DNA from: Psychrobacter arcticus 273-4
GTDB lineage: Bacteria > Pseudomonadota > Gammaproteobacteria > Pseudomonadales > Moraxellaceae
NCBI RefSeq assembly: GCF_000012305.1
Contig: NC_007204.1
Coordinates: 744,001-808,000 of the forward strand
DNA: 64,000 nt
Direction: 5' to 3'
Positions 1-64,000 of the stretch are shown in pieces. The notes under the pieces are model-generated. The model saw only the letters and a list, made by a program, of their open reading frames with translations, had not been told where the DNA came from and ran no database searches. The number at the start of each line of letters is the position of its first letter. Positions within the stretch are counted from its first letter, which is position 1. The position numbers were made by a program, and so were the translations under genes.

Positions 1-235
1 TATCGTCAAAGTACGGCAATATCAGACCTTTTTTTACCCGTTCATCGATATAGTCTAACGTTGCCATCATCACAGATAGCAGCTGCTCACGATGATAAAA
101 GCCATCTAACACCTCGTCATCAATATTGTCACTGGCACTGATATCGAGCGTGTCTAAGCTTTCGCTATCATTAAAATGGTTATTAATATTATCGTCAATA
201 TTGTTGTGAGTATCGTTATGGTTGGCTTGGCTCAT
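1..235 (-). CDS. N-terminal part of an unidentified protein (runs off the window)
   Basis: An open frame starts at ATG 235 and runs off the left edge, giving about 78 residues. A good ribosome site (AAAGGA) lies about 8 bases before the ATG, which supports a real gene. The first 40 residues are rich in Asn, Asp and Ser and look disordered; a more ordered part (HREQLLSVMMATLDYIDE) follows. It lies downstream of phoH on the same strand, behind a terminator. In related genomes ybeY often follows phoH, so a YbeY with an N-terminal extension is possible, but the conserved YbeY part is outside the window and the identity is a guess. Confidence 0.55.
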   Translation of the reverse strand, partial: MSQANHNDTHNNIDDNINNHFNDSESLDTLDISASDNIDDEVLDGFYHREQLLSVMMATLDYIDERVKKGLILPYFDD

Positions 236-281
236 GCCCTAATCCTTTTATTTCTATGTCAATTAAAAAGTATCTAATAAT

Positions 282-310
282 AAAAAACCGGATATCAAAT
301 CCGGTTTTTT
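282..310 (-). terminator. Rho-independent terminator after phoH
   Basis: Perfect 12-base arms (AAAAAACCGGAT and ATCCGGTTTTTT) around a 5-base loop, with a U-run on both strands. It sits 25 bases past the phoH stop and before the next gene, so it should end most phoH transcripts. Confidence 0.85.
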
Positions 311-335
311 TCCAATATGCGTCTATTAAGAGAGA

Positions 336-1433
336 TTAAAGTTTGGCTGCGGCACCAGCAACTGCCTGTTTGCGCTCTTGCTCTTTAAGACGCTCAAACT
401 TGCGCTTTTCCTGCAAGGCAAACTGCTCATCATCAAAGACATCATAAGCCTCAACGATTTTTTGTACCAACTGATGGCGCACGACGTCTTTTGAATCGAA
501 TTTTGTGATATGAATCTCTTCAATACCACTTAAGATTTCCATCGCTTGTGCCAACCCTGACTTACTGCCACGTGGCAAATCGACCTGTGTAATATCACCG
601 GTAATCACCGCACGTGAGCCAAAGCCTAAACGTGTCAAAAACATCTTCATCTGTTCAGGTGTGGTATTTTGCGCTTCATCTAAAATGACAAATGAGTTAT
701 TAAGCGTACGACCACGCATATAAGCAAGTGGGGCAACTTCAATGATTTGCTTCTCAAGCATTTTACCCACTTTTTCGAACCCAAGCATCTCATATAGCGC
801 ATCATATAAAGGACGCAAATATGGATCAATCTTTTGGGTTAAATCACCGGGTAAGAAGCCCAGTTTTTCGCCAGCTTCTACCGCAGGACGTACGAGCAAA
901 ATACGCTCAATTTCATTGCGCTCAATCATATCAACCGCACAAGCAACCGCGAGATAGGTCTTGCCGGTACCGGCAGGTCCGATACCGAAAGATACATCAG
1001 ACGATAAAATGTCTCTGACATAACGCTGCTGATTGCCACCGCGTGGGATGATCTTTCCATTACGCGTACGCAAGCTGATAGGTGTAAAATCACTTGGGGC
1101 GTCTAAATTTTTCTCTTCATCCACTAATCGCACTGCATCTTCTTCGATATCCTCATCGCGCGAGAGACTCGATTGGATGATGAGGTGTAGCTCTTCTGCA
1201 CTGATGTCTTTGGTGTTCTGCGCTTCGTCGACCATTTTATAAATAATACGTTCGCCGCGCTCGACACCCAATATATCGCCACTCAGACAAAAATCACCTT
1301 GGCGTTGGTTGATTTTAATATCGAGTCGTTGTTGAATGTATTTCATGTGATTGTTGTATTCGCCAAGCACGGTTTTGAGCTGTGCTGGGGTCAAGGATTC
1401 AAATTTTATGCGGCGGCTCATGGAGTCAGTCAA
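336..1433 (-). CDS. phoH: PhoH-like ATPase (YbeZ/PhoL family)
   Basis: Cytoplasmic P-loop ATPase of the PhoH/YbeZ family, linked in other bacteria to RNA metabolism and 16S rRNA maturation with YbeY. The Walker A motif GPAGTGKT is near residue 155 and a Walker B-like FVILDEAQN near residue 248, followed by the GDITQVDLP segment typical of the family. Its 365 residues are slightly longer than E. coli YbeZ; the C-terminus is Lys/Glu-rich. The start is taken as TTG 1433 because AAGGA stands 7 bases before it. ATG 1421 (MSRRIKF) is a possible alternative with a poorly placed ribosome site. Confidence 0.9.
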   Translation of the reverse strand: MTDSMSRRIKFESLTPAQLKTVLGEYNNHMKYIQQRLDIKINQRQGDFCLSGDILGVERGERIIYKMVDEAQNTKDISAEELHLIIQSSLSRDEDIEEDAVRLVDEEKNLDAPSDFTPISLRTRNGKIIPRGGNQQRYVRDILSSDVSFGIGPAGTGKTYLAVACAVDMIERNEIERILLVRPAVEAGEKLGFLPGDLTQKIDPYLRPLYDALYEMLGFEKVGKMLEKQIIEVAPLAYMRGRTLNNSFVILDEAQNTTPEQMKMFLTRLGFGSRAVITGDITQVDLPRGSKSGLAQAMEILSGIEEIHITKFDSKDVVRHQLVQKIVEAYDVFDDEQFALQEKRKFERLKEQERKQAVAGAAAKL

Positions 1434-1682
1434 GCGATTATCCTTATATTGGTTGCCCGCTGCTATGGTTATTGCTTTTATGCTGCATAGTCAAACGGGC
1501 TTCAGAGATAAAATAGTGAGTCGTGCTTTATGTTCTTTGGTTTATTGCTTTTAGTGTAGGGCTTTTAGATAACAGAAAATGACGGCAAAGCAGCGGTTAG
1601 TTTAATGAATAGTAAGTTTGATGAATAATAAGTAAATGTCCTGCCTTCATTATGGTAGATAGATTTGAAATTTCAAGCTATA

Positions 1683-1820
1683 TATAGTCGGTGAAAAGTA
1701 ATATCGATACAACAGGTACTACTGGTGCAAATTTTTCTTGCTTGCTGTGCCTACGCAGACAGAGGCGGCAAAAAATTTACACCAGCAATACGGTAGCGAC
1801 TTTAAAGTATTTCAACTATA
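1683..1820 (+). repeat. Family A palindromic element, copy A1
   Basis: 138 bp with TATAGTCG at the left and CAACTATA at the right. Internal stem arms CTGGTGCAAATTTTT and AAAAATTTACACCAG have one mismatch and surround the conserved core GCTGTGCCTACGCAGACAG. Near-identical to copies A4, A5, A6, A11, A12 and A13. This copy reads GAGGCGGC where most read GAGGCTGC. It lies in the 800-bp gene-free stretch between phoH and ubiH; outside A1 and A2 I see nothing recognisable there. Inferred to be a non-autonomous mobile element. Confidence 0.9.
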
Positions 1821-1976
1821 GATGTAAGCACGGCTTTGTTTTTGTATGGTGATTGCAACGATAGACGAAAGCATTCAGCAGTCACACTGAAAGAATTTTT
1901 TATAGCTGCTATGGATACCGTCAAGACCACAGAATGATAGGAGATTTGTGGTAATCTATTATCTAGGTGATAACGC

Positions 1977-2121
1977 TATAGTGAGTTTTAAGTGAAAGAA
2001 ATACAAACATTATAACGTGCTACTGGTATTAATTTTTCTTGCTTGCTGTGCCTACGCAGACAGAGGCTGCGAATAATTAATTCCAGTAGCACTGTATTCT
2101 TTTAAAGGTGCATCTACTATA
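1977..2121 (+). repeat. Family A palindromic element, copy A2 (divergent arms)
   Basis: 145 bp, starting TATAGTGAG and ending CTACTATA. It shares the constant core CTTGCTGTGCCTACGCAGAC but has different stem arms: GTGCTACTGG pairs perfectly with CCAGTAGCAC, and ATTAATT pairs with AATTAAT. It is closest to copy A15. It ends about 110 bases before ubiH and may affect that gene's leader. Confidence 0.85.
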
Positions 2122-2233
2122 TTAGAAATTTTTTAATATGTTCAAAGAACAATAGATTTTTGAATAAAATAAAATGTTGAGTGAATAACAATCACGTGTA
2201 AAAGCGTGCTAAATGGGCGATATAGGAATAATA

Positions 2234-3538
2234 ATGATGCAAACTACTGAAGAAAATCTGTCAAAATCTAACAATATTAAACACGCTGCGATGACTGAGC
2301 AGCAGGTACTTATCGCTGGTGGCGGTCATGTCGGTTTGTCTTTTGCTTTATTACTGGCGCATCATGGTATCGCTAGTACTTTGCTTGAAAAGAACAGCTA
2401 TCCAACCATCAGCCCAAATGATGACCGCACACGCAGTCATTATTTAGACAGCCGCAATACGGCATTGTCACGGCGTACGGTACAGATTTATCAAGAGATT
2501 GGACTATGGGATGAGCTACAAAGCCATGCTTGCCGCATTGATGCGGTACAGATTAGTGAGCAAGGTAGCTTTGGGCGCGCACAGTTAAATAAAGCCGATG
2601 AACAGGTAGAGTCGTTTGGACAAGTGATGGAAAACGCGTGGCTTGGACGTAAATTGCTGCTTGCTGCCCAGCAAGAGCCGCTGATTACCCTTATTGATAA
2701 TGCGGATGTGATCGCTGTTAACCAGCAAAGCGATAGTGTGACCCTAAGTTTTAGCTACTATGGTGCAGAAGAGCATGAGCAGCAATTGCAAGCCAGCGTT
2801 TTGGTCGCCTGTGATGGTCGTGATTCTACGGTGCGTCAGTTATTAGATATCGGTACCACCAATTACGATTATAAGCAAACAGCTATCGTTGGCGTGGTAG
2901 AAACGGATAAACCTCATGAGCATATTGCGATTGAGCGCTTTAGCCCAGCAGGACCACTTGCTGTATTGCCATTGACTGATCCAAAAGGCGACGGCAATGA
3001 TGACTACCAGACTGGCTTCAGACGTTCAGTCGTTTGGGTCTGTCCGACGGGAGAAGAAACGCAATACTTAGAAGACGATGCGCATTTCTTAGCGACTTTG
3101 CAGCAAGCCTTCGGCGCGCGCGCTGGCACGTTTCAGACCGCTGGTCGCCGCGGGGCTTATCCCTTGACACGGGTGCTGGCAGACAAGCAAGTCGACGGTC
3201 GCTGCGTCATCATGGGTAATGCTGCACACACTTTACATCCAGTTGCGGGACAAGGGTTTAACCTCTGTATGCGCGATGCTCATGTATTGGCACAGATGAT
3301 GAGCGCGCAAGTGTTGAAAGGCGCCGATATTGGTGATCCAACACTGCTAAAACGTTATGAAAAAGCCCGTCAAAAGGACCAAAAGCGCGTCATTCGTTTT
3401 TGTGATGCAGTCGTTCATGGCTTTACGCATCCAAATCCAGCCGTGAAGCTGGCACGTAATGTCGCCTTGGTTGCCTTTGATAAATTACCGAATATTAAAC
3501 CGTTCATTGCAAATTATGCGATGGGCTTAAAATCATAG
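2234..3538 (+). CDS. ubiH: 2-octaprenyl-6-methoxyphenol hydroxylase UbiH
   Basis: FAD-dependent monooxygenase of the UbiH/COQ6 family, acting on the ring of the ubiquinone precursor. The N-terminal FAD-binding motif is GGGHVG, the DG motif is CDGRDSTVR, and the C-terminal FAD site reads GNAAHTLHPVAGQG, with Asn where UbiI/UbiF have Asp, as in E. coli UbiH. The segment ERFSPAGPLAVLPL also fits UbiH. The start is set at ATG 2234 (MMQTTEEN) because AGGAA is 6 bases upstream; the frame is open back to ATG 2213, and MTEQQV at 2291 is another possibility. Followed by a second hydroxylase, with family A copy A3 in the gap. Confidence 0.88.
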   Translation: MMQTTEENLSKSNNIKHAAMTEQQVLIAGGGHVGLSFALLLAHHGIASTLLEKNSYPTISPNDDRTRSHYLDSRNTALSRRTVQIYQEIGLWDELQSHACRIDAVQISEQGSFGRAQLNKADEQVESFGQVMENAWLGRKLLLAAQQEPLITLIDNADVIAVNQQSDSVTLSFSYYGAEEHEQQLQASVLVACDGRDSTVRQLLDIGTTNYDYKQTAIVGVVETDKPHEHIAIERFSPAGPLAVLPLTDPKGDGNDDYQTGFRRSVVWVCPTGEETQYLEDDAHFLATLQQAFGARAGTFQTAGRRGAYPLTRVLADKQVDGRCVIMGNAAHTLHPVAGQGFNLCMRDAHVLAQMMSAQVLKGADIGDPTLLKRYEKARQKDQKRVIRFCDAVVHGFTHPNPAVKLARNVALVAFDKLPNIKPFIANYAMGLKS

Positions 3539-3575
3539 TTCGTATAAGTGCTGTCCATTTAATAATTTTATAAGT

Positions 3576-3710
3576 TATAGTCGATTTAATTTAAAAACGA
3601 TGCAGTGCTAATAATATAAATTTTTCTGGTGTGCTGTGCCTGCGCAGACAGAGGCTGCAAAAAATTCATTCCAGTCCCGCTGTATCGTTTTTTATACTGG
3701 GCTTACTATA
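3576..3710 (+). repeat. Family A palindromic element, copy A3 (decayed stem)
   Basis: 135 bp, TATAGTCG to CTTACTATA, with the core GCTGTGCCTGCGCAGACAG (one change in the core). The left arm (GTGCTAATAATATAAATT) no longer pairs well with the right arm (AATTCATTCCAGTCCCGC), so this looks like an older copy. Its left arm reappears upstream of wza (A7). It fills most of the ubiH-ubiI gap. Confidence 0.8.
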
Positions 3711-3794
3711 TACTAAAGAAATCCAAAAATTCAGCTGTTGCTAACTGCTTCAAATATGAGCGGAGAGCATCAATAGCAATACAAAGGGTGTTTT

Positions 3795-5096
3795 ATGAAA
3801 AATAACCATACGCTGATTATTGGTGGCGGTATCGTTGGCGCGACGCTTGCGCTTAAACTGGCACAAGACAATAAGCCCGTGACACTTATTGATGCACGCC
3901 CAAAACGTAGCGAGGCAGATTGGCAGCAAGTGCTTGGTCAACGTGATGCGCGTGTTTATGCGCTTAGCCTTGCCAGTATTCATTTGCTAAAAGAGGTTGG
4001 CGCTTGGCAAAAGATAGCAGCGTCAGAGCGTAAAGCTGATTACTCACAAATGCAGGTTTGGCAATTGAATGGTATGGGCGAGTTACTGTTTGGCGATAGT
4101 GGTGACTCTAATAGCAGTACTGGTAATAGCAATGTTGCTAATAATAATGATAACACTGAGCCAAAAATGCTCGGTAGTATGGTTGAGCCTGCAGTCATTG
4201 AGCACGCACTATGGCAGCGTTTATCAGCGCCTGATGTCAGTCAATATCTAACCGTTATCGCTGGGCACAAAGTTGTCGATATGGACTGGCTCGGTGCGAC
4301 ACAAGGCTACCGTGTGACATTAGATAATGGCGATGTGATTGATGCACGCCTCTTGGTTGGTGCTGACGGTCGCGGCTCGTTTGTTCGTAAGCAAGCAGGC
4401 ATTGAGCTGGATGTTCTTGATTATAATCAAACCGCGATTTGCTGCGCGATTCAAACCGAAAAGCCGCATCTAGCAACTGCTCGTCAAGCCATGCTACCTA
4501 CTGGGACGTTGGCACTGTTGCCGCTCGCTGATATCACCGATGAAGACAAGGCCAATCCACAGCATTGGCAGTCTATCGTATGGACACTACCACGTAATCA
4601 GGCATTGGCATTGGTAGCGGAACACCCGTGCTACATCGCTGATAAATTGGCCGCTGCCAGTCATTATGAGCTTGGTGCTATCCATAAAATAGAATCAATC
4701 GCCAGTTTTCCGCTAGCAGCACAGCAGGCAAAAAGCTATGTCGCGGATAATTTGGTATTGATTGGTGATGCGGCGCATGGCGTGCATCCGCTGGCGGGAC
4801 AAGGACTAAATCTGGGTATGCTTGATGTGAGAGCATTAAGCAAACAATTGGCTCATGATTATAACCGTAGTGGCGGTACGCTTTGGGGTGCCAATCAAAC
4901 TTTGCGTAGCTATGAGCGTTTGCGTCGTCCGCATAATAGTCTGATGATGCACAGCTTCTCGGCGCTTAACTGGCTGTTTGCTGGCTCGCTGGCTCAGATA
5001 CGTCCTGTTCAGCAATTACGTAATGAAGGTATGTATCGGGTCAGTAAAATTAAACCTTTAATGCGCCTGTTTGCTAAGCAGGCGAGTGGGGTTTAG
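3795..5096 (+). CDS. ubiI: UbiI/UbiF-type FAD-dependent ubiquinone biosynthesis hydroxylase
   Basis: Second ring hydroxylase of the same superfamily, 433 residues. N-terminal FAD motif GGGIVGATLA, central DG motif GADGRGSFVR, C-terminal GDAAHGVHPLAGQG. The Asp in GDAAH and the motif VYALSLASI place it with UbiI/UbiF/VisC rather than UbiH, but which ring position it hydroxylates cannot be read from sequence. A stretch rich in Gly, Asp, Ser and Asn (about residues 95-118) interrupts the family core and is probably a loop. The ribosome site is weak (GGGTG before ATG). It ends 4 bases before the convergent lysO, with no obvious terminator between them. Confidence 0.85.
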   Translation: MKNNHTLIIGGGIVGATLALKLAQDNKPVTLIDARPKRSEADWQQVLGQRDARVYALSLASIHLLKEVGAWQKIAASERKADYSQMQVWQLNGMGELLFGDSGDSNSSTGNSNVANNNDNTEPKMLGSMVEPAVIEHALWQRLSAPDVSQYLTVIAGHKVVDMDWLGATQGYRVTLDNGDVIDARLLVGADGRGSFVRKQAGIELDVLDYNQTAICCAIQTEKPHLATARQAMLPTGTLALLPLADITDEDKANPQHWQSIVWTLPRNQALALVAEHPCYIADKLAAASHYELGAIHKIESIASFPLAAQQAKSYVADNLVLIGDAAHGVHPLAGQGLNLGMLDVRALSKQLAHDYNRSGGTLWGANQTLRSYERLRRPHNSLMMHSFSALNWLFAGSLAQIRPVQQLRNEGMYRVSKIKPLMRLFAKQASGV

Positions 5097-5100
5097 GTAT

Positions 5101-6012
5101 CTACCCCAACGCCGAAAACATTACCATCAGCACTGGCGCGACAATATTAATAATAAAGCCAAAGCTAATCGCTAATGGCACCACTTTTAGACCGCCTGAT
5201 TGCTGAATAATAGGTAAGGTAAAGTCCAAGCTGGTGGCACCGCCAAGTCCGACCGCAGCAGAGGGATATTTACGCATAAAGACGGGGATAAATATCAACG
5301 CAAAAAACTCACGTATCAAGTCATTAAACAGCGCCACACTGCCCCAAATCGCCCCATAAGCATCAGTCATCACAATCGCTGATAGCGAATACCAACCAAG
5401 TCCTGATGCCAGTGCCATTCCCTTAGTCCAAGAGACATCGCTAAACATCAGTGCAAAGATAAGTCCGCCAACCAATACCGAGAGCGTAAAGATAATACTC
5501 ATCTCAACGCCGCGTTTATTGAGCAGGACTTCTTTTAAAGTAATGCCCGAGCCTTTTAGTCCGATACCAACCAGCAAGATTAATAGCATTAGCATCACCG
5601 TCATGGTATTTTCAGGTGGCATATAGCTGGCTGGCAAGAAGTAGCCGATCACAAAACCTATCACCACACAGATGACTTGGGTAAGGCTGCCGCGAATACT
5701 AACGCGATGTTCTTTAGACTTAACACTGGGTTTTTTGGCATGCCACGGACGCAAACGGTCAAACAGCATCAGCCCAAATAATCCAGTTCCAATCGTCAAT
5801 ATCGATAGTATCGTGACATAAAGAGCAATTTCACCTACCTGACTACCAAGCCCTTCAACTTGCGCCAGCTCAATACCAATCAAACCTAAAATAATAAAGA
5901 CCAAATAAGACAAGCTGTTATCGGCAATTTTGGTCAGGGTTGGATTGGATGGAATGGCAAAGCCAATAAATAGTGGCATTAAAACCAAAACAAGGGTAAC
6001 TAAGCTTTGCAT
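5101..6012 (-). CDS. lysO: LysO-type lysine exporter (YbjE/DUF340 family)
   Basis: Inner-membrane exporter for L-lysine and toxic analogues, by family. About eight hydrophobic segments are visible. Family-typical stretches are LVGIGLKGSGITLKEVLLNK, ALASGLGWYSLSAIV and GATSLDFTLPI, which align by eye with E. coli LysO (299 residues). The start is taken at ATG 6012 (MQSLVTL), which gives 303 residues; a TTG at 6057 overlapping the nadB stop is the alternative. It is the last gene of a tight nadA-nadB-lysO row, so it is probably co-transcribed with NAD synthesis genes, an uncommon pairing. Confidence 0.85.
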   Translation of the reverse strand: MQSLVTLVLVLMPLFIGFAIPSNPTLTKIADNSLSYLVFIILGLIGIELAQVEGLGSQVGEIALYVTILSILTIGTGLFGLMLFDRLRPWHAKKPSVKSKEHRVSIRGSLTQVICVVIGFVIGYFLPASYMPPENTMTVMLMLLILLVGIGLKGSGITLKEVLLNKRGVEMSIIFTLSVLVGGLIFALMFSDVSWTKGMALASGLGWYSLSAIVMTDAYGAIWGSVALFNDLIREFFALIFIPVFMRKYPSAAVGLGGATSLDFTLPIIQQSGGLKVVPLAISFGFIINIVAPVLMVMFSALG

Positions 6013-6053
6013 GGTGAAGGGCTCGCGGCATTTTTTAAAAGGTGTTGTTGATA

Positions 6054-7943
6054 TCAATAAATGATATCACTTATTGGAAGAATAGCTTGGTCTGATAATG
6101 GCTCAATCACACTAATGCGAGCAGTGGCTGCTAAGTGAGGATAGTCTGTCCGATAATGTCCACCACGACTTTCAAGGCGCTGATAAGCAGACTGAACAAT
6201 TAAAGTCGCTAATGGTAGTTGCCTTGCTAATTGGAAAATTATTAGCCTATCAGCCGTCATAGCGTCATTTGGAGTATTTATATTGGACTGGCTTAATTCG
6301 ATTTTTTCAAGCCACTCTTGCCATTGCTGTATCTGCATCAACATTTGCTCTAATGACTCGGCAGTGCGAGTGATACCCATGTTTGATGTCATCAAAGATT
6401 TTAACGCTGTGATTATCTTGGCAGCCTGTTCATCAGTAACGATATTGCTGTCAATATAATCCTCATCACAATAAGATGAATTAAATGCAGGTAAATTAAA
6501 TGCAGATAAATTAAATGGAGATGCAGTAGCAGAAGGTGGTTTAATCGTTTGAATGTCTTTAAGCGTTGGTGCTGTCCAAACGGTAGGTGCTGCTAAATCC
6601 GAGCTATTATAAATGGCAACCGGATCTAAATTCTCTAATGCTTTTAAATAGCGTGGTAAGTCAGTAGCGATATTACGTCCAACCACCACACATTCCAATA
6701 ATGAGTTACTTGCCAAACGATTTGCCCCATGCAAGCCTGTATAAGCGACTTCACCAGCAGCATAAAGACCGGCGACGTCAGTGACGCCATTGGCATCAGT
6801 AACTACGCCACCACAGCTATAGTGAGCCGTTGGTGCAACAGGAATGGGCTCTTTGGTCATATCAATACCAAGTGCTAATAGCGTCTCATAAATTTGCGGA
6901 AAATGTTCCTGCAAAAAAACGGCTGGTAAGTGGCTAACATCTAGATACACATAGCCAAGTCCATTATTGTTAATTTGCTCAGCTATCGCACGAGCCACAA
7001 TATCTCGTGGCGCTAATTCCGCACGTTTATCAATAGCGAGCATAAAGCGCTTGCTAGATTGTGGACAGTACAGGCGACCACCTTCACCGCGTAAAGCTTC
7101 TGATATCAAGAAGCTGCTATCATCCAGTGCTAGCCCCGTCGGATGAAATTGGATAAATTCTAAATTTGCCAAGCGACAACCGGCTTGCCACGCCATCATA
7201 ACGCCATCACCGACACAGACATTGGGCGCGCTAGCTCGTTGAAATAACTGCCCTAAACCGCCACTAGCTAAAACAACGGCGCGACTATGAAAGGTAAGTT
7301 GGCGTTGGCTGTTATGGTCAAAAACAAGTGCACCTTGGCACGAGCTATCATTATTTCCTTTTAAAAGTCTTAACGCTTCATGATAGGGCAATAGAGTGAT
7401 ATTAGACGCGACTTGCGCTTTTATCATTAAGGCTTCCATAACGTGGCGACCCGTTGCATCATCAGCATGGGCAACGCGTCTACAGCCATGACCGCCTTCT
7501 TTGGTTAGATGCAAATTGGCAGTTTGTAGTTCAGTGACAGGTTTTGCGCTGTGGTTTTGCCCATTATTATCTTGAGGAATCTGGGTAAAGGGTACGCCTT
7601 GCTCACATAGCCATTGAACGGCTTGTTGCCCTGCGCTTAAAATAATTGCCGTATTATCCGCTGCACATAATCCTGCACCAGCGATTAGTGTATCAGCGAT
7701 ATGGTCAGCGACTGAGTCATTTTTATCTAAGCTTGCGGCGATACCGCCTTGAGCATAATGGCTTGAGCAGACTTCCAGTGCTGCTTTACTTAATACAGTA
7801 ATGCTCAGCGACTTTGGCAAAGCAAGCGCGGTACTTAGTCCTGCAAGCCCTGCACCAATGATGAGTACATCTGTCTTTATGACAGCATCAGGATTCTGAG
7901 GCACATTACCGTTATCTTCGCCATTCAACTCTAGCGCACTCAT
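6054..7943 (-). CDS. nadB: L-aspartate oxidase NadB
   Basis: Flavoenzyme that oxidises L-aspartate to iminoaspartate, the first step of de novo NAD synthesis. FAD motif GAGLAGLS near residue 30, the family motif HYAQGGIAA, then RRVAHADDATGRH, EFIQFHPTG and HYSCGGVVTD. The start at ATG 7943 (MSALELNG) is fixed by the nadA stop only 1 base upstream; this gives 629 residues, longer than E. coli NadB (about 540). The excess is mostly an insert around residues 455-510 with the internal repeat FNLSAFNLPAFN, encoded by a 15-bp tandem repeat at 6481-6525. It lies before the C-terminal helical domain and is probably a surface loop. Confidence 0.93.
   Translation of the reverse strand: MSALELNGEDNGNVPQNPDAVIKTDVLIIGAGLAGLSTALALPKSLSITVLSKAALEVCSSHYAQGGIAASLDKNDSVADHIADTLIAGAGLCAADNTAIILSAGQQAVQWLCEQGVPFTQIPQDNNGQNHSAKPVTELQTANLHLTKEGGHGCRRVAHADDATGRHVMEALMIKAQVASNITLLPYHEALRLLKGNNDSSCQGALVFDHNSQRQLTFHSRAVVLASGGLGQLFQRASAPNVCVGDGVMMAWQAGCRLANLEFIQFHPTGLALDDSSFLISEALRGEGGRLYCPQSSKRFMLAIDKRAELAPRDIVARAIAEQINNNGLGYVYLDVSHLPAVFLQEHFPQIYETLLALGIDMTKEPIPVAPTAHYSCGGVVTDANGVTDVAGLYAAGEVAYTGLHGANRLASNSLLECVVVGRNIATDLPRYLKALENLDPVAIYNSSDLAAPTVWTAPTLKDIQTIKPPSATASPFNLSAFNLPAFNSSYCDEDYIDSNIVTDEQAAKIITALKSLMTSNMGITRTAESLEQMLMQIQQWQEWLEKIELSQSNINTPNDAMTADRLIIFQLARQLPLATLIVQSAYQRLESRGGHYRTDYPHLAATARISVIEPLSDQAILPISDIIY
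6481..6525 (+). repeat. 15-bp tandem repeat inside nadB
   Basis: Three consecutive near-identical 15-base units, TTAAATGCAGGTAAA, TTAAATGCAGATAAA and TTAAATGGAGATGCA (plus strand). They encode the repeated Phe-Asn-Leu segment of the NadB insert. The unit is a multiple of three, so copy-number changes keep the frame. Confidence 0.85.
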
Positions 7944-7944
7944 A

Positions 7945-9084
7945 TTATGCTGCCCCAACATTTGCAAAAAGCTGACGGTCTTTGACGATATCACCACTTG
8001 CCGCTACCCGCTGTTTTTGCGATTCGGCAAAATCAAGCATACGTTGTAATGGTTTTCTCGCTGCGGCTGCTAGCTCAGGCGTCATCAACACTTCACCGCT
8101 ATTATTAATCAAGCATTGCTCGATACCTTGTAGAGCATTCATCGCCATCCATGGACAAAAAGCACAGCTCTTGCAGCTGGCACTTTCGCCCGCAGTCGGT
8201 GCGGCCAAAAAGCGTTTGTTTGGTGAGCGCTTTTGCATTTCGTGCAAGATACCCAAATCAGTTGCGACGATAAAGGTATCGGCATCCATCTCATAGGTAG
8301 ATTGTAATAGTTTACTGGTCGAGCCAACCACATCGGCAAGCGCAACGACACTGTCTGGAGATTCTGGATGCACCAATACTTTTGCGGTAGGATATTCCGC
8401 TTTCAGTTGTTCAAGCTCAGTCGCTTTAAACTCATTATGTACCATACATGAGCCTTGCCAAAGCAGCATATCTGCACCAGTCTCACGAGCGATGTATTTA
8501 CCCAGGTGTCTATCCGGACCCCAAATAATAGGTTCGCCTTGCGCATGTAGATGACGAACGATATCGATACCGACTGAGGAGGTAACTACCCAATCAGCTC
8601 GTGCTTTCACCGCTGCACTGGTATTGGCATAAACCACCACCGTACGCTCAGGATGCGCATCACAAAAGGCAGAAAACTCATCGGCCGGACAGCCCAAATC
8701 AAGCGAACACTCCGCTTCCAAGTCTGGCATCAGGACGGTCTTTTCCATACTGAGTATCTTTGCCGACTCGCCCATAAAGCGCACCCCAGCGACTACCAGT
8801 GTCTGTGCACTATGCGCCTGCCCAAAGCGTGCCATCTCAAGCGAATCACCAACACAGCCGCCGGTAGCCAATGCCAAATCCTGAATAAAAGGGTCGACGT
8901 AGTAGTGCGCGACTAGTACGGCATTGTTATCCTTCAATAGCTGTTTAATACTCTCTTCAACCACTAGTCGTTCTGCACGCGGTAAGTCGGCAGGCATTTT
9001 TGCTTTGGCATATTCGATATTCATCTGAGTGGCAATGCGATTGTCAGTACTCATAATCGGCGCGTCATACGGATAATTTTTCAT
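7945..9084 (-). CDS. nadA: Quinolinate synthase NadA
   Basis: Condenses iminoaspartate with dihydroxyacetone phosphate to quinolinate using a 4Fe-4S cluster; NadB supplies the substrate. Candidate cluster cysteines are in GGCVGDS, GSCMVH and [10 protein letters not shown]. The substrate-binding stretches [12 protein letters not shown] and [15 protein letters not shown] are present. The start at ATG 9084 (MKNYPYDAP, 379 residues) has AAAGG about 10 bases upstream; an earlier start at 9114 is possible. First gene of the nadA-nadB-lysO row; the promoter region holds a perfect 21-bp palindrome at 9171-9191, the likely NrtR operator. Confidence 0.94.
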
Positions 9085-9170
9085 AAGTGCAAACCTTTGA
9101 TGCAGTAACGACATGTCATCTGCCGCTAAAATTGAGTCAAGTAAATACCGCTAAAAATAAACTGTTTTAA

Positions 9171-9191
9171 TTATGCTCATTTTGAGCATAA
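9171..9191. promoter_or_regulatory. Putative NrtR operator upstream of nadA
   Basis: Perfect palindrome with 9-base arms TTATGCTCA and TGAGCATAA around TTT, 87 bases before the nadA start and in the divergent nadA/nrtR region. A near copy lies before nadC (10545-10565). Position, symmetry and recurrence at the two nad promoters beside an nrtR-like gene make it a strong operator candidate. A partial match, CTCATTTTG, occurs at 9231-9239. Confidence 0.8.
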
Positions 9192-9239
9192 ATACAAGAT
9201 ATTTTTTATACGTTTATCATTTATGCAGGACTCATTTTG

Positions 9240-9245
9240 TATAAT
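9240..9245 (+). promoter_or_regulatory. Possible -10 element for nrtR
   Basis: TATAAT directly after a degenerate operator-like half (CTCATTTTG at 9231-9239), about 112 bases before the nrtR start. No convincing -35 hexamer is visible, so this is tentative. Overlap with an operator-like half would suggest autoregulation. Confidence 0.35.
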
Positions 9246-9356
9246 TACAACCACAAGCTATGATAATCATTGATTCAAGCTATACTGAGCATATGGTCAA
9301 TGGCTTATCAATTGAGCTTTATTTAACAATTAAAATAAAAGGTAATCATTAACGTC

Positions 9357-10451
9357 ATGACGTTGTCTTATTCACATGCTCATCAACAAGGTAGCGGCAC
9401 GACGGAAGTTGTCGCAGTGCTGGTTGCGATTACTGAACATACGGCGCGCGTTTTAACCGTTGATCAAGGCAAGCTTTTGCCTAATGGTCCGCTTATGCCG
9501 TTGCATCGCTCGTTGCAAGCGGGCGTGCGTCAATGGGTGGAAGAACAAACGCAGCAGCCGCTCGGTTATTTAGAGCAGCTATATACCTTTGTCGATACCA
9601 ATAGACGCAATGTCGATGGTCATGCATTGGTATATGTCAGCTATTTGGGGTTGGTGCAAGAGACGCAAACGCAGCAGCTACAGAGCCAAGCATTATGGCG
9701 TGATTGGTATGATTATTTCCCATGGGAAAATCACCTAGATGGTATGCCGGTTATCATTATGGAACATATCGTACCAGCGTTATTAAGCTGGGCAGATGAT
9801 GCAAAAGAGACAGAGGTCAAGCAACGTCGCCGTCAGCGTATTGGTTTGTGTTGGGGAGTCAGTGAAACGATTCTGAATAATGCCGCTCAAAATAAAAGCG
9901 CACTTTCAAATACAGAGAGCAACAATCAGACAATAAATAACAAAGAATACGAGAATAGAGAATGGATTGCAGAACATGTCCTTCTGCGCTATGAGATGTT
10001 GTATGAAGCAGGTCTTATTGCAGAAGCACCGACTTATCCACCAAGCTATTTGTCCAATGCTCAATCTAGCAATGCTCAATCTGGCAAGGCCTTTAAATTA
10101 CCTAATAACTGGTCACAGCTCATAGGGTCGCCGATGTACTATGACCATCGCCGGGTGATTGCGACTGCTATTTCAAGGTTGCGTGCAAAAATTGAATATC
10201 GACCGCTCATTTTTGGATTGATGCCAGATGTATTTACCTTGTCACAGTTGCAGCAAAGCATTGAAGCGTTATCTGGTGTGCGCTTACATAAGCAAAACTT
10301 TCGTCGTCTACTTGAGTCGCAAAATCTTGTGCTAGAAACAGGGCAGAGTAGCAGCGCCCAGCGTGGTCGCCCAGCCAAGCTTTATCGTTTTCGCCATGAT
10401 ATTGAACTACAAAGTTTGCTGATGGACAGCAAATTGCCAAAACGTAAATAG
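9357..10451 (+). CDS. nrtR: NrtR-type regulator of NAD metabolism (Nudix-like domain plus winged helix)
   Basis: The N-terminal 150 residues resemble a Nudix fold whose catalytic box is degenerate (RSLQAGVRQWVEEQTQQPLG lacks the REUXEEXGU pattern), as expected when the domain binds an ADP-ribose-type effector rather than hydrolysing it. The C-terminal part (about 255-364; VFTLSQLQQSIEAL, NFRRLLES, RGRPAKLYRF) fits the winged helix of the NrtR family. Between them is an Asn/Ser-rich linker and a 15-bp duplication (SNAQS twice, 10056-10085). It is divergent from nadA and followed by nadC, which supports control of de novo NAD synthesis. 364 residues is longer than typical NrtR (about 220-330). 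Confidence 0.8.
   Translation: MTLSYSHAHQQGSGTTEVVAVLVAITEHTARVLTVDQGKLLPNGPLMPLHRSLQAGVRQWVEEQTQQPLGYLEQLYTFVDTNRRNVDGHALVYVSYLGLVQETQTQQLQSQALWRDWYDYFPWENHLDGMPVIIMEHIVPALLSWADDAKETEVKQRRRQRIGLCWGVSETILNNAAQNKSALSNTESNNQTINNKEYENREWIAEHVLLRYEMLYEAGLIAEAPTYPPSYLSNAQSSNAQSGKAFKLPNNWSQLIGSPMYYDHRRVIATAISRLRAKIEYRPLIFGLMPDVFTLSQLQQSIEALSGVRLHKQNFRRLLESQNLVLETGQSSSAQRGRPAKLYRFRHDIELQSLLMDSKLPKRK
10056..10085 (+). repeat. 15-bp tandem duplication inside nrtR
   Basis: AATGCTCAATCTAGC followed directly by AATGCTCAATCTGGC, in frame, encoding Asn-Ala-Gln-Ser repeats in the linker between the two domains. Confidence 0.8.
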
Positions 10452-10544
10452 CCTCAAAATCTTTATCATTTTCAAACCCTATAAATTTATTGAAACTTTC
10501 AATTGGTGAGATGTTCTTGCGAGCCAATGAACTTTACGTTATAT

Positions 10545-10565
10545 TTATGCTCATTTTGAGTTTAA
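10545..10565. promoter_or_regulatory. Putative NrtR operator upstream of nadC
   Basis: TTATGCTCA, then TTT, then TGAGTTTAA: left arm and spacer are identical to the nadA site and the right arm differs at two positions. It lies 63-83 bases before the nadC ATG. Confidence 0.75.
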
Positions 10566-10627
10566 ATGAGATTTTTTCACAATATACGCATCTATTAAGT
10601 AAAGACACACAGAAATAAGGGCTAAAA

Positions 10628-11488
10628 ATGACAGTTAAACGAGAGCCAGCATTGGCTGAGGTGTTACTTAAACCTTTGGTTGAGTCAGCATTAATGGAAG
10701 ATTTGGGTAGACGCGGTGATGTCACCTCGCAAGCGACCATTCCAGCTGATATGCAAGCGCAATTACAGATCAAAGCACGCCAAGCTGGCGTGATATGTGG
10801 TATGGATTTAGCACGCTTATCTTTTGCTTTGATTGATGAGAAGATTGAGTTTGTTGCTTACATCAATGACGGTGAAACGGTCGAGGCTGGCGCAGTATTA
10901 GCAACTGTGCGCGGCAATGCGCGAAATTTGCTGACCGCAGAGCGTACGGCGCTTAACTTTATGACCCATCTTAGTGGTATTGCGACAGACACCAAAAAAA
11001 TCGTCGATAGTGTTGCAGATTATCCAGCACAAATTACCTGTACCCGTAAAACCATTCCAGGCTTACGTATCGTCCAAAAATATGCCGTACGCTGCGGCGG
11101 CGGGCGCAATCATCGCTTGGGATTAGATGATGCGATTTTAATTAAAGACAACCATATTGCTATCGCAGGTGATATTAAAACAGCGATTGAGCAAGCACAA
11201 CAATTTGCTGGGCATCTGATCCCAATCGAAGTGGAAGTCGATACCTTGGCGCAACTAGAGCAAGCTTTAGATGCTGGCGTCAGCTTGGTACTTTTGGATA
11301 ACATGGCGCCTGAAGTGTTGTTACAAGCGGTCGCTATGTGTCAAGGTCGCGCCAAAACGGAAGCATCAGGCGGTATCACCCCTGAAACGGTGCAGGCCGT
11401 TGCAAAAACTGGCGTTGATTTTATCGCGATGGGATACTTGACTCATAGCACGACGGCACTCGATATCGGTCTTGATTTTAGTGCATAA
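10628..11488 (+). CDS. nadC: Nicotinate-nucleotide pyrophosphorylase NadC
   Basis: Converts quinolinate and PRPP to nicotinic acid mononucleotide, the step after NadB and NadA. 286 residues, the usual length. Family motifs: LMEDLGRRGDVTS at the N-terminus, ERTALNFMTHLSGIAT, TCTRKTIPGLR (phosphate/PRPP site), AVRCGGGRNHRLGL and KDNHIAIAG. AAGG stands 8 bases before the ATG. Own promoter region with an operator like that of nadA, so NrtR probably controls all three nad genes. Confidence 0.95.
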   Translation: MTVKREPALAEVLLKPLVESALMEDLGRRGDVTSQATIPADMQAQLQIKARQAGVICGMDLARLSFALIDEKIEFVAYINDGETVEAGAVLATVRGNARNLLTAERTALNFMTHLSGIATDTKKIVDSVADYPAQITCTRKTIPGLRIVQKYAVRCGGGRNHRLGLDDAILIKDNHIAIAGDIKTAIEQAQQFAGHLIPIEVEVDTLAQLEQALDAGVSLVLLDNMAPEVLLQAVAMCQGRAKTEASGGITPETVQAVAKTGVDFIAMGYLTHSTTALDIGLDFSA

Positions 11489-11509
11489 AATAAGCATTCG
11501 ATTTTATGG

Positions 11510-11531
11510 TTTAAATCATTGATGATTTAAA
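11510..11531. terminator. Palindrome downstream of nadC, possible weak terminator
   Basis: Perfect 10-base arms TTTAAATCAT and ATGATTTAAA around TG, 22 bases after the nadC stop. AT-rich with no clear U-run, so it may be only a cruciform-prone palindrome. Confidence 0.4.
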
Positions 11532-11720
11532 ATGTTGGTCATTAGTCTATTAAAAGAGCCTATTGCTATTGAGTGGATACTGATTTGGTTGTACAAGAAA
11601 ACTCAAACAAAGTAATGATTTAATAGGCTTATCTGCCTATGCTACAATGCCGCTGCTACCGACTATTAGGTCATCGCTATAACAGTAGGGTGACCTTATC
11701 TTTTTGCCCAGTTTGACCAA

Positions 11721-11858
11721 TATAGTCGGTGAAAAGTAATATCGATACAACACGTACTACTGGTGCAAATTTTTCTTGCTTGCTGTGCCTACGCAGACAG
11801 AGGCTGCAAAAAATTTACACCAGCAATACGGTAGCGACTTTAAAGTATTTCAACTATA
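11721..11858 (+). repeat. Family A palindromic element, copy A4
   Basis: 138 bp, TATAGTCGG to CAACTATA, almost identical to A1. Its right end lies only 16 bases before the GTG start of marC, so the leader of marC is largely the element. The rest of the nadC-marC gap holds nothing I recognise apart from the palindrome after nadC. Confidence 0.92.
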
Positions 11859-11874
11859 GACAAGCGAGCGCTCA

Positions 11875-12516
11875 GTGAATACTGAAATTATTAAGATAAT
11901 CTTGGCCTTTATGGTATTGATTAATCCGTTTAGCGCTCTGACGCTATTTTTGGATTCGACCCGCGGTTATTCGATGAATAATCGACGTAAAGTTGCCCGT
12001 GTTGCTTGTCTGACGATTTTTATTACCATCAGTTTTTTTACGCTAGCAGGCGAAACGCTTCTCAAAGTCTTGGGTATTTCAATCGGCTCGTTTCAGTTGG
12101 CCGGCGGTATCTTGGTGTTTTTAATCGCTCTCAATATGATGAATGGCGATGGTAATCCGGTTAAGCCTGATCAAGAAAACTTCGATGTCGACCATCTGCA
12201 AGGTGCGCCGCCAACGATGGCAGCCGCTGTTGTACCGATTGCTATTCCGATGATGATTGGACCGGGTGGTATTTCAACGGTGATTATTTACTCATCACAA
12301 GTTTCCGGTATCTTGCAAGTATCCGCCATTTTGATTGCGGGTTTGTTTATTAGTCTATTTTGTTATTTGGCATTGATGGCAGCCGGTCGTATCAGTCGCT
12401 TATTGGGTGATACAGGACTCAATATTATGAGTCGAATTATGGGCATGCTACTCGCTGCAGTTGCTATCGAAATTATCATTAACGGGCTCCGCACGCTGTT
12501 CCCTGATTTGATGTAG
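11875..12516 (+). CDS. marC: MarC-family integral membrane protein
   Basis: 213 residues with six hydrophobic segments, the normal MarC/YhgN size. Typical stretches: INPFSALTLFL near the N-terminus, IAIPMMIGPGGISTVI in the middle, LNIMSRIMGMLLAAVAIEII at the C-terminus. The family is annotated as small neutral amino-acid transporter-like but its function is unsettled. The GTG start has no strong ribosome site and directly follows repeat A4. Convergent with a decayed exporter gene 4 bases downstream. Confidence 0.85.
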   Translation: MNTEIIKIILAFMVLINPFSALTLFLDSTRGYSMNNRRKVARVACLTIFITISFFTLAGETLLKVLGISIGSFQLAGGILVFLIALNMMNGDGNPVKPDQENFDVDHLQGAPPTMAAAVVPIAIPMMIGPGGISTVIIYSSQVSGILQVSAILIAGLFISLFCYLALMAAGRISRLLGDTGLNIMSRIMGMLLAAVAIEIIINGLRTLFPDLM

Positions 12517-12520
12517 TTTT

Positions 12521-12775
12521 TTAGACTATAAAACTTATTTGAGCTGAAAATGTCTGTTTTAGCTTTGCTATAAATGCCAAGCCAAATATAGCAAATATGC
12601 CGACCAAGGGTATCAAGGATATTCCATGCTTTTGGTTTGATAAATAAAGGCTTTAGTAGCCTTGCGCCATAGCCAAGCGCAAAAAAGAAGAAGAACGAAG
12701 CGTTGACCGCACCTACTGCAAAGGCAAGTTTACTACTGGCACCCGTTGAAACCATACCGACCAGTACCAAGGTAT
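12521..12775 (-). pseudogene. argO: Remnant of an ArgO/LysE-type amino-acid exporter, cut by an IS and frameshifted
   Basis: Minus-strand reading gives VGMVSTGASSKLAFAVGAVN, then LGYGARLLKPLF and KPKAWNILDT, which match the C-terminal third of ArgO/LysE exporters. After NILDT the frame is lost; moving by one base restores a family-like end, VGIFAIFGLAFIAKLKQTFS, with a stop at 12521-12523. So the remnant carries a one-base frameshift and has lost its N-terminal two thirds to IS copy 1 at 12776. The missing part is not found on the other side of the IS. Not expected to be functional. Confidence 0.8.
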
Positions 12776-12846
12776 GGTAATCCCCCCAATAAATAAGAAC
12801 ACCTAGAAATAGAGATTAACTGCTAAACTACCAGCAGGAGAAACTC

Positions 12847-13113
12847 ATGAAAAAATCACGCTTTAGCGACAACCAAATCGTCAACATCCTCAAACAAGCG
12901 GAACAAGGCGTACCTATTGCTGAGCTGTGCCGTGAGCACAATGTCGGCCAAAGCACGTTCTATAACTGGCGTTCAAAGTATGGCGGCATGGATGCCACGC
13001 TTATTACCCGTCTTAAAGAGCTTGAGATTGAAAATGCCCGTCTGAAGAAGATGTATGCCGAAGAGCGACTCAAATCAGATATCCTACAGGATGCTATGTC
13101 AAAAAAGTGGTAG
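12847..13113 (+). CDS. IS3-family transposase OrfA, copy 1
   Basis: 88-residue DNA-binding subunit: helix-turn-helix ([15 protein letters not shown], then [12 protein letters not shown]) and a C-terminal leucine-rich coiled coil ([15 protein letters not shown]). AGGAG stands 7 bases before the ATG. Near the end the heptamer AAAAAAG (13101-13107) is a standard -1 slippery site that joins this frame to orfB. Confidence 0.93.
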
Positions 13114-13934
13114 CGCCGCTTGGGCGCAAAGCATTAGCTAGTCACTATATTAAAGATTATGGCATCAGTATCCGCAGGGCTTGCTTGATCTTTAATATCA
13201 GCGTGACCTGCTATTATCATAAGTCTGCGGCTTCTGACGAGAATAAGCAAATAGCTGACTTGCTTATAGAGCTGACCACCCAGAATAAGAACTGGGGCTT
13301 TGGGTTGTGCTTCTTAACCCTGCGTAATGTGATTGGACTACCTTACAATCATAAGCGTGTGTATCGCATCTACTGCGAGCTTGAATTAAACCTTAGAATC
13401 AAACCTAAGCGCCGTATTAAACGCGTTAAACCCGTACCACTTGCCGTACCTGTAGAACCGAATCAAAGCTGGAGCATGGACTTCATGCATGATGCTTTAA
13501 CCGATGGCAGGGCATTTAGACTGTTTAATGTCATTGATGATTACAACCGAGAAGCCTTAACGGTTGAGATTGATTTCTCACTACCAGCCCAAAGAGTCAT
13601 ACGTAGCTTAAATCAGCTGATTGAATGTCGAGGTCGCCCTGATCAATTAAGATGTGATAACGGCCCTGAATATATCAGTAATGCGCTCAAAGACTGGGCC
13701 TTAGAACAAGGCATTACGATAAGCTATATTGAACCTGGCAATCCACAACAAAACGCCTATGTGGAGCGCTATAATAGAACCATGCGCTATGATTGGCTAA
13801 ATCAGGAGTTGTTTACATATTTAGATCAAGTCAGAGAGCAAGCTGAAGACTGGTTATACCACTATAATAATGAGCGCCCTAATATGGGTAATGGCGGCTT
13901 TACGCCTATACAGAAACTAAACCAGGCAGCTTAA
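13107..13934 (+). CDS. IS3-family transposase OrfB (DDE integrase core), copy 1
   Basis: 275 residues counted from the GTG at 13107. The frame is -1 relative to orfA and is open at the AAAAAAG heptamer, so the active transposase is probably an OrfAB fusion made by programmed frameshifting. Catalytic triad visible as Asp in SWSMDFMHD, Asp in RCDNGPEY and Glu in AYVERYNR. The C-terminal [14 protein letters not shown] is typical. Intact. Confidence 0.93.
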
Positions 13935-14031
13935 TTCTATTGATTAAGTGTCTTATGCTTGGGATGATTACCCTTGCTTGTAGTATGCGATGATTTTGAT
14001 CTTAAAGTCTAGATTGTAACGCATAAAAATA

Positions 14032-14068
14032 CCCCATAAGTTGTGTCCAACTTATGGGGGTCAGTTCA
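14032..14068. mobile_element. Probable terminal remnant of another IS (IS150-like end) with a perfect hairpin
   Basis: CCCCATAAGTTG and CAACTTATGGGG form a perfect 12-base hairpin with a 4-base loop, followed by GGTCAGTTCA. Read on the minus strand the end is TGAACTGACCCCCATAAG, then TTGGACAC, which resembles terminal repeats of IS150-group elements. No transposase is left beside it. The hairpin could now serve as a terminator for the acyltransferase gene, which ends about 37 bases away on the minus strand. Confidence 0.5.
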
Positions 14069-14104
14069 TTTCTCAATAACGTCCTTTTCACTATGTTGCT
14101 GAAC

Positions 14105-16048
14105 TCATTTAAAAACTTCATCATAAATAGGCGAAATAACTTCTGAGCCATAGCTACTTAAATGATCATCATCAAAATAAAGTGGAACTCCATCAATATC
14201 ACCATAACAATATTTACTGTCGCATAGGGAAGGAAGGGGATCTAATACCTTAGCACCACAGCGTTGCACAGCTTTATCTTGCATTTTAAATGCACTCTTT
14301 TGGCGTTTTTTATATTCATCAAGTGTTATTTTAATAGATTTATCATTACTATTCAAAACTGAAGACCGAAACATGGTTAATGGTATATCTTCTTTCATTT
14401 CAGGCGTTGGTCTTACTAAATAAACAGGGTTATTTTGAGTGAACTCACATATGGTGTTAATCATATGCCCTGTTAAATTCTTCCGATATTCATTGTTCCT
14501 TTTACTAAAAACCTTATCGACAAAACGCTCTGGAGGGCTTAAGTGGAAATCTTTATCCTCGTTTAATCCGTATAGATTCTGAGATGTTCTGTTAATGATA
14601 ATCACTGGAACACCAGGGTACTTTTGTGCTGAAATCTCAATAACATTTGCCACTAATTTGCCACAATTATAATCTGGATTATCCCCATTCTTATTAACTG
14701 AATACAATCCTTTTATCGTATTACATGCCGAAAGGCCCATACTTAAAACACTTCCGTTAGCTAAGGCAGCTCTATTACCAATAGAAACCATTTGGGCATT
14801 TGCATGACTATCTCCAACAACAATTGCTTTTACTGGACCATCACCGTAAATACAGGCTGGAGAGACTCCATTTTCCACTTTTCCACAAACTGGTTCTCTA
14901 GGATTTCTTTTTTGTTGTTCTATTATAGTTATTTTCTCTGTTGACAAGCGATAAGATGTAAGGGCTTCAGACTTTAGAAACAGTACACTACCTAACACTC
15001 CTACAATCCCCGCAATATAAACTGGCTTACATTTTAAGTAACTTAAAAAAGTAGGAAAACTTCTTTTAAAATTAATTTTCTCAACATACTTGTAACTTAA
15101 AAAGCCAAGCAATACTGACAGTACCATACCTATATAAATATAATGATCAGGCAGGGAGAATGTATAGATAGCAACCACAAATGGCCAATGCCAAAGGTAG
15201 ATTGAATAAGACCACGCCCCTAACTTCTGAAAGACGATATTGCCTGTAATGATGCTATCGTTGCGTTGTGCTTGGATAATAAGAAATGAACCTAGGACAG
15301 GGAATAGCGCTAAATAACCTGGCCACAGATTTTCTGCTGAAATTAAGAAGTAAGAGGCAATAACTAATATCAAGCCTGTCCACTCTACAAACTTCTTTCT
15401 GTTTTCTTGTAGTGTAAAAGGGTAAAGGTAGGCAATTCCACCCAGCATCATCTCCCATGCTCTAGTAGGAAACAGGTAGTAAGCGGCATTAGGTGACTGA
15501 TAGGTTGCAATAGCAGAGAATATAAAGCCAAGTACGGTGCCAACTATGAGTAACGATTTTAGGGTTTTTATAGATAGAAATTTACGTAAAGCTAGAAGCA
15601 CCAACGGGTAGATGATATAAAACTGCCACTCTACCGATAATGACCAGGTATGTAACAGCCATTTCTCATGAGAAGCTGCATCGAAATATCTAGCCTCTCG
15701 CCAATAAACAAAATTAGATAAGAAGCCTACACTGCTCGCAGCATGCTTACCTAACGCCTTGTATTCTAATGGTGTGAGATAAAACCAGCCAAAGACCAAC
15801 AACACCAAGCAAAGCAATGCTAAAGCAGGAATAATTCTATTGGCTCGAGCAACATAAAAATTAAGAACTGAGAAATTATCTTGCTCCATCCCTCTAAATA
15901 TAATCCCAGTCATTAAAAAACCTGAAATAACAAAAAAGACATCAACCCCAGAAAAGCCACCAGGCATCCAAGAAGCGTTGAAATGGAATAGCACAACAGC
16001 GATGACGGCAAGTGCTCTAAGGCCGTTAATATCTTTTCTAAACTTCAT
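14105..16048 (-). CDS. OafA/YrhL-type acyltransferase with C-terminal SGNH domain
   Basis: Membrane O-acyltransferase, probably adding acetyl groups to a surface polysaccharide. The N-terminal half (about residues 5-370) is an Acyltransferase_3 domain with roughly ten membrane segments and motifs NGLRALAVIAVVLFHF and GVDVFFVISGFLMTG. The C-terminal 270 residues form a periplasmic SGNH domain: VVGDSHAN holds the Ser, and DDDHLSSYGSE the Asp and His. The start at ATG 16048 (MKFRKDI) gives 647 residues; TTG 16063 is an alternative. IS copy 2 sits 20 bases upstream and separates the gene from its original promoter. The acceptor glycan is unknown. Confidence 0.88.
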   Translation of the reverse strand: MKFRKDINGLRALAVIAVVLFHFNASWMPGGFSGVDVFFVISGFLMTGIIFRGMEQDNFSVLNFYVARANRIIPALALLCLVLLVFGWFYLTPLEYKALGKHAASSVGFLSNFVYWREARYFDAASHEKWLLHTWSLSVEWQFYIIYPLVLLALRKFLSIKTLKSLLIVGTVLGFIFSAIATYQSPNAAYYLFPTRAWEMMLGGIAYLYPFTLQENRKKFVEWTGLILVIASYFLISAENLWPGYLALFPVLGSFLIIQAQRNDSIITGNIVFQKLGAWSYSIYLWHWPFVVAIYTFSLPDHYIYIGMVLSVLLGFLSYKYVEKINFKRSFPTFLSYLKCKPVYIAGIVGVLGSVLFLKSEALTSYRLSTEKITIIEQQKRNPREPVCGKVENGVSPACIYGDGPVKAIVVGDSHANAQMVSIGNRAALANGSVLSMGLSACNTIKGLYSVNKNGDNPDYNCGKLVANVIEISAQKYPGVPVIIINRTSQNLYGLNEDKDFHLSPPERFVDKVFSKRNNEYRKNLTGHMINTICEFTQNNPVYLVRPTPEMKEDIPLTMFRSSVLNSNDKSIKITLDEYKKRQKSAFKMQDKAVQRCGAKVLDPLPSLCDSKYCYGDIDGVPLYFDDDHLSSYGSEVISPIYDEVFK

Positions 16049-16139
16049 AAGAAATCTGTCCAAAGGGTGGTAATCCCCCCAATAAATAAGAACACCTAGA
16101 AATAGAGATTAACTGCTAAACTACCAGCAGGAGAAACTC

Positions 16140-16406
16140 ATGAAAAAATCACGCTTTAGCGACAACCAAATCGTCAACATCCTCAAACAAGCGGAACAAG
16201 GCGTACCTATTGCTGAGCTGTGCCGTGAGCACAATGTCGGCCAAAGCACGTTCTATAACTGGCGTTCAAAGTATGGCGGCATGGATGCCACGCTTATTAC
16301 CCGTCTTAAAGAGCTTGAGATTGAAAATGCCCGTCTGAAGAAGATGTATGCCGAAGAGCGACTCAAATCAGATATCCTACAGGATGCTATGTCAAAAAAG
16401 TGGTAG
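16140..16406 (+). CDS. IS3-family transposase OrfA, copy 2
   Basis: The 88-residue protein is identical to OrfA of copy 1, with the same upstream ribosome site and AAAAAAG slippery heptamer at its end. Confidence 0.93.
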
Positions 16407-17227
16407 CGCCGCTTGGGCGCAAAGCATTAGCTAGTCACTATATTAAAGATTATGGCATCAGTATCCGCAGGGCTTGCTTGATCTTTAATATCAGCGTGAC
16501 CTGCTATTATCATAAGTCTGCGGCTTCTGACGAGAATAAGCAAATAGCTGACTTGCTTATAGAGCTGACCACCCAGAATAAGAACTGGGGCTTTGGGTTG
16601 TGCTTCTTAACCCTGCGTAATGTGATTGGACTACCTTACAATCATAAGCGTGTGTATCGCATCTACTGCGAGCTTGAATTAAACCTTAGAATCAAACCTA
16701 AGCGCCGTATTAAACGCGTTAAACCCGTACCACTTGCCGTACCTGTAGAACCGAATCAAAGCTGGAGCATGGACTTCATGCATGATGCTTTAACCGATGG
16801 CAGGGCATTTAGACTGTTTAATGTCATTGATGATTACAACCGAGAAGCCTTAACGGTTGAGATTGATTTCTCACTACCAGCCCAAAGAGTCATACGTAGC
16901 TTAAATCAGCTGATTGAATGTCGAGGTCGCCCTGATCAATTAAGATGTGATAACGGCCCTGAATATATCAGTAATGCGCTCAAAGACTGGGCCTTAGAAC
17001 AAGGCATTACGATAAGCTATATTGAACCTGGCAATCCACAACAAAACGCCTATGTGGAGCGCTATAATAGAACCATGCGCTATGATTGGCTAAATCAGGA
17101 GTTGTTTACATATTTAGATCAAGTCAGAGAGCAAGCTGAAGACTGGTTATACCACTATAATAATGAGCGCCCTAATATGGGTAATGGCGGCTTTACGCCT
17201 ATACAGAAACTAAACCAGGCAGCTTAA
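16400..17227 (+). CDS. IS3-family transposase OrfB, copy 2
   Basis: 275 residues, identical to OrfB of copy 1 with the same DDE residues. Read from a GTG overlapping the end of orfA, or more likely as the -1 frameshift fusion. Confidence 0.93.
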
Positions 17228-17340
17228 TTCTATTGATTAAGTGTCTTATGCTTGGGATGATTACCGGGTGAATATGAAATTGTTGTAGTATACTTGATAG
17301 TATGGTATTTGTAAGCGAATATATAGCTCGTATTACTTCA

Positions 17341-17365
17341 GTGTCTTATGCTTGGGAGGGTTACC
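17341..17365 (+). mobile_element. Solo right end of a related IS
   Basis: GTGTCTTATGCTTGGG followed by AGGGTTACC matches the right terminus of IS copies 1 and 2 except for two bases (AGGG instead of ATGA). It stands 75 bases beyond copy 2 with no transposase attached, so an earlier related element was once here and was lost. It overlaps the artificial N-terminal extension of the gtrA frame. Confidence 0.7.
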
Positions 17366-17433
17366 ATAATCCGATAGTAATTAGAAAGCTTTGTGATACA
17401 ATCACGATATTTTTCATACACAGTGTAGATTTA

Positions 17434-17790
17434 ATGCTCAAATTATTTGGCCGATATTTCTCTATTGGAATATTAAACACTGCAATCCATTGGATGGTTT
17501 TTGCCGTATTAGTCTTATTTTTAGATAGATCACAAGCCATGGCTAATTTCACCGCATTTTGTGTAGCTGTTACATTTAGCTTTTTTGCCAACTCTAAATG
17601 GACTTTTAAAGCCAGCGCAACCTTATCTCGTTATCTTATTTTTGTTGTATTTATGGGATTTATCGCCGTAATCCTAGGTTATATAGCAGATACAATAAAA
17701 TTACCAGGTTTAGTTACTTTAGTGTCTTTTTCTATCATTAGTTTGTTTCTTGGTTTTATATATTCCCATTTTATCGTTTTTAAAGAGTAA
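17434..17790 (+). CDS. gtrA: GtrA-family membrane protein
   Basis: 118 residues with four membrane segments (for example YFSIGILNTAIHWMVFAVLV and FCVAVTFSFFANSKWTF), the standard GtrA/DPMS-associated fold. GtrA proteins are thought to flip undecaprenyl-phosphate-linked sugars for glycan side-chain addition. The frame is open back to 17302, but the earlier part reads through a solo IS end, so ATG 17434 (MLKLFGRYF) is preferred although its ribosome site is weak. Followed 3 bases later by gtrB. Confidence 0.82.
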   Translation: MLKLFGRYFSIGILNTAIHWMVFAVLVLFLDRSQAMANFTAFCVAVTFSFFANSKWTFKASATLSRYLIFVVFMGFIAVILGYIADTIKLPGLVTLVSFSIISLFLGFIYSHFIVFKE

Positions 17791-17793
17791 AAA

Positions 17794-18708
17794 ATGAAGG
17801 TATCCTTAGTAGTTCCTGTTTTCAATGAAGAGGAAGCTATCCCTCTTTTTTATGATTCTGTGAGGAGTTATCCTGACTTTCAAAAATACGATATAGAAAT
17901 TATATTTATAAACGATGGTAGTACAGATGATACAGAAATAATTATTAATAATTTAATGGCTTCAGATCCGTTAGTAACGTCTTTAAGTTTTACCCGTAAT
18001 TTTGGGAAAGAACCTGCTTTAATTGCTGGCATCGAACATGCTACTGGCGATGCAGTTATCCCAATGGATGTAGACCTACAGGATCCTATAGAAGTAATCC
18101 CTAAGCTTATTGAGAAATGGTTAGTAGGTGCTGATATCGTCCTAGCTAAAAGAGTTGATCGCTCCTCTGACAGTTTTTTAAAGCGTAGTACCTCATCAAG
18201 CTTTTATAAGCTTCACAATAAAATTAGCAATCCCAAAATTGAAGATAATGTAGGTGATTTTCGCCTAATGTCTCGTGATGTAATAGAAAATATCAAAAGT
18301 ATGCCTGAACGCAATCTATTTATGAAAGGAATTCTTTCTTGGGTTGGTGGGAAAGTAGATATTGTCGAATATAAGCGCCCAGTTCGAATAGCAGGAATAA
18401 CGAAGTTTAATAGTTGGAAGTTATGGAATCTTGCTTTAGAAGGTGTTACAAGCTTTTCGACAGTACCTTTGAAAATCTGGACTTATCTTGGCATCTTAAT
18501 TGCTAGTCTGTCATTTTTTTACGGGTCTTGGATGATAATTAACACTTTATTGTGGGGAAGTGCAGTTGCAGGATATCCATCATTATTAGTATCAATATTG
18601 TTTTTAGGTGGTATTCAACTAATTGGTATCGGCATTTTAGGTGAATATATAGGTAGAATTTATATTGAAACAAAGCAAAGACCACGTTATGTTCTAAAAA
18701 AGAGATAA
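17794..18708 (+). CDS. gtrB: GtrB-type undecaprenyl-phosphate glycosyltransferase (GT2)
   Basis: 304 residues: N-terminal GT2 domain with [38 protein letters not shown] and the DVDLQDP acid motif, then two C-terminal membrane segments (about 230-255 and 265-290). Family members load glucose or another hexose onto undecaprenyl phosphate at the cytoplasmic face. Translationally tight with gtrA (3-base gap) and the next gene (1-base gap), so a three-gene gtr operon. Confidence 0.9.
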
Positions 18709-18709
18709 A

Positions 18710-20374
18710 ATGAAAAACAGAACCTCATTAATAGCTTATATTATTAGTATAACTATATTGATATTGTACTTTTATTTAAATTATAATAATTTATATATTG
18801 AAATACACGATAATCTAGACCAGCATTTTGGTTGGTACAAACTGCTTTCAGATAACAATGCATGGTTCGCAGAAAGTAACGAAGTTATTCCACACATGGG
18901 TGGAACCTCTCGTGGGTTATATTTACCAGAAACACAACTGGTAAATATAATTTTTATGATTTTTACACCTTTATTAGCTCACTGTATACTAATAATAATA
19001 AAGTTTACAATAGGTTATTTTTCATTCATAGCTTTGTCTAACTATATATTCAGCGAAAAAAATATTCCAAATATATACATATCCTTAATTGCTATATCTT
19101 TTGCTCTAACCTCTGGAAATGAAAATCTTTATATTGCACAAGCATCCATACCTTTAATTTTATACTTATACTTGAAATATATTAATGAGAAAAAATTAAT
19201 AATACTAACTTCTATATTTCTATATCCGATATTATCTGAACTAACAAGATTTGGTATGTTCATACTTATTTTTATGAGCATGCATTTTCTCTATCTACTT
19301 TACCATAAAGATCAAAAGGTTAGATACAACATAATCTCAATAATCACTTTATCTATAGGGTATTTAATTATTGAATACAGGTTGATACTTAGCACTGTTT
19401 TATCTAGCGAAGATACTATTCGAAAAACAATGTTGGTTTCAGCCGACGGAAATTTTTTCAAGGTTTTAATTTCATCTATTCTAAATGGACAGTACCACTT
19501 CTCCATACATACATATATATTCATACCATTTTTACTATATCTCTTATATTTGAAAATTAAAGAGAAAGTAAGCATACCTAAGGAAATGTATTTACTAGCT
19601 GCCATAATAATTTTTAATTATTTTATTTATACAATATACACAGTGACAAATATAAACTACATTTTTTGGGATATCGTAACACCTTTATCAGGTTGGAACT
19701 TCTCTAGATTCATATGGTTTAACCCGTTTTTCTGGCATTTACTCATTTTAAGTCTATTAGCATATACACACAGAAAAGCAAATCGTCATGTAATAATAGT
19801 ATTCTTAACCTTGCAAATACTATTTACAATCAGCTACCCAAGATATGGCAACGATTTCTATCAAACAATTAAATGTAATTACTTCACTACCTGCGAAAAT
19901 AATCTTTCATATAATGAATTTTATAGCATAGACTTCTTCAATAATTTAAAAAAAGAGATAGCATACAAAGAGAATGAGAGAGTAATAGCTTTTGGCATCC
20001 ACCCAAGCATCATTGCTTACAATGGGATGTTCACTATGGACGGATACCATAATGCTTACTATCAAAGTTATAAAAATAAATTCAGAAGACTAATAAAACC
20101 TGGATTAGAGAAGTCAGAAAAATATACAGCATACTTCGATAATTGGGGAGGAAGAGCATACATATTTTCAGAGGAGTCAAATTATGCACCACACAGAACA
20201 CAAAATCAGACACCTGTAGAATTACCAATTGATTTCCAAGTTGCTAAGGATATGAGAATCAAGTACGTCATCTCAAACGATCCGATTATAGCTAACGAGA
20301 ACTTAGAACTTAAAGGCACATACACAAGCCCTAAAGCCCCATATAAAATAAGAGTATATGAGATAGTAGACTAA
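18710..20374 (+). CDS. Large membrane protein, probable type-specific glycosyltransferase of the gtr cluster
   Basis: 554 residues with about ten or more hydrophobic segments over the first 390 and a soluble C-terminal region of about 160. I do not recognise a named family with certainty; it resembles multi-membrane lipid-linked sugar transferases of the GT-C type (possibly the DUF6044 group). An acidic pair in an early loop (EIHDNLDQHFGWYK) is where GT-C enzymes often keep catalytic acids. As third gene after gtrA-gtrB it should transfer the lipid-linked sugar to a surface glycan. The DNA is strikingly AT-rich and full of ATA codons compared with neighbours, which suggests transfer from elsewhere. 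Confidence 0.6.
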   Translation: MKNRTSLIAYIISITILILYFYLNYNNLYIEIHDNLDQHFGWYKLLSDNNAWFAESNEVIPHMGGTSRGLYLPETQLVNIIFMIFTPLLAHCILIIIKFTIGYFSFIALSNYIFSEKNIPNIYISLIAISFALTSGNENLYIAQASIPLILYLYLKYINEKKLIILTSIFLYPILSELTRFGMFILIFMSMHFLYLLYHKDQKVRYNIISIITLSIGYLIIEYRLILSTVLSSEDTIRKTMLVSADGNFFKVLISSILNGQYHFSIHTYIFIPFLLYLLYLKIKEKVSIPKEMYLLAAIIIFNYFIYTIYTVTNINYIFWDIVTPLSGWNFSRFIWFNPFFWHLLILSLLAYTHRKANRHVIIVFLTLQILFTISYPRYGNDFYQTIKCNYFTTCENNLSYNEFYSIDFFNNLKKEIAYKENERVIAFGIHPSIIAYNGMFTMDGYHNAYYQSYKNKFRRLIKPGLEKSEKYTAYFDNWGGRAYIFSEESNYAPHRTQNQTPVELPIDFQVAKDMRIKYVISNDPIIANENLELKGTYTSPKAPYKIRVYEIVD

Positions 20375-20655
20375 ATAGTAAAAAGCAAGCCGCACTAGAG
20401 GAGAGAGAGCACAGCAATAGCCTAAGCAGGCTTCGATAAAAAAGGCTGTTATCTGATTTAGGCTTATCCACTGTCAAATTTTACCGAGTCTTTGATATGT
20501 GCTTTCTGATATACCTAGCTCTACCCAAGGCTTTAGTGATTGCTCTGATGAACCGCCCCAGTATTGTCGGAGGCTCAACATTCCGAGAGATGAGCTATGC
20601 TGAAGAAACTGTAGAACCAAACTTGGTAAACTAACGACTCAACGAGGAGTTTATC

Positions 20656-20955
20656 ATGACTAAGAAAATCAGAACCTACAGTGCAGCTTTCAAAGCTGAA
20701 GCCGTCAAAAAGATAGCAGACAATAACGGCAATGTTTCAGCGACTGCAAAGCAGCTAGGCATAGCCATGCAGACCCTATCTAACTGGCAGAACAAAGCGA
20801 ATGAAGGCAAGCTTATCGGCACTAAGCAGTATGATCCTGAACTCATGGCCATTATAGAAGAGAATAAACGTCTTAAACATGATCTTAAAGTTGCTCAGGA
20901 GGAGCGAGACATTCTAAAAAAGGCCACGGCGTACTTCGCGAATGAGGAACGTTAA
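20656..20955 (+). CDS. IS3-family transposase OrfA (third element)
   Basis: 99 residues: helix-turn-helix (YSAAFKAEAVKKIADNNGNV, then TLSNWQNKA) and a coiled-coil end (LKHDLKVAQEERDILKKA). The AAAAAAG slippery heptamer is present at 20916-20922, but the -1 frame meets TGA at 20943 within eight codons, so a normal OrfAB fusion cannot form. AGGAG is 7 bases before the ATG. Confidence 0.88.
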   Translation: MTKKIRTYSAAFKAEAVKKIADNNGNVSATAKQLGIAMQTLSNWQNKANEGKLIGTKQYDPELMAIIEENKRLKHDLKVAQEERDILKKATAYFANEER

Positions 20956-20956
20956 G

Positions 20957-20977
20957 AAACAGTCTGGGAGACTGTTT
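20957..20977 (+). other. Perfect hairpin between orfA and orfB of the third IS
   Basis: AAACAGTCT, loop GGG, AGACTGTTT, one base after the orfA stop and 35 bases downstream of the slippery site. It could be a frameshift-stimulating or translation-controlling structure. Confidence 0.6.
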
Positions 20978-20999
20978 TAGTGACGCAAGACGTAGGGCT

Positions 21000-21902
21000 A
21001 TGCCCGCAGTGACAGTTGATGAAGTACGTCTTTATCAAAGAAACCAAAAAATATTTAGCATCACCTGTATGTGTCACGTATTAGATGTCAAGCCATCAAG
21101 CTACTACAACTGGATAAATCGTGGTATCAGTAATCAGCAGATTCGTCGCAATCAGTGTGAGTTGCTGGTTCGCGTGGCTCATTATGAAACTAAACAGCGC
21201 TATGGCTGTGAGCGCTTGCATGCTCATCTTGCAGAGCAAGGGCATCATATCAGTCAATACATGGTCAGAAGCATCAAAGAACAGTACGGTATTACTTGCC
21301 GTCGTCACAAACGTTTTAAAATCACTACCAACTCTAATCATAATAAGCTCGTATATCCAAACCTGATCGATCAGAAGTTTGATACCAATCGTCCTAACGA
21401 GTCGTGGGTTAGTGACATCACTTATATCTGGACAAATGAAGGTTGGCTATATTTGGCAGGCGTTAAAGACATCTATACTAAAGAGCTGGTCGGCTATGCC
21501 ATTAATAAGCGCATGACCACTGCTCTAGTATGCCGTGCACTCAATATGGCAATTAAGAATAAACGACCAAGCTCAAACCTGATTATTCACTCTGACAGAG
21601 GTAGTCAGTACTGTAGCCATGAGTACCATAAGATCATTAAGCAGCATAAATTTAAGGGCTCGATGTCCAGACGTGGCAATTGCTTTGATAACGCGCCCAT
21701 AGAAAGCTTCTCGGGTGAGGAGCACTGCTCCGCAAGGAAGAATGAGTTGGTGTATCACCAAGACTATAAAACAAGATTCGAAGCCATTAGCGATATCACT
21801 AAATATATTGAACTAGATTACAACCAGACTAGGATTCAAAAGGGTTTAGGCTATAGAACGCCAAGACAGATGTGGTTTGACTTTTATCGTCAGGCTGCGT
21901 AA
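21000..21902 (+). CDS. IS3-family transposase OrfB (third element)
   Basis: 300 residues with a HTH_21-like N-terminus (YGCERLHAHLAEQGHHIS) and DDE core: Asp in SWVSDITYIW, Asp in IHSDRGSQY, Glu in NAPIESF. Just after the Glu the sequence reads SGEEHCSARKNELVYH, where relatives usually have a short WG-T/S-LKNEL stretch, so a small insertion may be present. Start ATG 21000 has a weak site (TAGGGCT). Confidence 0.85.
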   Translation: MPAVTVDEVRLYQRNQKIFSITCMCHVLDVKPSSYYNWINRGISNQQIRRNQCELLVRVAHYETKQRYGCERLHAHLAEQGHHISQYMVRSIKEQYGITCRRHKRFKITTNSNHNKLVYPNLIDQKFDTNRPNESWVSDITYIWTNEGWLYLAGVKDIYTKELVGYAINKRMTTALVCRALNMAIKNKRPSSNLIIHSDRGSQYCSHEYHKIIKQHKFKGSMSRRGNCFDNAPIESFSGEEHCSARKNELVYHQDYKTRFEAISDITKYIELDYNQTRIQKGLGYRTPRQMWFDFYRQAA

Positions 21903-22034
21903 CTAAAATCTCCCAAGTCAATGTCTACAGATTTGACAGCATAGGTCAGCTAACACTGAGGATGTTAAACTGTAAATAATCGGCTATAACTATCCAGTTA
22001 TAAGACATATGTTTGAACGATGAAAAGCGAGCTA

Positions 22035-22172
22035 TATAGTTGAAATACTTTAAAGTCGCTACAGTATTGCTGGTGTAAATTTTTTGCAGCCTCTGTCTGC
22101 GTAGGCACAGCAAGCAAGAAAAATTTGCACCAGTAGTACGTGTTGTATCGATATTACTTTTCACCGACTATA
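22035..22172 (-). repeat. Family A palindromic element, copy A5
   Basis: 138 bp, inverted relative to A1 and A4, close to identical (TATAGTTGAAATAC at the left, CACCGACTATA at the right). It lies between the third IS and the rluB terminator. Confidence 0.92.
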
Positions 22173-22213
22173 GTATGAGTCAATAGAAAATATTTATCAA
22201 AAAACAGCGACAT

Positions 22214-22252
22214 AAAAAGCGGCCCATGATTATTTATCATGGGCCGCTTTTT
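22214..22252 (-). terminator. Strong rho-independent terminator after rluB
   Basis: Perfect 17-base arms (AAAAAGCGGCCCATGAT and its complement) around TATTT, with U-runs on both strands, 26 bases after the rluB stop. Confidence 0.93.
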
Positions 22253-22278
22253 ATGAACTACGCTAAATCTAAAACAGA

Positions 22279-23226
22279 TTAGCGCTTGTCGTTGCGGTCA
22301 CGGCTATTACGGGTGCCGCGACTGGCAGGGCTACCACTAGTTTTTGGTTTGGTGCTACTATTGGCGCTACTACTAGTACTGTTGCGATTATCGCTACGAG
22401 TGTCAGTACGACGGGCTTTAAGCGGCTTATTTCTGATACGCTCTTGCTTTTCTTTGGCAGCACCATGCAGACCAGTACCATAACGCGGGCGTAAGCTCAC
22501 TAGGTCTGTTAAAATATTAATATCTTTTCTATCCAGCTCTAAGAAGCGCCCAGTCCGTAGCTCTTTTGGTAACGCAATATTACCATAGCTCGTACGTAAT
22601 AGACGGCTGACTTTAAGGCCTTGTGACTCAAATAAACGACGAACTTCACGGTTACGACCTTCTTTAAGCTTGACATGATGCCACTTATTGACGCCTTCAC
22701 CGCCGCCTTCTTTGATGTCTTCAAATTTGGCCATGCCATCTTCTAACATGACACCCGTTGTCATCGCCCGTGCCATATCTGGGGTAACATCGCCCAATAC
22801 ACGTACTGCATATTCGCGAGTTACTTCGCTAGACGGATGCATCAAACGATGCGCCATTTCACCATCATTGGTAAATAATAATAGACCTGTGGAATTAATA
22901 TCCAAACGCCCAACCATCACCCAGCGATCGTGAGTCAGTTTTGGCAGACGCTCAAACACGGTAGGGCGACCTTCTGGGTCATTGGCTGAGCACACTTCGC
23001 CTTCAGGCTTGTAATAGGCTAATACACGGCGACGCTTTTCATTTTCAGCAGTATATTTAATCTGACGACCATCAACCCGAATCTCATCACCTTGCTCAAC
23101 GCGGTCACCGATGGTAGCTGGACCATTATTGACGGTTACGCGACCTGCTTTAATGACTTCTTCCATCTGACGACGTGAACCAAGTCCCATACGGGCAAGT
23201 GCTTTCTGTAATTTTTCATCTTTCAT
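22279..23226 (-). CDS. rluB: 23S rRNA pseudouridine synthase RluB (RsuA family)
   Basis: N-terminal S4 RNA-binding domain (LQKALARMGLGSRRQMEEVI, residues 4-60) and RsuA/RluB/E/F catalytic domain with the key Asp in GRLDINSTGLLL, then REYAVRVLG and EGRNREVRRLFES. In E. coli RluB modifies U2605 of 23S rRNA. The last 65 residues are a basic, Ser/Arg/Asn-rich tail, common in RluB of this group and probably disordered. AGGAA before ATG 23226. It borders the capsule locus and is read away from it. Confidence 0.9.
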   Translation of the reverse strand: MKDEKLQKALARMGLGSRRQMEEVIKAGRVTVNNGPATIGDRVEQGDEIRVDGRQIKYTAENEKRRRVLAYYKPEGEVCSANDPEGRPTVFERLPKLTHDRWVMVGRLDINSTGLLLFTNDGEMAHRLMHPSSEVTREYAVRVLGDVTPDMARAMTTGVMLEDGMAKFEDIKEGGGEGVNKWHHVKLKEGRNREVRRLFESQGLKVSRLLRTSYGNIALPKELRTGRFLELDRKDINILTDLVSLRPRYGTGLHGAAKEKQERIRNKPLKARRTDTRSDNRNSTSSSANSSTKPKTSGSPASRGTRNSRDRNDKR

Positions 23227-23424
23227 AACGATTTCCTAGAATCGGTGGGTTTACATTTCTCAATGTATAAATTTGGACTGAGTATTATACGCTATTTATA
23301 AGCGTAATAGGGATTATGTTTCAATGGGTTTCGATTTTATATCTGAATAAGAACAGTTATTTCCATATCATTTGTCGATCCAAAGCGCTTGCTCAAATGC
23401 CAAACAGAAGGATGTTTGTTACTT

Positions 23425-23562
23425 TATAGTTGAAATACTTTAAAGTCGCTACAGTATTACTGGTGTAAATTTTTTGCAGCCTCTGTCTGCGTAGGCACAG
23501 CAAGCAAGAAAAATTTGCACCAATAGTACGTGTTGTATCGATATTACTTTTCACCGACTATA
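23425..23562 (-). repeat. Family A palindromic element, copy A6
   Basis: 138 bp, same orientation as A5, one arm change (CACCAATAG instead of CACCAGTAG). It lies in the 600-bp gene-free region between rluB and wza; the parts outside A6 and A7 hold no recognised feature and must include the capsule and rluB promoters. Confidence 0.92.
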
Positions 23563-23687
23563 GATGAGCAAGAGCTATATGATGGCTATCGCCAAATATA
23601 AGAATATTCGCATATAATTTATTTCATAATTAAGCGCAATTTTCATTAAGCATACATGATTGCAGTTTACTATTTAACCACCTATGT

Positions 23688-23760
23688 TATAGTCGATGCA
23701 ATTTAAAAATGATGCAATTTAAAAACGATGCAGTGCTAATAATATAACGCTCTGGTATGG
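23688..23760 (+). repeat. Partial family A copy (A7) upstream of wza
   Basis: TATAGTCGATGCAATTTAAA, then a repeated ATGCAATTTAAAAA stretch, then GATGCAGTGCTAATAATATA, which matches the left arm of A3 (3576-3625) with a short internal duplication. No conserved core or proper right end follows, only CTCTGGTATGGCTGTCTG. It is a remnant lying 70-140 bases before wza and could overlap the capsule promoter. Confidence 0.65.
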
Positions 23761-23826
23761 CTGTCTGATTCTTTTCTTTAATGCTGGACACTACTTATTA
23801 TATTTATGATTTATAAAGGTCTTTTT

Positions 23827-24903
23827 ATGTTTTTCAATTCATCAAGGTTATTAAGTATAACGTGTCTGCTAATGATTAGTCTGGTTTCAGGGTGCTCTAG
23901 TATCAATGCAGGACTGCAAGTAGGCGAGCTGCCACCGAGTGGTGCATTTATCGCTGAAAATGGGTTGCATTTTAATGTTCAACCGCTAAGCCTAGCAACG
24001 TTACCGCCAAAACAAGCGGTTGTTCGACCCACTAGTGACTTGTCTCGACTGATTAAAACTTCCAATCGCGTAGACTATCGCATTGCTCAAGGCGACATTC
24101 TCAATGTTGTCCTTGTCGAGTATCCAAATATCAATGCCTCAACCTCGAGTCTAACGGTCGATCAGCAAGGCTTTGTTCAAATTCCTCTAATAGGTCGTAT
24201 TAAAGCCAGTGGTATGAGTGTCCCGCAATTCACCGCAAACCTACGCGGGCAGTTGCAACGCTATCTCAAATATTCAGACCCACAAGTCAAAGTTATCGAC
24301 TATCGCGGCAATACATTTATTGTTGATGGTGAAGTCAGTAAAATGGGCGAATTCAATATCACCGACGCCCCCGTCTCTCTCTATAGCGCCATTTCTATGG
24401 CAGGTGGCGTAACCGCTACTGGCGATTCAAACAACATCGTATTGAATCGTCGTGGGGCAAGTTACAACATAAACCTATCCTCACTTCGACAAATAGGCTC
24501 ATCGGCCAACCAAATTTATGTACAAGATGGCGACTCAATTCATATCAATACCCTAGACATTAATAAAGTATATGTCTTAGGTGAGTTTGGACGAGTCGCG
24601 CCTGTTCCTATTCTCGAGCAAGGATTAAATTTGGCTCAAGTATTGGGGGAGTCTGCAGGTCTTAATTCTAGTACCGCCAATGCCGCCAAGATATACATCG
24701 TCCGTGATAATGTTAATACAAGGGCTACGGATATTTATTATGTTGATATGCAGACGATTACCAGCTTTGCGCTTGCCAATCGTTTTGAGATGCGTGCCAA
24801 TGATATTGTCTATGTAGATCCAACTGGCTTGACGCGTTGGAATCGCGTACTTAGTTCGCTCTTACCTTCTACATCAGCGGTCAGAAGTCTATCAGGATTA
24901 TAA
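23827..24903 (+). CDS. wza: Wza-like outer-membrane polysaccharide export lipoprotein
   Basis: Forms the outer-membrane channel for capsular polysaccharide. A lipoprotein signal peptide ends at LVSGCSS (Cys about residue 23). A Poly_export domain follows (YRIAQGDILNVVLVEYPNIN, residues about 90-170) and then SLBB-type repeats (VDGEVSKMGEFN; VLGEFGRVAPVP). Start ATG 23827 (MFFNSSRL) has AAAGG 8 bases upstream and leaves a normal signal peptide; ATG 23806 is less likely. First gene of the capsule locus, followed by wzb after a 19-base gap. Confidence 0.92.
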   Translation: MFFNSSRLLSITCLLMISLVSGCSSINAGLQVGELPPSGAFIAENGLHFNVQPLSLATLPPKQAVVRPTSDLSRLIKTSNRVDYRIAQGDILNVVLVEYPNINASTSSLTVDQQGFVQIPLIGRIKASGMSVPQFTANLRGQLQRYLKYSDPQVKVIDYRGNTFIVDGEVSKMGEFNITDAPVSLYSAISMAGGVTATGDSNNIVLNRRGASYNINLSSLRQIGSSANQIYVQDGDSIHINTLDINKVYVLGEFGRVAPVPILEQGLNLAQVLGESAGLNSSTANAAKIYIVRDNVNTRATDIYYVDMQTITSFALANRFEMRANDIVYVDPTGLTRWNRVLSSLLPSTSAVRSLSGL

Positions 24904-24922
24904 TCAAGAGGTAATAATTATC

Positions 24923-25354
24923 ATGGCATTTGATCATATTCTAGTGGTGTGTGTCGGTAATATCTGTCGTAGTCCAATGGCGGAAGCACTATTGAAACAG
25001 CGTTTTCCCAATAAGACTATTGACTCTGCAGGGGTAGGTGCTTTGGTCGGGCATCCCGCCGACCCAGCTGCGCTAGAAATCATGTCAAAGCAGCAGATTG
25101 ATATTACCAATCATGTTGCTAAGCAAATTGATGAGCAATTGGCGAAAAAAGCAGACCTTATTTTTACCATGTCAGACGGTCAGACCAAATGGATAGAAGA
25201 GCGCTGGCCTTTTTGCCGTGGTAAAACCTTTAAGCTAGGCCATTGGATTGATAAAGACATTGCTGATCCTTACAAGCATGAGATAAGTGCATTCGAGACT
25301 GCACATCAAGACATTGTAGATGGTTTGGAGCAATGGGCTGATAAAATCGGCTAA
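24923..25354 (+). CDS. wzb: Low-molecular-weight protein tyrosine phosphatase Wzb
   Basis: 143 residues. The P-loop VCVGNICRSPMAEALL holds the nucleophilic Cys and Arg of C-X5-R-S, and the general-acid Asp is in IADPYKHE. It dephosphorylates the C-terminal tyrosines of Wzc and so cycles capsule assembly. Between wza and wzc in the classical order; AGAGG before ATG. Confidence 0.94.
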   Translation: MAFDHILVVCVGNICRSPMAEALLKQRFPNKTIDSAGVGALVGHPADPAALEIMSKQQIDITNHVAKQIDEQLAKKADLIFTMSDGQTKWIEERWPFCRGKTFKLGHWIDKDIADPYKHEISAFETAHQDIVDGLEQWADKIG

Positions 25355-25433
25355 GCCACTGTGATTGTTAAATAACTATTACTAAAAGTCTACTATTATT
25401 AAACGAATAACCTTAAGTGATGAACCTACCGTT

Positions 25434-27695
25434 ATGAATACAGATTCAAATAATGTATCAAACTCTGCCTCTAAAAAAGACAGTGACGAAACTGATTTAA
25501 TGGCGCTGCTTTTTGCTATTTTACGTGACTGGAAAGTCATCGTCTTTTTTGCTGTATTGGGTTTACTGATAGGTGTGCTATATAGCCGCTATGAGAATCC
25601 TACTTTTAAGTCGGACGCCCTAATACAGATTGAAAACAATTCGCAGGGTATCTCGGCGCTTGGAGAGAATATCTCAGGTTTGGTGACTCCAGAGGACAGT
25701 ACTGCACTAACCGAGACTGAACTGATAAAGTCACGTATGGTATTAAAGCCAGTGGTTGACCTACTACATCTAGACGTTCGGCTGAATGATCCTGCCGTTA
25801 ACTCTTTTGATAGAATAAAAACCAATCGCACATCTACCCAAGTTAATACTGCAGAAGGTGTCACACTTGATACTGCAGACGGACAAGTCCGAATCAGTCA
25901 GTTTGATGTCTCACAAGCCTACCTAAATCAATCGTTTACTTTAGTGAAATCCGATAAAGGATTTACACTAAGTAATGGCTTCGATGACTTTAAAGGGCAG
26001 CTAAATCAACCGCATCGATTTAGAGGCTCAGAAGGTATCATTCAAATTACTGTAGCCGAGCTGCCCGCTGACAATCACCCTATCAATATTAGTAAGCAGT
26101 CATTGCAGAATGCTACAGATGCCATAAATGGGGCTTTAACAGTGGTAGAAAAAGGTGGAACCGGTATTCTTCAGTTATCACTTATTGGTTCAAACCAACC
26201 ACAAATAACCTTGATATTAAAACAGATTATTTTATCTTATATGGCTAAAAATGAATCTCGAAGCTCTGAACAAACCATTAAAACTTTAAGGTTTATGGAA
26301 ACGCAGATGCCTTTGCTCAAACAACAGCTTGAGACCTCTGAAGAACTATTTAATAATTTCCGTGAAAAATCAGGCACCATTGACATCGGTCAGGAAGCAT
26401 CTCTGTTAGTTGGAGAAAAGTCTCAAATTGACTCTCAACTTAATGAGCTAAAACTCAAAAAAGCAGATTTGACCACTTACTATACAGAAGAGCACCCGCT
26501 AGTCATCCAAATAAATGATCAAATTGCAGTTCTAAATAACAGAAGACAAGAAATAGAAGATAGAGTAGCAGGTTTACCTGAGATACAAAGAGAGTTTTTG
26601 AAGCTATCAGAAGATACAATTATCAATAGAGAAATCTATCTCACTATGCTCAAGAACTATCAACAGTTAAAGATAGTGAAAGCAGGCCAAGTTGGTTACG
26701 CACGTATTATTGACATGCCTATCAGTACCTATAGGACTATTGCCCCTAAGAAACAACTGATAATAATGATAGCGACATTGTCGGGGATAATGTTAGGACT
26801 ATTACTAGTCTTTCTTAGAAACTTCCTCAGAAACACGGTCAAAGACCCAGAGCGTCTTGAAGCCAAGACAGGTATACCTGTCATTGCGACTATTCCACGC
26901 TCTCCACTATTAACAAGACTGCGTAGAAACAAGAACGCGCCTAACCGATTACTGGCTTACGTGGATAATAATAGTCTAAGCTATGAAGCCATTAAGAGCT
27001 TAAGAACGAACCTGATGTTTGGTATGCCTGCTGCAGCGCGAGCCGGTCAGCGTGCCAAAGTTATCTTAATTACCGGTGAAAGTCCGGGGGTAGGTAAGTC
27101 TTTTATCTCGTCTAACTTAACAGAAGTATTGGCTCAACTGGATAAAAAAACCTTAATCATAGATGCAGATATGCGTTTGGGTGAGTTGCATAAAGTGTTT
27201 AATATGGACCAACATAATGGTTTGGCGGATTATTTAACACAAGATACGACACACCTATCGAGAGATAATACTCAGCTAGCAAAAATTGATACGGTTCAAG
27301 AGTCTAGTCATTTAGCAAGCTTTATCCATTCAACAGGTATTGATAATATTGACTTTATGCCACGGGGCGAACATCCGCGCAATCCTGCATCGCTATTAGC
27401 TAATGGTAGTTTTGATCACTTGATGGCTGATTTAAATCTTCATTATGATTATATTATTATCGACTCACCACCGATATTGGCAGCCTCTGACGCGATGATA
27501 TTAGCGCAGCACGCTGATAAAGTACTGATGGTGACACGATATGAGTCCTCAATAGAAGGTCAATTGGTTTATGCCGTCAATCAGATGAATAAAGCCAATA
27601 TAAAAGTGGATGGCATTATCTTAAATGATGTACAGCAAGGCATTATGAGTAAATATAGCTATCACTATAGTTATGCTTATGGCAATAATAATTAA
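25434..27695 (+). CDS. wzc: Wzc-type polysaccharide co-polymerase and tyrosine autokinase
   Basis: 753 residues. N-terminal Wzz domain with a membrane segment (about 32-52; VIVFFAVLGLLIGVLYSRY), a periplasmic coiled-coil part, a second membrane segment (about 440-460; IIMIATLSGIMLGLLLVFL), then a cytoplasmic BY-kinase: Walker A GESPGVGKS, A' LIIDADMR, B YDYIIIDSPP. The C-terminus carries a tyrosine cluster (SYHYSYAYG) for autophosphorylation. With Wza and Wzb it controls chain length and export. The ribosome site is weak. Confidence 0.94.
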   Translation: MNTDSNNVSNSASKKDSDETDLMALLFAILRDWKVIVFFAVLGLLIGVLYSRYENPTFKSDALIQIENNSQGISALGENISGLVTPEDSTALTETELIKSRMVLKPVVDLLHLDVRLNDPAVNSFDRIKTNRTSTQVNTAEGVTLDTADGQVRISQFDVSQAYLNQSFTLVKSDKGFTLSNGFDDFKGQLNQPHRFRGSEGIIQITVAELPADNHPINISKQSLQNATDAINGALTVVEKGGTGILQLSLIGSNQPQITLILKQIILSYMAKNESRSSEQTIKTLRFMETQMPLLKQQLETSEELFNNFREKSGTIDIGQEASLLVGEKSQIDSQLNELKLKKADLTTYYTEEHPLVIQINDQIAVLNNRRQEIEDRVAGLPEIQREFLKLSEDTIINREIYLTMLKNYQQLKIVKAGQVGYARIIDMPISTYRTIAPKKQLIIMIATLSGIMLGLLLVFLRNFLRNTVKDPERLEAKTGIPVIATIPRSPLLTRLRRNKNAPNRLLAYVDNNSLSYEAIKSLRTNLMFGMPAAARAGQRAKVILITGESPGVGKSFISSNLTEVLAQLDKKTLIIDADMRLGELHKVFNMDQHNGLADYLTQDTTHLSRDNTQLAKIDTVQESSHLASFIHSTGIDNIDFMPRGEHPRNPASLLANGSFDHLMADLNLHYDYIIIDSPPILAASDAMILAQHADKVLMVTRYESSIEGQLVYAVNQMNKANIKVDGIILNDVQQGIMSKYSYHYSYAYGNNN

Positions 27696-27886
27696 CGAGC
27701 ATATTATCAAATGAGCGCTATTTCTGTGAGCACAGAGTTCGTTCACTCTCGTTAGTAAGTAATACTGGTTGACTCATTATTGATAAAACTTTCAGCTTAC
27801 GGACTCACATACACGGCGCGTTAAGAAAAATTACGGTTGCCGCGCCTTTAAAGCATAAAATGAATAAGAACAGTTAACAGGATACT

Positions 27887-29164
27887 ATGATGAATATTAG
27901 TAACATTAAAATAGCTGTGATTGGCCTTGGTTATGTGGGTTTACCACTCGCTGTTGAGTTTGGTAAGAACCATTCAGTTATTGGTTTTGACATCAATAAT
28001 GATCGTATTACTGAGCTAACGTCAGGTATGGAGCGTACGCTAGAAGTTAGTAATGAGGAGCTAGCGCAAGCAGCGCATTTGAGTTATAGCTCTAATATCC
28101 AAGCGCTCAAAGACTGTAACTTTTTTATTGTGACCGTACCAACGCCTATTGATGAATACAAGCAACCAGATTTGACGCCATTAATTAAAGCTTCAGAATC
28201 TATCGGCAGTCTACTCAAAAAAGACGATATTGTAGTTTATGAATCGACAGTTTATCCAGGTGCGACAGAAGAAGTCTGTATTCCAGTATTAGAAAAAATC
28301 TCTGGTTTAGTTTTCAACCAAGATTTCTATGCAGGTTATAGTCCTGAACGTATCAATCCAGGCGATAAGGAGCATCGTGTTACTAATATTTTGAAAGTAA
28401 CGGCAGGTTCCACTCCAGAGGTAGCCGACTTTGTCGATGAGGTATATAACCTAATCATCACTGCAGGTACTCATAAAGCACCAAGCATCAAAGTAGCAGA
28501 AGCGGCAAAAGTGATTGAAAATACCCAAAGAGATGTCAATATTGCGCTAATCAATGAGTTAGCCGTTATCTTTAATAAGATGAATATAGATACCGAAGCG
28601 GTGTTAGAAGCTGCAGGTACAAAATGGAACTTTTTGCCATTCCGCCCCGGACTAGTGGGTGGTCATTGTATCGGGGTAGATCCTTATTATTTGACTCATA
28701 AAGCACAGGCCATCGGCTATAATCCAGAAATTATACTAGCTGGTCGTCGCTTGAATGATAGCATGGGCGAGTATGTGGTAACCCAACTGGTCAAAACCAT
28801 GATCAAAAAGCGTATTCAAGTTGAAGGTGCCAAAGTTTTGATCTTAGGGTTAAGCTTTAAAGAAAATTGTCCAGATGTGCGCAATACTAAAGTGATCGAT
28901 ATCGTACGTGAGCTAGAAGAATATAATATCGAAGTTGAGATTTATGACCCTTGGGTAAATAAAGCAGAAGCTGAGCGTGAGTATAATGTTACGCCTATCA
29001 GCAAGTTAGCGATTAATACCTATGATGGTATCGTCTTAGCAGTCGCGCATAATGAGTTTGTAGAAATGGGTGTAGAGCAAATTAGATCGCTTGGTAAAAC
29101 TAGCCATGTTCTCTATGATTTAAAGTATGTCTTTACTAAAGAAGATACTGATATCCGACTATAA
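27887..29164 (+). CDS. tviB: UDP-N-acetylglucosamine 6-dehydrogenase (TviB/WbpO family)
   Basis: Nucleotide-sugar dehydrogenase, 425 residues: NAD motif [13 protein letters not shown] near residue 13, the middle-domain stretch [15 protein letters not shown], catalytic Cys in [13 protein letters not shown], and a C-terminal UDP-binding domain with [13 protein letters not shown]. The pattern fits the TviB/WbpO branch that makes UDP-GlcNAcA or UDP-GalNAcA, not UDP-glucose dehydrogenase. The next gene is a matching C4 epimerase, as in Vi antigen and several O-antigens. AGGAT precedes ATG-ATG. Confidence 0.9.
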
Positions 29165-29176
29165 ATATTTAGTTCA

Positions 29177-29308
29177 TACGCGACTCTCAACTTAATATGG
29201 GCTATCGTAGGCTGGCGCTTTTAGCCCAGTTAATCGTAACAATTTGCCAAAAACGCTGGGCTAAAGCCACAGCCTACGCCAAAAATTATGATAGTTGAGA
29301 GTAGGGTA
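29177..29308 (+). repeat. Family B palindromic element, copy B1
   Basis: 132 bp. Ends TACGCGACTCTCAACT and AGTTGAGAGTAGGGTA are inverted repeats with two mismatches; the inner 10 bases pair perfectly. Inside, GTAGGCTGGCGCTTTTAGCC and CTGGGCTAAAGCCACAGCC give a long imperfect stem. B2 at 51799-51930 differs by one base inside. TA at both outer ends suggests a TA target. Confidence 0.9.
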
Positions 29309-29339
29309 GTCCATATAATAAGCAATTAGGAAAATCAGA

Positions 29340-30374
29340 ATGATACAGACACAGACAGTCTATGAACAAATTAAGCAAACACTGGCAAATGAGCCAAAAA
29401 CATGGCTCATTACAGGGGTTGCGGGTTTCATAGGATCTAATCTATTAGAAACTTTATTATTGCTAAATCAAAAAGTAGTGGGTTTAGATAATTTCGCGAC
29501 TGGGTTTCAACATAATTTAGATGAAGTCCAAAGCTTAGTGAGCGCGCAACAATGGCAAGGCTTTACTTTTATAGAAGGTGATATACGTAACTTAGCAGAT
29601 TGCCAAGCGGCGTGTATTGGTATCGATTATGTCTTGCACCAAGCAGCGCTAGGTTCGGTCCCACGCTCTATCGCTGATCCTATTAATACTAATGAGACTA
29701 ATATTTCAGGCTTTTTAAATATGCTGACCGCAGCACGTGATGCAAAGGTCGCTAGCTTTACTTATGCGGCTAGTAGCTCAACGTATGGTGATCATCCTGC
29801 ATTACCCAAGGTCGAGGATGCCATTGGTAAGCCTTTATCACCCTATGCAGTGACTAAATATGTCAATGAGCTATATGCCGATGTATTTGCTCGTACCTAT
29901 GACTTCAATACGATTGGTCTACGTTATTTCAATATATTTGGCAAACGCCAAACGCCAGATGGTGCTTATGCCGCAGTGATACCTAAATGGACGGCGGCTA
30001 TGATAGCTGGTGATGCGGTCTATATCAATGGTGATGGTGATACCAGTCGAGACTTTAACTTTATTGAGAATGCGGTACAAGCTAATATTTTGTCGGCGAC
30101 TGCTACGGATGAAGCTAAAAACGAGGTGTATAACGTGGCAGTGGGTGGTCGTACAACGCTCAATACACTATTTACGGCGCTACACGAGAATCTAGCCCTC
30201 AATGGGGTGAATTATACTCAAGAAGCAGTATATCGAGATTTTAGAGCAGGAGATGTGCGTCATAGTCAGGCTGATATTAGTAAAATACAGAACGCATTAG
30301 GCTATGCACCGCAGTTTGATATTGTTCAGGGTATTGAGAAAGCTATGCCTTGGTATGTTAAGTTTTTAGGTTGA
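29340..30374 (+). CDS. tviC: UDP-N-acetylglucosamine (uronate) 4-epimerase, TviC/WbpP family
   Basis: Extended SDR enzyme, 344 residues: NAD motif [12 protein letters not shown] near residue 26, catalytic Ser in AASSSTYGD and YxxxK in YAVTKYVNE, and [19 protein letters not shown] typical of the WbpP/TviC branch. Interconverts UDP-GlcNAc(A) and UDP-GalNAc(A). The 175-bp gap after tviB is filled by element B1. AGGA before ATG. Confidence 0.88.
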
Positions 30375-30393
30375 TTTTGATAGTGGGATTTAT

Positions 30394-32193
30394 ATGTTTA
30401 AGATGATTAAGCAGCTTTTCTCATTGCTTTCAGCCCAGCAAGTAAAACAGTTTTATATTCTGCAAGTGCTTGTAGTGGTTATGGCTTTTACTGAGTTATT
30501 GGGTATTGCATCCATAGCGCCTTTTATGGCTCTAGTCGGTGATATTTCTATACTAGAAAAAAGTAATGTCTTCGCAGAATTATACCAAATGTCTGGTTTA
30601 ACAGATCCTATGGATTTTGTGTTTTATACTGGGTTACTGGTACTTTTAGCTTTAACAGTCTCTACCCTAGTTTCTATGTTTACGATTTGGAAACTATCAC
30701 TTTATGGGGCGAGCGTCGGTATTGAAATTGCGGATCGTCTTTACGCTTATTATATGCGAGAAGATTGGCAGTTTCATGCCAGTGGTAGTAGCGCTCAGTT
30801 AACCAAGCAGGTATCTACAGAAGCTATGCGCTTAACGAGTGGAATAATACAACCACTGATGCAAATGAATGCAAAAGTAATTTTAGCTATTCTGATCTCT
30901 GTAAGTATATTAATTTACAATCCTATTATAGCTATAGGCGGTTTAATTATATTTGCGTTAGCATATTTCTTACTTTATAAACTTGTTCGTAATAAATTGG
31001 TTTCTAATGGTCAAGAGATATCAAAAGTATCTACTGATCGATTTAGGTTAATGAATGAAGGGTTTGGTGGTATCAAAGATGTCTTACTACTTGATCGTAG
31101 CCATGATTTCATTCAACGCTTTGAAGATAGTGGTAGGGTTTATGCTCGTGCTTTAGGATTAAATGCAGGTATCGGTCAAGTCCCCCGCTATTTTATGGAA
31201 TTAATTGCTTTCGGTACTATGATTGGGTTGGTTCTACTCCTGATTAAATTACACGAAGGCAACTTAGGAGCCGTATTACCAATCCTAGCCGTTTACGCTC
31301 TCGCTGCATTTAAGTTACTTCCAGCTTTGCAACAAATATATTCTAGTGTGGCTCAAATCAAAGGGAATCTAGCTGCATTTGAAGCAGTTGAAGAGGATTT
31401 GCAAAAATCACTTAATCAGAATAACTCTATTTCTAAAGATCCTCTACCAATACGAATCGAGCTAAAGGAAAAAATTACTTTAAGTAATATACAGTTTAGT
31501 TATCCTGGCAAACCAAAACCTGCTGTGAATGGTGTCACTATGACTATTCCTGCTAATAGCGTGGTCGGTTTAGTAGGATCGACTGGTTCTGGGAAATCTA
31601 CTTTAATAGATTTGTTGCTTGGTTTATTGACACCTCAAAGTGGTCACTTGTGTATAGATGACACTTGTATCACTCCTGAAAATAAACGTGCTTGGCAAAA
31701 TACATTAGGTTTTGTTCCGCAGAGTATCTTTTTAAGCGAAGGAACTATCGCTGAGAATATTGCTTTTGGTTTGCCTACTAAAGATATTGATCTCAAGCAA
31801 GTTCATAAGACGCTCGAACTTGCACATTTAACAGAACTAGTTGAACAACTTCCAGATGGCGTAAATACAAAAGTAGGTGAGCGCGGTGTCCAGCTGTCTG
31901 GTGGCCAACGTCAACGTATTGGTATTGCTCGAGCACTTTATCATGAAGCAGGTATTTTGGTGTTTGATGAAGCAACCAGTGCACTAGATGGTATTACAGA
32001 AAAGATAATCATGGATGCTATTCATGATTTTAGTGGTCAGAAAACGATAATTATGATTGCGCATCGTCTAAAAACGGTACAGAAATGTGACATTATTTAT
32101 TTAATGGATCAAGGTGAAATAGTTGATCAAGGTACTTACCAAGAACTATTAGAAAAGAATGTCCAATTTAAAAAGATGGCTGATCATGCTTAA
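30394..32193 (+). CDS. ABC-type flippase, fused permease and ATPase (PglK/WlaB-like)
   Basis: 599 residues: six membrane segments in residues 15-330, then an ATPase domain with Walker A GSTGSGKST, Q-loop GFVPQSIFLSE, signature LSGGQRQRIGIARAL, Walker B ILVFDEATSALD and switch His in MIAHRL. The short N-terminus with ELLGIASIAPFMALVGD resembles PglK-type flippases for undecaprenyl-diphosphate oligosaccharides. No Wzx-type flippase is seen in the locus, so this protein probably does that job. MsbA-like lipid export is the alternative. Confidence 0.85.
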   Translation: MFKMIKQLFSLLSAQQVKQFYILQVLVVVMAFTELLGIASIAPFMALVGDISILEKSNVFAELYQMSGLTDPMDFVFYTGLLVLLALTVSTLVSMFTIWKLSLYGASVGIEIADRLYAYYMREDWQFHASGSSAQLTKQVSTEAMRLTSGIIQPLMQMNAKVILAILISVSILIYNPIIAIGGLIIFALAYFLLYKLVRNKLVSNGQEISKVSTDRFRLMNEGFGGIKDVLLLDRSHDFIQRFEDSGRVYARALGLNAGIGQVPRYFMELIAFGTMIGLVLLLIKLHEGNLGAVLPILAVYALAAFKLLPALQQIYSSVAQIKGNLAAFEAVEEDLQKSLNQNNSISKDPLPIRIELKEKITLSNIQFSYPGKPKPAVNGVTMTIPANSVVGLVGSTGSGKSTLIDLLLGLLTPQSGHLCIDDTCITPENKRAWQNTLGFVPQSIFLSEGTIAENIAFGLPTKDIDLKQVHKTLELAHLTELVEQLPDGVNTKVGERGVQLSGGQRQRIGIARALYHEAGILVFDEATSALDGITEKIIMDAIHDFSGQKTIIMIAHRLKTVQKCDIIYLMDQGEIVDQGTYQELLEKNVQFKKMADHA

Positions 32194-32378
32194 TGAATTT
32201 ATAGTTTAAAATTCCGATATCTTCTAGCTCAATGATTGAATATGGTATAAATAATTGTTGTACCAAGTGTAACTATATCAAAGATCAAAGAAAGTGTTTT
32301 CTAGAACACATATTATTATCTTATTGGTGTTTTCAACTAATTTTAAAATATAGAATTTAAATTGAAAGAGAGAATTAA

Positions 32379-33377
32379 ATGTTAAGTAATAGTACTATTC
32401 TGATTACCGGCGGTACAGGATCATTTGGAAACACTTTTGTTCCCATGGTGCTAGAAAAATATAATCCTAAAAAGGTGATTATCTTCTCACGTGATGAGAT
32501 GAAGCAGTGGGATATGGCAAAAAAATTCGTCGGTGATGATAGGGTTCGATTTTTCATCGGTGATGTTCGTGATAAGGAACGCTTATATCGCGCACTAGAT
32601 GGCGTTGATTATGTAGTACATGCTGCTGCCACTAAGATTGTACCGACTGCTGAATACAATCCATTTGAATGTGTGAAAACCAATATCAATGGTGCCATGA
32701 ACTTAATTGATGCTTGTATTGATAAAGGCGTTAAAGGTGTCGTTGCGCTATCGACAGATAAAGCCAGTAGTCCAATCAACCTTTATGGTGCTACTAAACT
32801 TGCCTCTGATAAATTGTTTGTAGCAGGTAACTCTTATTCTGGAGAGCATGGGACCAAGTTTTCAGTTGTCCGTTACGGAAATGTGATGGGCTCTCGTGGT
32901 TCAGTTATTCCATTCTTTATGTCTATTAAAGATAAAGGTGTGTTGCCTATTACAGACGATCGTATGACTCGGTTTATGATTTCATTGGAAGATGGGGTTA
33001 AACTGGTTTGGCATGCATTCGAAGATATGGTGGGTGGTGAAATTTATGTCAAAAAAATTCCATCAATGAAAATGACAGATTTAGCTAGAGTTGTTGCGCC
33101 AGAAGCAAAGCAAGAAGTTATTGGTATCCGCCCAGGTGAAAAGCTACATGAGCAAATGATTAGCGTTGAAGATGCTTACTATACCTACGAGTATCCTGAG
33201 CACTTTAAGATTTTACCTACCATTAATAAATGGGCAAATGATCCTGCAAGAATTAAAGACGGTAAACGTGTGCCTGAAGGATTTGAATACGCTAGTGATA
33301 ACAATCCAGAATGGATGAGTGATACTGATTTACAAGAATGGATTGACACTAACCGTGATAAAATCGGGAGCATCTAA
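32379..33377 (+). CDS. pseB: UDP-N-acetylglucosamine 4,6-dehydratase (inverting) PseB
   Basis: First enzyme of CMP-pseudaminic acid synthesis. 332 residues: NADP motif GGTGSFGN at residue 10, STDKASSPINLYGATKLASD carrying the catalytic Asp/Lys and YxxxK, and the family-typical C-terminus RPGEKLHEQMISVEDA. 185 bases separate it from the ABC gene, with no recognised signal. pseC starts on the base after its stop. Confidence 0.93.
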   Translation: MLSNSTILITGGTGSFGNTFVPMVLEKYNPKKVIIFSRDEMKQWDMAKKFVGDDRVRFFIGDVRDKERLYRALDGVDYVVHAAATKIVPTAEYNPFECVKTNINGAMNLIDACIDKGVKGVVALSTDKASSPINLYGATKLASDKLFVAGNSYSGEHGTKFSVVRYGNVMGSRGSVIPFFMSIKDKGVLPITDDRMTRFMISLEDGVKLVWHAFEDMVGGEIYVKKIPSMKMTDLARVVAPEAKQEVIGIRPGEKLHEQMISVEDAYYTYEYPEHFKILPTINKWANDPARIKDGKRVPEGFEYASDNNPEWMSDTDLQEWIDTNRDKIGSI

Positions 33378-34535
33378 ATGATTCCCTATGGCCGCCAAGA
33401 CATTAATCAACAAGATATTGATGCTGTTGTTGAAGTCCTCAAATCAGATTTTCTGACTCAAGGTCCTAAAGTTCCTGCATTTGAACAAGCGGTCAAGGAC
33501 GCTTGTGATGCAAAATATGCGTTGGCGGTCAATAGTGCAACATCTGCATTACATATTGCTTGTCTTGCATTAGGATTAAAAAAAGGTGATTGGCTTTGGA
33601 CGACGCCTAATACTTTTGTCGCTTCAGCAAATTGTGGGCTTTACTGCGGTGCACAAGTTGACTTTGTAGATATCGATCCTAAAACTTACAACCTATGTGC
33701 AAAAGAGTTAGAAAAAAAGCTAGTTATCGCAGAAAAAGCAGGGAAGTTACCTAAGGTGGTTATTCCAGTACATTTTAGTGGTCAACCATGTGATATGGAA
33801 GCAATATACAGTTTATCAAAACAATATGGATTTAAGATTATTGAAGATGCTTCGCATGCCATCGGTGGTAAATATAAAGGTGAGCCTATTGGTAACTGTC
33901 GATATAGCGACATTACGGTATTTAGTTTTCATCCAGTAAAAATAATCACTACTGCTGAAGGTGGTATGGCAACAACGAATAGTCCAGAGTTAGCACAGAA
34001 GTTAGACTTACTACGCAGCCATGGCATTACTCGTGATACTGACTTAATGACCAAACCTACGGATGGTCCTTGGTATTATCAGCAAGTCGATTTGGGTTTT
34101 AATTATCGTATGACAGAGTTGCAAGCTGCTTTGGGTGTGTCGCAAATGCAGCGTTTAGAGGCTTTTGTTGCCAAACGTCATGAATTAGCACAGCGTTATG
34201 ATACCTTGCTTAAAGACTTGCCTGTAACGCTGCCTTGGCAGCATAAGAATAGCTATTCAGGCTTACATTTATATGTGATTCGCTTGCAGTTAGATAAGAT
34301 CAAGAAAACACACTTAGAAGTTTTTGAAGGGATGCGTGAAGCTGGTATCTTGGTTAATTTGCATTATATACCTGTGCATATGCAACCTTATTATCAATCA
34401 ATGGGCTTTAAAGCTGGTCAGTTTCCTCAAGCGGAACAATACTATAAAGAAGCTATAAGTATTCCAATGTTTCCGACGATGACTAATCAACAGCAAGAAA
34501 AAATAGTTAATACTTTACAACAACTATTATTTTAG
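33378..34535 (+). CDS. pseC: UDP-4-amino-4,6-dideoxy-N-acetyl-beta-L-altrosamine transaminase PseC
   Basis: PLP aminotransferase of the DegT/DnrJ/EryC1 family, 385 residues. PLP Lys in FSFHPVKIITTAEGG, cofactor-binding AVNSATSALHIACLALGL and IEDASHAIGG, dimer segment GFNYRMTELQAALG. Adds the 4-amino group in the pseudaminic acid pathway. Ribosome site GGGAG lies at the end of pseB, so the two are translated together. Confidence 0.93.
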   Translation: MIPYGRQDINQQDIDAVVEVLKSDFLTQGPKVPAFEQAVKDACDAKYALAVNSATSALHIACLALGLKKGDWLWTTPNTFVASANCGLYCGAQVDFVDIDPKTYNLCAKELEKKLVIAEKAGKLPKVVIPVHFSGQPCDMEAIYSLSKQYGFKIIEDASHAIGGKYKGEPIGNCRYSDITVFSFHPVKIITTAEGGMATTNSPELAQKLDLLRSHGITRDTDLMTKPTDGPWYYQQVDLGFNYRMTELQAALGVSQMQRLEAFVAKRHELAQRYDTLLKDLPVTLPWQHKNSYSGLHLYVIRLQLDKIKKTHLEVFEGMREAGILVNLHYIPVHMQPYYQSMGFKAGQFPQAEQYYKEAISIPMFPTMTNQQQEKIVNTLQQLLF

Positions 34536-34546
34536 GATATTTTTCT

Positions 34547-35587
34547 ATGCATTATCTCTCTATCATCTCTCCTTTTTACAACTCTGAAGAGAAGTGTAAA
34601 AGGCTGTTAGAAACCTTGATGAATATCAAAGATGAAGAAATCGAGATTATCTTTGTCGATGATGGTTCAACAGATGATACAGTTGCATTATTAACTGCTT
34701 TCAGATCAGAAAGTCAAGTCGAGGTAAAAGTCATTAGGCAAGAGAACAAAGGACCAGGTGGTGCAAGAAATGCAGGTCTGAACATAGCTAAAGGTGAATA
34801 TGTTTGGTTTGTAGATTCTGATGACGATATTAAACTTGATGCACTAGTTTATTTGAAGAACATCTATCATAAAGGATATGACTTTGTTGACTTCAACTAT
34901 ATCTCTAAAGGTTCTATCTGTAACAGTATGGAAATAGAAAGTGATTCATATAAAGATATGAATACAAATAGAGAGATACTTCTTGCCAAGTTTGGACGTA
35001 TATGGACGAAAATATTCAAAAAGGATTTTTTAATAAAAAATAATATATATTATCCTGAATATTGTATATATGAAGATAATCCACTCGTTTTTATTTACCC
35101 GTTTCTCTGTAGTAAATTTTTAAAGTCTGATATTGTTGGTTACATACATCACGAAGAATATAGCTCTATCACTAGATGTAATCCTAGTCCAATTTTTTTA
35201 GATCGTTTGTTTACATCTGTTTACGGGATTAGGGAAGGGTATAAACTAACCTCAGATATAAATGATATTTCTATTCTGCAATCTAAGTTTAATAGGCTCT
35301 ATTTGATAAATACAGTAGGGGCACTGATGACAAAACGTCCATCTAAAAATTGGGTTATGACATATAGAGTCATGAAACAATATAGAAAAGTAGCTAAAGA
35401 TTTAAAAATAGAAAAAGGGTTTAGAGAAGATTTAGGAGAAAACAAAAAATTCAAAGTATATTTTTTATTTCACTGGTATCTTTCTTTTTTAGTTTTTAAA
35501 GATCAGACAGATTTTTTTGAAAAAGAGCGTTATAAGGCTTGGCAGAAACCGTTTCCAGAAAATACTACATTAAGCGATAAGCTATGA
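34547..35587 (+). CDS. Glycosyltransferase family 2
   Basis: 346 residues. GT-A fold with SIISPFYNSEEKCKRLL, IFVDDGSTDDT, GPGGARNAGLNIAKGEYVWF and the metal-binding DSDDD. Cytoplasmic, would add one sugar to the lipid-linked repeat unit; donor not readable. It lies between pseC and pseF and overlaps pseF by 4 bases, so it travels with the pseudaminic acid genes. More AT-rich than pseB and pseC. Confidence 0.85.
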   Translation: MHYLSIISPFYNSEEKCKRLLETLMNIKDEEIEIIFVDDGSTDDTVALLTAFRSESQVEVKVIRQENKGPGGARNAGLNIAKGEYVWFVDSDDDIKLDALVYLKNIYHKGYDFVDFNYISKGSICNSMEIESDSYKDMNTNREILLAKFGRIWTKIFKKDFLIKNNIYYPEYCIYEDNPLVFIYPFLCSKFLKSDIVGYIHHEEYSSITRCNPSPIFLDRLFTSVYGIREGYKLTSDINDISILQSKFNRLYLINTVGALMTKRPSKNWVMTYRVMKQYRKVAKDLKIEKGFREDLGENKKFKVYFLFHWYLSFLVFKDQTDFFEKERYKAWQKPFPENTTLSDKL

Positions 35588-36270
35588 AAATTGCTGTTAT
35601 TCCAGCACGCGGTGGCAGTAAGCGCATACCGCGCAAAAATATCAAAGAATTTTGTGGTAAACCAATGATTGCTTATTCAATCGAAGCCGCGCTGCAGTCT
35701 GGCTGTTTCGATAAAATCATTGTATCTACAGACGATTTAGAAATTGCAGAAGTCGCTAAAAGTTATGGCGCTGAAGTGCCTTTTATGCGACCAATGGAAC
35801 TGTCTGATGATTATTCAGGCACTATTCCTGTTATACGTCATGCTATTGAATGGCTTATAAAACAAGGGTTCGATCCTGAGCTTATATGCTGCTTATATGC
35901 TACGGCTCCCTTTGTTACCGCCGAATACTTACAGCAAGGCTTTCAGCAACTAAAGAGCACCAATGCAGCTTATGCTTTTACAGTGACCAGTTATGCTTTT
36001 CCTATTCAAAGAGCTATTAAGCTTAACCCTGAGTTAGGGGTAGAGATGTTCGATAGGAATAACTTTAATACTCGATCTCAAGATTTAGAAGAGGCTTGGC
36101 ATGATGCTGGTCAATTCTATTGGGGTAGAGTAGATGCTTGGTTAACTGAAAAAATAATCTTTGGAGCTGACTCTACTCCAGTTATTTTGCCAAGACACCG
36201 TGTACAAGATATTGATACGTCTGAAGATTGGGATCGCGCTGAATGGTTGTTTAAGGCGCTGCAAGGATGA
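35584..36270 (+). CDS. pseF: Pseudaminic acid cytidylyltransferase PseF
   Basis: 228 residues. CTP-binding motif IPARGGSKRIPRKNIKEFCG at the N-terminus, then VSTDDLEIAEVA and HDAGQFYWG typical of PseF, ending in QDIDTSEDWDRAEWLF. Activates pseudaminic acid to the CMP form. Starts and stops overlap with neighbours by 4 bases on both sides. Confidence 0.92.
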   Translation: MKIAVIPARGGSKRIPRKNIKEFCGKPMIAYSIEAALQSGCFDKIIVSTDDLEIAEVAKSYGAEVPFMRPMELSDDYSGTIPVIRHAIEWLIKQGFDPELICCLYATAPFVTAEYLQQGFQQLKSTNAAYAFTVTSYAFPIQRAIKLNPELGVEMFDRNNFNTRSQDLEEAWHDAGQFYWGRVDAWLTEKIIFGADSTPVILPRHRVQDIDTSEDWDRAEWLFKALQG

Positions 36271-37370
36271 GAGTCGTTTTCCGCTGCGATGCTTCTATCC
36301 AAATAGGTACTGGTCATGTGATGCGCTGTCTGACATTGGCTGATGCATTGGTTTTAAAGGGCGCAGAGTGCTACTTCATTTGCCGTGAGCATGAAGGTAA
36401 CTTGCTTGAAGTGATTAGAAAACGTGGTCATCAAGCTCACAGCCTGCCACTTAAAGACGATGTAGGAAAAAGTATAAAAGGCAACATAAAGCTTGCACAC
36501 GCGGACTGGTTAGGAGCTACGCAGCAGGAAGATGCTCAATACTGCATTGATCTGCTCGGATTAATAAAGCCTGACTGGTTAGTTATTGATCATTATGCTA
36601 TTGATATAAGCTGGGAAAAAGCGTTGCACCCGTACTGTAAAAAATTAATGGTGATTGATGATTTAGGGGATAGAGAGCATTTAGGGGATCTATTGTTAGA
36701 CCAAAATTACGGATCGACAGTTGAAAAATATAAAAAGCTAGTACCTAAAGATTGTAAAATTTTAGCAGGTACTACTTTTGCGCTATTAAGACCAGAATTT
36801 GCTCTATGGCGTGACTATAGCCTGAAACGCCGTAAAGATAATAGGGAAGTTAAGAGTATTTTAATTACGCTAGGTGGTGTTGATCCTGATAATTACACTG
36901 GAAAAATACTTAAATATCTTGCCAAGACTGAATTAGATCCAAAAATAGTCATTACAGTCGTTATGGGTGTAACTGCTCCACATCTACAATCGGTCAAACA
37001 CCAAGCAGCTGACATGCCAGTAAAAACTACGGTAAAAGTTAATGTTAGTAATATGGCAGAATTAATGAGTAACGCAGACCTAGCAATAGGCGCTGCGGGT
37101 GCTACAACTTGGGAGCGTTGTTGTTTAGGTGTGCCGACCATTCAGCTAGTGATTGCCGAAAATCAACGTCAAATCGCAGAATATTTAGCAGTGGATGGTG
37201 TTGTTAAGCTCATTAAAGATGTTAATGAACTTACCCATCTAGTGATAAATGTAAAGCACTGGGTATTACCTATAGTTATTCGTGCTCAATCTGTTGCTGA
37301 TGGATTAGGAGCTGAAAGAGTGATTAGTTACATGTTAAAGGGTTTTAAATATGATAGTAGATACTCCTAG
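36267..37370 (+). CDS. pseG: UDP-2,4-diacetamido-2,4,6-trideoxy-beta-L-altropyranose hydrolase PseG
   Basis: 367 residues with a GT-B-like fold. N-terminal RCDASIQIGTGHVMRCLTLA contains the catalytic His of PseG; the C-terminal ADLAIGAAGATTWERCCLG forms the nucleotide-sugar pocket. Releases UDP before condensation by PseI. Its end overlaps pseH by 20 bases. Confidence 0.92.
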   Translation: MRVVFRCDASIQIGTGHVMRCLTLADALVLKGAECYFICREHEGNLLEVIRKRGHQAHSLPLKDDVGKSIKGNIKLAHADWLGATQQEDAQYCIDLLGLIKPDWLVIDHYAIDISWEKALHPYCKKLMVIDDLGDREHLGDLLLDQNYGSTVEKYKKLVPKDCKILAGTTFALLRPEFALWRDYSLKRRKDNREVKSILITLGGVDPDNYTGKILKYLAKTELDPKIVITVVMGVTAPHLQSVKHQAADMPVKTTVKVNVSNMAELMSNADLAIGAAGATTWERCCLGVPTIQLVIAENQRQIAEYLAVDGVVKLIKDVNELTHLVINVKHWVLPIVIRAQSVADGLGAERVISYMLKGFKYDSRYS

Positions 37371-37863
37371 CTTTGGCGAAGTAGAGTTATTAAATCTCAC
37401 TAGTTTATCCTATGAGAGCAAGATGAAAATTCTTGAGATGCGTAATCACCCAAAAGTGAGAGCGCAGATGCATAGTCAAGATATTATTAATGAAGAAGGT
37501 CATTTAAATTTTATCGAATTGCTAAAAGACAACGCCGAAAAACAATATTTAATGGTTAATTATCAAAAAAGTATTGTTGGAGTTATCTATTTTACAGATA
37601 TTGATGATGGTAAGCATAGTGCAGTGTTTGGTGTCTATGCTAATTTATATAAAAAATTAGATAGTGCAGGCTCTGTCTTAATGGAATCAGCTTTGGCATA
37701 CTTTGATAGGAGCATAAATCTTAAAAAAATAAGCTTAGAGGTTTATGAGTCAAATAACATAGCAGTGAATCTATATATAAAATTTGGCTTCTCTTTAGTA
37801 AGCTCTTTTGATCAAGGTGGTGAGAAAGTACTTACTATGCAATTGACTAAGAACGACTTATGA
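37351..37863 (+). CDS. pseH: PseH-type GNAT N-acetyltransferase
   Basis: 170 residues, GNAT fold: RNHPKVRAQMHSQDIINEE near the N-terminus, KKISLEVYESNNIAVNLYIK and FGFSLVSSF at the acetyl-CoA end. Expected to acetylate the 4-amino group of the PseC product. AAAGGG is 9 bases before the ATG, inside the pseG end. A formyltransferase-like gene follows with a 4-base overlap, raising the question which acyl group is finally carried. Confidence 0.88.
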   Translation: MIVDTPSFGEVELLNLTSLSYESKMKILEMRNHPKVRAQMHSQDIINEEGHLNFIELLKDNAEKQYLMVNYQKSIVGVIYFTDIDDGKHSAVFGVYANLYKKLDSAGSVLMESALAYFDRSINLKKISLEVYESNNIAVNLYIKFGFSLVSSFDQGGEKVLTMQLTKNDL

Positions 37864-38537
37864 ATTATATCGTTGCTGCAATAGGGGAGTGGAACAAAGC
37901 ATTATTTGACGAGTATGTTGTTAAGCTTTCGGGTAATTGGGCTTATGTCTCTACTCCAACCGAATTAAAAGCTAAGCTAGCAACAGGCTTTGACCCGAAG
38001 TATATATTTTTCCTACATTGGCGTTGGATTGTACCTGTCCAGATACTTAGCGAATTTGAATGCGTCTGTTTTCATATGACTGATGTTCCTTATGGCCGAG
38101 GTGGCTCGCCACTACAAAATCTTATAGTTCGCGGTCATAAAGATACGGTATTAACCGCATTAAAAATGGAAAAAGGTTTAGATACTGGGCCAGTTTACTT
38201 AAAGGAAGCGTTTAATTTAGCAGGTAGTGCAGAGGCTATTTATAATCGTGCTAGTCAAACTGCATGGGATATGATTAAAAATATCATTGCAAATGAACCA
38301 CAGCCCATTCCACAGCAAGGTGATACTGTAAATTTTCAGCGTCGTACACCTAAGCAGAGTGAAATACCTAATGATTTAACAGTAGAACAGTTATATGATT
38401 ATATACGTATGTTGGACGCCCCAGGATATCCTAAAGCTTTTATAGATAAAGGATCATACCAACTAGAATTTGATCAAGCTGAACTAGCTACAAATACTGT
38501 GACTGCTCGAGTAAAAATTAAATTAAAGGATATATAA
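37860..38537 (+). CDS. Formyltransferase-like protein in the pseudaminic acid cluster
   Basis: 225 residues related to methionyl-tRNA and sugar-amine formyltransferases: FHMTDVPYGRGGSPLQNLI corresponds to the active-site region with His and RG, and MEKGLDTGPVY holds the conserved Asp. The Asn two residues before the His in most family members appears to be Cys (VCFHM). It overlaps pseH and abuts pseI, so it is part of the pathway operon; N-formylation of a pseudaminic acid precursor from formyl-tetrahydrofolate is the likeliest role. The reaction is inferred, not proven. Confidence 0.75.
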   Translation: MNYIVAAIGEWNKALFDEYVVKLSGNWAYVSTPTELKAKLATGFDPKYIFFLHWRWIVPVQILSEFECVCFHMTDVPYGRGGSPLQNLIVRGHKDTVLTALKMEKGLDTGPVYLKEAFNLAGSAEAIYNRASQTAWDMIKNIIANEPQPIPQQGDTVNFQRRTPKQSEIPNDLTVEQLYDYIRMLDAPGYPKAFIDKGSYQLEFDQAELATNTVTARVKIKLKDI

Positions 38538-39587
38538 ATGTCTCATATTGAAATTAACGGCCGTAAGATAGGGCAAGATTTCCCACCATATATCTTAGCA
38601 GAGCTTTCAGCTAATCATAATGGCGTATTGCAAAAAGCGCTTGACACTATTACTGCAGCCAAAAATTGCGGCGCAGATGGTATTAAATTACAAACCTACT
38701 CAGCCGATACTATGACTATCGATTGTGACACTAAAGATTTTATGATTAATGGCGGTCTGTGGGACGGTTATAAGCTTTATGATTTATATAAGCAAGCACA
38801 AACACCATTTGAATGGCATAAAGCAATGTTTGATCATGCACGTAATATAGACATTACCTGTTTCTCCACGCCTTTTGATGAAACAGCTGTTGATCTGTTG
38901 GAGGATATGAACGTACCTGCTTATAAAATTGCCTCATTTGAAGCAACAGACTTACCATTAATAAGATATGTGGCTGCAACTAAAAAGCCGATGATAATGT
39001 CTACAGGTATGGCTAACTTTGAAGAGATAGCTGAAATGGTTGCTACTGCACAAGATGCTGGCTGCAGAGACTTAATAGTCTTACATTGTCTTAGCAGCTA
39101 CCCAGCACCTATAGAGCAATCTAACTTATTAACTATTCCTGATATGAGAAAAAAGTTGGGAGTACAGATAGGGTTATCTGATCATACTATATCGAATACT
39201 GCTTCTGTAGTAGCTACAGGTCTAGGTGCTACGCTTATCGAAAAGCACTTTATCTTAGATAGAAATGATAAAGGTCCTGACTCCTCATTTTCGATAGAGC
39301 CTAATGAGTTGACATCTTTGATTGAGCAAACTAACGATGCTTGGTTATCGCTCGGTCAAGCTGGATATGAAAGAAAACCAGCTGAAGAAGCCAATATAAA
39401 ATTTAGACGTTCGGTTTATTTTGTCAAAGACTTACCGGCAGGAAGCTTAGTTACTGCTGATAGTATACGTCGTATTAGGCCAGGACTTGGACTTGCGCCT
39501 AAACATGAGCAAGAGATTATAGGTAAGCGCCTAAAAACATCTGTTACCCGTGGTACACCAACCAGCTGGGATTTATTTGATGAGTAA
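38538..39587 (+). CDS. pseI: Pseudaminic acid synthase PseI
   Basis: 349 residues. N-terminal TIM-barrel NeuB domain (AELSANHNG, then DGIKLQTYSADTMT, LSDHTISNTASV and IEKHFILDR) and a C-terminal SAF antifreeze-like domain (FRRSVYFVKDLPAGSLVTAD, RPGLGLAP). Condenses the hexose product of PseG with phosphoenolpyruvate. Starts on the base after the formyltransferase stop and overlaps the PIG-L gene by 8 bases. Confidence 0.94.
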   Translation: MSHIEINGRKIGQDFPPYILAELSANHNGVLQKALDTITAAKNCGADGIKLQTYSADTMTIDCDTKDFMINGGLWDGYKLYDLYKQAQTPFEWHKAMFDHARNIDITCFSTPFDETAVDLLEDMNVPAYKIASFEATDLPLIRYVAATKKPMIMSTGMANFEEIAEMVATAQDAGCRDLIVLHCLSSYPAPIEQSNLLTIPDMRKKLGVQIGLSDHTISNTASVVATGLGATLIEKHFILDRNDKGPDSSFSIEPNELTSLIEQTNDAWLSLGQAGYERKPAEEANIKFRRSVYFVKDLPAGSLVTADSIRRIRPGLGLAPKHEQEIIGKRLKTSVTRGTPTSWDLFDE

Positions 39588-40248
39588 AATAATTCTCGTA
39601 GTAGCTGCTCATACAGATGATGAAGCGATGGGTTGTGGCGGCACTATTGCTCGGCACATAGCAGAAGGCGACGAGGTACATCTTTTATTTATGACTGATG
39701 GTGTCGGTTCGCGTGAAGTTTTGGCTGAAGAAGTAATAGACCGATCAAGTGCAGCACAACAAGCCGCTAAAATTTTAGGAGTTAGCTCTTTTACTAACTT
39801 AAGCTTTCCTGATAATCGTATGGATAGCGTAGCGCTTTTGGATATCGTGAAAGAGGTTGAAGTTAAAATTTCTGAAATTAAGCCGGAAATTATCTATACA
39901 CACCATATAGGTGATCTAAATATTGATCATCAAGTGACGCACAAAGCAGTTATGACGGCCTGTCGACCTCAGCCAGGTTTCAGTGTGAAAACCATTTACG
40001 CTTTCGAGGTGCTTTCAAGTACAGAGTGGCAAACATCCAATTCAGCACTTTTTATACCTAATGTATTTATAGATATAACTGATTATTTACCTGTAAAGAT
40101 GGATGCATCAAAAGCCTATTATAATGAAATGCGAGAGGTACCTCATTCACGCAGTCTACAGCACATAGAACTACTTGCTAGGCATCGAGGTTATACGGTT
40201 GGTGTTCACGCAGCAGAAGCCTTTATGCTGGTTAGAGAAATAAAGTAA
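39580..40248 (+). CDS. PIG-L family deacetylase
   Basis: 222 residues from ATG 39580 (MSKIILVVAAHTDDEAMGCG). The zinc motif is AHTDDE, with Thr where most PIG-L proteins have Pro; DLNIDHQVTHKAV supplies the second His pair. Such enzymes remove N-acetyl groups from sugars. Placed directly after pseI, it may deacetylate a pseudaminic acid intermediate and free an amine for the formyltransferase two genes upstream. This is inference from context. Confidence 0.85.
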   Translation: MSKIILVVAAHTDDEAMGCGGTIARHIAEGDEVHLLFMTDGVGSREVLAEEVIDRSSAAQQAAKILGVSSFTNLSFPDNRMDSVALLDIVKEVEVKISEIKPEIIYTHHIGDLNIDHQVTHKAVMTACRPQPGFSVKTIYAFEVLSSTEWQTSNSALFIPNVFIDITDYLPVKMDASKAYYNEMREVPHSRSLQHIELLARHRGYTVGVHAAEAFMLVREIK

Positions 40249-40832
40249 TGAATTCTTCTATGGATGTAATAGGTATTAAATCGATCCATACGGCATGTTC
40301 AGGTGGCTGTAAAGAGCTCGCTATTCTGCATTGTGTGAGTGGCTATCCTGCACCTAGCGAGGACTACAATCTACTTACGATTCCAGATATGATGAAACGC
40401 TTTGGTTTAGTGACAGGTTTATCAGATCATACACTTGATAATACGACAGCAATCACTAGTGTGGCGCTTGGTGCATCAATTATCGAAAAACACTTTACGC
40501 TTGACCGTAATGCTGGTGGTCCCGATGATAGCTTCTCTTTAGAGCCTACAGATTTAACGGCTCTTTGCCGGGATAGTAAGACTACTTGGGCAGCACTTGG
40601 CAAAGTAGACTATGGACGCAAAGCAAGCGAGCAAGGCAATATGAAGTTTCGTCGTTCTCTATATTTTGTCAAAGATTTGAAGGCAGGTGATGTTATCACG
40701 GAAGATGCAGTACGCAGTGTCAGGCCAGGATTTGGGTTGGCTCCGAAGTTTTTGGAGGAAGTGATTGGAAAAGTAGTGAAGGAAGATGTTAAGGAAAATA
40801 CAGCTGTTGTTTTAAAGTATTTACAGAAGTAA
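40248..40832 (+). pseudogene. N-terminally truncated second pseI
   Basis: 194 residues that align with the last 190 of PseI: LAILHCVSGYPAPSEDYNLL, TGLSDHTLDNTTAITS, IIEKHFTLDRNAGGPDDSF, and a complete SAF domain (FRRSLYFVKDLKAGDVITED, RPGFGLAPKF). The first half of the TIM barrel, including the NHNG and KLQTY substrate motifs, is missing. It begins within 1 base of the PIG-L stop. Most likely a leftover of an older pseI; a non-catalytic role cannot be excluded because the frame is intact. Confidence 0.78.
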
Positions 40833-40848
40833 GCTGAAGTCATAAATA

Positions 40849-40928
40849 TATAGTCAGTTCAATATGAAAACTATATATTAGTCTTGATACATAGGCTAAA
40901 GCACCTTTTTTATTTAGTGCCGACTATA
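40849..40928 (+). repeat. Short family A-like element without core (A8)
   Basis: 80 bp with TATAGTCAG at the left and GCCGACTATA at the right, as in family A, but lacking the GCAGACAG core and the stem arms. The right flank TTTTTTATTTAGT resembles the right end of A9. Probably a deletion derivative. It lies between the truncated pseI and the GT52 gene. Confidence 0.55.
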
Positions 40929-40985
40929 ACTGCGCATTGTTAATTTAAATAAATATACAAAGTAACTATGTTTATGAGTTTTTAT

Positions 40986-41879
40986 ATGAATATTTTCATT
41001 GTTAGAACAAGACTACAAGCATTAATAGTAGAGAAGATAATAAAAATAGAAAGCAAAAAGCTATATGTATTAGTTCTATGTTATCAAGATCACAGGTATG
41101 AAGATGCAACTGAGGTTTATTCTTTATACGAGAAAGTTAAAAGAAACTCGATTTTTTCTATAAGTGTACTTTCGATAGATAATATTTCTATTAATATTTT
41201 GAAATATCTTTGTCTACATGTACTATCTTTTATTACAGGTGGAAAAATATTTCTGGCAGGAATAGATAGTTATCCTTTTGCTATATCAGCCAAGATTTTT
41301 CCTTTCTCAAAAATTATTACATATGATGATGGCACTGCCAATTTTATTAGCAACTCAAAATATTTTAAAGATACTCCTCTTGAGAGGAAAGGAATTAAGG
41401 GAATTATTTCTAAAGTAGCTTTTCCTGAAGGGGCTGCAAAATACTTAAGAAGTAGAACTAAGCTGCATTATACAATATTTTCAGGTCTGAGCAATATCGT
41501 TGAAGAGGCAAGATTGTTCAATCTTAATTGGGATTGGGGTGAGCTATTAGATGAAAGAGACTTAAAGAAAATACCAGCACAGACTAATACTATATTGTTA
41601 GGAACGGTGTTTCATAACTTGAGTAAAAGGGAGTATCTACAACAAAAAGTACTTGAGATATTTCCTTCCATTGATTTATACATTATGCATCCCCGTGAGA
41701 GTGTTTGGATAGAAAATGTGAAAGCTGTCAGGCTCCATAGCCCCGCAGAAGCAATTTTGAAACATATTGTGGATAGAATGGGTCTCAAAATAAAGGTGTA
41801 TCACTTCAATTCAACAGTAGCTTATTCGTTGGCTGATAATACAGATATTGAGTTTATTGATTTACTAGTTGATGAGTAG
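40986..41879 (+). CDS. GT52-like glycosyltransferase, candidate pseudaminyltransferase
   Basis: About 297 residues from ATG 40986 (MNIFIVRTRLQALIVE). The N-terminus, the central KIITYDDGTANF and the C-terminal DLYIMHPRES resemble the Lst-type sialyltransferases of family GT52. Since the locus makes CMP-pseudaminic acid and no other CMP-sugar, transfer of a pseudaminic acid derivative is the best guess. The gene is AT-rich and stands apart from neighbours by about 150-180 bases on either side, a sign of separate acquisition. ATG 40968 is an alternative start. Confidence 0.68.
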   Translation: MNIFIVRTRLQALIVEKIIKIESKKLYVLVLCYQDHRYEDATEVYSLYEKVKRNSIFSISVLSIDNISINILKYLCLHVLSFITGGKIFLAGIDSYPFAISAKIFPFSKIITYDDGTANFISNSKYFKDTPLERKGIKGIISKVAFPEGAAKYLRSRTKLHYTIFSGLSNIVEEARLFNLNWDWGELLDERDLKKIPAQTNTILLGTVFHNLSKREYLQQKVLEIFPSIDLYIMHPRESVWIENVKAVRLHSPAEAILKHIVDRMGLKIKVYHFNSTVAYSLADNTDIEFIDLLVDE

Positions 41880-42059
41880 ACTGCATATAATGAAAACTAC
41901 TAAAACTGGAATATACTAAAAAATTATAGACATAATTTTATACTGCTTGAAATAAGTATTTAAAGTAATTCTTTAGTAAATGATGTTGGAAAATATGGTA
42001 TAGCTAAAGTTAAGAAGTTTCATGTCAGGTCAATATAATTTATAAAAGTCTGAGATAAG

Positions 42060-43145
42060 ATGAAAAAAATAGCAATTTTCCTTCCCGATCTTCGTGCTGG
42101 TGGTGCTGAAAAAGTAGCGTTATTACTATCTAATGAGTTTGTGCAAAAAGGTTGTGCTGTAGATGTAATACTCTGCACTGCTCATGGTGAGTTCTTATCC
42201 GAGTTAGATACTCGCATTAATGTAGTCGATTTAAAAAGTCCAAGGTTGCGTAACGCATTTTTTCCTTTATTACGTTATTTAAAAGCAGAACGTCCTGATG
42301 TTTTGCTAGCTTTAATGTGGCCACTGACTTTATTAGCAGTTACTGCTTTTAAATTCGCAAAATTACCTGGACGTGTCGTAGTCTCTGATCATACTACTTT
42401 CTCACAAGCACCTTTATTGAAAAAAAAATCAACAAGAATATTTTTCAAATTGAGTTTGCCTATGGTTTATTCTTTTGCTAATGCAAGGTTGGCCGTGTCT
42501 GAGGGAGTTGCAAATGACTTAGCGACACTAGGTAATATCAAGCGAAGTAGTATTACAGTGCTTCATAACCCAGTTAGTTCAGATACTATGCGTTTTACCA
42601 AGGAGCAAAATGAAGAATCTTGGCAGGGTTTTAGTGGTAAGAAAATTGTCGCTGTAGGTGCCTTAAAGTGGGAAAAGGATTATCCTACTTTGCTAAAAGC
42701 CTTTGCTTTATTATTAAAAAAGGAAAATGCGTACTTGAGTATAGTCGGTCAGGGTACTTTACTATCTGAGTTAGAAGCTATAGCAGAACAGCTAGGCATT
42801 CGTAAGCAAGTTAACTTCGCAGGTTTCAGCACTATGCCCTCTGCATGGATGGCATCTGCTGATTTACTAGTGCTATCTTCTAGTTGTGAAGGCTTTGGTA
42901 ATGTCATAGTTGAATCACTAGACGTTGGAACTGCAGTTGTTTCTACCGATTGCAAGTCGGGTCCTAGAGAAATTCTCTGTGATGGAAAATATGGTAAATT
43001 AGTGCCTGTAGGTGATGTTGATGCTTTGGCACAAGCTATGGTTGAGTCTTTAAATGAACAACATGATATGGATGCTCTGAAACTACGAGCTGCAAAGTTT
43101 TCAGTTGATAAGATTGCAAAGCAATACTTAGAGGTTTTTAGATAA
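42060..43145 (+). CDS. Glycosyltransferase family 4
   Basis: 361 residues, GT-B fold. N-terminal FLPDLRAGGAEKVALLLSNE (acceptor side) and C-terminal donor site VVGALKWEKDYPTLLKAF, then LVLSSSCEGFGNVIVESLDV with the E-x7-E motif. Resembles N-acetylhexosamine transferases (PglJ/PglH-like). Its stop overlaps the next ATG by one base, so it is coupled to the amidotransferase that follows. Exact donor unknown. Confidence 0.87.
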   Translation: MKKIAIFLPDLRAGGAEKVALLLSNEFVQKGCAVDVILCTAHGEFLSELDTRINVVDLKSPRLRNAFFPLLRYLKAERPDVLLALMWPLTLLAVTAFKFAKLPGRVVVSDHTTFSQAPLLKKKSTRIFFKLSLPMVYSFANARLAVSEGVANDLATLGNIKRSSITVLHNPVSSDTMRFTKEQNEESWQGFSGKKIVAVGALKWEKDYPTLLKAFALLLKKENAYLSIVGQGTLLSELEAIAEQLGIRKQVNFAGFSTMPSAWMASADLLVLSSSCEGFGNVIVESLDVGTAVVSTDCKSGPREILCDGKYGKLVPVGDVDALAQAMVESLNEQHDMDALKLRAAKFSVDKIAKQYLEVFR

Positions 43146-45016
43146 TGTGTGGATTATTAGGTTTAATTGATTATACAAAAACAACTAGCGAAGATATCTT
43201 TAGTGAGATGTTATCTTGTTTAGTGAAACGCGGTCCTGATAGCGAAGGAATAGATTTATTTTATGACGATTCTTGTTCAGTTTTACTTGGTCATAGAAGA
43301 CTTGCGATTCAAGACCTTAGCAATCATGGGCATCAGCCTATGAAATATGACAATTTAGTCACTATTTATAATGGTGAAGTTTATAATTTTAAAGAGATTC
43401 AGCAACAGCTTTTAGAAAAAGGTTACTTTTTTGAGTCTGATTCTGATACTGAAGTGATTTTAAAAGCGTTTCACTGCTGGGGAATTAAGAGTGTCGATAA
43501 GTTTCGAGGAATGTTTGCTTTTGCAATTTACGATATAAACAAACGAGAGATTACTATTTTTCGTGATCGTGTAGGAGTAAAACCACTTTATTATTCCCAA
43601 ACAGAAGATAGCTTTATTTTTTCTAGTGAATTGAAGCCTTTCATTAGCTTCCCAAACTTTGATAAAAGTATTGATTTTGAAGCTGTATCTTCTTATCTCC
43701 AGTTCGGTTATATTCATGCGCCAAAAAGTATATTTAGTTCGGCCAAGAAACTATTGCCTGGGCATTATTTAAAATTCGATATTGCATCAAAAAAACTATC
43801 CATCGATTGCTATTGGGATGTGACTGATTATTTTGAAGATAAGACTAATGTCACTGATATAACCGCTATTACTGATGAGCTAGAGTCTATAATTATAGAG
43901 TCATTTAATTTACGTATGATTTCTGATGTTCCAGTGGGTACGTTTCTCAGTGGTGGGGTAGACAGTTCTTTAGTAACGGCCATCCTTCAAAAATATAGCG
44001 ATATACCAATCAATACCTTTACTATTGGTTTTGAAGATAAAAATTATGATGAATCAATTTACGCCAAAGCTATAGCTGATCACTTAGGTACAAACCACAC
44101 TGAGTATATCTGTAAAAAGGAAGACGCATTAGAGATAATTAAAGAGCTACCGAAGATTTTTGATGAGCCATTTGCAGACAGCTCAGCTATACCAACAACG
44201 TTGGTCTCTAAACTAGCAAAAGAAAAGGTATCTGTAATTTTATCAGGTGACGGTGGCGATGAGTTATTCTGCGGATACTCTAGCTATACGTTAATGGAGA
44301 AAAGGTTCGCCTCTATATCCAAAATACCTTTTAAGAACAGTATCAAAAAACTATCAGATTTTATACCATTCCCTCTCGTACTTCTTAATGGTATCAATGA
44401 AAATTTATATACTAAATTTATGAAATTTAGAAATCTGTTAGAACATGACGACATTGCTAATGCGTTTAAAGTTTCAAATTCTGTTTTTTGTAAAGACGAA
44501 ATAGATAAAATCATATCTCAAGAGTATTTTTTTAATGAAGACTCAATTAGTCATGTTTCTACACTAGAGAAAATGATGATTTCTGACTTCAAAGGCTATT
44601 TGCCAGATGATTTACTCGTAAAGGTTGATAGGTCAACAATGAGTGTCTCACTAGAAGGTAGAGAACCACTACTCGATCATAAGATTATCGAGTTTGCTGC
44701 TAGGATGCCAATATCTTTGAAGAAAAATAAGTCTATCTTAAAGGATATTCTGAAGCGTTATGTTCCTGAAGAATTGTTCTTGAGAAAAAAGCAAGGCTTT
44801 GGTATTCCCATTAATTCGTGGTTGCGAAATGACCTAAAATATTTATTAGATCAATATTTAAATGAAGATATTATAAAAGAGTATGGTGTTTTTGATCCCA
44901 AATATGTTACTGATTTACTACGCTTGTTCCACGCAGGTAAGAACGATGATAGAAAAATTTGGACACTATTAATGTTCCAAATGTGGTTTTCAGAACATTT
45001 GGCAACTAGTAAATAA
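43145..45016 (+). CDS. Asparagine-synthase-like glutamine amidotransferase, first copy
   Basis: 623 residues. Cys2 after Met starts the class II glutaminase domain (MCGLLGLID; RGPDSEG; YNGEVYN), and the synthetase domain has the PP-loop SGGVDSSLV and SGDGGDELFCGY. In sugar loci such proteins (for example WbpS) amidate the carboxyl group of uronic acids. With tviB/tviC in the same locus, forming a HexNAc uronamide is plausible; a housekeeping asparagine synthetase is less likely here. Confidence 0.85.
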   Translation: MCGLLGLIDYTKTTSEDIFSEMLSCLVKRGPDSEGIDLFYDDSCSVLLGHRRLAIQDLSNHGHQPMKYDNLVTIYNGEVYNFKEIQQQLLEKGYFFESDSDTEVILKAFHCWGIKSVDKFRGMFAFAIYDINKREITIFRDRVGVKPLYYSQTEDSFIFSSELKPFISFPNFDKSIDFEAVSSYLQFGYIHAPKSIFSSAKKLLPGHYLKFDIASKKLSIDCYWDVTDYFEDKTNVTDITAITDELESIIIESFNLRMISDVPVGTFLSGGVDSSLVTAILQKYSDIPINTFTIGFEDKNYDESIYAKAIADHLGTNHTEYICKKEDALEIIKELPKIFDEPFADSSAIPTTLVSKLAKEKVSVILSGDGGDELFCGYSSYTLMEKRFASISKIPFKNSIKKLSDFIPFPLVLLNGINENLYTKFMKFRNLLEHDDIANAFKVSNSVFCKDEIDKIISQEYFFNEDSISHVSTLEKMMISDFKGYLPDDLLVKVDRSTMSVSLEGREPLLDHKIIEFAARMPISLKKNKSILKDILKRYVPEELFLRKKQGFGIPINSWLRNDLKYLLDQYLNEDIIKEYGVFDPKYVTDLLRLFHAGKNDDRKIWTLLMFQMWFSEHLATSK

Positions 45017-45070
45017 CAGAGAATAGTATAGATTTATAACCAAAAACTATATTTTTCGAAAGGTCAAAAA

Positions 45071-46270
45071 ATGATGCTTAAGAAGAAAGCGCTGTATTTA
45101 TCATATACTGGCTTATTAGAACCTTTAGGTCGCTCTCAAATTTTAGCTTATCTTTCGCGATTGTCAGATGAGTATCAATTTACTATTGTCAGCTTTGAGA
45201 AAGCTAATGATTTTGCTGAAGCATCCAAGGTTGAGGCTTTGCGAGAAGAATGTGTCTCTTACGGTATTGACTGGCAACCCAAAATTTATCACCATAAGCC
45301 TAGACTGTTAGCCACATTATGGGATTTGTGGGTTTTACTTCAGGCTACTTGGACATTCTCTCATTCGGGAAGGGCAGAGTTAGTACATTGCCGTAGCTAT
45401 ATTCCTGCGATTGCTGCTCTGCTTGTAGGTAAAGTAACCAAAGTGCCTTTTATTTTCGATATGCGTGCCTTGTGGCTTGATGAGATGATTGACGCTGGAC
45501 GCTTAGACCGTAATAGCATCATTCACCGAATATTAGTGTTACTAGAAACCAAGCTATTAAAAGATGCTGCACATGTGGTCAGCCTTACCCAAGCCGCTGT
45601 TGACTACTTACAGGCACAGCAGTCTCATCTAAAAAGCCAGAAATTTTCTGTTATTACTACCTGTGTGGATTTGAGTAAATTTATTACTAGAAAAGCTGAA
45701 AACTCACCTAAGAAACTAGGCACTATGGGCACAGTGATTAGTGGTTGGTATCATTTGGATTGGTTGTTTTTAACGCTACAAACGCAAATGAAAAAGGACA
45801 AGGACGCGACATTCAAAATAGTTACGCGTGATTCAGAACAAGCGCTTCGTAAGCTAGCGACACAGTATGGTATTGAAGGTTCAAAATTAGAGATTATAAG
45901 CTCTACCCCTAATGATATCGCAAACAATATTGCCAATATAAAAGCTGGGTTACTTTACTTTACCTCAGGCGTTAGTAAGTTAGGTTCTGCTCCGACTCGT
46001 ATGGGTGAGTTTTTGGCTTGCGGTATTCCAGTTATCGGTAATCGTGGAGTCGGTGATATGGCCGATCTCATTGAGCATTATAAAGTAGGAGTGGTTATTG
46101 AAGACGGTAGCCAACAATCTATAGATAAAGCTTTAGCTAGCCTCGATTCATTATATCAAGATAAGAATTTATCTGAGCGCTGTAGAAATGCGGCTGAAAC
46201 TTATTTTTCTGCTGATAGTGGTGCAGATAAATATCGTAAGATTTATAAAAGCATAATTTCCCATGACTAA
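45071..46270 (+). CDS. Glycosyltransferase family 4
   Basis: 399 residues, GT-B. N-terminus LYLSYTGLLEPLGRSQILAY with acceptor-binding pattern, then FIFDMRALWLDEM; C-terminal FLACGIPVIGNRGVGD is the donor-site end. Closely related in style to WbpY/WbpZ-type transferases of O-antigen loci. AAAGG before ATG-ATG. The donor cannot be read from sequence. Confidence 0.83.
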   Translation: MMLKKKALYLSYTGLLEPLGRSQILAYLSRLSDEYQFTIVSFEKANDFAEASKVEALREECVSYGIDWQPKIYHHKPRLLATLWDLWVLLQATWTFSHSGRAELVHCRSYIPAIAALLVGKVTKVPFIFDMRALWLDEMIDAGRLDRNSIIHRILVLLETKLLKDAAHVVSLTQAAVDYLQAQQSHLKSQKFSVITTCVDLSKFITRKAENSPKKLGTMGTVISGWYHLDWLFLTLQTQMKKDKDATFKIVTRDSEQALRKLATQYGIEGSKLEIISSTPNDIANNIANIKAGLLYFTSGVSKLGSAPTRMGEFLACGIPVIGNRGVGDMADLIEHYKVGVVIEDGSQQSIDKALASLDSLYQDKNLSERCRNAAETYFSADSGADKYRKIYKSIISHD

Positions 46271-46408
46271 TGCAGGCTTAATAAATGTTGTTTTTGCAAA
46301 TTACTCCTGCGCCAGCTTCTGCTGTTGGATGATGCATTACTCGTTTTTCTCACAAAAAGTAGGGTTGAATGCTAATACATTTTGCTCTTGTGCCAATAAG
46401 GGTAATAA

Positions 46409-47491
46409 ATGAAAGTATTAGTTTTTACAAAGTACCCTCGTATGGGTGCTAGCTCTCGATTACGTACTTTGCAGTATTTACCACTACTTGAGCAACATGG
46501 TTTTGAATTTACTGTCCGTAGTTTATTTGACGAAGCCTATCTTGAAAATCTTTATAACAATAGTAGTCGCTCACGTTTGGCTGTTTTAAAGTATTATTGT
46601 AAGCGCTTGATTACCTTATTTTCGGTCTATCGCTACGATTTAATATGGATTGAATACGAACTCTTCCCTTATTTACCTGCTTTTGCTGAACGGTATTTAA
46701 GACTTATTGGTAAAGAATATATAGTGGATTATGACGATGCAATTTTTCATAATTATGATTTATTTGATAATTCAATAATCCGTAAATTCTTAGCTAAAAA
46801 GATTGATATGGTCATGGCAAAATCCAGTTGCGTGATTGCAGGCAATGCTTACTTAGCTGAGCGTGCGCGAGCCGCTGGTGGTAAATATATTGAATGGGTA
46901 CCCACTGTCGTTGATCAGTCTCGCTATGTACCAATGCTGAAGGAAAAAGGTAATCAAAAGGTAATTGGTTGGATAGGATCACCCTCAACACAAAAGTATA
47001 TTCTAGATATAAAAGAAGCTTTACATACCGTCTGTGAGCTTCATTCGGCTCGTTTGCTACTAGTGGGTGCAACCCAAGACATCGTTGATGAGTTCTCAGG
47101 TATAGAAGTTGAAGTTGCAGCTTGGAGTGAAGATAGTGAAGCTCAATTGATTCAGCAGATGGATATCGGTGTTATGCCGCTTCCTGATGGGCCTTGGGAA
47201 AAAGGTAAATGCGGCTATAAGCTTATCCAGTACATGGCATGTGGCATACCTGTTGTTGCCAGTCCTGTCGGTGTTAATAACGATATTATAAGTGATGGTA
47301 AATGTGGCTATTTGGCTGATAACTTAGAACAGTGGGCTGATTCATTGAGTATACTACTATCTTCTCAGGAGAAACGACAAATGCTTGGTGATGCTGGTAG
47401 GAAAGCAGTCGAAAAAACTTATTCGCTGCAGGTTCAGGCACCTATTCTAGCTCGTATATTTAATTCAATAATTAAAAGCGATGTGACCTAA
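46409..47491 (+). CDS. Glycosyltransferase family 4
   Basis: 360 residues, GT-B. N-terminus VFTKYPRMGASSRLRTLQYL, then DYDDAIFHNYD; donor side VIGWIGSPSTQKYI and GKCGYKLIQYMACGIPVVAS. AAGGG is 7 bases before the ATG. It follows a 138-bp gap without recognised signals and is 2 bases from the next amidotransferase. Confidence 0.85.
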   Translation: MKVLVFTKYPRMGASSRLRTLQYLPLLEQHGFEFTVRSLFDEAYLENLYNNSSRSRLAVLKYYCKRLITLFSVYRYDLIWIEYELFPYLPAFAERYLRLIGKEYIVDYDDAIFHNYDLFDNSIIRKFLAKKIDMVMAKSSCVIAGNAYLAERARAAGGKYIEWVPTVVDQSRYVPMLKEKGNQKVIGWIGSPSTQKYILDIKEALHTVCELHSARLLLVGATQDIVDEFSGIEVEVAAWSEDSEAQLIQQMDIGVMPLPDGPWEKGKCGYKLIQYMACGIPVVASPVGVNNDIISDGKCGYLADNLEQWADSLSILLSSQEKRQMLGDAGRKAVEKTYSLQVQAPILARIFNSIIKSDVT

Positions 47492-47493
47492 TT

Positions 47494-49449
47494 ATGTGTG
47501 GTGTAAACGGTTTTTTCAATGCGCACACAACGATACCTGTGCAAAATGTCATAGCTCAGATGAATGCCGCTATCGATCATCGTGGCCCAGATGCTGGTGA
47601 TGCTTGGTTGGATGAGAATATTGGTTTGGTTCTTGGTCATCAGCGTTTGGCTATACAAGATCTTTCCCCGGCAGGCGCACAGCCCATGCACTCTGCTTGT
47701 GGGCGATATGTGCTAGCATTTAATGGCGAAATCTACAATCATTTACAATTGCGTGAGCAGCTTATGATTGAAGGTCATGCACCCGCTTGGCGTGGTCATT
47801 CAGATACAGAAACTATGCTAGCCTGCTTTGTCGCTTGGGGGATAGAAAAAACTCTACAAGCGATGGTAGGTATGTTCGCCATTGTACTGTGGGATCGCCA
47901 GCAAAAAGTATTGACGCTAGCTAGAGATCGAATGGGTGAAAAGCCTCTATATTGGGGGTGGCAAGGACAGAGCCTATACTTTAGCTCTGAGTTAAAAGGA
48001 CTCAAAGCGCATCCTTCGTTTAAAACTGATATTAATCGTGATGCGATAACTCTACTATTACGACACAATTGCATTCCCGCTCCTTATAGTATTTATCAGG
48101 GTATCGAAAAGCTGCGTCCTGGACATTGGGTGCAATTGCCTTTATCTGATATACAACAAGCTAAAACAGCGCAATCGAAAGCCTACTGGCGTTTTAATGA
48201 TATCGTTGAAGCAGGTTTAGCAGATCCATTTACAGGAAGTCCAGAGCAAGCAGTTGACGCTTTAGAGTCTGCACTGATGCAAAGCATCGGGGGACAGATG
48301 CAGTCTGATGTGCCACTTGGGGCTTTTTTAAGTGGCGGTATTGATAGCAGTACAGTAGTGGCCTTGATGCAAGCGCAAAGTTCACGCCCAGTAAAGACCT
48401 TTACTATAGGGTTTGATGACGCAGGTTATAATGAGGCAACTCATGCAAAGGCTATTGCTAAACATATAGGTACTGAACATACTGAAATGTATATGCGCCC
48501 TGAAGACGCTCTAGCGGTAATACCTAAATTATCTTCTATATATTGCGAGCCATTTTCCGACAGCTCGCAGATTCCGACCTTTTTGGTGAATCAGTTAGCA
48601 CACCAGCACGTGACGGTGGCGCTCAGCGGTGATGGTGGTGATGAATTATTTGGAGGTTATAACCGCTATCTTATGGCTCAGCAGGTTTGGAGTAAGAGTC
48701 GCAAGTTGCCTAGGCCGATGCGGCAGCTAGCAGCCGTTAGTCTTACTGCTTTGTCACCCAAAAGCTGGGATACATTGGTTAATACGCTTAGTCCGGTAAT
48801 ACCTAAACGCCTAAATTTACGTACTCCTGGGGACAAAGCCCATAAGCTAGCAGGTGTCCTTAATATCGATAGCGAACAAGCCTTTTATCAGAACTTAACC
48901 AGTCATTGGCAGGATCCAGCTCAATTAGTTATTGGTGCACAAGAACCAGCAACCCTAATCAGTGATTCAAGTTGCTGGCCGACAACAGATAGCTTTCAGC
49001 ATGCCATGATGGCTATGGATGCGCAAACTTACATGACAGATGATATATTGGTTAAAGTTGATCGTGCGGCAATGGCCAATAGCTTAGAGACCCGAGTGCC
49101 AATGCTTGATCATCGTATCGCTGAACTCGCTTGGCGTATGCCTTTAGATTATAAAATACGTAATGGTGAAGGTAAATGGTTGCTGAAGCAAGTATTATAT
49201 CGTCATGTGCCTCGCGAATTAATTGAACGTCCTAAAATGGGTTTTGGTATACCTCTGCATGATTGGCTACGAGGTTCTTTACGTGATTGGGCTGAAGCCT
49301 TGCTTGATAGAAATCTTTTGCAGCAGCAAGGGTATTTTAATCCAGCGCCAATCCGTAAGATTTGGAATGAACATTTGAGCGGCGTATTTAATCATCAACA
49401 TCAGCTATGGGACATACTTATGTTTCAGGCATGGCTTGAAACGCAATAA
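47494..49449 (+). CDS. Asparagine-synthase-like glutamine amidotransferase, second copy
   Basis: 651 residues. Glutaminase Cys2 (MCGVNGFF), RGPDAGD, FNGEIYNH; synthetase PP-loop SGGIDSSTVV and SGDGGDELFGGY. Only moderately similar to the first copy at 43145-45016, so not a recent duplication. Two such enzymes in one capsule locus suggest either two amidated sugars or two acceptor specificities. Confidence 0.85.
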   Translation: MCGVNGFFNAHTTIPVQNVIAQMNAAIDHRGPDAGDAWLDENIGLVLGHQRLAIQDLSPAGAQPMHSACGRYVLAFNGEIYNHLQLREQLMIEGHAPAWRGHSDTETMLACFVAWGIEKTLQAMVGMFAIVLWDRQQKVLTLARDRMGEKPLYWGWQGQSLYFSSELKGLKAHPSFKTDINRDAITLLLRHNCIPAPYSIYQGIEKLRPGHWVQLPLSDIQQAKTAQSKAYWRFNDIVEAGLADPFTGSPEQAVDALESALMQSIGGQMQSDVPLGAFLSGGIDSSTVVALMQAQSSRPVKTFTIGFDDAGYNEATHAKAIAKHIGTEHTEMYMRPEDALAVIPKLSSIYCEPFSDSSQIPTFLVNQLAHQHVTVALSGDGGDELFGGYNRYLMAQQVWSKSRKLPRPMRQLAAVSLTALSPKSWDTLVNTLSPVIPKRLNLRTPGDKAHKLAGVLNIDSEQAFYQNLTSHWQDPAQLVIGAQEPATLISDSSCWPTTDSFQHAMMAMDAQTYMTDDILVKVDRAAMANSLETRVPMLDHRIAELAWRMPLDYKIRNGEGKWLLKQVLYRHVPRELIERPKMGFGIPLHDWLRGSLRDWAEALLDRNLLQQQGYFNPAPIRKIWNEHLSGVFNHQHQLWDILMFQAWLETQ

Positions 49450-49473
49450 TACCTAGAAAATAGAGATAATTGA

Positions 49474-50670
49474 ATGTCAGATCTAAGCTGGATTAATACT
49501 TATGGATTTTTAGGGACTAGGCTGTTCGATTTGCCTAGTTTTTTTATGTGCTTGTTGACTGTATTCATACTCGGATATAAATTTGATATTTCACCTAAAT
49601 ATCAGGTTGTGTTAGCACTACATTGCTTCTTGCCCTTTATTTTAAATGATGTGTTGTTTAATGCTAATTATATGCCAGATCAGTTCCGTTACTGGGGTGG
49701 TGTTAATGAGTTGAGGAGTGGAGAATTAGGCTTTATCGAAGCTTTTCAAAGCAGTGATACCGTCTTAACAGCAAGTGCCCTGCTGGCTTTGATTCCATTT
49801 CCAACGCCTGTTTCAATTATCAGCTTAGGCTTCTACAATACCTTTCTCTATATCATTCTATTTTTTATTCTATACGTAAAAAAAATATTTACCAATGTGT
49901 CTATATGGTTTTACTTACTATTTCCAAGTGCTGCTTTATATACTGCTCTGAGCTTAAGAGAAACTTTAATATTATTTTTTATGATTTTGACAATAGTATA
50001 CGCCCGTGAGTCTAAAGTTTTTAAAAGTATTATCTGTATTGCACCCTTATATATAATTAAATTTCAAAATTTCTTTATTCTAGGTCCTATTGTTCTGCTG
50101 TATTTTATATTTAATGTGGCAAAAAAAGGAATGGGGGTAACCAAAGCATTGATTATTGGTGCGGTTGGCTTAGCTGCTCTACTACTCTCTGCTCCTATTG
50201 CTATACCGTTAGTTAATAAATTTAGAGTCGCTATGTTTGTCGAAGATGGTGGAAAAGCAGAGAATATCAGCCTTATTACAGGCACAGGTGACTTTGTATT
50301 TCAAGGTCTGACCTCAGCGTTGTATTTCTTGTCCAAACCTTTACCCTGGGAAGCTAGCGGTGCTTTGCAATTTGTACAGTCCGTTGAGAACTTAGCAGTA
50401 TTAGCCATTTTGTACTTAATAACCCGTCAAGCTTGGAGGAAGTTCCCTGACAAACTTACCTTTTGGCTATTGTTTATGGCGTTAGCGATGTCTGTATATG
50501 GTTTGGTTGTGGCTAACTATGGTACTGCTGTCCGTTATCGTTATGCATTCGTGGTTATCTATGTATTGTTTGTCTGTGCTGACTGTAATGTCCAAAAGTT
50601 GTTTCCGAAAAAAAATCGACCTTCTCATGCGAATCAGCCAGTAACACACGATAAAGGTGATAGGACTTAA
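49474..50670 (+). CDS. wzy: Polytopic membrane protein, probable capsule repeat-unit polymerase (Wzy)
   Basis: 398 residues with about ten hydrophobic segments and a longer loop around residues 245-280 (EDGGKAENISLITGTG), as in Wzy polymerases. Wzy proteins share little sequence, so the call rests on topology, size and location among the transferases. It is the only such protein in the locus. The following GT4 begins at its stop. Confidence 0.62.
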   Translation: MSDLSWINTYGFLGTRLFDLPSFFMCLLTVFILGYKFDISPKYQVVLALHCFLPFILNDVLFNANYMPDQFRYWGGVNELRSGELGFIEAFQSSDTVLTASALLALIPFPTPVSIISLGFYNTFLYIILFFILYVKKIFTNVSIWFYLLFPSAALYTALSLRETLILFFMILTIVYARESKVFKSIICIAPLYIIKFQNFFILGPIVLLYFIFNVAKKGMGVTKALIIGAVGLAALLLSAPIAIPLVNKFRVAMFVEDGGKAENISLITGTGDFVFQGLTSALYFLSKPLPWEASGALQFVQSVENLAVLAILYLITRQAWRKFPDKLTFWLLFMALAMSVYGLVVANYGTAVRYRYAFVVIYVLFVCADCNVQKLFPKKNRPSHANQPVTHDKGDRT

Positions 50671-50671
50671 A

Positions 50672-51787
50672 TTGAAAATATTATATATCGTTAATGAGCC
50701 TTGGTTTTTCTTATCTCATCGTCTGCCTATCGCTTTGGCTGCTAAAGAGCAAGGTCATACCGTACATGTAGCGACTAGAGACGGTAAAGCAGTCAAAGAA
50801 ATCACTGATATGGGTTTTATCCATCATGACATCCCACTGTCACGCAGTGGTAGTAGTATACCCAATGAGTTGAATAGCTTATTTGCTATTTGGAAACTGC
50901 TAACACAGGTTAAGCCTGATGTGCTCCATTTAGTTACTATTAAGCCCGTTGTATATGGTGGTATTGCTGCTCGATTTACAGTAGTGCCAAAGGTAGTCGC
51001 TGCAGTGTCAGGATTGGGGACTTTGTTTTTGGCTACAGGGTTTAAAGCTCAGTTAAAACGAAAACTTGGTACATGGTTGTATCATTTTGCGTTAAGCTCT
51101 AATAAGACCACAGTGATTTTTCAAAATCCTGATGACAAGCGGATGTTTATAGATCTCAAAGCGGTCAAACCAGAGCAAACCGTCTTAATTCGTGGCTCAG
51201 GCATAGACCTTTCGGCTTTTAGTTTTTTCCCTGAGAATCTAACTGATAAGCCTGTGGTAACCTTTGCTGCTCGTTTATTGTTTGATAAAGGCTTAACGGA
51301 GTATATCGAAGCTATTAAGCTTTTGAATAACAAAGGAATAGCTGCGAGTTATCAGATAGTGGGAGATCTAGACCCAGGTAACCTCACTAGTGCTAAAAAT
51401 AGAGATATTGAGCTATGGAAGTCTATTCCTAATTTAAGTATTAGGGGCTACCAAAAAGATATGGCAGCTGTTTTTAGACATTCTAATCTGGTGGTATTGC
51501 CTTCTTATCGTGAAGGTTTGCCTAAAGTTCTGATTGAAGCTGCTGCTTGCGGACGAGCGGTCATTACAACCGATGTACCGGGCTGCCGTGATGCTATAGA
51601 AGCAAATGAAACGGGTTTGTTAGTAGCCGTTAAGAGCCCCAATGAGTTGGCTGATGCTATCGAAAAGCTGGTCACAGACACTATTCTTCGAGTACGTATG
51701 GGTACGGCAGGGCGTCAGCTGGCAGAAAATGCGTTCTCAATTGAACAAGTGGTCGATCAGCATTTGTCTATTTACCAGCAGTATTGA
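50672..51787 (+). CDS. Glycosyltransferase family 4 (PglA-like)
   Basis: About 372 residues. ILYIVNEPWFFLSHRLPIA, DVLHLVTIKPVVYGGIAA and donor side VVLPSYREGLPKVLIEAAAC, TTDVPGCRDAI. This group typically makes alpha-1,3 linkages onto lipid-linked acetamido sugars. The start is taken as TTG 50672, because AGGA lies 7 bases before it inside the wzy end and it follows the wzy stop by one base; GTG 50657 is an alternative. Confidence 0.85.
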   Translation: MKILYIVNEPWFFLSHRLPIALAAKEQGHTVHVATRDGKAVKEITDMGFIHHDIPLSRSGSSIPNELNSLFAIWKLLTQVKPDVLHLVTIKPVVYGGIAARFTVVPKVVAAVSGLGTLFLATGFKAQLKRKLGTWLYHFALSSNKTTVIFQNPDDKRMFIDLKAVKPEQTVLIRGSGIDLSAFSFFPENLTDKPVVTFAARLLFDKGLTEYIEAIKLLNNKGIAASYQIVGDLDPGNLTSAKNRDIELWKSIPNLSIRGYQKDMAAVFRHSNLVVLPSYREGLPKVLIEAAACGRAVITTDVPGCRDAIEANETGLLVAVKSPNELADAIEKLVTDTILRVRMGTAGRQLAENAFSIEQVVDQHLSIYQQY

Positions 51788-51798
51788 TTACCATCTTT

Positions 51799-51930
51799 TA
51801 CGCGACTCTCAACTTAATATGGGCTATCGTAGGCTGGCGCTTTTAGCCCAGTCAATCGTAACAATTTGCCAAAAACGCTGGGCTAAAGCCACAGCCTACG
51901 CCAAAAATTATGATAGTTGAGAGTGGGGTA
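51799..51930 (+). repeat. Family B palindromic element, copy B2
   Basis: 132 bp, same orientation as B1 and one internal base different (CAGTCAATCG instead of CAGTTAATCG). Ends TACGCGACTCTCAACT and AGTTGAGAGTGGGGTA. It fills the front half of the gap between the GT4 and the sugar-phosphate transferase. Confidence 0.9.
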
Positions 51931-52076
51931 TCTTTTATAGTTTTCCGTTTTTTTATAGCACTTCCTTTATCTAAATTGCCAACCTACTACAATAGTACAG
52001 TTTTTTACACTCTCAATAAGTTATATTTGCTAAATTTCCAAATGTACTTTGTATCTACGAATGAAAGACTCTAATT

Positions 52077-53324
52077 ATGTTCAATAGAAAAACGCTACAG
52101 TATTTGCGCTTCTTGCCTGTCCAGCTATTCGTAGGATTATTACTATGTACTTGGATTCCGTACTTATTTTTTGACTGGAATTATCTAACTCAAGGGTTTA
52201 ACAAAGCGAGTGTTTTTAATATTCTTACTAGTGGCACACTCACTTTATTGACTTTGTTCACCCTGAACTTGATACGTCAATTCCCAGGTATTACCTCGAC
52301 GTCATACATATTACCGGTATTCCTATTTTGGTTTGCTATAATTTTTACCTTAGCCACACCAACCGATTTTCCTTTTTCTTTAACCTATTATTACTTAAGT
52401 AGCATTTGTTTGTTTAGCTACCTTTTTATCGTTAATATAATTAATGGTCATTACCAAGTTCAAACCTTAGCCTATATTCCAGTGGGTAGAGCAACGGATA
52501 TGCCAAAACAAGTGCCCTCTGCTGATTGGATGAAGTTAGACACTACTAACTTAGAGCAGGATGTGAGTGGTATCGTAACGGACCTTCATAGCGATGACTT
52601 GACTGATGACTGGCAAAAGTTTATCGCTAATAAAACTTTAGAAGGTATTCCCGTCTATCATTATCGTAATATCCGCGAGTCATTGACTGGTAGAGTCAGA
52701 ATCAATCATATGTATGAGAATGAATTGGGCTCTTTGCTTCCTTGCGAAAATTATATGTTAATCAAATATTGCCTTGATTTCTTAATTATTCTAATATTAC
52801 TGCCATTTACCCTTATAATCTGTCTATTGACTGCTATAGCGATTAAGCGTGAAGATGGGGGTAAGGTTTTTTATGTTCAATCACGAGTGGGTTATCGTGG
52901 GAAACCCATCAAAGTTTATAAATTCCGCAGTATGCGCGAAAATGCGAAAGAAATCTTAACGGTCGATAGTGATGATCGAATTACTAAGGTGGGCAAGTTT
53001 ATTCGTAAGACTAGAGTTGATGAGCTGCCTCAATTTATTAACGTTATTAAAGGTGAGATGAGCTTAATAGGTCCGAGGGCTGAATTTATTGATTTTGCGG
53101 TCAAACTTGAAAAACAAGTGCCTTTTTTTAATTATCGTCATATTGTCAAGCCCGGCATCTCTGGTTGGGCACAGGTCAACCAAGGTTATGCTACCGGAGC
53201 AGAAGAAACCCAATTAAAAATTGAATATGATTTTTATTATATCAAGCATATTTCATTTACCTTGGACTTACTGATTTTCTTTAGAACCATTCATACTACG
53301 CTGACAGGATTTGGTTCGCGGTAA
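52077..53324 (+). CDS. Initiating undecaprenyl-phosphate sugar-1-phosphate transferase
   Basis: 415 residues. Three or four membrane segments in the first 130, a cytoplasmic middle region (about 130-220), then a bacterial sugar transferase domain: KREDGGKVFYVQSRVGYRGK, YKFRSMRENA, TRVDELPQFINVIKGEMSLI, GPRAEF and VKPGISGWAQVNQGY. It should begin the repeat unit on undecaprenyl phosphate at the inner membrane. WbaP/WcaJ-like architecture; the sugar is not readable. Confidence 0.87.
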   Translation: MFNRKTLQYLRFLPVQLFVGLLLCTWIPYLFFDWNYLTQGFNKASVFNILTSGTLTLLTLFTLNLIRQFPGITSTSYILPVFLFWFAIIFTLATPTDFPFSLTYYYLSSICLFSYLFIVNIINGHYQVQTLAYIPVGRATDMPKQVPSADWMKLDTTNLEQDVSGIVTDLHSDDLTDDWQKFIANKTLEGIPVYHYRNIRESLTGRVRINHMYENELGSLLPCENYMLIKYCLDFLIILILLPFTLIICLLTAIAIKREDGGKVFYVQSRVGYRGKPIKVYKFRSMRENAKEILTVDSDDRITKVGKFIRKTRVDELPQFINVIKGEMSLIGPRAEFIDFAVKLEKQVPFFNYRHIVKPGISGWAQVNQGYATGAEETQLKIEYDFYYIKHISFTLDLLIFFRTIHTTLTGFGSR

Positions 53325-53378
53325 ACTATTGAGTTAATAACCCATCTGTTTCATAAACTAGATTATGAGTAAACCACT

Positions 53379-54857
53379 ATGAGCAAGCAACTGTCACACC
53401 GCCGTCTAAACGCTTTAAGTCTAATCAGTATTTTATTGAGCTTTGGTATGGTGAGTACACTTGCCAGCGCACAAAACCTGTATATGAACGACCTAAAGCT
53501 TAAGGCAGATCTTGACTGGCTCAATACTCAAGGGGTCGCGCAGATTAGTACCAGTACTTGGCCGCTGACGGCTAATGAGATCAAACGCGCTTTAAATACC
53601 GCTAATGCCCAGACGCCAGCGCAGCAGCAGATATTACAGTCGGTACAAACGCGATTGAATCAGAACCTTGACTCAGTGGTAAAAGGCTCGGCTGCACTGC
53701 ATATACAAACCGATAGAGATCAGCTACCACAAAAGTTTGCCGACGATCAGCTTGCTGGTCAGCAAGCAAGCGTCGGGGTGTCGCTTAGCAAAGCGGAGTG
53801 GGAATTTAATTTACAAGCCAATGTGAAAAATGACAAACTCATCGAGGACAGCTCAGACGTTAGTTTTGAGGGCTCGTATCTTGCGGGTACTGCTGCCAAT
53901 CAATGGTTAATCGCGGGTAAAGTTCCAACATGGTGGGGACCGGGTCACGATGGCAGCCTCATTCGAGGCGATGCAAGCTTACCGGTTGCAGGTTTTACCA
54001 TGCAGCGTGATCAGCAAACCGCGCCTACATCGCAGTATTTATCATGGGTCGGACCTTGGCAATATCAGCTATTTGCCGGTCAATTAGAGGATTATGAGGC
54101 CATTCCCGATGCTAAGTTATTTGGCGCAAGGCTGACGGCTAGCCCATGGCCATGGCTAGAAGTGGGTGCGTCTCGTACCTTTATGTGGGGCGGTGAAGGT
54201 CGTCCACAGAGCTTTGGCTCCTTTACTGATGCTCTTTTAGGTACCAAAGATAATGAAGCGACTAATAGTATTGAGGCAGCCAATGATCCAGCCAATCAAC
54301 TTGGCGGTTTTGATGCGCGCATGAGTCTGGCACCGTTAATCAACGTACCCGCAGGTGTCTATGCTCAATATGTAGGTGAAGATGAAGCAGGCGGCTTGCC
54401 CGCTAAAAATATGTATTTAGCCGGTGTTGATTATGCGTCTGATGCTTATGGTAAACCTTATCAGCTTTATGCAGAGTATACGGACACCCGCTCTAGTGGC
54501 GAAGTGCGAGGTATTTCCTACGACCACTTTGTTTATACAGATGGCTATTATCAGCAAGGCTTCCCATTAGGCTATGCGCTAGGCGGCGATGCGGAAAGCA
54601 TCGCACTTGGTGGACGATTATGGCTTGATAACCGTAACTTTATCAATGCAAAAGTGCAACATGCTAAAGTAAACCAATCAGATGAAAATGATAATCAGGC
54701 CTTCCCAGCGACTGATAAGCTGACAGCTATCGATGTGGCGTGGGAGCATCAGCTAAAACCACAAGCGTTGGTGACTACTAGGCTGTGGGCAGTAGACTCT
54801 GATACCCAATCTAGTGACATTGGCGCGGCAGTGGGTATAGAGTTTCATACTTATTAG
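53379..54857 (+). CDS. wzi: Wzi-like capsule assembly outer-membrane protein
   Basis: 492 residues. N-terminal signal peptide with cleavage near LASAQN (about residue 31), a short helical part, then a beta-barrel-rich body; WWGPGHDGSLI and YVGEDEAGG are typical of the Wzi/CapA family, which anchors capsule at the outer membrane. Last gene of the capsule locus, followed by a strong terminator at 55039-55077. Confidence 0.9.
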   Translation: MSKQLSHRRLNALSLISILLSFGMVSTLASAQNLYMNDLKLKADLDWLNTQGVAQISTSTWPLTANEIKRALNTANAQTPAQQQILQSVQTRLNQNLDSVVKGSAALHIQTDRDQLPQKFADDQLAGQQASVGVSLSKAEWEFNLQANVKNDKLIEDSSDVSFEGSYLAGTAANQWLIAGKVPTWWGPGHDGSLIRGDASLPVAGFTMQRDQQTAPTSQYLSWVGPWQYQLFAGQLEDYEAIPDAKLFGARLTASPWPWLEVGASRTFMWGGEGRPQSFGSFTDALLGTKDNEATNSIEAANDPANQLGGFDARMSLAPLINVPAGVYAQYVGEDEAGGLPAKNMYLAGVDYASDAYGKPYQLYAEYTDTRSSGEVRGISYDHFVYTDGYYQQGFPLGYALGGDAESIALGGRLWLDNRNFINAKVQHAKVNQSDENDNQAFPATDKLTAIDVAWEHQLKPQALVTTRLWAVDSDTQSSDIGAAVGIEFHTY

Positions 54858-54862
54858 ATGGC

Positions 54863-55008
54863 TATAGTAAATTCATTATAAAAACGAGTCAGCAGGACTG
54901 GAATAAATTTTTCGCAGCCTCTGTCTGCGTAGGCACAGCACGCCAGAAAAATTTATACCAGTTCAGCGTTGCAATATAATGTATCTTTTTTATTTAGATT
55001 TGACTATA
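54863..55008 (-). repeat. Family A palindromic element, copy A9 (divergent arms)
   Basis: 146 bp, TATAGTAAA to TTTGACTATA. Core GCCTCTGTCTGCGTAGGC as in A5; arms GACTGGAATAAATTTTTC and GAAAAATTTATACCAGTTC pair with one mismatch and differ from the common type. Begins 5 bases after the wzi stop. Confidence 0.87.
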
Positions 55009-55038
55009 TTTAGTCAGTTTACGATAGCACTTGAACAC

Positions 55039-55077
55039 AAAAAGTCGGTCTATTAACTACTAATAGACCGACTTTTT
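55039..55077 (+). terminator. Strong terminator closing the capsule locus
   Basis: Perfect 17-base arms beginning AAAAAGTCGGTCTATTA with loop ACTAC and a U-run, 182 bases after wzi. Symmetric, so it may also work on the other strand. Confidence 0.92.
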
Positions 55078-55166
55078 TATGGTCATGTTATTGTTTTTTA
55101 ATTAAGGTGTTCTCATCTCACGCTAGGATTTTTCAGCCTACACAGGTACAATATCAGTCTTAATAA

Positions 55167-55313
55167 TATAGTCGATTAAATTTAGAAAGAATATAGTGCT
55201 GCTGGGATAAATGTTGCGAAGCCTCTGGAGTGCGAAGCGCACAGCAAGCGAGGAAAATTTATCCCAGCAGAACGCTGTTTTGAAGGTATCTCTTTTATAT
55301 TAATATGACTATA
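55167..55313 (-). repeat. Family A palindromic element, copy A10 (most divergent)
   Basis: 147 bp, TATAGTCGAT to ATGACTATA. The core has changed to GCCTCTGGAGTGCGAAGCGC yet keeps its ends (GCCTCTG and GCACAGCAAGC). Arms CTGCTGGGATAAAT and ATTTATCCCAGCAG pair perfectly although their sequence differs from all other copies. Confidence 0.85.
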
Positions 55314-55345
55314 TATTGACCGAGCATAAGACAGGCATGCAAAGA

Positions 55346-55483
55346 TATAGTTGAAATACTTTAAAGTCGCTACCGTATTGCTGGTGTAAATTTTTTGCAG
55401 CCTCTGTCTGCGTAGGCACAGCAAGCAAGAAAAATTTGCACCAGTAGTACGTGTTGTATCGATATTATTTTTCACCGACTATA
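55346..55483 (-). repeat. Family A palindromic element, copy A11
   Basis: 138 bp of the common type, 49 bases before the folD ATG. Third family A copy within 620 bases between wzi and folD; the remainder of that gap holds only the terminator. Confidence 0.92.
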
Positions 55484-55532
55484 CTGCAGGCGCTGTCTTT
55501 GTTTTTTTATCGCACCCTCTATTGGAGTTACT

Positions 55533-56420
55533 ATGTCTATTGCGTCTATTGCATCAACTGCCCAAGGATCTGCTACCATTTTGGATGGTAAAGCACTTGC
55601 TAAACAAATAGAACAGCAACTGAGTACGCGTGTAGACGCTATTAAAGCTAAGACAGGACGCACCCCAAGCCTAGCGACGATATTGGTCGGTGATGATCCC
55701 GCTTCTGCGACTTATGTACGTATGAAGGGCAATGCTTGTCAGCGTGTCGGCATGGATTCTATACGCGTTGAGATGCCGAGTGCGACAACGACTGCAGAGC
55801 TTATGGCTAAGATAGACGAGCTAAATAACAATCCAGACGTCCATGGCATCTTGCTACAGCATCCAGTACCGGCGCATATCGATGAGCGTGCTTGCTTTGA
55901 GCAGATTGACTTGGCAAAAGACGTCGATGGCGTGACCTGCCTTGGCTTTGGTCGTATGGCGATGCAGCAGTCTGCTTATGGCTCATGTACCCCGCAAGGC
56001 ATCATGCATTTACTAGAGCATCATAATATCGAACTGGCTGGTTTAGAGGCGGTAGTGGTAGGGCGCAGTGCTATCCTAGGTAAACCAATGGCGATGATGC
56101 TATTGAATGCCAACTGTACCGTGACGATTTGCCATTCAAGAACGCAAGATTTAGAATCTCATATTAAGCGTGCCGATATCGTGGTTGGGGCAGTGGGCGT
56201 ACCTGAGCTGATCAAAGCCAATTGGATTAAAGCAGGCGCGGTAGTCATCGATGCAGGCTTCCATCCGACTGATAATGGCGGCGTCGGTGATATCGAGCTG
56301 CAAGGCGTAGAAAATATTGCCAGTGCCTATACACCAGTCCCAGGTGGTGTTGGACCGATGACGATTAATACCCTGATTCGTCAAACCGTTGATGCGGCTG
56401 AAAAGTCAGCGGGTTTATAA
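55533..56420 (+). CDS. folD: Bifunctional methylenetetrahydrofolate dehydrogenase/cyclohydrolase FolD
   Basis: 295 residues, slightly longer than E. coli FolD because of a short N-terminal stretch. [14 protein letters not shown] holds the catalytic Tyr and Lys, [14 protein letters not shown] and DVDG follow, NADP site [17 protein letters not shown], and the end [14 protein letters not shown]. Supplies formyl-tetrahydrofolate, the donor for formyltransferases. GGAG is 6 bases before the ATG. Convergent with corA. Confidence 0.95.
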
Positions 56421-56427
56421 GATGATA

Positions 56428-56570
56428 TATAGTTGCAATACTTTAAAGTCGCTACCGTATTGCTGGTGTAAATTTTTTGCAGCCTCTGTCTGCGTAGGCA
56501 CAGCAAGCAAGAAAAACTTGCACCAGTAGTACGTGTTGTGTTGTATCGATATTACTTTTCACCGACTATA
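56428..56570 (-). repeat. Family A palindromic element, copy A12
   Basis: 143 bp of the common type with a 5-base duplication (GTGTT) in the right arm. Begins 8 bases after the folD stop and lies just before the shared terminator. Confidence 0.92.
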
Positions 56571-56577
56571 GTTCATT

Positions 56578-56615
56578 AAAAAGGGCTGTCATGTATATAT
56601 ATGGCAGCCCTTTTT
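56578..56615. terminator. Bidirectional terminator between folD and corA
   Basis: 15-base arms (AAAAAGGGCTGTCAT and ATGGCAGCCCTTTTT, one G-T pair) with an 8-base loop and U-runs on both strands, between two convergent genes. Confidence 0.9.
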
Positions 56616-56633
56616 TTTGTCTGAAAAGCTAAT

Positions 56634-57848
56634 TTATAACCAGCCCAAGCGCTTAAAATTAAGGTATAAAAAGCTACATAGTGAAATGATAACGGCCATG
56701 ACGATAAAGTAAGAATATTGCCAGTGCAGCTCAGGCATAAAGTCAAAGTTCATCCCATAAATACCCGCCATCGCCGTTGGTACTGCCAAAATACCCGCCC
56801 AAGCCGCAAGCTTACGAACCACTTCGTTCTGTCCCATATTGACCATAGCCAGATAGGTATTCATCACCACGCTGAGCATCTCATTCAAACCATTAATCGC
56901 ATCTAGAGAATGCAATAAATGGTCATTGATGTCACGAAAGTAAGGCTTGGCAGCGTGCGAGAATGGTGAGACGAGATCGCTTTTTTGATGGTTAATAAAA
57001 AAGCTACAGATATCTTGCACCGGTAAAATCACCGCACGCATATGCACCAATTGTGATTTTAATTCATATAGATTTCTAAGCGTTTCTTTATTAAATTCAT
57101 AAGTAAAAATATTGCGCTCTTGCTCACGTAAATAGCTGCCTAAGCGGTCGGTCACTGGCATATAGTTATCGACAATAAAGTCAATAACAGCGTGCAAGAC
57201 AAAAATAGGCCCCATACGTAATTTTTCAGGGCGGCGATTACAGTGCTCGCGTACCGGTGCGTAGGAGTTCGAAGGGCCATTACGAATCGTAATCAGATAA
57301 TTCTTACCCATAAATATCGCGGTGGTACCGTAGCGGATGACATTGCCTTCAAGCTTAGCGGTACGCAATACCACAAATATCGTATCATTGTCATAGCTTT
57401 CAACTTTGGCACGCTGATGGTCAGCAAAGGCATCTTCGATTGAGAGCTCGTGCAGATCAAAGGCTTCTTTTACCTCAGAGATCGTTTGCAAGCTAGGTTC
57501 ATAAAGACCTAGCCAGATAAACTGACCGCTATTGCTCAAGGCGCGACTGACATCCCTGAGTGCTATTTTGTTGAGCTGCTCACCAGTTTTACGTGAGTAA
57601 GTATAACAATTGACCACTTCATTGGCACTTAATGGCTCAATATCCTCATAGCGCTCAGAGTCTGGATCATAGACGGTCATCGTCTCAATGGTGTCCTCGA
57701 CCGTCGCATCAGAATCGCCATAGATATAGCTGTCATAATTGTCTAAATAGGAGTGCTCGTCTATGATAGTGGCGTCAATAAGACTGACATTAGACTCAGG
57801 TGTGATACGCGTTGCCGTTTTGACAATCAGGTCATCATCTTGGTTCAT
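56634..57848 (-). CDS. corA: CorA-family magnesium/divalent metal channel
   Basis: 404 residues. Large N-terminal cytoplasmic domain, then two C-terminal membrane segments with the signature YGMNFDFMPE between them. The first 60 residues are an acidic extension rich in Asp and Tyr, not seen in shorter CorA proteins. AGGAG 5 bases before ATG. Probably Mg2+ uptake; a ZntB-like zinc role cannot be excluded from sequence. Confidence 0.9.
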   Translation of the reverse strand: MNQDDDLIVKTATRITPESNVSLIDATIIDEHSYLDNYDSYIYGDSDATVEDTIETMTVYDPDSERYEDIEPLSANEVVNCYTYSRKTGEQLNKIALRDVSRALSNSGQFIWLGLYEPSLQTISEVKEAFDLHELSIEDAFADHQRAKVESYDNDTIFVVLRTAKLEGNVIRYGTTAIFMGKNYLITIRNGPSNSYAPVREHCNRRPEKLRMGPIFVLHAVIDFIVDNYMPVTDRLGSYLREQERNIFTYEFNKETLRNLYELKSQLVHMRAVILPVQDICSFFINHQKSDLVSPFSHAAKPYFRDINDHLLHSLDAINGLNEMLSVVMNTYLAMVNMGQNEVVRKLAAWAGILAVPTAMAGIYGMNFDFMPELHWQYSYFIVMAVIISLCSFLYLNFKRLGWL

Positions 57849-57928
57849 ACCTGCTCCTTTTATCTAAGTAGGAAATAAATATAAAAATGATTCATGCAAC
57901 GGATATCGATTCATGCAACGGATATAGA

Positions 57929-58318
57929 TTACAGTGCAAAGCGTTTTAACGTATCGATATCGACCAAATTCAATAAGCTCTCATGACAAGCTTCAAGCTT
58001 GATTTGTGGTGCCATGCCCAAATCGAGTGCTTCAACCCAGCGTAGTGCACAAATACACCAGTAGTCACCCGGTTGTAGACCGACAAAACCATACTCAGGC
58101 AGCGGTGTACTCAAATCATTACCGCGACTGGCTGAAAAGTTTAAAAACTCGCTGGTCATTTTGGCGCAAACGGTATGTTGACCAACATCATGGTTGCCCG
58201 TATGACAAAAGCCATTGCGATAATAACCGGTAAGTGGATCAAAACAACAGCTGGCTAGGGCAGTGCCAAGTACGTTGCTTTGGTTGATGGCTGGATTTGG
58301 ATGATAATCAGAGGACAT
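57929..58318 (-). CDS. DUF2237 family protein
   Basis: 129 residues from ATG 58318 (MSSDYHPNPAINQ), chosen because GGAAG is 6 bases upstream. Conserved family residues are LASCCFDPLTGYYRNGFCHT, DVGQHTVCAKMTSEFL, RGNDLSTPLPEYGF and GDYWCICALRWVEA, with several Cys that might bind a metal. Function of the family is unknown. It stands alone on the minus strand downstream of corA's start. Confidence 0.85.
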   Translation of the reverse strand: MSSDYHPNPAINQSNVLGTALASCCFDPLTGYYRNGFCHTGNHDVGQHTVCAKMTSEFLNFSASRGNDLSTPLPEYGFVGLQPGDYWCICALRWVEALDLGMAPQIKLEACHESLLNLVDIDTLKRFAL

Positions 58319-58384
58319 AAGGCTTCCAAAATAAAAATATAGGCTAGTGTAACATGAGTGCACATCCAAGGCGTTATTCAACGA

Positions 58385-58522
58385 TATAGTGGAAATACTT
58401 TAAAGTCGCTACCGTATTGCTGGTGTAAATTTTTTGCAGCCTCTGTCTGCGTAGGCACAGCAAGCAAGAAAAATTTGCACCAGTAGTACGTGTTGTGTTG
58501 ATATTACTTTTCACCGACTATA
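58385..58522 (-). repeat. Family A palindromic element, copy A13
   Basis: 138 bp of the common type (left end TATAGTGGAAATAC). It lies between the divergent DUF2237 gene and hisZ. Confidence 0.92.
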
Positions 58523-58600
58523 GATGGCGATTGCAGTTAATTGTCACTAGGCAAAGCTTGGCTGCTATGCTAGACTAAAGCATAAAGTGCCTTGATTATT

Positions 58601-58650
58601 TATCATGGTTTTTTAGCGCATAAATTATCATAGTTTTTTAGCGCATAAAG
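58601..58650 (+). repeat. 25-bp tandem duplication upstream of hisZ
   Basis: Two adjacent units starting TATCATGGTTTTTTAGCGCA and TATCATAGTTTTTTAGCGCA, each followed by TAAAT or TAAAG. About 210 bases before hisZ. The rest of the 58523-58861 gap holds nothing I recognise. Confidence 0.8.
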
Positions 58651-58861
58651 ATACTCGTCTTATCATCCCAACTTATACTATTGCTCACCCTTTTGCGGTT
58701 ACCTAGTTTGCTTATCAATAATTGGGTCAGTGATGTTGCGCGTGAAAAATAAAAATCGCCTGATATCTATGCAATTGGAAATATAACCTTTAAGTACCAC
58801 ATTTAAGTACCGCATCTCTACCGCGCTTTTTGGTAAGCGATACGCCAAACAAGGATTTATT

Positions 58862-60166
58862 GTGTCTGCCAGTTCTGATTCTGCCAAACCTGCCCTGCAA
58901 AACGCCATCAAGCAAGCGGCTACTCAGCCCGCTGATAATAACGCCGCACCCAACCGTTTACCTTATCTTAGCAATCTTGCCAGCGATGTTGCTAATAGTT
59001 GGTTGCTGCCTGATGGAGTGGCCGATGTATTGTTTGAAGACGCTCATAAGCAAGAAGTGCTTAGACATCAATTGACGCAGCAGCTGATTACACACGGCTA
59101 TCAGCTGGTGTCTCCGCCGATGATTGAGTTCACCGAATCCTTATTAAGCGGGGCCTCAGAGGATTTAAAGCGTCAAACCTTTAAAATTATTGACCAGCTA
59201 ACCGGTCGATTGATGGGTATACGTGCCGATATTACGCCGCAGATTCTGCGTATTGATGCACACCATGGCGGCGATGGAATCGCGCGTTATTGCTATGCAG
59301 GCGATGTCATTCATACCTTGCCATCAGGGCTTTTTGGTTCACGCACACCGCTACAGCTCGGTGCTGAGATATTTGGTTGTGAGTCAATTGCAGCAGATAT
59401 TGAGCTGATTGATGTCCTATTTAGCATGATTAATAGCCTAGATATGAGTGCAGTATTGCACGTTGATTTGGGTCATGTCACGATATTTAAACGCTTGGCA
59501 GAATTGGCGGCATTATCCGCTAGCGATACTGAGCAATTGATGCAGCTTTATGCCAATAAGAACTTGCCAGAACTTAAGCAGGTCTGCCAAGTATTGCCGA
59601 TGGGTAGCGATTTTTATACCTTGGCACGCTTTGGTCATGACATTGCAAATCTGCTTGGAAGGTTGTCAGAGAATGCTCAACAAGATACGAAAATTGTCAC
59701 CGCCATCGATGAGCTGCAACGTCTAAAAGCGCACTTGCAAGTACAGTGGCAGTGTGCGGTCAGTATCGATGTGACCGAGCTATCAGGCTATCATTATCAT
59801 ACCGGCATTGTGTTCAATGGCTATATCAATAGTGAGACCCAGCCGCTGGTGCGTGGCGGGCGTTTTGATGGCATGAAAAGTAATCAGCTAGCCACGAATC
59901 AGCCGCGTCAAGCGACGGGTTTTAGTATGGATGTCAGCCGTTTGCTCGCGCATACTCAGCTTGATGCACCCTTTATCGTGCTGATCGATTATGATGCTTT
60001 TAATAATTTAGACAGTGCGCAGCGGCAGCTCTTATTACAGCAAGTGGCAAGCTTACGTCAGCAGGGCTATCGCGTCACCATGCCATTAACGGCAGAAGAC
60101 ATGCCAGTGGGGTTGACGCATCGTTTAAGCCTTGCAGATAACCAATGGCGACTACACGCGGTTTAA
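58862..60166 (+). CDS. hisZ: ATP phosphoribosyltransferase regulatory subunit HisZ
   Basis: 434 residues related to the catalytic core of histidyl-tRNA synthetase but not a synthetase; needed with short-form HisG for the first step of histidine synthesis. Motifs: LPYLSNLASDVANSWLLPDG, MGIRADITPQILRIDAH, and YHYHTGIVFNGYI, GGRFDGM in the C-terminal half. GTG start with AAGGA 7 bases upstream. Followed by purA, an order common in related proteobacteria. Confidence 0.92.
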   Translation: MSASSDSAKPALQNAIKQAATQPADNNAAPNRLPYLSNLASDVANSWLLPDGVADVLFEDAHKQEVLRHQLTQQLITHGYQLVSPPMIEFTESLLSGASEDLKRQTFKIIDQLTGRLMGIRADITPQILRIDAHHGGDGIARYCYAGDVIHTLPSGLFGSRTPLQLGAEIFGCESIAADIELIDVLFSMINSLDMSAVLHVDLGHVTIFKRLAELAALSASDTEQLMQLYANKNLPELKQVCQVLPMGSDFYTLARFGHDIANLLGRLSENAQQDTKIVTAIDELQRLKAHLQVQWQCAVSIDVTELSGYHYHTGIVFNGYINSETQPLVRGGRFDGMKSNQLATNQPRQATGFSMDVSRLLAHTQLDAPFIVLIDYDAFNNLDSAQRQLLLQQVASLRQQGYRVTMPLTAEDMPVGLTHRLSLADNQWRLHAV

Positions 60167-60232
60167 CTTTAAAAAAATTTACGTTTATAAGCGCTTTAAA
60201 TAAAAGCACTTGGTATGAAATTGCACACATCT

Positions 60233-60259
60233 CAATACATCAATACATCAATACATCAA
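60233..60259 (+). repeat. 8-bp tandem repeat before purA
   Basis: Three units of CAATACAT plus CAA, ending about 3 bases before the purA ribosome site (AAGGA at 60262-60267). Slippage here would alter leader length. Confidence 0.8.
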
Positions 60260-60264
60260 AGTAA

Positions 60265-61563
<1,299 letters not shown>

Positions 61564-61595
61564 TTGGTTATAACTATATTGTATGGTTCATTCAC

Positions 61596-61624
61596 AAAAC
61601 CCTAATGCTAAACATTGGGGTTTT
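61596..61624 (+). terminator. Terminator after purA
   Basis: 12-base arms AAAACCCTAATG and CATTGGGGTTTT (one G-T pair), loop CTAAA, then GTTTTT, 33 bases after the stop. Confidence 0.88.
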
Positions 61625-61635
61625 GTTTTTGGTAA

Positions 61636-61694
61636 GTAAGAAAAATTTGCACCAGTAGTACCTGTTGTATCGATATTACTTTTCACCGACTATA
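61636..61694 (-). repeat. Truncated family A copy (A14)
   Basis: Only the right half is present: AAGAAAAATTTGCACCAG through CACCGACTATA. The core and left arm are replaced by the purA terminator region, so the element was cut off there. The rest of the gap to ndk holds no recognised feature. Confidence 0.85.
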
Positions 61695-61876
61695 CAACCA
61701 TAAATTAATCCTATCATTTACACGCTTAATCATTATAATAGGCAGCAATCATTCGCTGAGCACTATATCTTCTTATTGTGTATCCGTATTAGACATGCAT
61801 GAATGAATTCGCTTAGCGCAGTGATCACAGACAACGTAAATTATTTAATTTCTCACTTATATATCAGGAGCTTTTC

Positions 61877-62308
61877 ATGGCTAACGAACGTACTTTATCT
61901 ATCATCAAACCTGACGCAGTCGCTGGCAATAACATTGGCGCTATCTACGACCGTTTTGAAAAATCAGGTCTAAAAATTGTTGCGGCTAAAATGATGCAAC
62001 TAGATGATGAAAAAGCGGGCGGTTTTTACGCTGAGCACGCTGAGCGTCCATTTTATAACGACCTAAAATCTTTCATGATGTCAGGTCCAGTATTGGTATC
62101 AGTACTAGAAGGCGAAAATGCTATCGCTAAGCATCGTGAAATCATGGGCGCTACTAACCCAAAAGACGCAGCTGAAGGCACTATCCGTGCTGATTTTGCT
62201 AGCAGCATCGATGAAAACGCTGTTCATGGTTCAGATTCAGCAGAATCAGCAGCACGTGAAATCAGCTACTTCTTCAATGAAGAAGAAGTTTGTGCACGTA
62301 CGCGTTAA
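61877..62308 (+). CDS. ndk: Nucleoside diphosphate kinase
   Basis: 143 residues, standard. [20 protein letters not shown] at the N-terminus, [28 protein letters not shown] and the catalytic His in ENAVHGSDS. Balances NTP pools. AGGAG 7 bases before ATG. Monocistronic by its flanking gaps and terminator. Confidence 0.97.
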
Positions 62309-62388
62309 TAGCAGCTTTTATTAACAGATTTTATTAACAGCCACTGTTATCCATAATAATAGCGCTGATTAATTATTAGTGTAACGAG

Positions 62389-62420
62389 ACGGCTTATATC
62401 TTTTGGTATAAGCCGTTTTA
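62389..62420 (+). terminator. Terminator after ndk
   Basis: 10-base arms ACGGCTTATA and TATAAGCCGT around an 8-base loop, then TTTTA. 80 bases after the ndk stop. Confidence 0.8.
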
Positions 62421-62430
62421 GCTATTATAA

Positions 62431-62575
62431 TATAGTCAGTCCTAAGTAAAAGAAATACAGATGTTATAAAGCACTACTGGGGTTAATTTTTCTTGCTTGC
62501 TGTGCCTACGCAGACAGAGGCTGCGAATAATTAACCCCAGTAGCGCTGCACTCTTTTAAAAGTGGATCAATTATA
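62431..62575 (+). repeat. Family A palindromic element, copy A15 (divergent arms)
   Basis: 145 bp, TATAGTCAG to AATTATA. Same core as A2 but arms CTACTGGGGTTAATT and AATTAACCCCAGTAG, which pair perfectly. Its right end has lost the usual CTATA. The remaining 200 bases to rlmN hold no recognised feature. Confidence 0.87.
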
Positions 62576-62785
62576 GTCTAACTATGCATTGAAATTTTAA
62601 CTTTTCTCCCTCATTATTGGTTTTACTTAGCGTTATCAATCCTTTATCAGTATGTTTCTATCAATTTCTGATAAAAAATGCACTCATAACGGATTGCTCA
62701 TGCACTCATACATTAAGTATGTCTAGCAACGCCCATCTCAACAATTGCATCGCTTATATCAAAAAATGCAAAAAGGTTATTTATT

Positions 62786-64000
62786 ATGTCGACTGTCCAA
62801 ACCCCTGTCCAATATCTCCCAGCCAAAACTGCTAACAGCATAAAATTGGTAGACGAGGCGCAGGCAAAAACCAATCTACTAGGCATGACACAAGCACAAT
62901 TGGCGGATTACTTTAAGAGTATTGGCGAAAAGCCGTTCCGCTCGACGCAAGTCATTAAGTGGATATATCAGCAAGGGGTGACAGATTTTGAGCAAATGAC
63001 CAATTTAAGTAAGTCTTTGCGAGATAAGTTATCAGCCAATGCCTGTGTGATACCACCAAAGGTTATCCATCGCCAATATAGTGATGATGGTACGCGCAAA
63101 TGGGTATTTGAAGTGACTGGCGGCTCATTGGTTGAGACGGTATTGATTCCGGCAGATGACAGTAAGTTAAATGGTCGCAAAACCTTGTGTATCTCCTCGC
63201 AAGTCGGCTGTGCGCTGGACTGTAGCTTCTGTAGTACGGGCAAGCAGGGCTTTGAGCGCGATTTAACGGCGGCTGAGATTCTCGGACAATTATGGGTGGC
63301 CAATGCTTCTTATATGAGCGATGAAAACGACAGCTTAGAGAATATTGACCATAGTTTATGGGAAAATAATGTCACCAATGTGGTCATGATGGGCATGGGT
63401 GAGCCGTTATTAAACTATCGTCCCGTTGTCAGCTCAATGGAGTTGATGCTCAGTGATCATGCCTATGGTTTATCAAAGCGCCGTGTCACTCTATCTACCT
63501 CAGGTGTGGTGCCAAAAATGTATGAGTTGGCAAAAGAGCTGGACGTCGCTTTAGCGATTTCATTACACGCGCCAAATGATGAGCTGCGTAATGAATTGGT
63601 ACCGATTAACAAAAAATATCCGTTAGAGCAGTTAATGGCAGCGGCGAGAAATTACGTCTTTGACGTGAACCCGCGCCATAAAAAACATGTGACGATCGAA
63701 TATGTCATGTTAGACGGTGTCAATGATAGTAATGAGCATGCTGAGCAACTGGTTGCCTTATTGGGTGATTTGCCAAGTAAGATTAACTTGATACCGTTTA
63801 ACCCATTCCCACATGCAAATTATGATAAGTCGAGTAACAATCGCATTCATGCCTTTAGCAACATATTAAGTGAAGCAGGTTTTGTTTGTACCATTCGCCA
63901 AACGCGCGGTGATGACATTGATGCCGCTTGTGGGCAATTGGTTGGGCAGGTAGCCGATAGAACACGTCGCTCAGCCGCTTGGCAGCAAAGTATTAAAGAC
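62786..64000 (+). CDS. rlmN: 23S rRNA/tRNA adenine-C2 methyltransferase RlmN (C-terminus beyond the window)
   Basis: 405 codons to the window edge with no stop. Radical SAM motif CALDCSFC, preceded by the acceptor region [11 protein letters not shown], then [40 protein letters not shown] and the C-terminal catalytic Cys in [20 protein letters not shown]. Methylates A2503 of 23S rRNA and A37 of some tRNAs. ATG 62786 has AAGG 9 bases upstream. Follows ndk, as in many gamma-proteobacteria. Confidence 0.95.

What the first reader, a model, noticed from the sequence alone, without database searches (positions are those of the whole stretch)
54863..55483. Family A: palindromic elements with covarying stems and a near-constant core
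Twelve or thirteen full copies and several partial ones occur in this window alone, all intergenic. Across copies the sequence next to CTGG changes (TGCAAA, TATTAA, GGTTAA, AATAAA, GATAAA) and the opposite arm usually changes to match (for example GGTTAA with TTAACC in A15, GATAAA with TTTATC in A10), while the core GCAGACAGAGGC is mostly fixed. Compensatory change plus a fixed loop is what selection on a folded RNA, or on hairpin DNA recognised by a transposase, would leave. Three copies of different subtypes sit in this interval. I know of no described family that I can name for it.
Basis: partly seen in the sequence, partly recalled or inferred. Interest (0 to 1): 0.75.

Follow-up and report, generated by a model that had tools for sequence, protein, structure and literature searches.

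The report
Psychrobacter miniature transposon with covarying hairpin
A short non-coding repeat, whose core occurs about 360 times in this bacterial genome and lies between genes in nearly every copy examined, carries end sequences like those of a known class of jumping gene (IS630) and is therefore likely a miniature transposon moved by it, while a sister repeat in the same bacteria aligns end to end with the long-puzzling Correia repeat of Neisseria.

Summary
The CTGG...CCAG stem with its fixed core is the middle of a longer unit, TATAGT...ACTATA, usually 138 bp. The core occurs 359 times in the genome (at most 1 mismatch; reversed control 2). In 464 kb examined, 77 of 93 cores lie between exact ends and 91 of 92 modules are intergenic. 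Ten clean empty sites in other Psychrobacter loci keep two bases, nine of them TA or one transition away. Its ends resemble those of IS630-family elements of the genus (transposase domain in 84 of 105 genomes); this genome keeps three partial matches. I file it as an IS630-type MITE. The arms covary between lineages (13 of 16 pairs changed on both sides), but close relatives differ mostly on one side (109 of 120 changed pairs), orientation to genes is 24:24, and full matching of the six variable pairs is rare (6 of 35 clusters). That fits a hairpin kept in mobile source copies better than an RNA kept at each locus. A 105-108 bp sister family in Psychrobacter and one more Moraxellaceae genus aligns end to end with the Neisseria Correia element, whose mobiliser was reported undetermined; IS630 is my prediction.

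The parts
54863..55008 (-). family A element, 146 bp; core 54917-54928
55167..55313 (-). family A variant with a different core (GCGCTTCGCAC), 147 bp; a second TATAGT lies inside at 55192
55346..55483 (-). family A element, 138 bp; core 55400-55411; empty site in L050 (P. glacincola)
1683..1820 (+). family A element, 138 bp
1977..2121 (+). family A element, 145 bp
3576..3710 (+). family A element, 135 bp
11721..11858 (+). family A element, 138 bp
22035..22172 (-). family A element, 138 bp
23425..23562 (-). family A element, 138 bp
56428..56570 (-). family A element, 143 bp
58385..58522 (-). family A element, 138 bp
62510..62521 (+). core of a twelfth element; exact TATAGT upstream, no exact ACTATA downstream

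Best explanation
Family A is a non-coding repeat of usually 138 bp with TATAGT...ACTATA ends, absent cleanly from matching places in other Psychrobacter, and is likely a miniature transposon (MITE) moved in trans by IS630-family transposases whose terminal repeats its ends resemble. Shown here: the ends, the lengths, the empty sites, the genus-wide spread and the similarity of its ends to IS630 ends. Inferred: an IS630 transposase would bind the outer 30 bp or so at each end, excise the element and join it into a TA dinucleotide, duplicating the TA. Inferred: the burst in this genome came before its IS630 decayed to the three partial matches now seen. Inferred: the palindromic middle would be kept, or re-made by template switching, in the few copies that seed new insertions, while inserted copies decay one arm at a time; this would give covariation between lineages but little between close relatives.
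For: 77 of 93 cores between exact ends, 60 of them at 138 bp; 60 copies of 138 bp, median 2 differences from consensus; 10 clean empty sites with exactly two bases, TA 4, CA 3, TG 2, GA 1; MITE ends agree with the nearest IS630 end at 17.2 of 26 positions against 11.9 for shuffles, 84 of 122 distinct ends above all 50 of their own shuffles; 24 of 30 genus IS630 loci have TATAGT ends 880-925 bp apart; full transposases carry DDE_3 and HTH_Tnp_IS630; model R1 in 95 of 105 genus genomes, in 1 of 108 sampled genomes of other genera of the family; nearest-neighbour differences one-sided in 109 of 120 changed pairs; orientation 24:24.
Against: No transposition was observed. The dominant subtype matches IS ends less well (18 and 16 of 26) than rare subtypes, and 38 of 122 ends do not exceed their shuffles. 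Only 4 of 10 empty sites read TA and 18 of 28 spanning alignments were not clean. This genome has no intact IS630 match. The middle is not derived from the IS630 interior (core in 0 of 24 IS), so its origin is open. The lean of mismatches to G-U on one strand is not explained.
Confidence: 0.9

Rival explanations
1. A dispersed structured RNA element (an mRNA processing or stability signal, as reported for RNase III sites in Correia transcripts) kept by selection on the folded RNA at each locus.
For: Both-sided changes in 13 of 16 pairs; mismatches favour G-U on the strand opposite the core, 21 clusters against 5 with 16 ties; the middle alone folds better on that strand in 21 of 35, p 0.04.
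Against: Orientation between tandem genes 24:24; 109 of 120 changed pairs between nearest neighbours are one-sided; full-element fold energy 25 of 41, p 0.18; no Rfam match; clean empty sites show insertion.
Confidence: 0.08
2. The apparent covariation comes only from recombination between a few fixed subtypes.
For: Arms look mosaic: a common TATNAATT 5' arm meets many 3' arms; full matching of the variable pairs is rare.
Against: Re-dealing the 3' letters among 35 sequences lowers standard pairs from 84.1 to 74.7% and both-sided cells from 48 to 13.2; slid partners give 7-14. Free exchange of arms would lower pairing.
Confidence: 0.15
3. A REP/REPIN family spread by a RAYT (Y1) transposase.
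For: The genome has one Y1_Tnp gene; family A is palindromic and intergenic.
Against: The Y1 gene is flanked by other palindromes tagged GTAG (GTAGGCTGCGGCTTTAGCCCAGC), with no family A core in the 3.3-kb locus; family A has TATAGT ends and a two-base target.
Confidence: 0.02

Closest known systems
Correia element / CREE / NEMIS (Neisseria)
   Same: TATAG ends, TA target, over 100 copies per genome, intergenic, hairpin transcripts (PMC2649163, PMC5039591, PMC10969869: passages seen). The 105-108 bp sister family aligns with it end to end.
   Different: Family A is usually 138 bp with a different middle; homology of its core to the Correia core is not shown (most comparisons near chance, best z 4.2 for the variant copy).
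RUP (Streptococcus pneumoniae) with IS630-Spn1
   Same: A 107-bp repeat whose ends resemble an IS630 element, TA targets, proposed trans mobilisation (PMC2229807, PMC3049150: passages seen).
   Different: Other host phylum; RUP sequence was not compared here.
MITEAba12 (Moraxellaceae)
   Same: MITE of the same bacterial family, 111-114 bp (PMC6382973, abstract and passages seen).
   Different: Moved by ISAba12 with 9-bp target duplications; not IS630.
REP/REPIN with RAYT
   Same: Palindromic intergenic repeats; this genome has such a set.
   Different: That set is a separate repeat.

Membership tests
MITE of the IS630 family | Short, non-coding, fixed inverted-repeat ends | tested here: met
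   77 of 93 cores between exact TATAGT/ACTATA; 60 at 138 bp
MITE of the IS630 family | TA target with 2-bp duplication | tested here: met
   10 clean empty sites keep two bases; TA 4, one transition from TA 5, GA 1
MITE of the IS630 family | Ends shared with an autonomous IS630 element of the same organisms | tested here: met
   17.2 against 11.9 of 26; 84 of 122 ends above own shuffles; same genus, not the same genome
MITE of the IS630 family | Mobilised by that transposase | not testable with these tools
   needs a transposition assay
Correia element (CREE) | 26-bp Correia repeat ends TATAG[CT]GGATTAA... | tested here: not met
   family A ends are TATAGTCaGTgaaAAg... and TATAGT.AAaatAcT...
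Correia element (CREE) | Correia core | tested here: inconclusive
   family A middle near chance in most comparisons, variant copy z up to 4.2; the 108-bp sister family does align
REP/REPIN | RAYT gene flanked by the repeat; GTAG or CGTC tag | tested here: not met
   the one Y1 gene is flanked by other palindromes
Structured regulatory RNA | Covariation with strand-specific constraint in place | tested here: inconclusive
   covariation yes; orientation and full-element energy no; mismatch classes lean to one strand

The most novel reading that the evidence does not exclude
Family A, the 105-108 bp repeats of Psychrobacter and Moraxella, and the Correia elements of Neisseria are branches of one MITE superfamily driven by IS630 transposases, so the undetermined mobiliser of the Correia element, known since 1988, is an IS630-family enzyme; and the covarying stem is renewed in source copies by a DNA-level process.
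Probability: 0.45. Interest if true: 0.72.

Novelty: new member of a known kind. Interest (0 to 1): 0.5.

Why it matters
It explains a very frequent repeat of Psychrobacter genomes and shows how stem covariation can arise in a transposon without a host RNA function at each locus, a caution for covariance-based RNA discovery. The sister family makes the question of what moves Correia elements testable outside Neisseria, since matching IS630-like elements occur in the same genus of cold-water bacteria.

Tried and rejected
Rfam scan of the window: no match at gathering scores. REP/RAYT: rejected. Derivation of the middle from the IS630 interior: exact 8-mer of the core absent in 24 of 24 IS. Finding a Neisseria genome by its uptake sequence (motif recalled) in a class sample: no genome with more than 6 matches among 369, so no Neisseria IS630 was examined. 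IS630 ends in the second genus (g10): 28 loci fetched; only L281 passed my filter, and its 'ends' run on like nearby Correia-like repeats (my reading of the letters), so that comparison, which would have favoured my reading, is dropped. With the cleaner IS ends, Neisseria ends of the AAATTTAAA type match above chance (1 and 4 of 500 shuffles reach it), those of the AACAAAAA type do not (121 and 323 of 500), and four Moraxella-type ends do not (104 to 293 of 500). Transposase against PDB sequences: none at E 0.001. Family A against plasmids: none. Relatives of the transposase in phage records: 5 partial, distant matches. Counts per genome are capped at 50 or 35; one search scored at most 5 candidates per genome.

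Rows dropped: 261 cores to 209 for the stem analysis, 52 lacking a recognisable module or stem ends. Alignment A1 holds 34 of the 35 representatives (one left out by oversight when typing) plus the variant copy. 93 to 92 own cores. 18 of 28 spanning alignments failed my junction filter. 6 of 30 IS loci had no paired ends, and the pair chosen for L155 is doubtful. The 89 of 92 count of both ends allows one mismatch per 6-mer, so some ends may be chance; exact ends are 77 of 93. The end-pair scan alone gave 97 pairs against 38 for two permuted end pairs.

Literature: ten searches, listings only partly shown where many papers matched. Among the listed titles, abstracts and the passages opened I saw none that describes this repeat, Correia-like elements outside Neisseria, or an IS630 mobiliser for Correia; most subscription papers are not held. 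No paper was read whole. RepRanger (PMC12306157, one table row seen) lists Psychrobacter arcticus with a last figure of 1,017; the column heading was not seen and it is not known whether family A is counted.

Full report
Observation. The window is part of a 2,650,701-bp single-contig genome. That length is the one I recall for Psychrobacter arcticus 273-4; no call names it. The core GCAGACAGAGGC occurs 359 times at up to one mismatch, the reversed control twice.

Anatomy. I examined 464 kb (window plus 20 stretches of 20 kb), 17.5% of the genome; 17 of the stretches or so were chosen around cores already listed, so density there is not a genome average. Of 93 cores at up to one mismatch, 77 lie between exact TATAGT and ACTATA, 60 of them at exactly 138 bp. 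One of the 93 is not a module; of the other 92, 89 have both ends with one mismatch allowed in each and 3 have one. The 60 copies of 138 bp differ from their consensus by a median of 2 and at most 5 bases; the commonest sequence occurs 10 times. The finding's interval is exactly three neighbouring elements: 54863-55008, 55167-55313 and 55346-55483, between a Wzi-like gene and a folate dehydrogenase/cyclohydrolase gene.

Insertion. Joined flanks of 206 elements were compared with 1.85 Mb of loci then held: 28 alignments span the junction and 10 are free of gaps there with at least 8 of 12 identical bases on each side. These ten keep two bases between the flanks: TA 4, CA 3, TG 2, GA 1. Identity over these alignments is 77-89%, and CA and TG are one transition from TA. 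The copy at 55346-55483 is absent at the matching place in P. glacincola (L050). This shows insertion and fits a 2-bp TA target duplication.

Source of the ends. The IS630 transposase domain PF13358 is found in 84 of 105 genomes of the genus. Of 30 loci fetched, 24 have TATAGT ends 880-925 bp apart around it (L155 doubtful); two full transposases carry DDE_3 and HTH_Tnp_IS630. Consensus of 48 IS ends: TATAGTcAat.ca..ATAAAA..GaTACA; of the MITE ends: TATAGTCaGTgaaAAgTAAtAtcGATACA and TATAGT.AAaatAcT.TAAAAAcGcTACa. Beyond the six terminal bases, MITE ends agree with their nearest IS end at 17.2 of 26 positions on average, shuffles at 11.9; 84 of 122 distinct ends exceed all 50 of their own shuffles, 38 do not. 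Rarer subtypes match best (22 of 26), the dominant one 18 and 16. This genome retains three partial IS630 matches, one followed by an ACTATA end. IS630 copies on plasmids of Moraxella osloensis, Acinetobacter indicus and a Psychrobacter have TATAGT ends too (889, 890 and 915 bp).

Distribution. A covariance model of the middle (R1) matches 95 of 105 genus genomes (at most 50 candidates scored per genome). In a family sample of 149 genomes it matches 39: 38 of 41 from the same genus and 1 of 108 others, with a single match.

Covariation. From 261 cores, 209 have a recognisable stem; these are 107 distinct sequences in 35 clusters. On 34 of the 35 representatives plus the variant copy, 84.1% of cells form standard pairs against 74.7% in shuffles, 13 of 16 pairs have a both-sided change, and there are 48 both-sided cells against 13.2 in shuffles and 7-14 with slid partners. 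Shuffles ignore relatedness; the slid control keeps it. Yet all six variable pairs are Watson-Crick in only 6 of 35 clusters and 20 of 209 copies. Between nearest neighbours (at most 6 differences; 138 distinct modules in an enlarged set), 109 of 120 changed pairs changed on one side and 11 on both, 8 of these from one Watson-Crick pair to another. I infer that inserted copies decay freely while the lineages that spread stay palindromic, so that the stem matters, or is re-made, in source copies. Template switching within the palindrome is one possible way; it is not tested.

RNA test. Of 48 copies between genes in tandem, 24 have the core in sense and 24 in antisense (my own ORF calls). Over 41 full-length representatives the opposite strand folds better in 25, p 0.18; for the middle alone in 21 of 35, p 0.04. 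Mismatches lean to G-U on the opposite strand: A-C/G-U counts 27/7 in 35 clusters, and in 42 clusters 21 against 5 with 16 ties, p 0.0025; leaving out two columns it is 18 against 8 cells. This asymmetry is unexplained; shared ancestry of a few columns may cause it.

REP rival. The genome has one Y1 transposase match, flanked by GTAG-tagged palindromes and not by family A.

Correia link. A 108-bp repeat in this genome (three matches, one of them cut short) with TATAGT/ACTATA ends has relatives in 31 of 149 family genomes, 24 of the same genus and 7 of one other. A copy related to that of the other genus lies on a plasmid of M. osloensis at 82%. Correia elements were read from IMG/VR contigs (17 core matches, 13 with both ends). 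One of them (L186) was tested against 9 Psychrobacter and 3 Moraxella-type copies: the best pairs score z 14.1 and 12.9, and none of 200 shuffles reaches the score in the six comparisons printed; the alignments run end to end. Those contigs are unnamed; they carry the published Correia ends (PMC5039591, passages), and a related contig, L185, carries the Neisseria uptake sequence (motif recalled). Four of four Psychrobacter Correia-like ends tested match IS630 ends (0-2 of 500 shuffles), two of four Neisseria ends do (1 and 4 of 500), none of four Moraxella-type ends does. Family A's own middle is not shown to be homologous to the Correia core. That an IS630 enzyme moves Correia elements is thus a prediction.

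Known kinds. Snyder et al. (PMC2649163, passages) give TATAG[CT]GGATTAA ends, TA targets (some CA) and an undetermined mobilising mechanism for CREE. [quoted passage not shown] Family A works like RUP and is filed as a new IS630-type MITE family; it fails the end-sequence test for a Correia element proper.

Noticed in passing
window 29241-29350 and 51863-51972: Two copies of a palindromic repeat (GCTGGGCTAAAGCCACAGCCTAC) that is also found beside the genome's single Y1 (RAYT-type) transposase gene in L311; likely this genome's REP family.
   Followed up: partly
L134:17696-17803 (also L152, L153, L154): A 108-bp Correia-like repeat, three matches in this genome, with TATAGT/ACTATA ends.
   Followed up: yes
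G186 (L217, L281): A genome of another Moraxellaceae genus gave 212 first-look candidates for the Correia-like repeat, only 5 of which were scored; possibly a large expansion.
   Followed up: no
family A stem, all loci: A-C mismatches outnumber G-U on the core strand (27 to 7), i.e. G-U is favoured on the other strand; no explanation found.
   Followed up: partly
window 55182-55475 (-): An open reading frame of about 97 codons built almost wholly from two adjacent elements; likely spurious.
   Followed up: no
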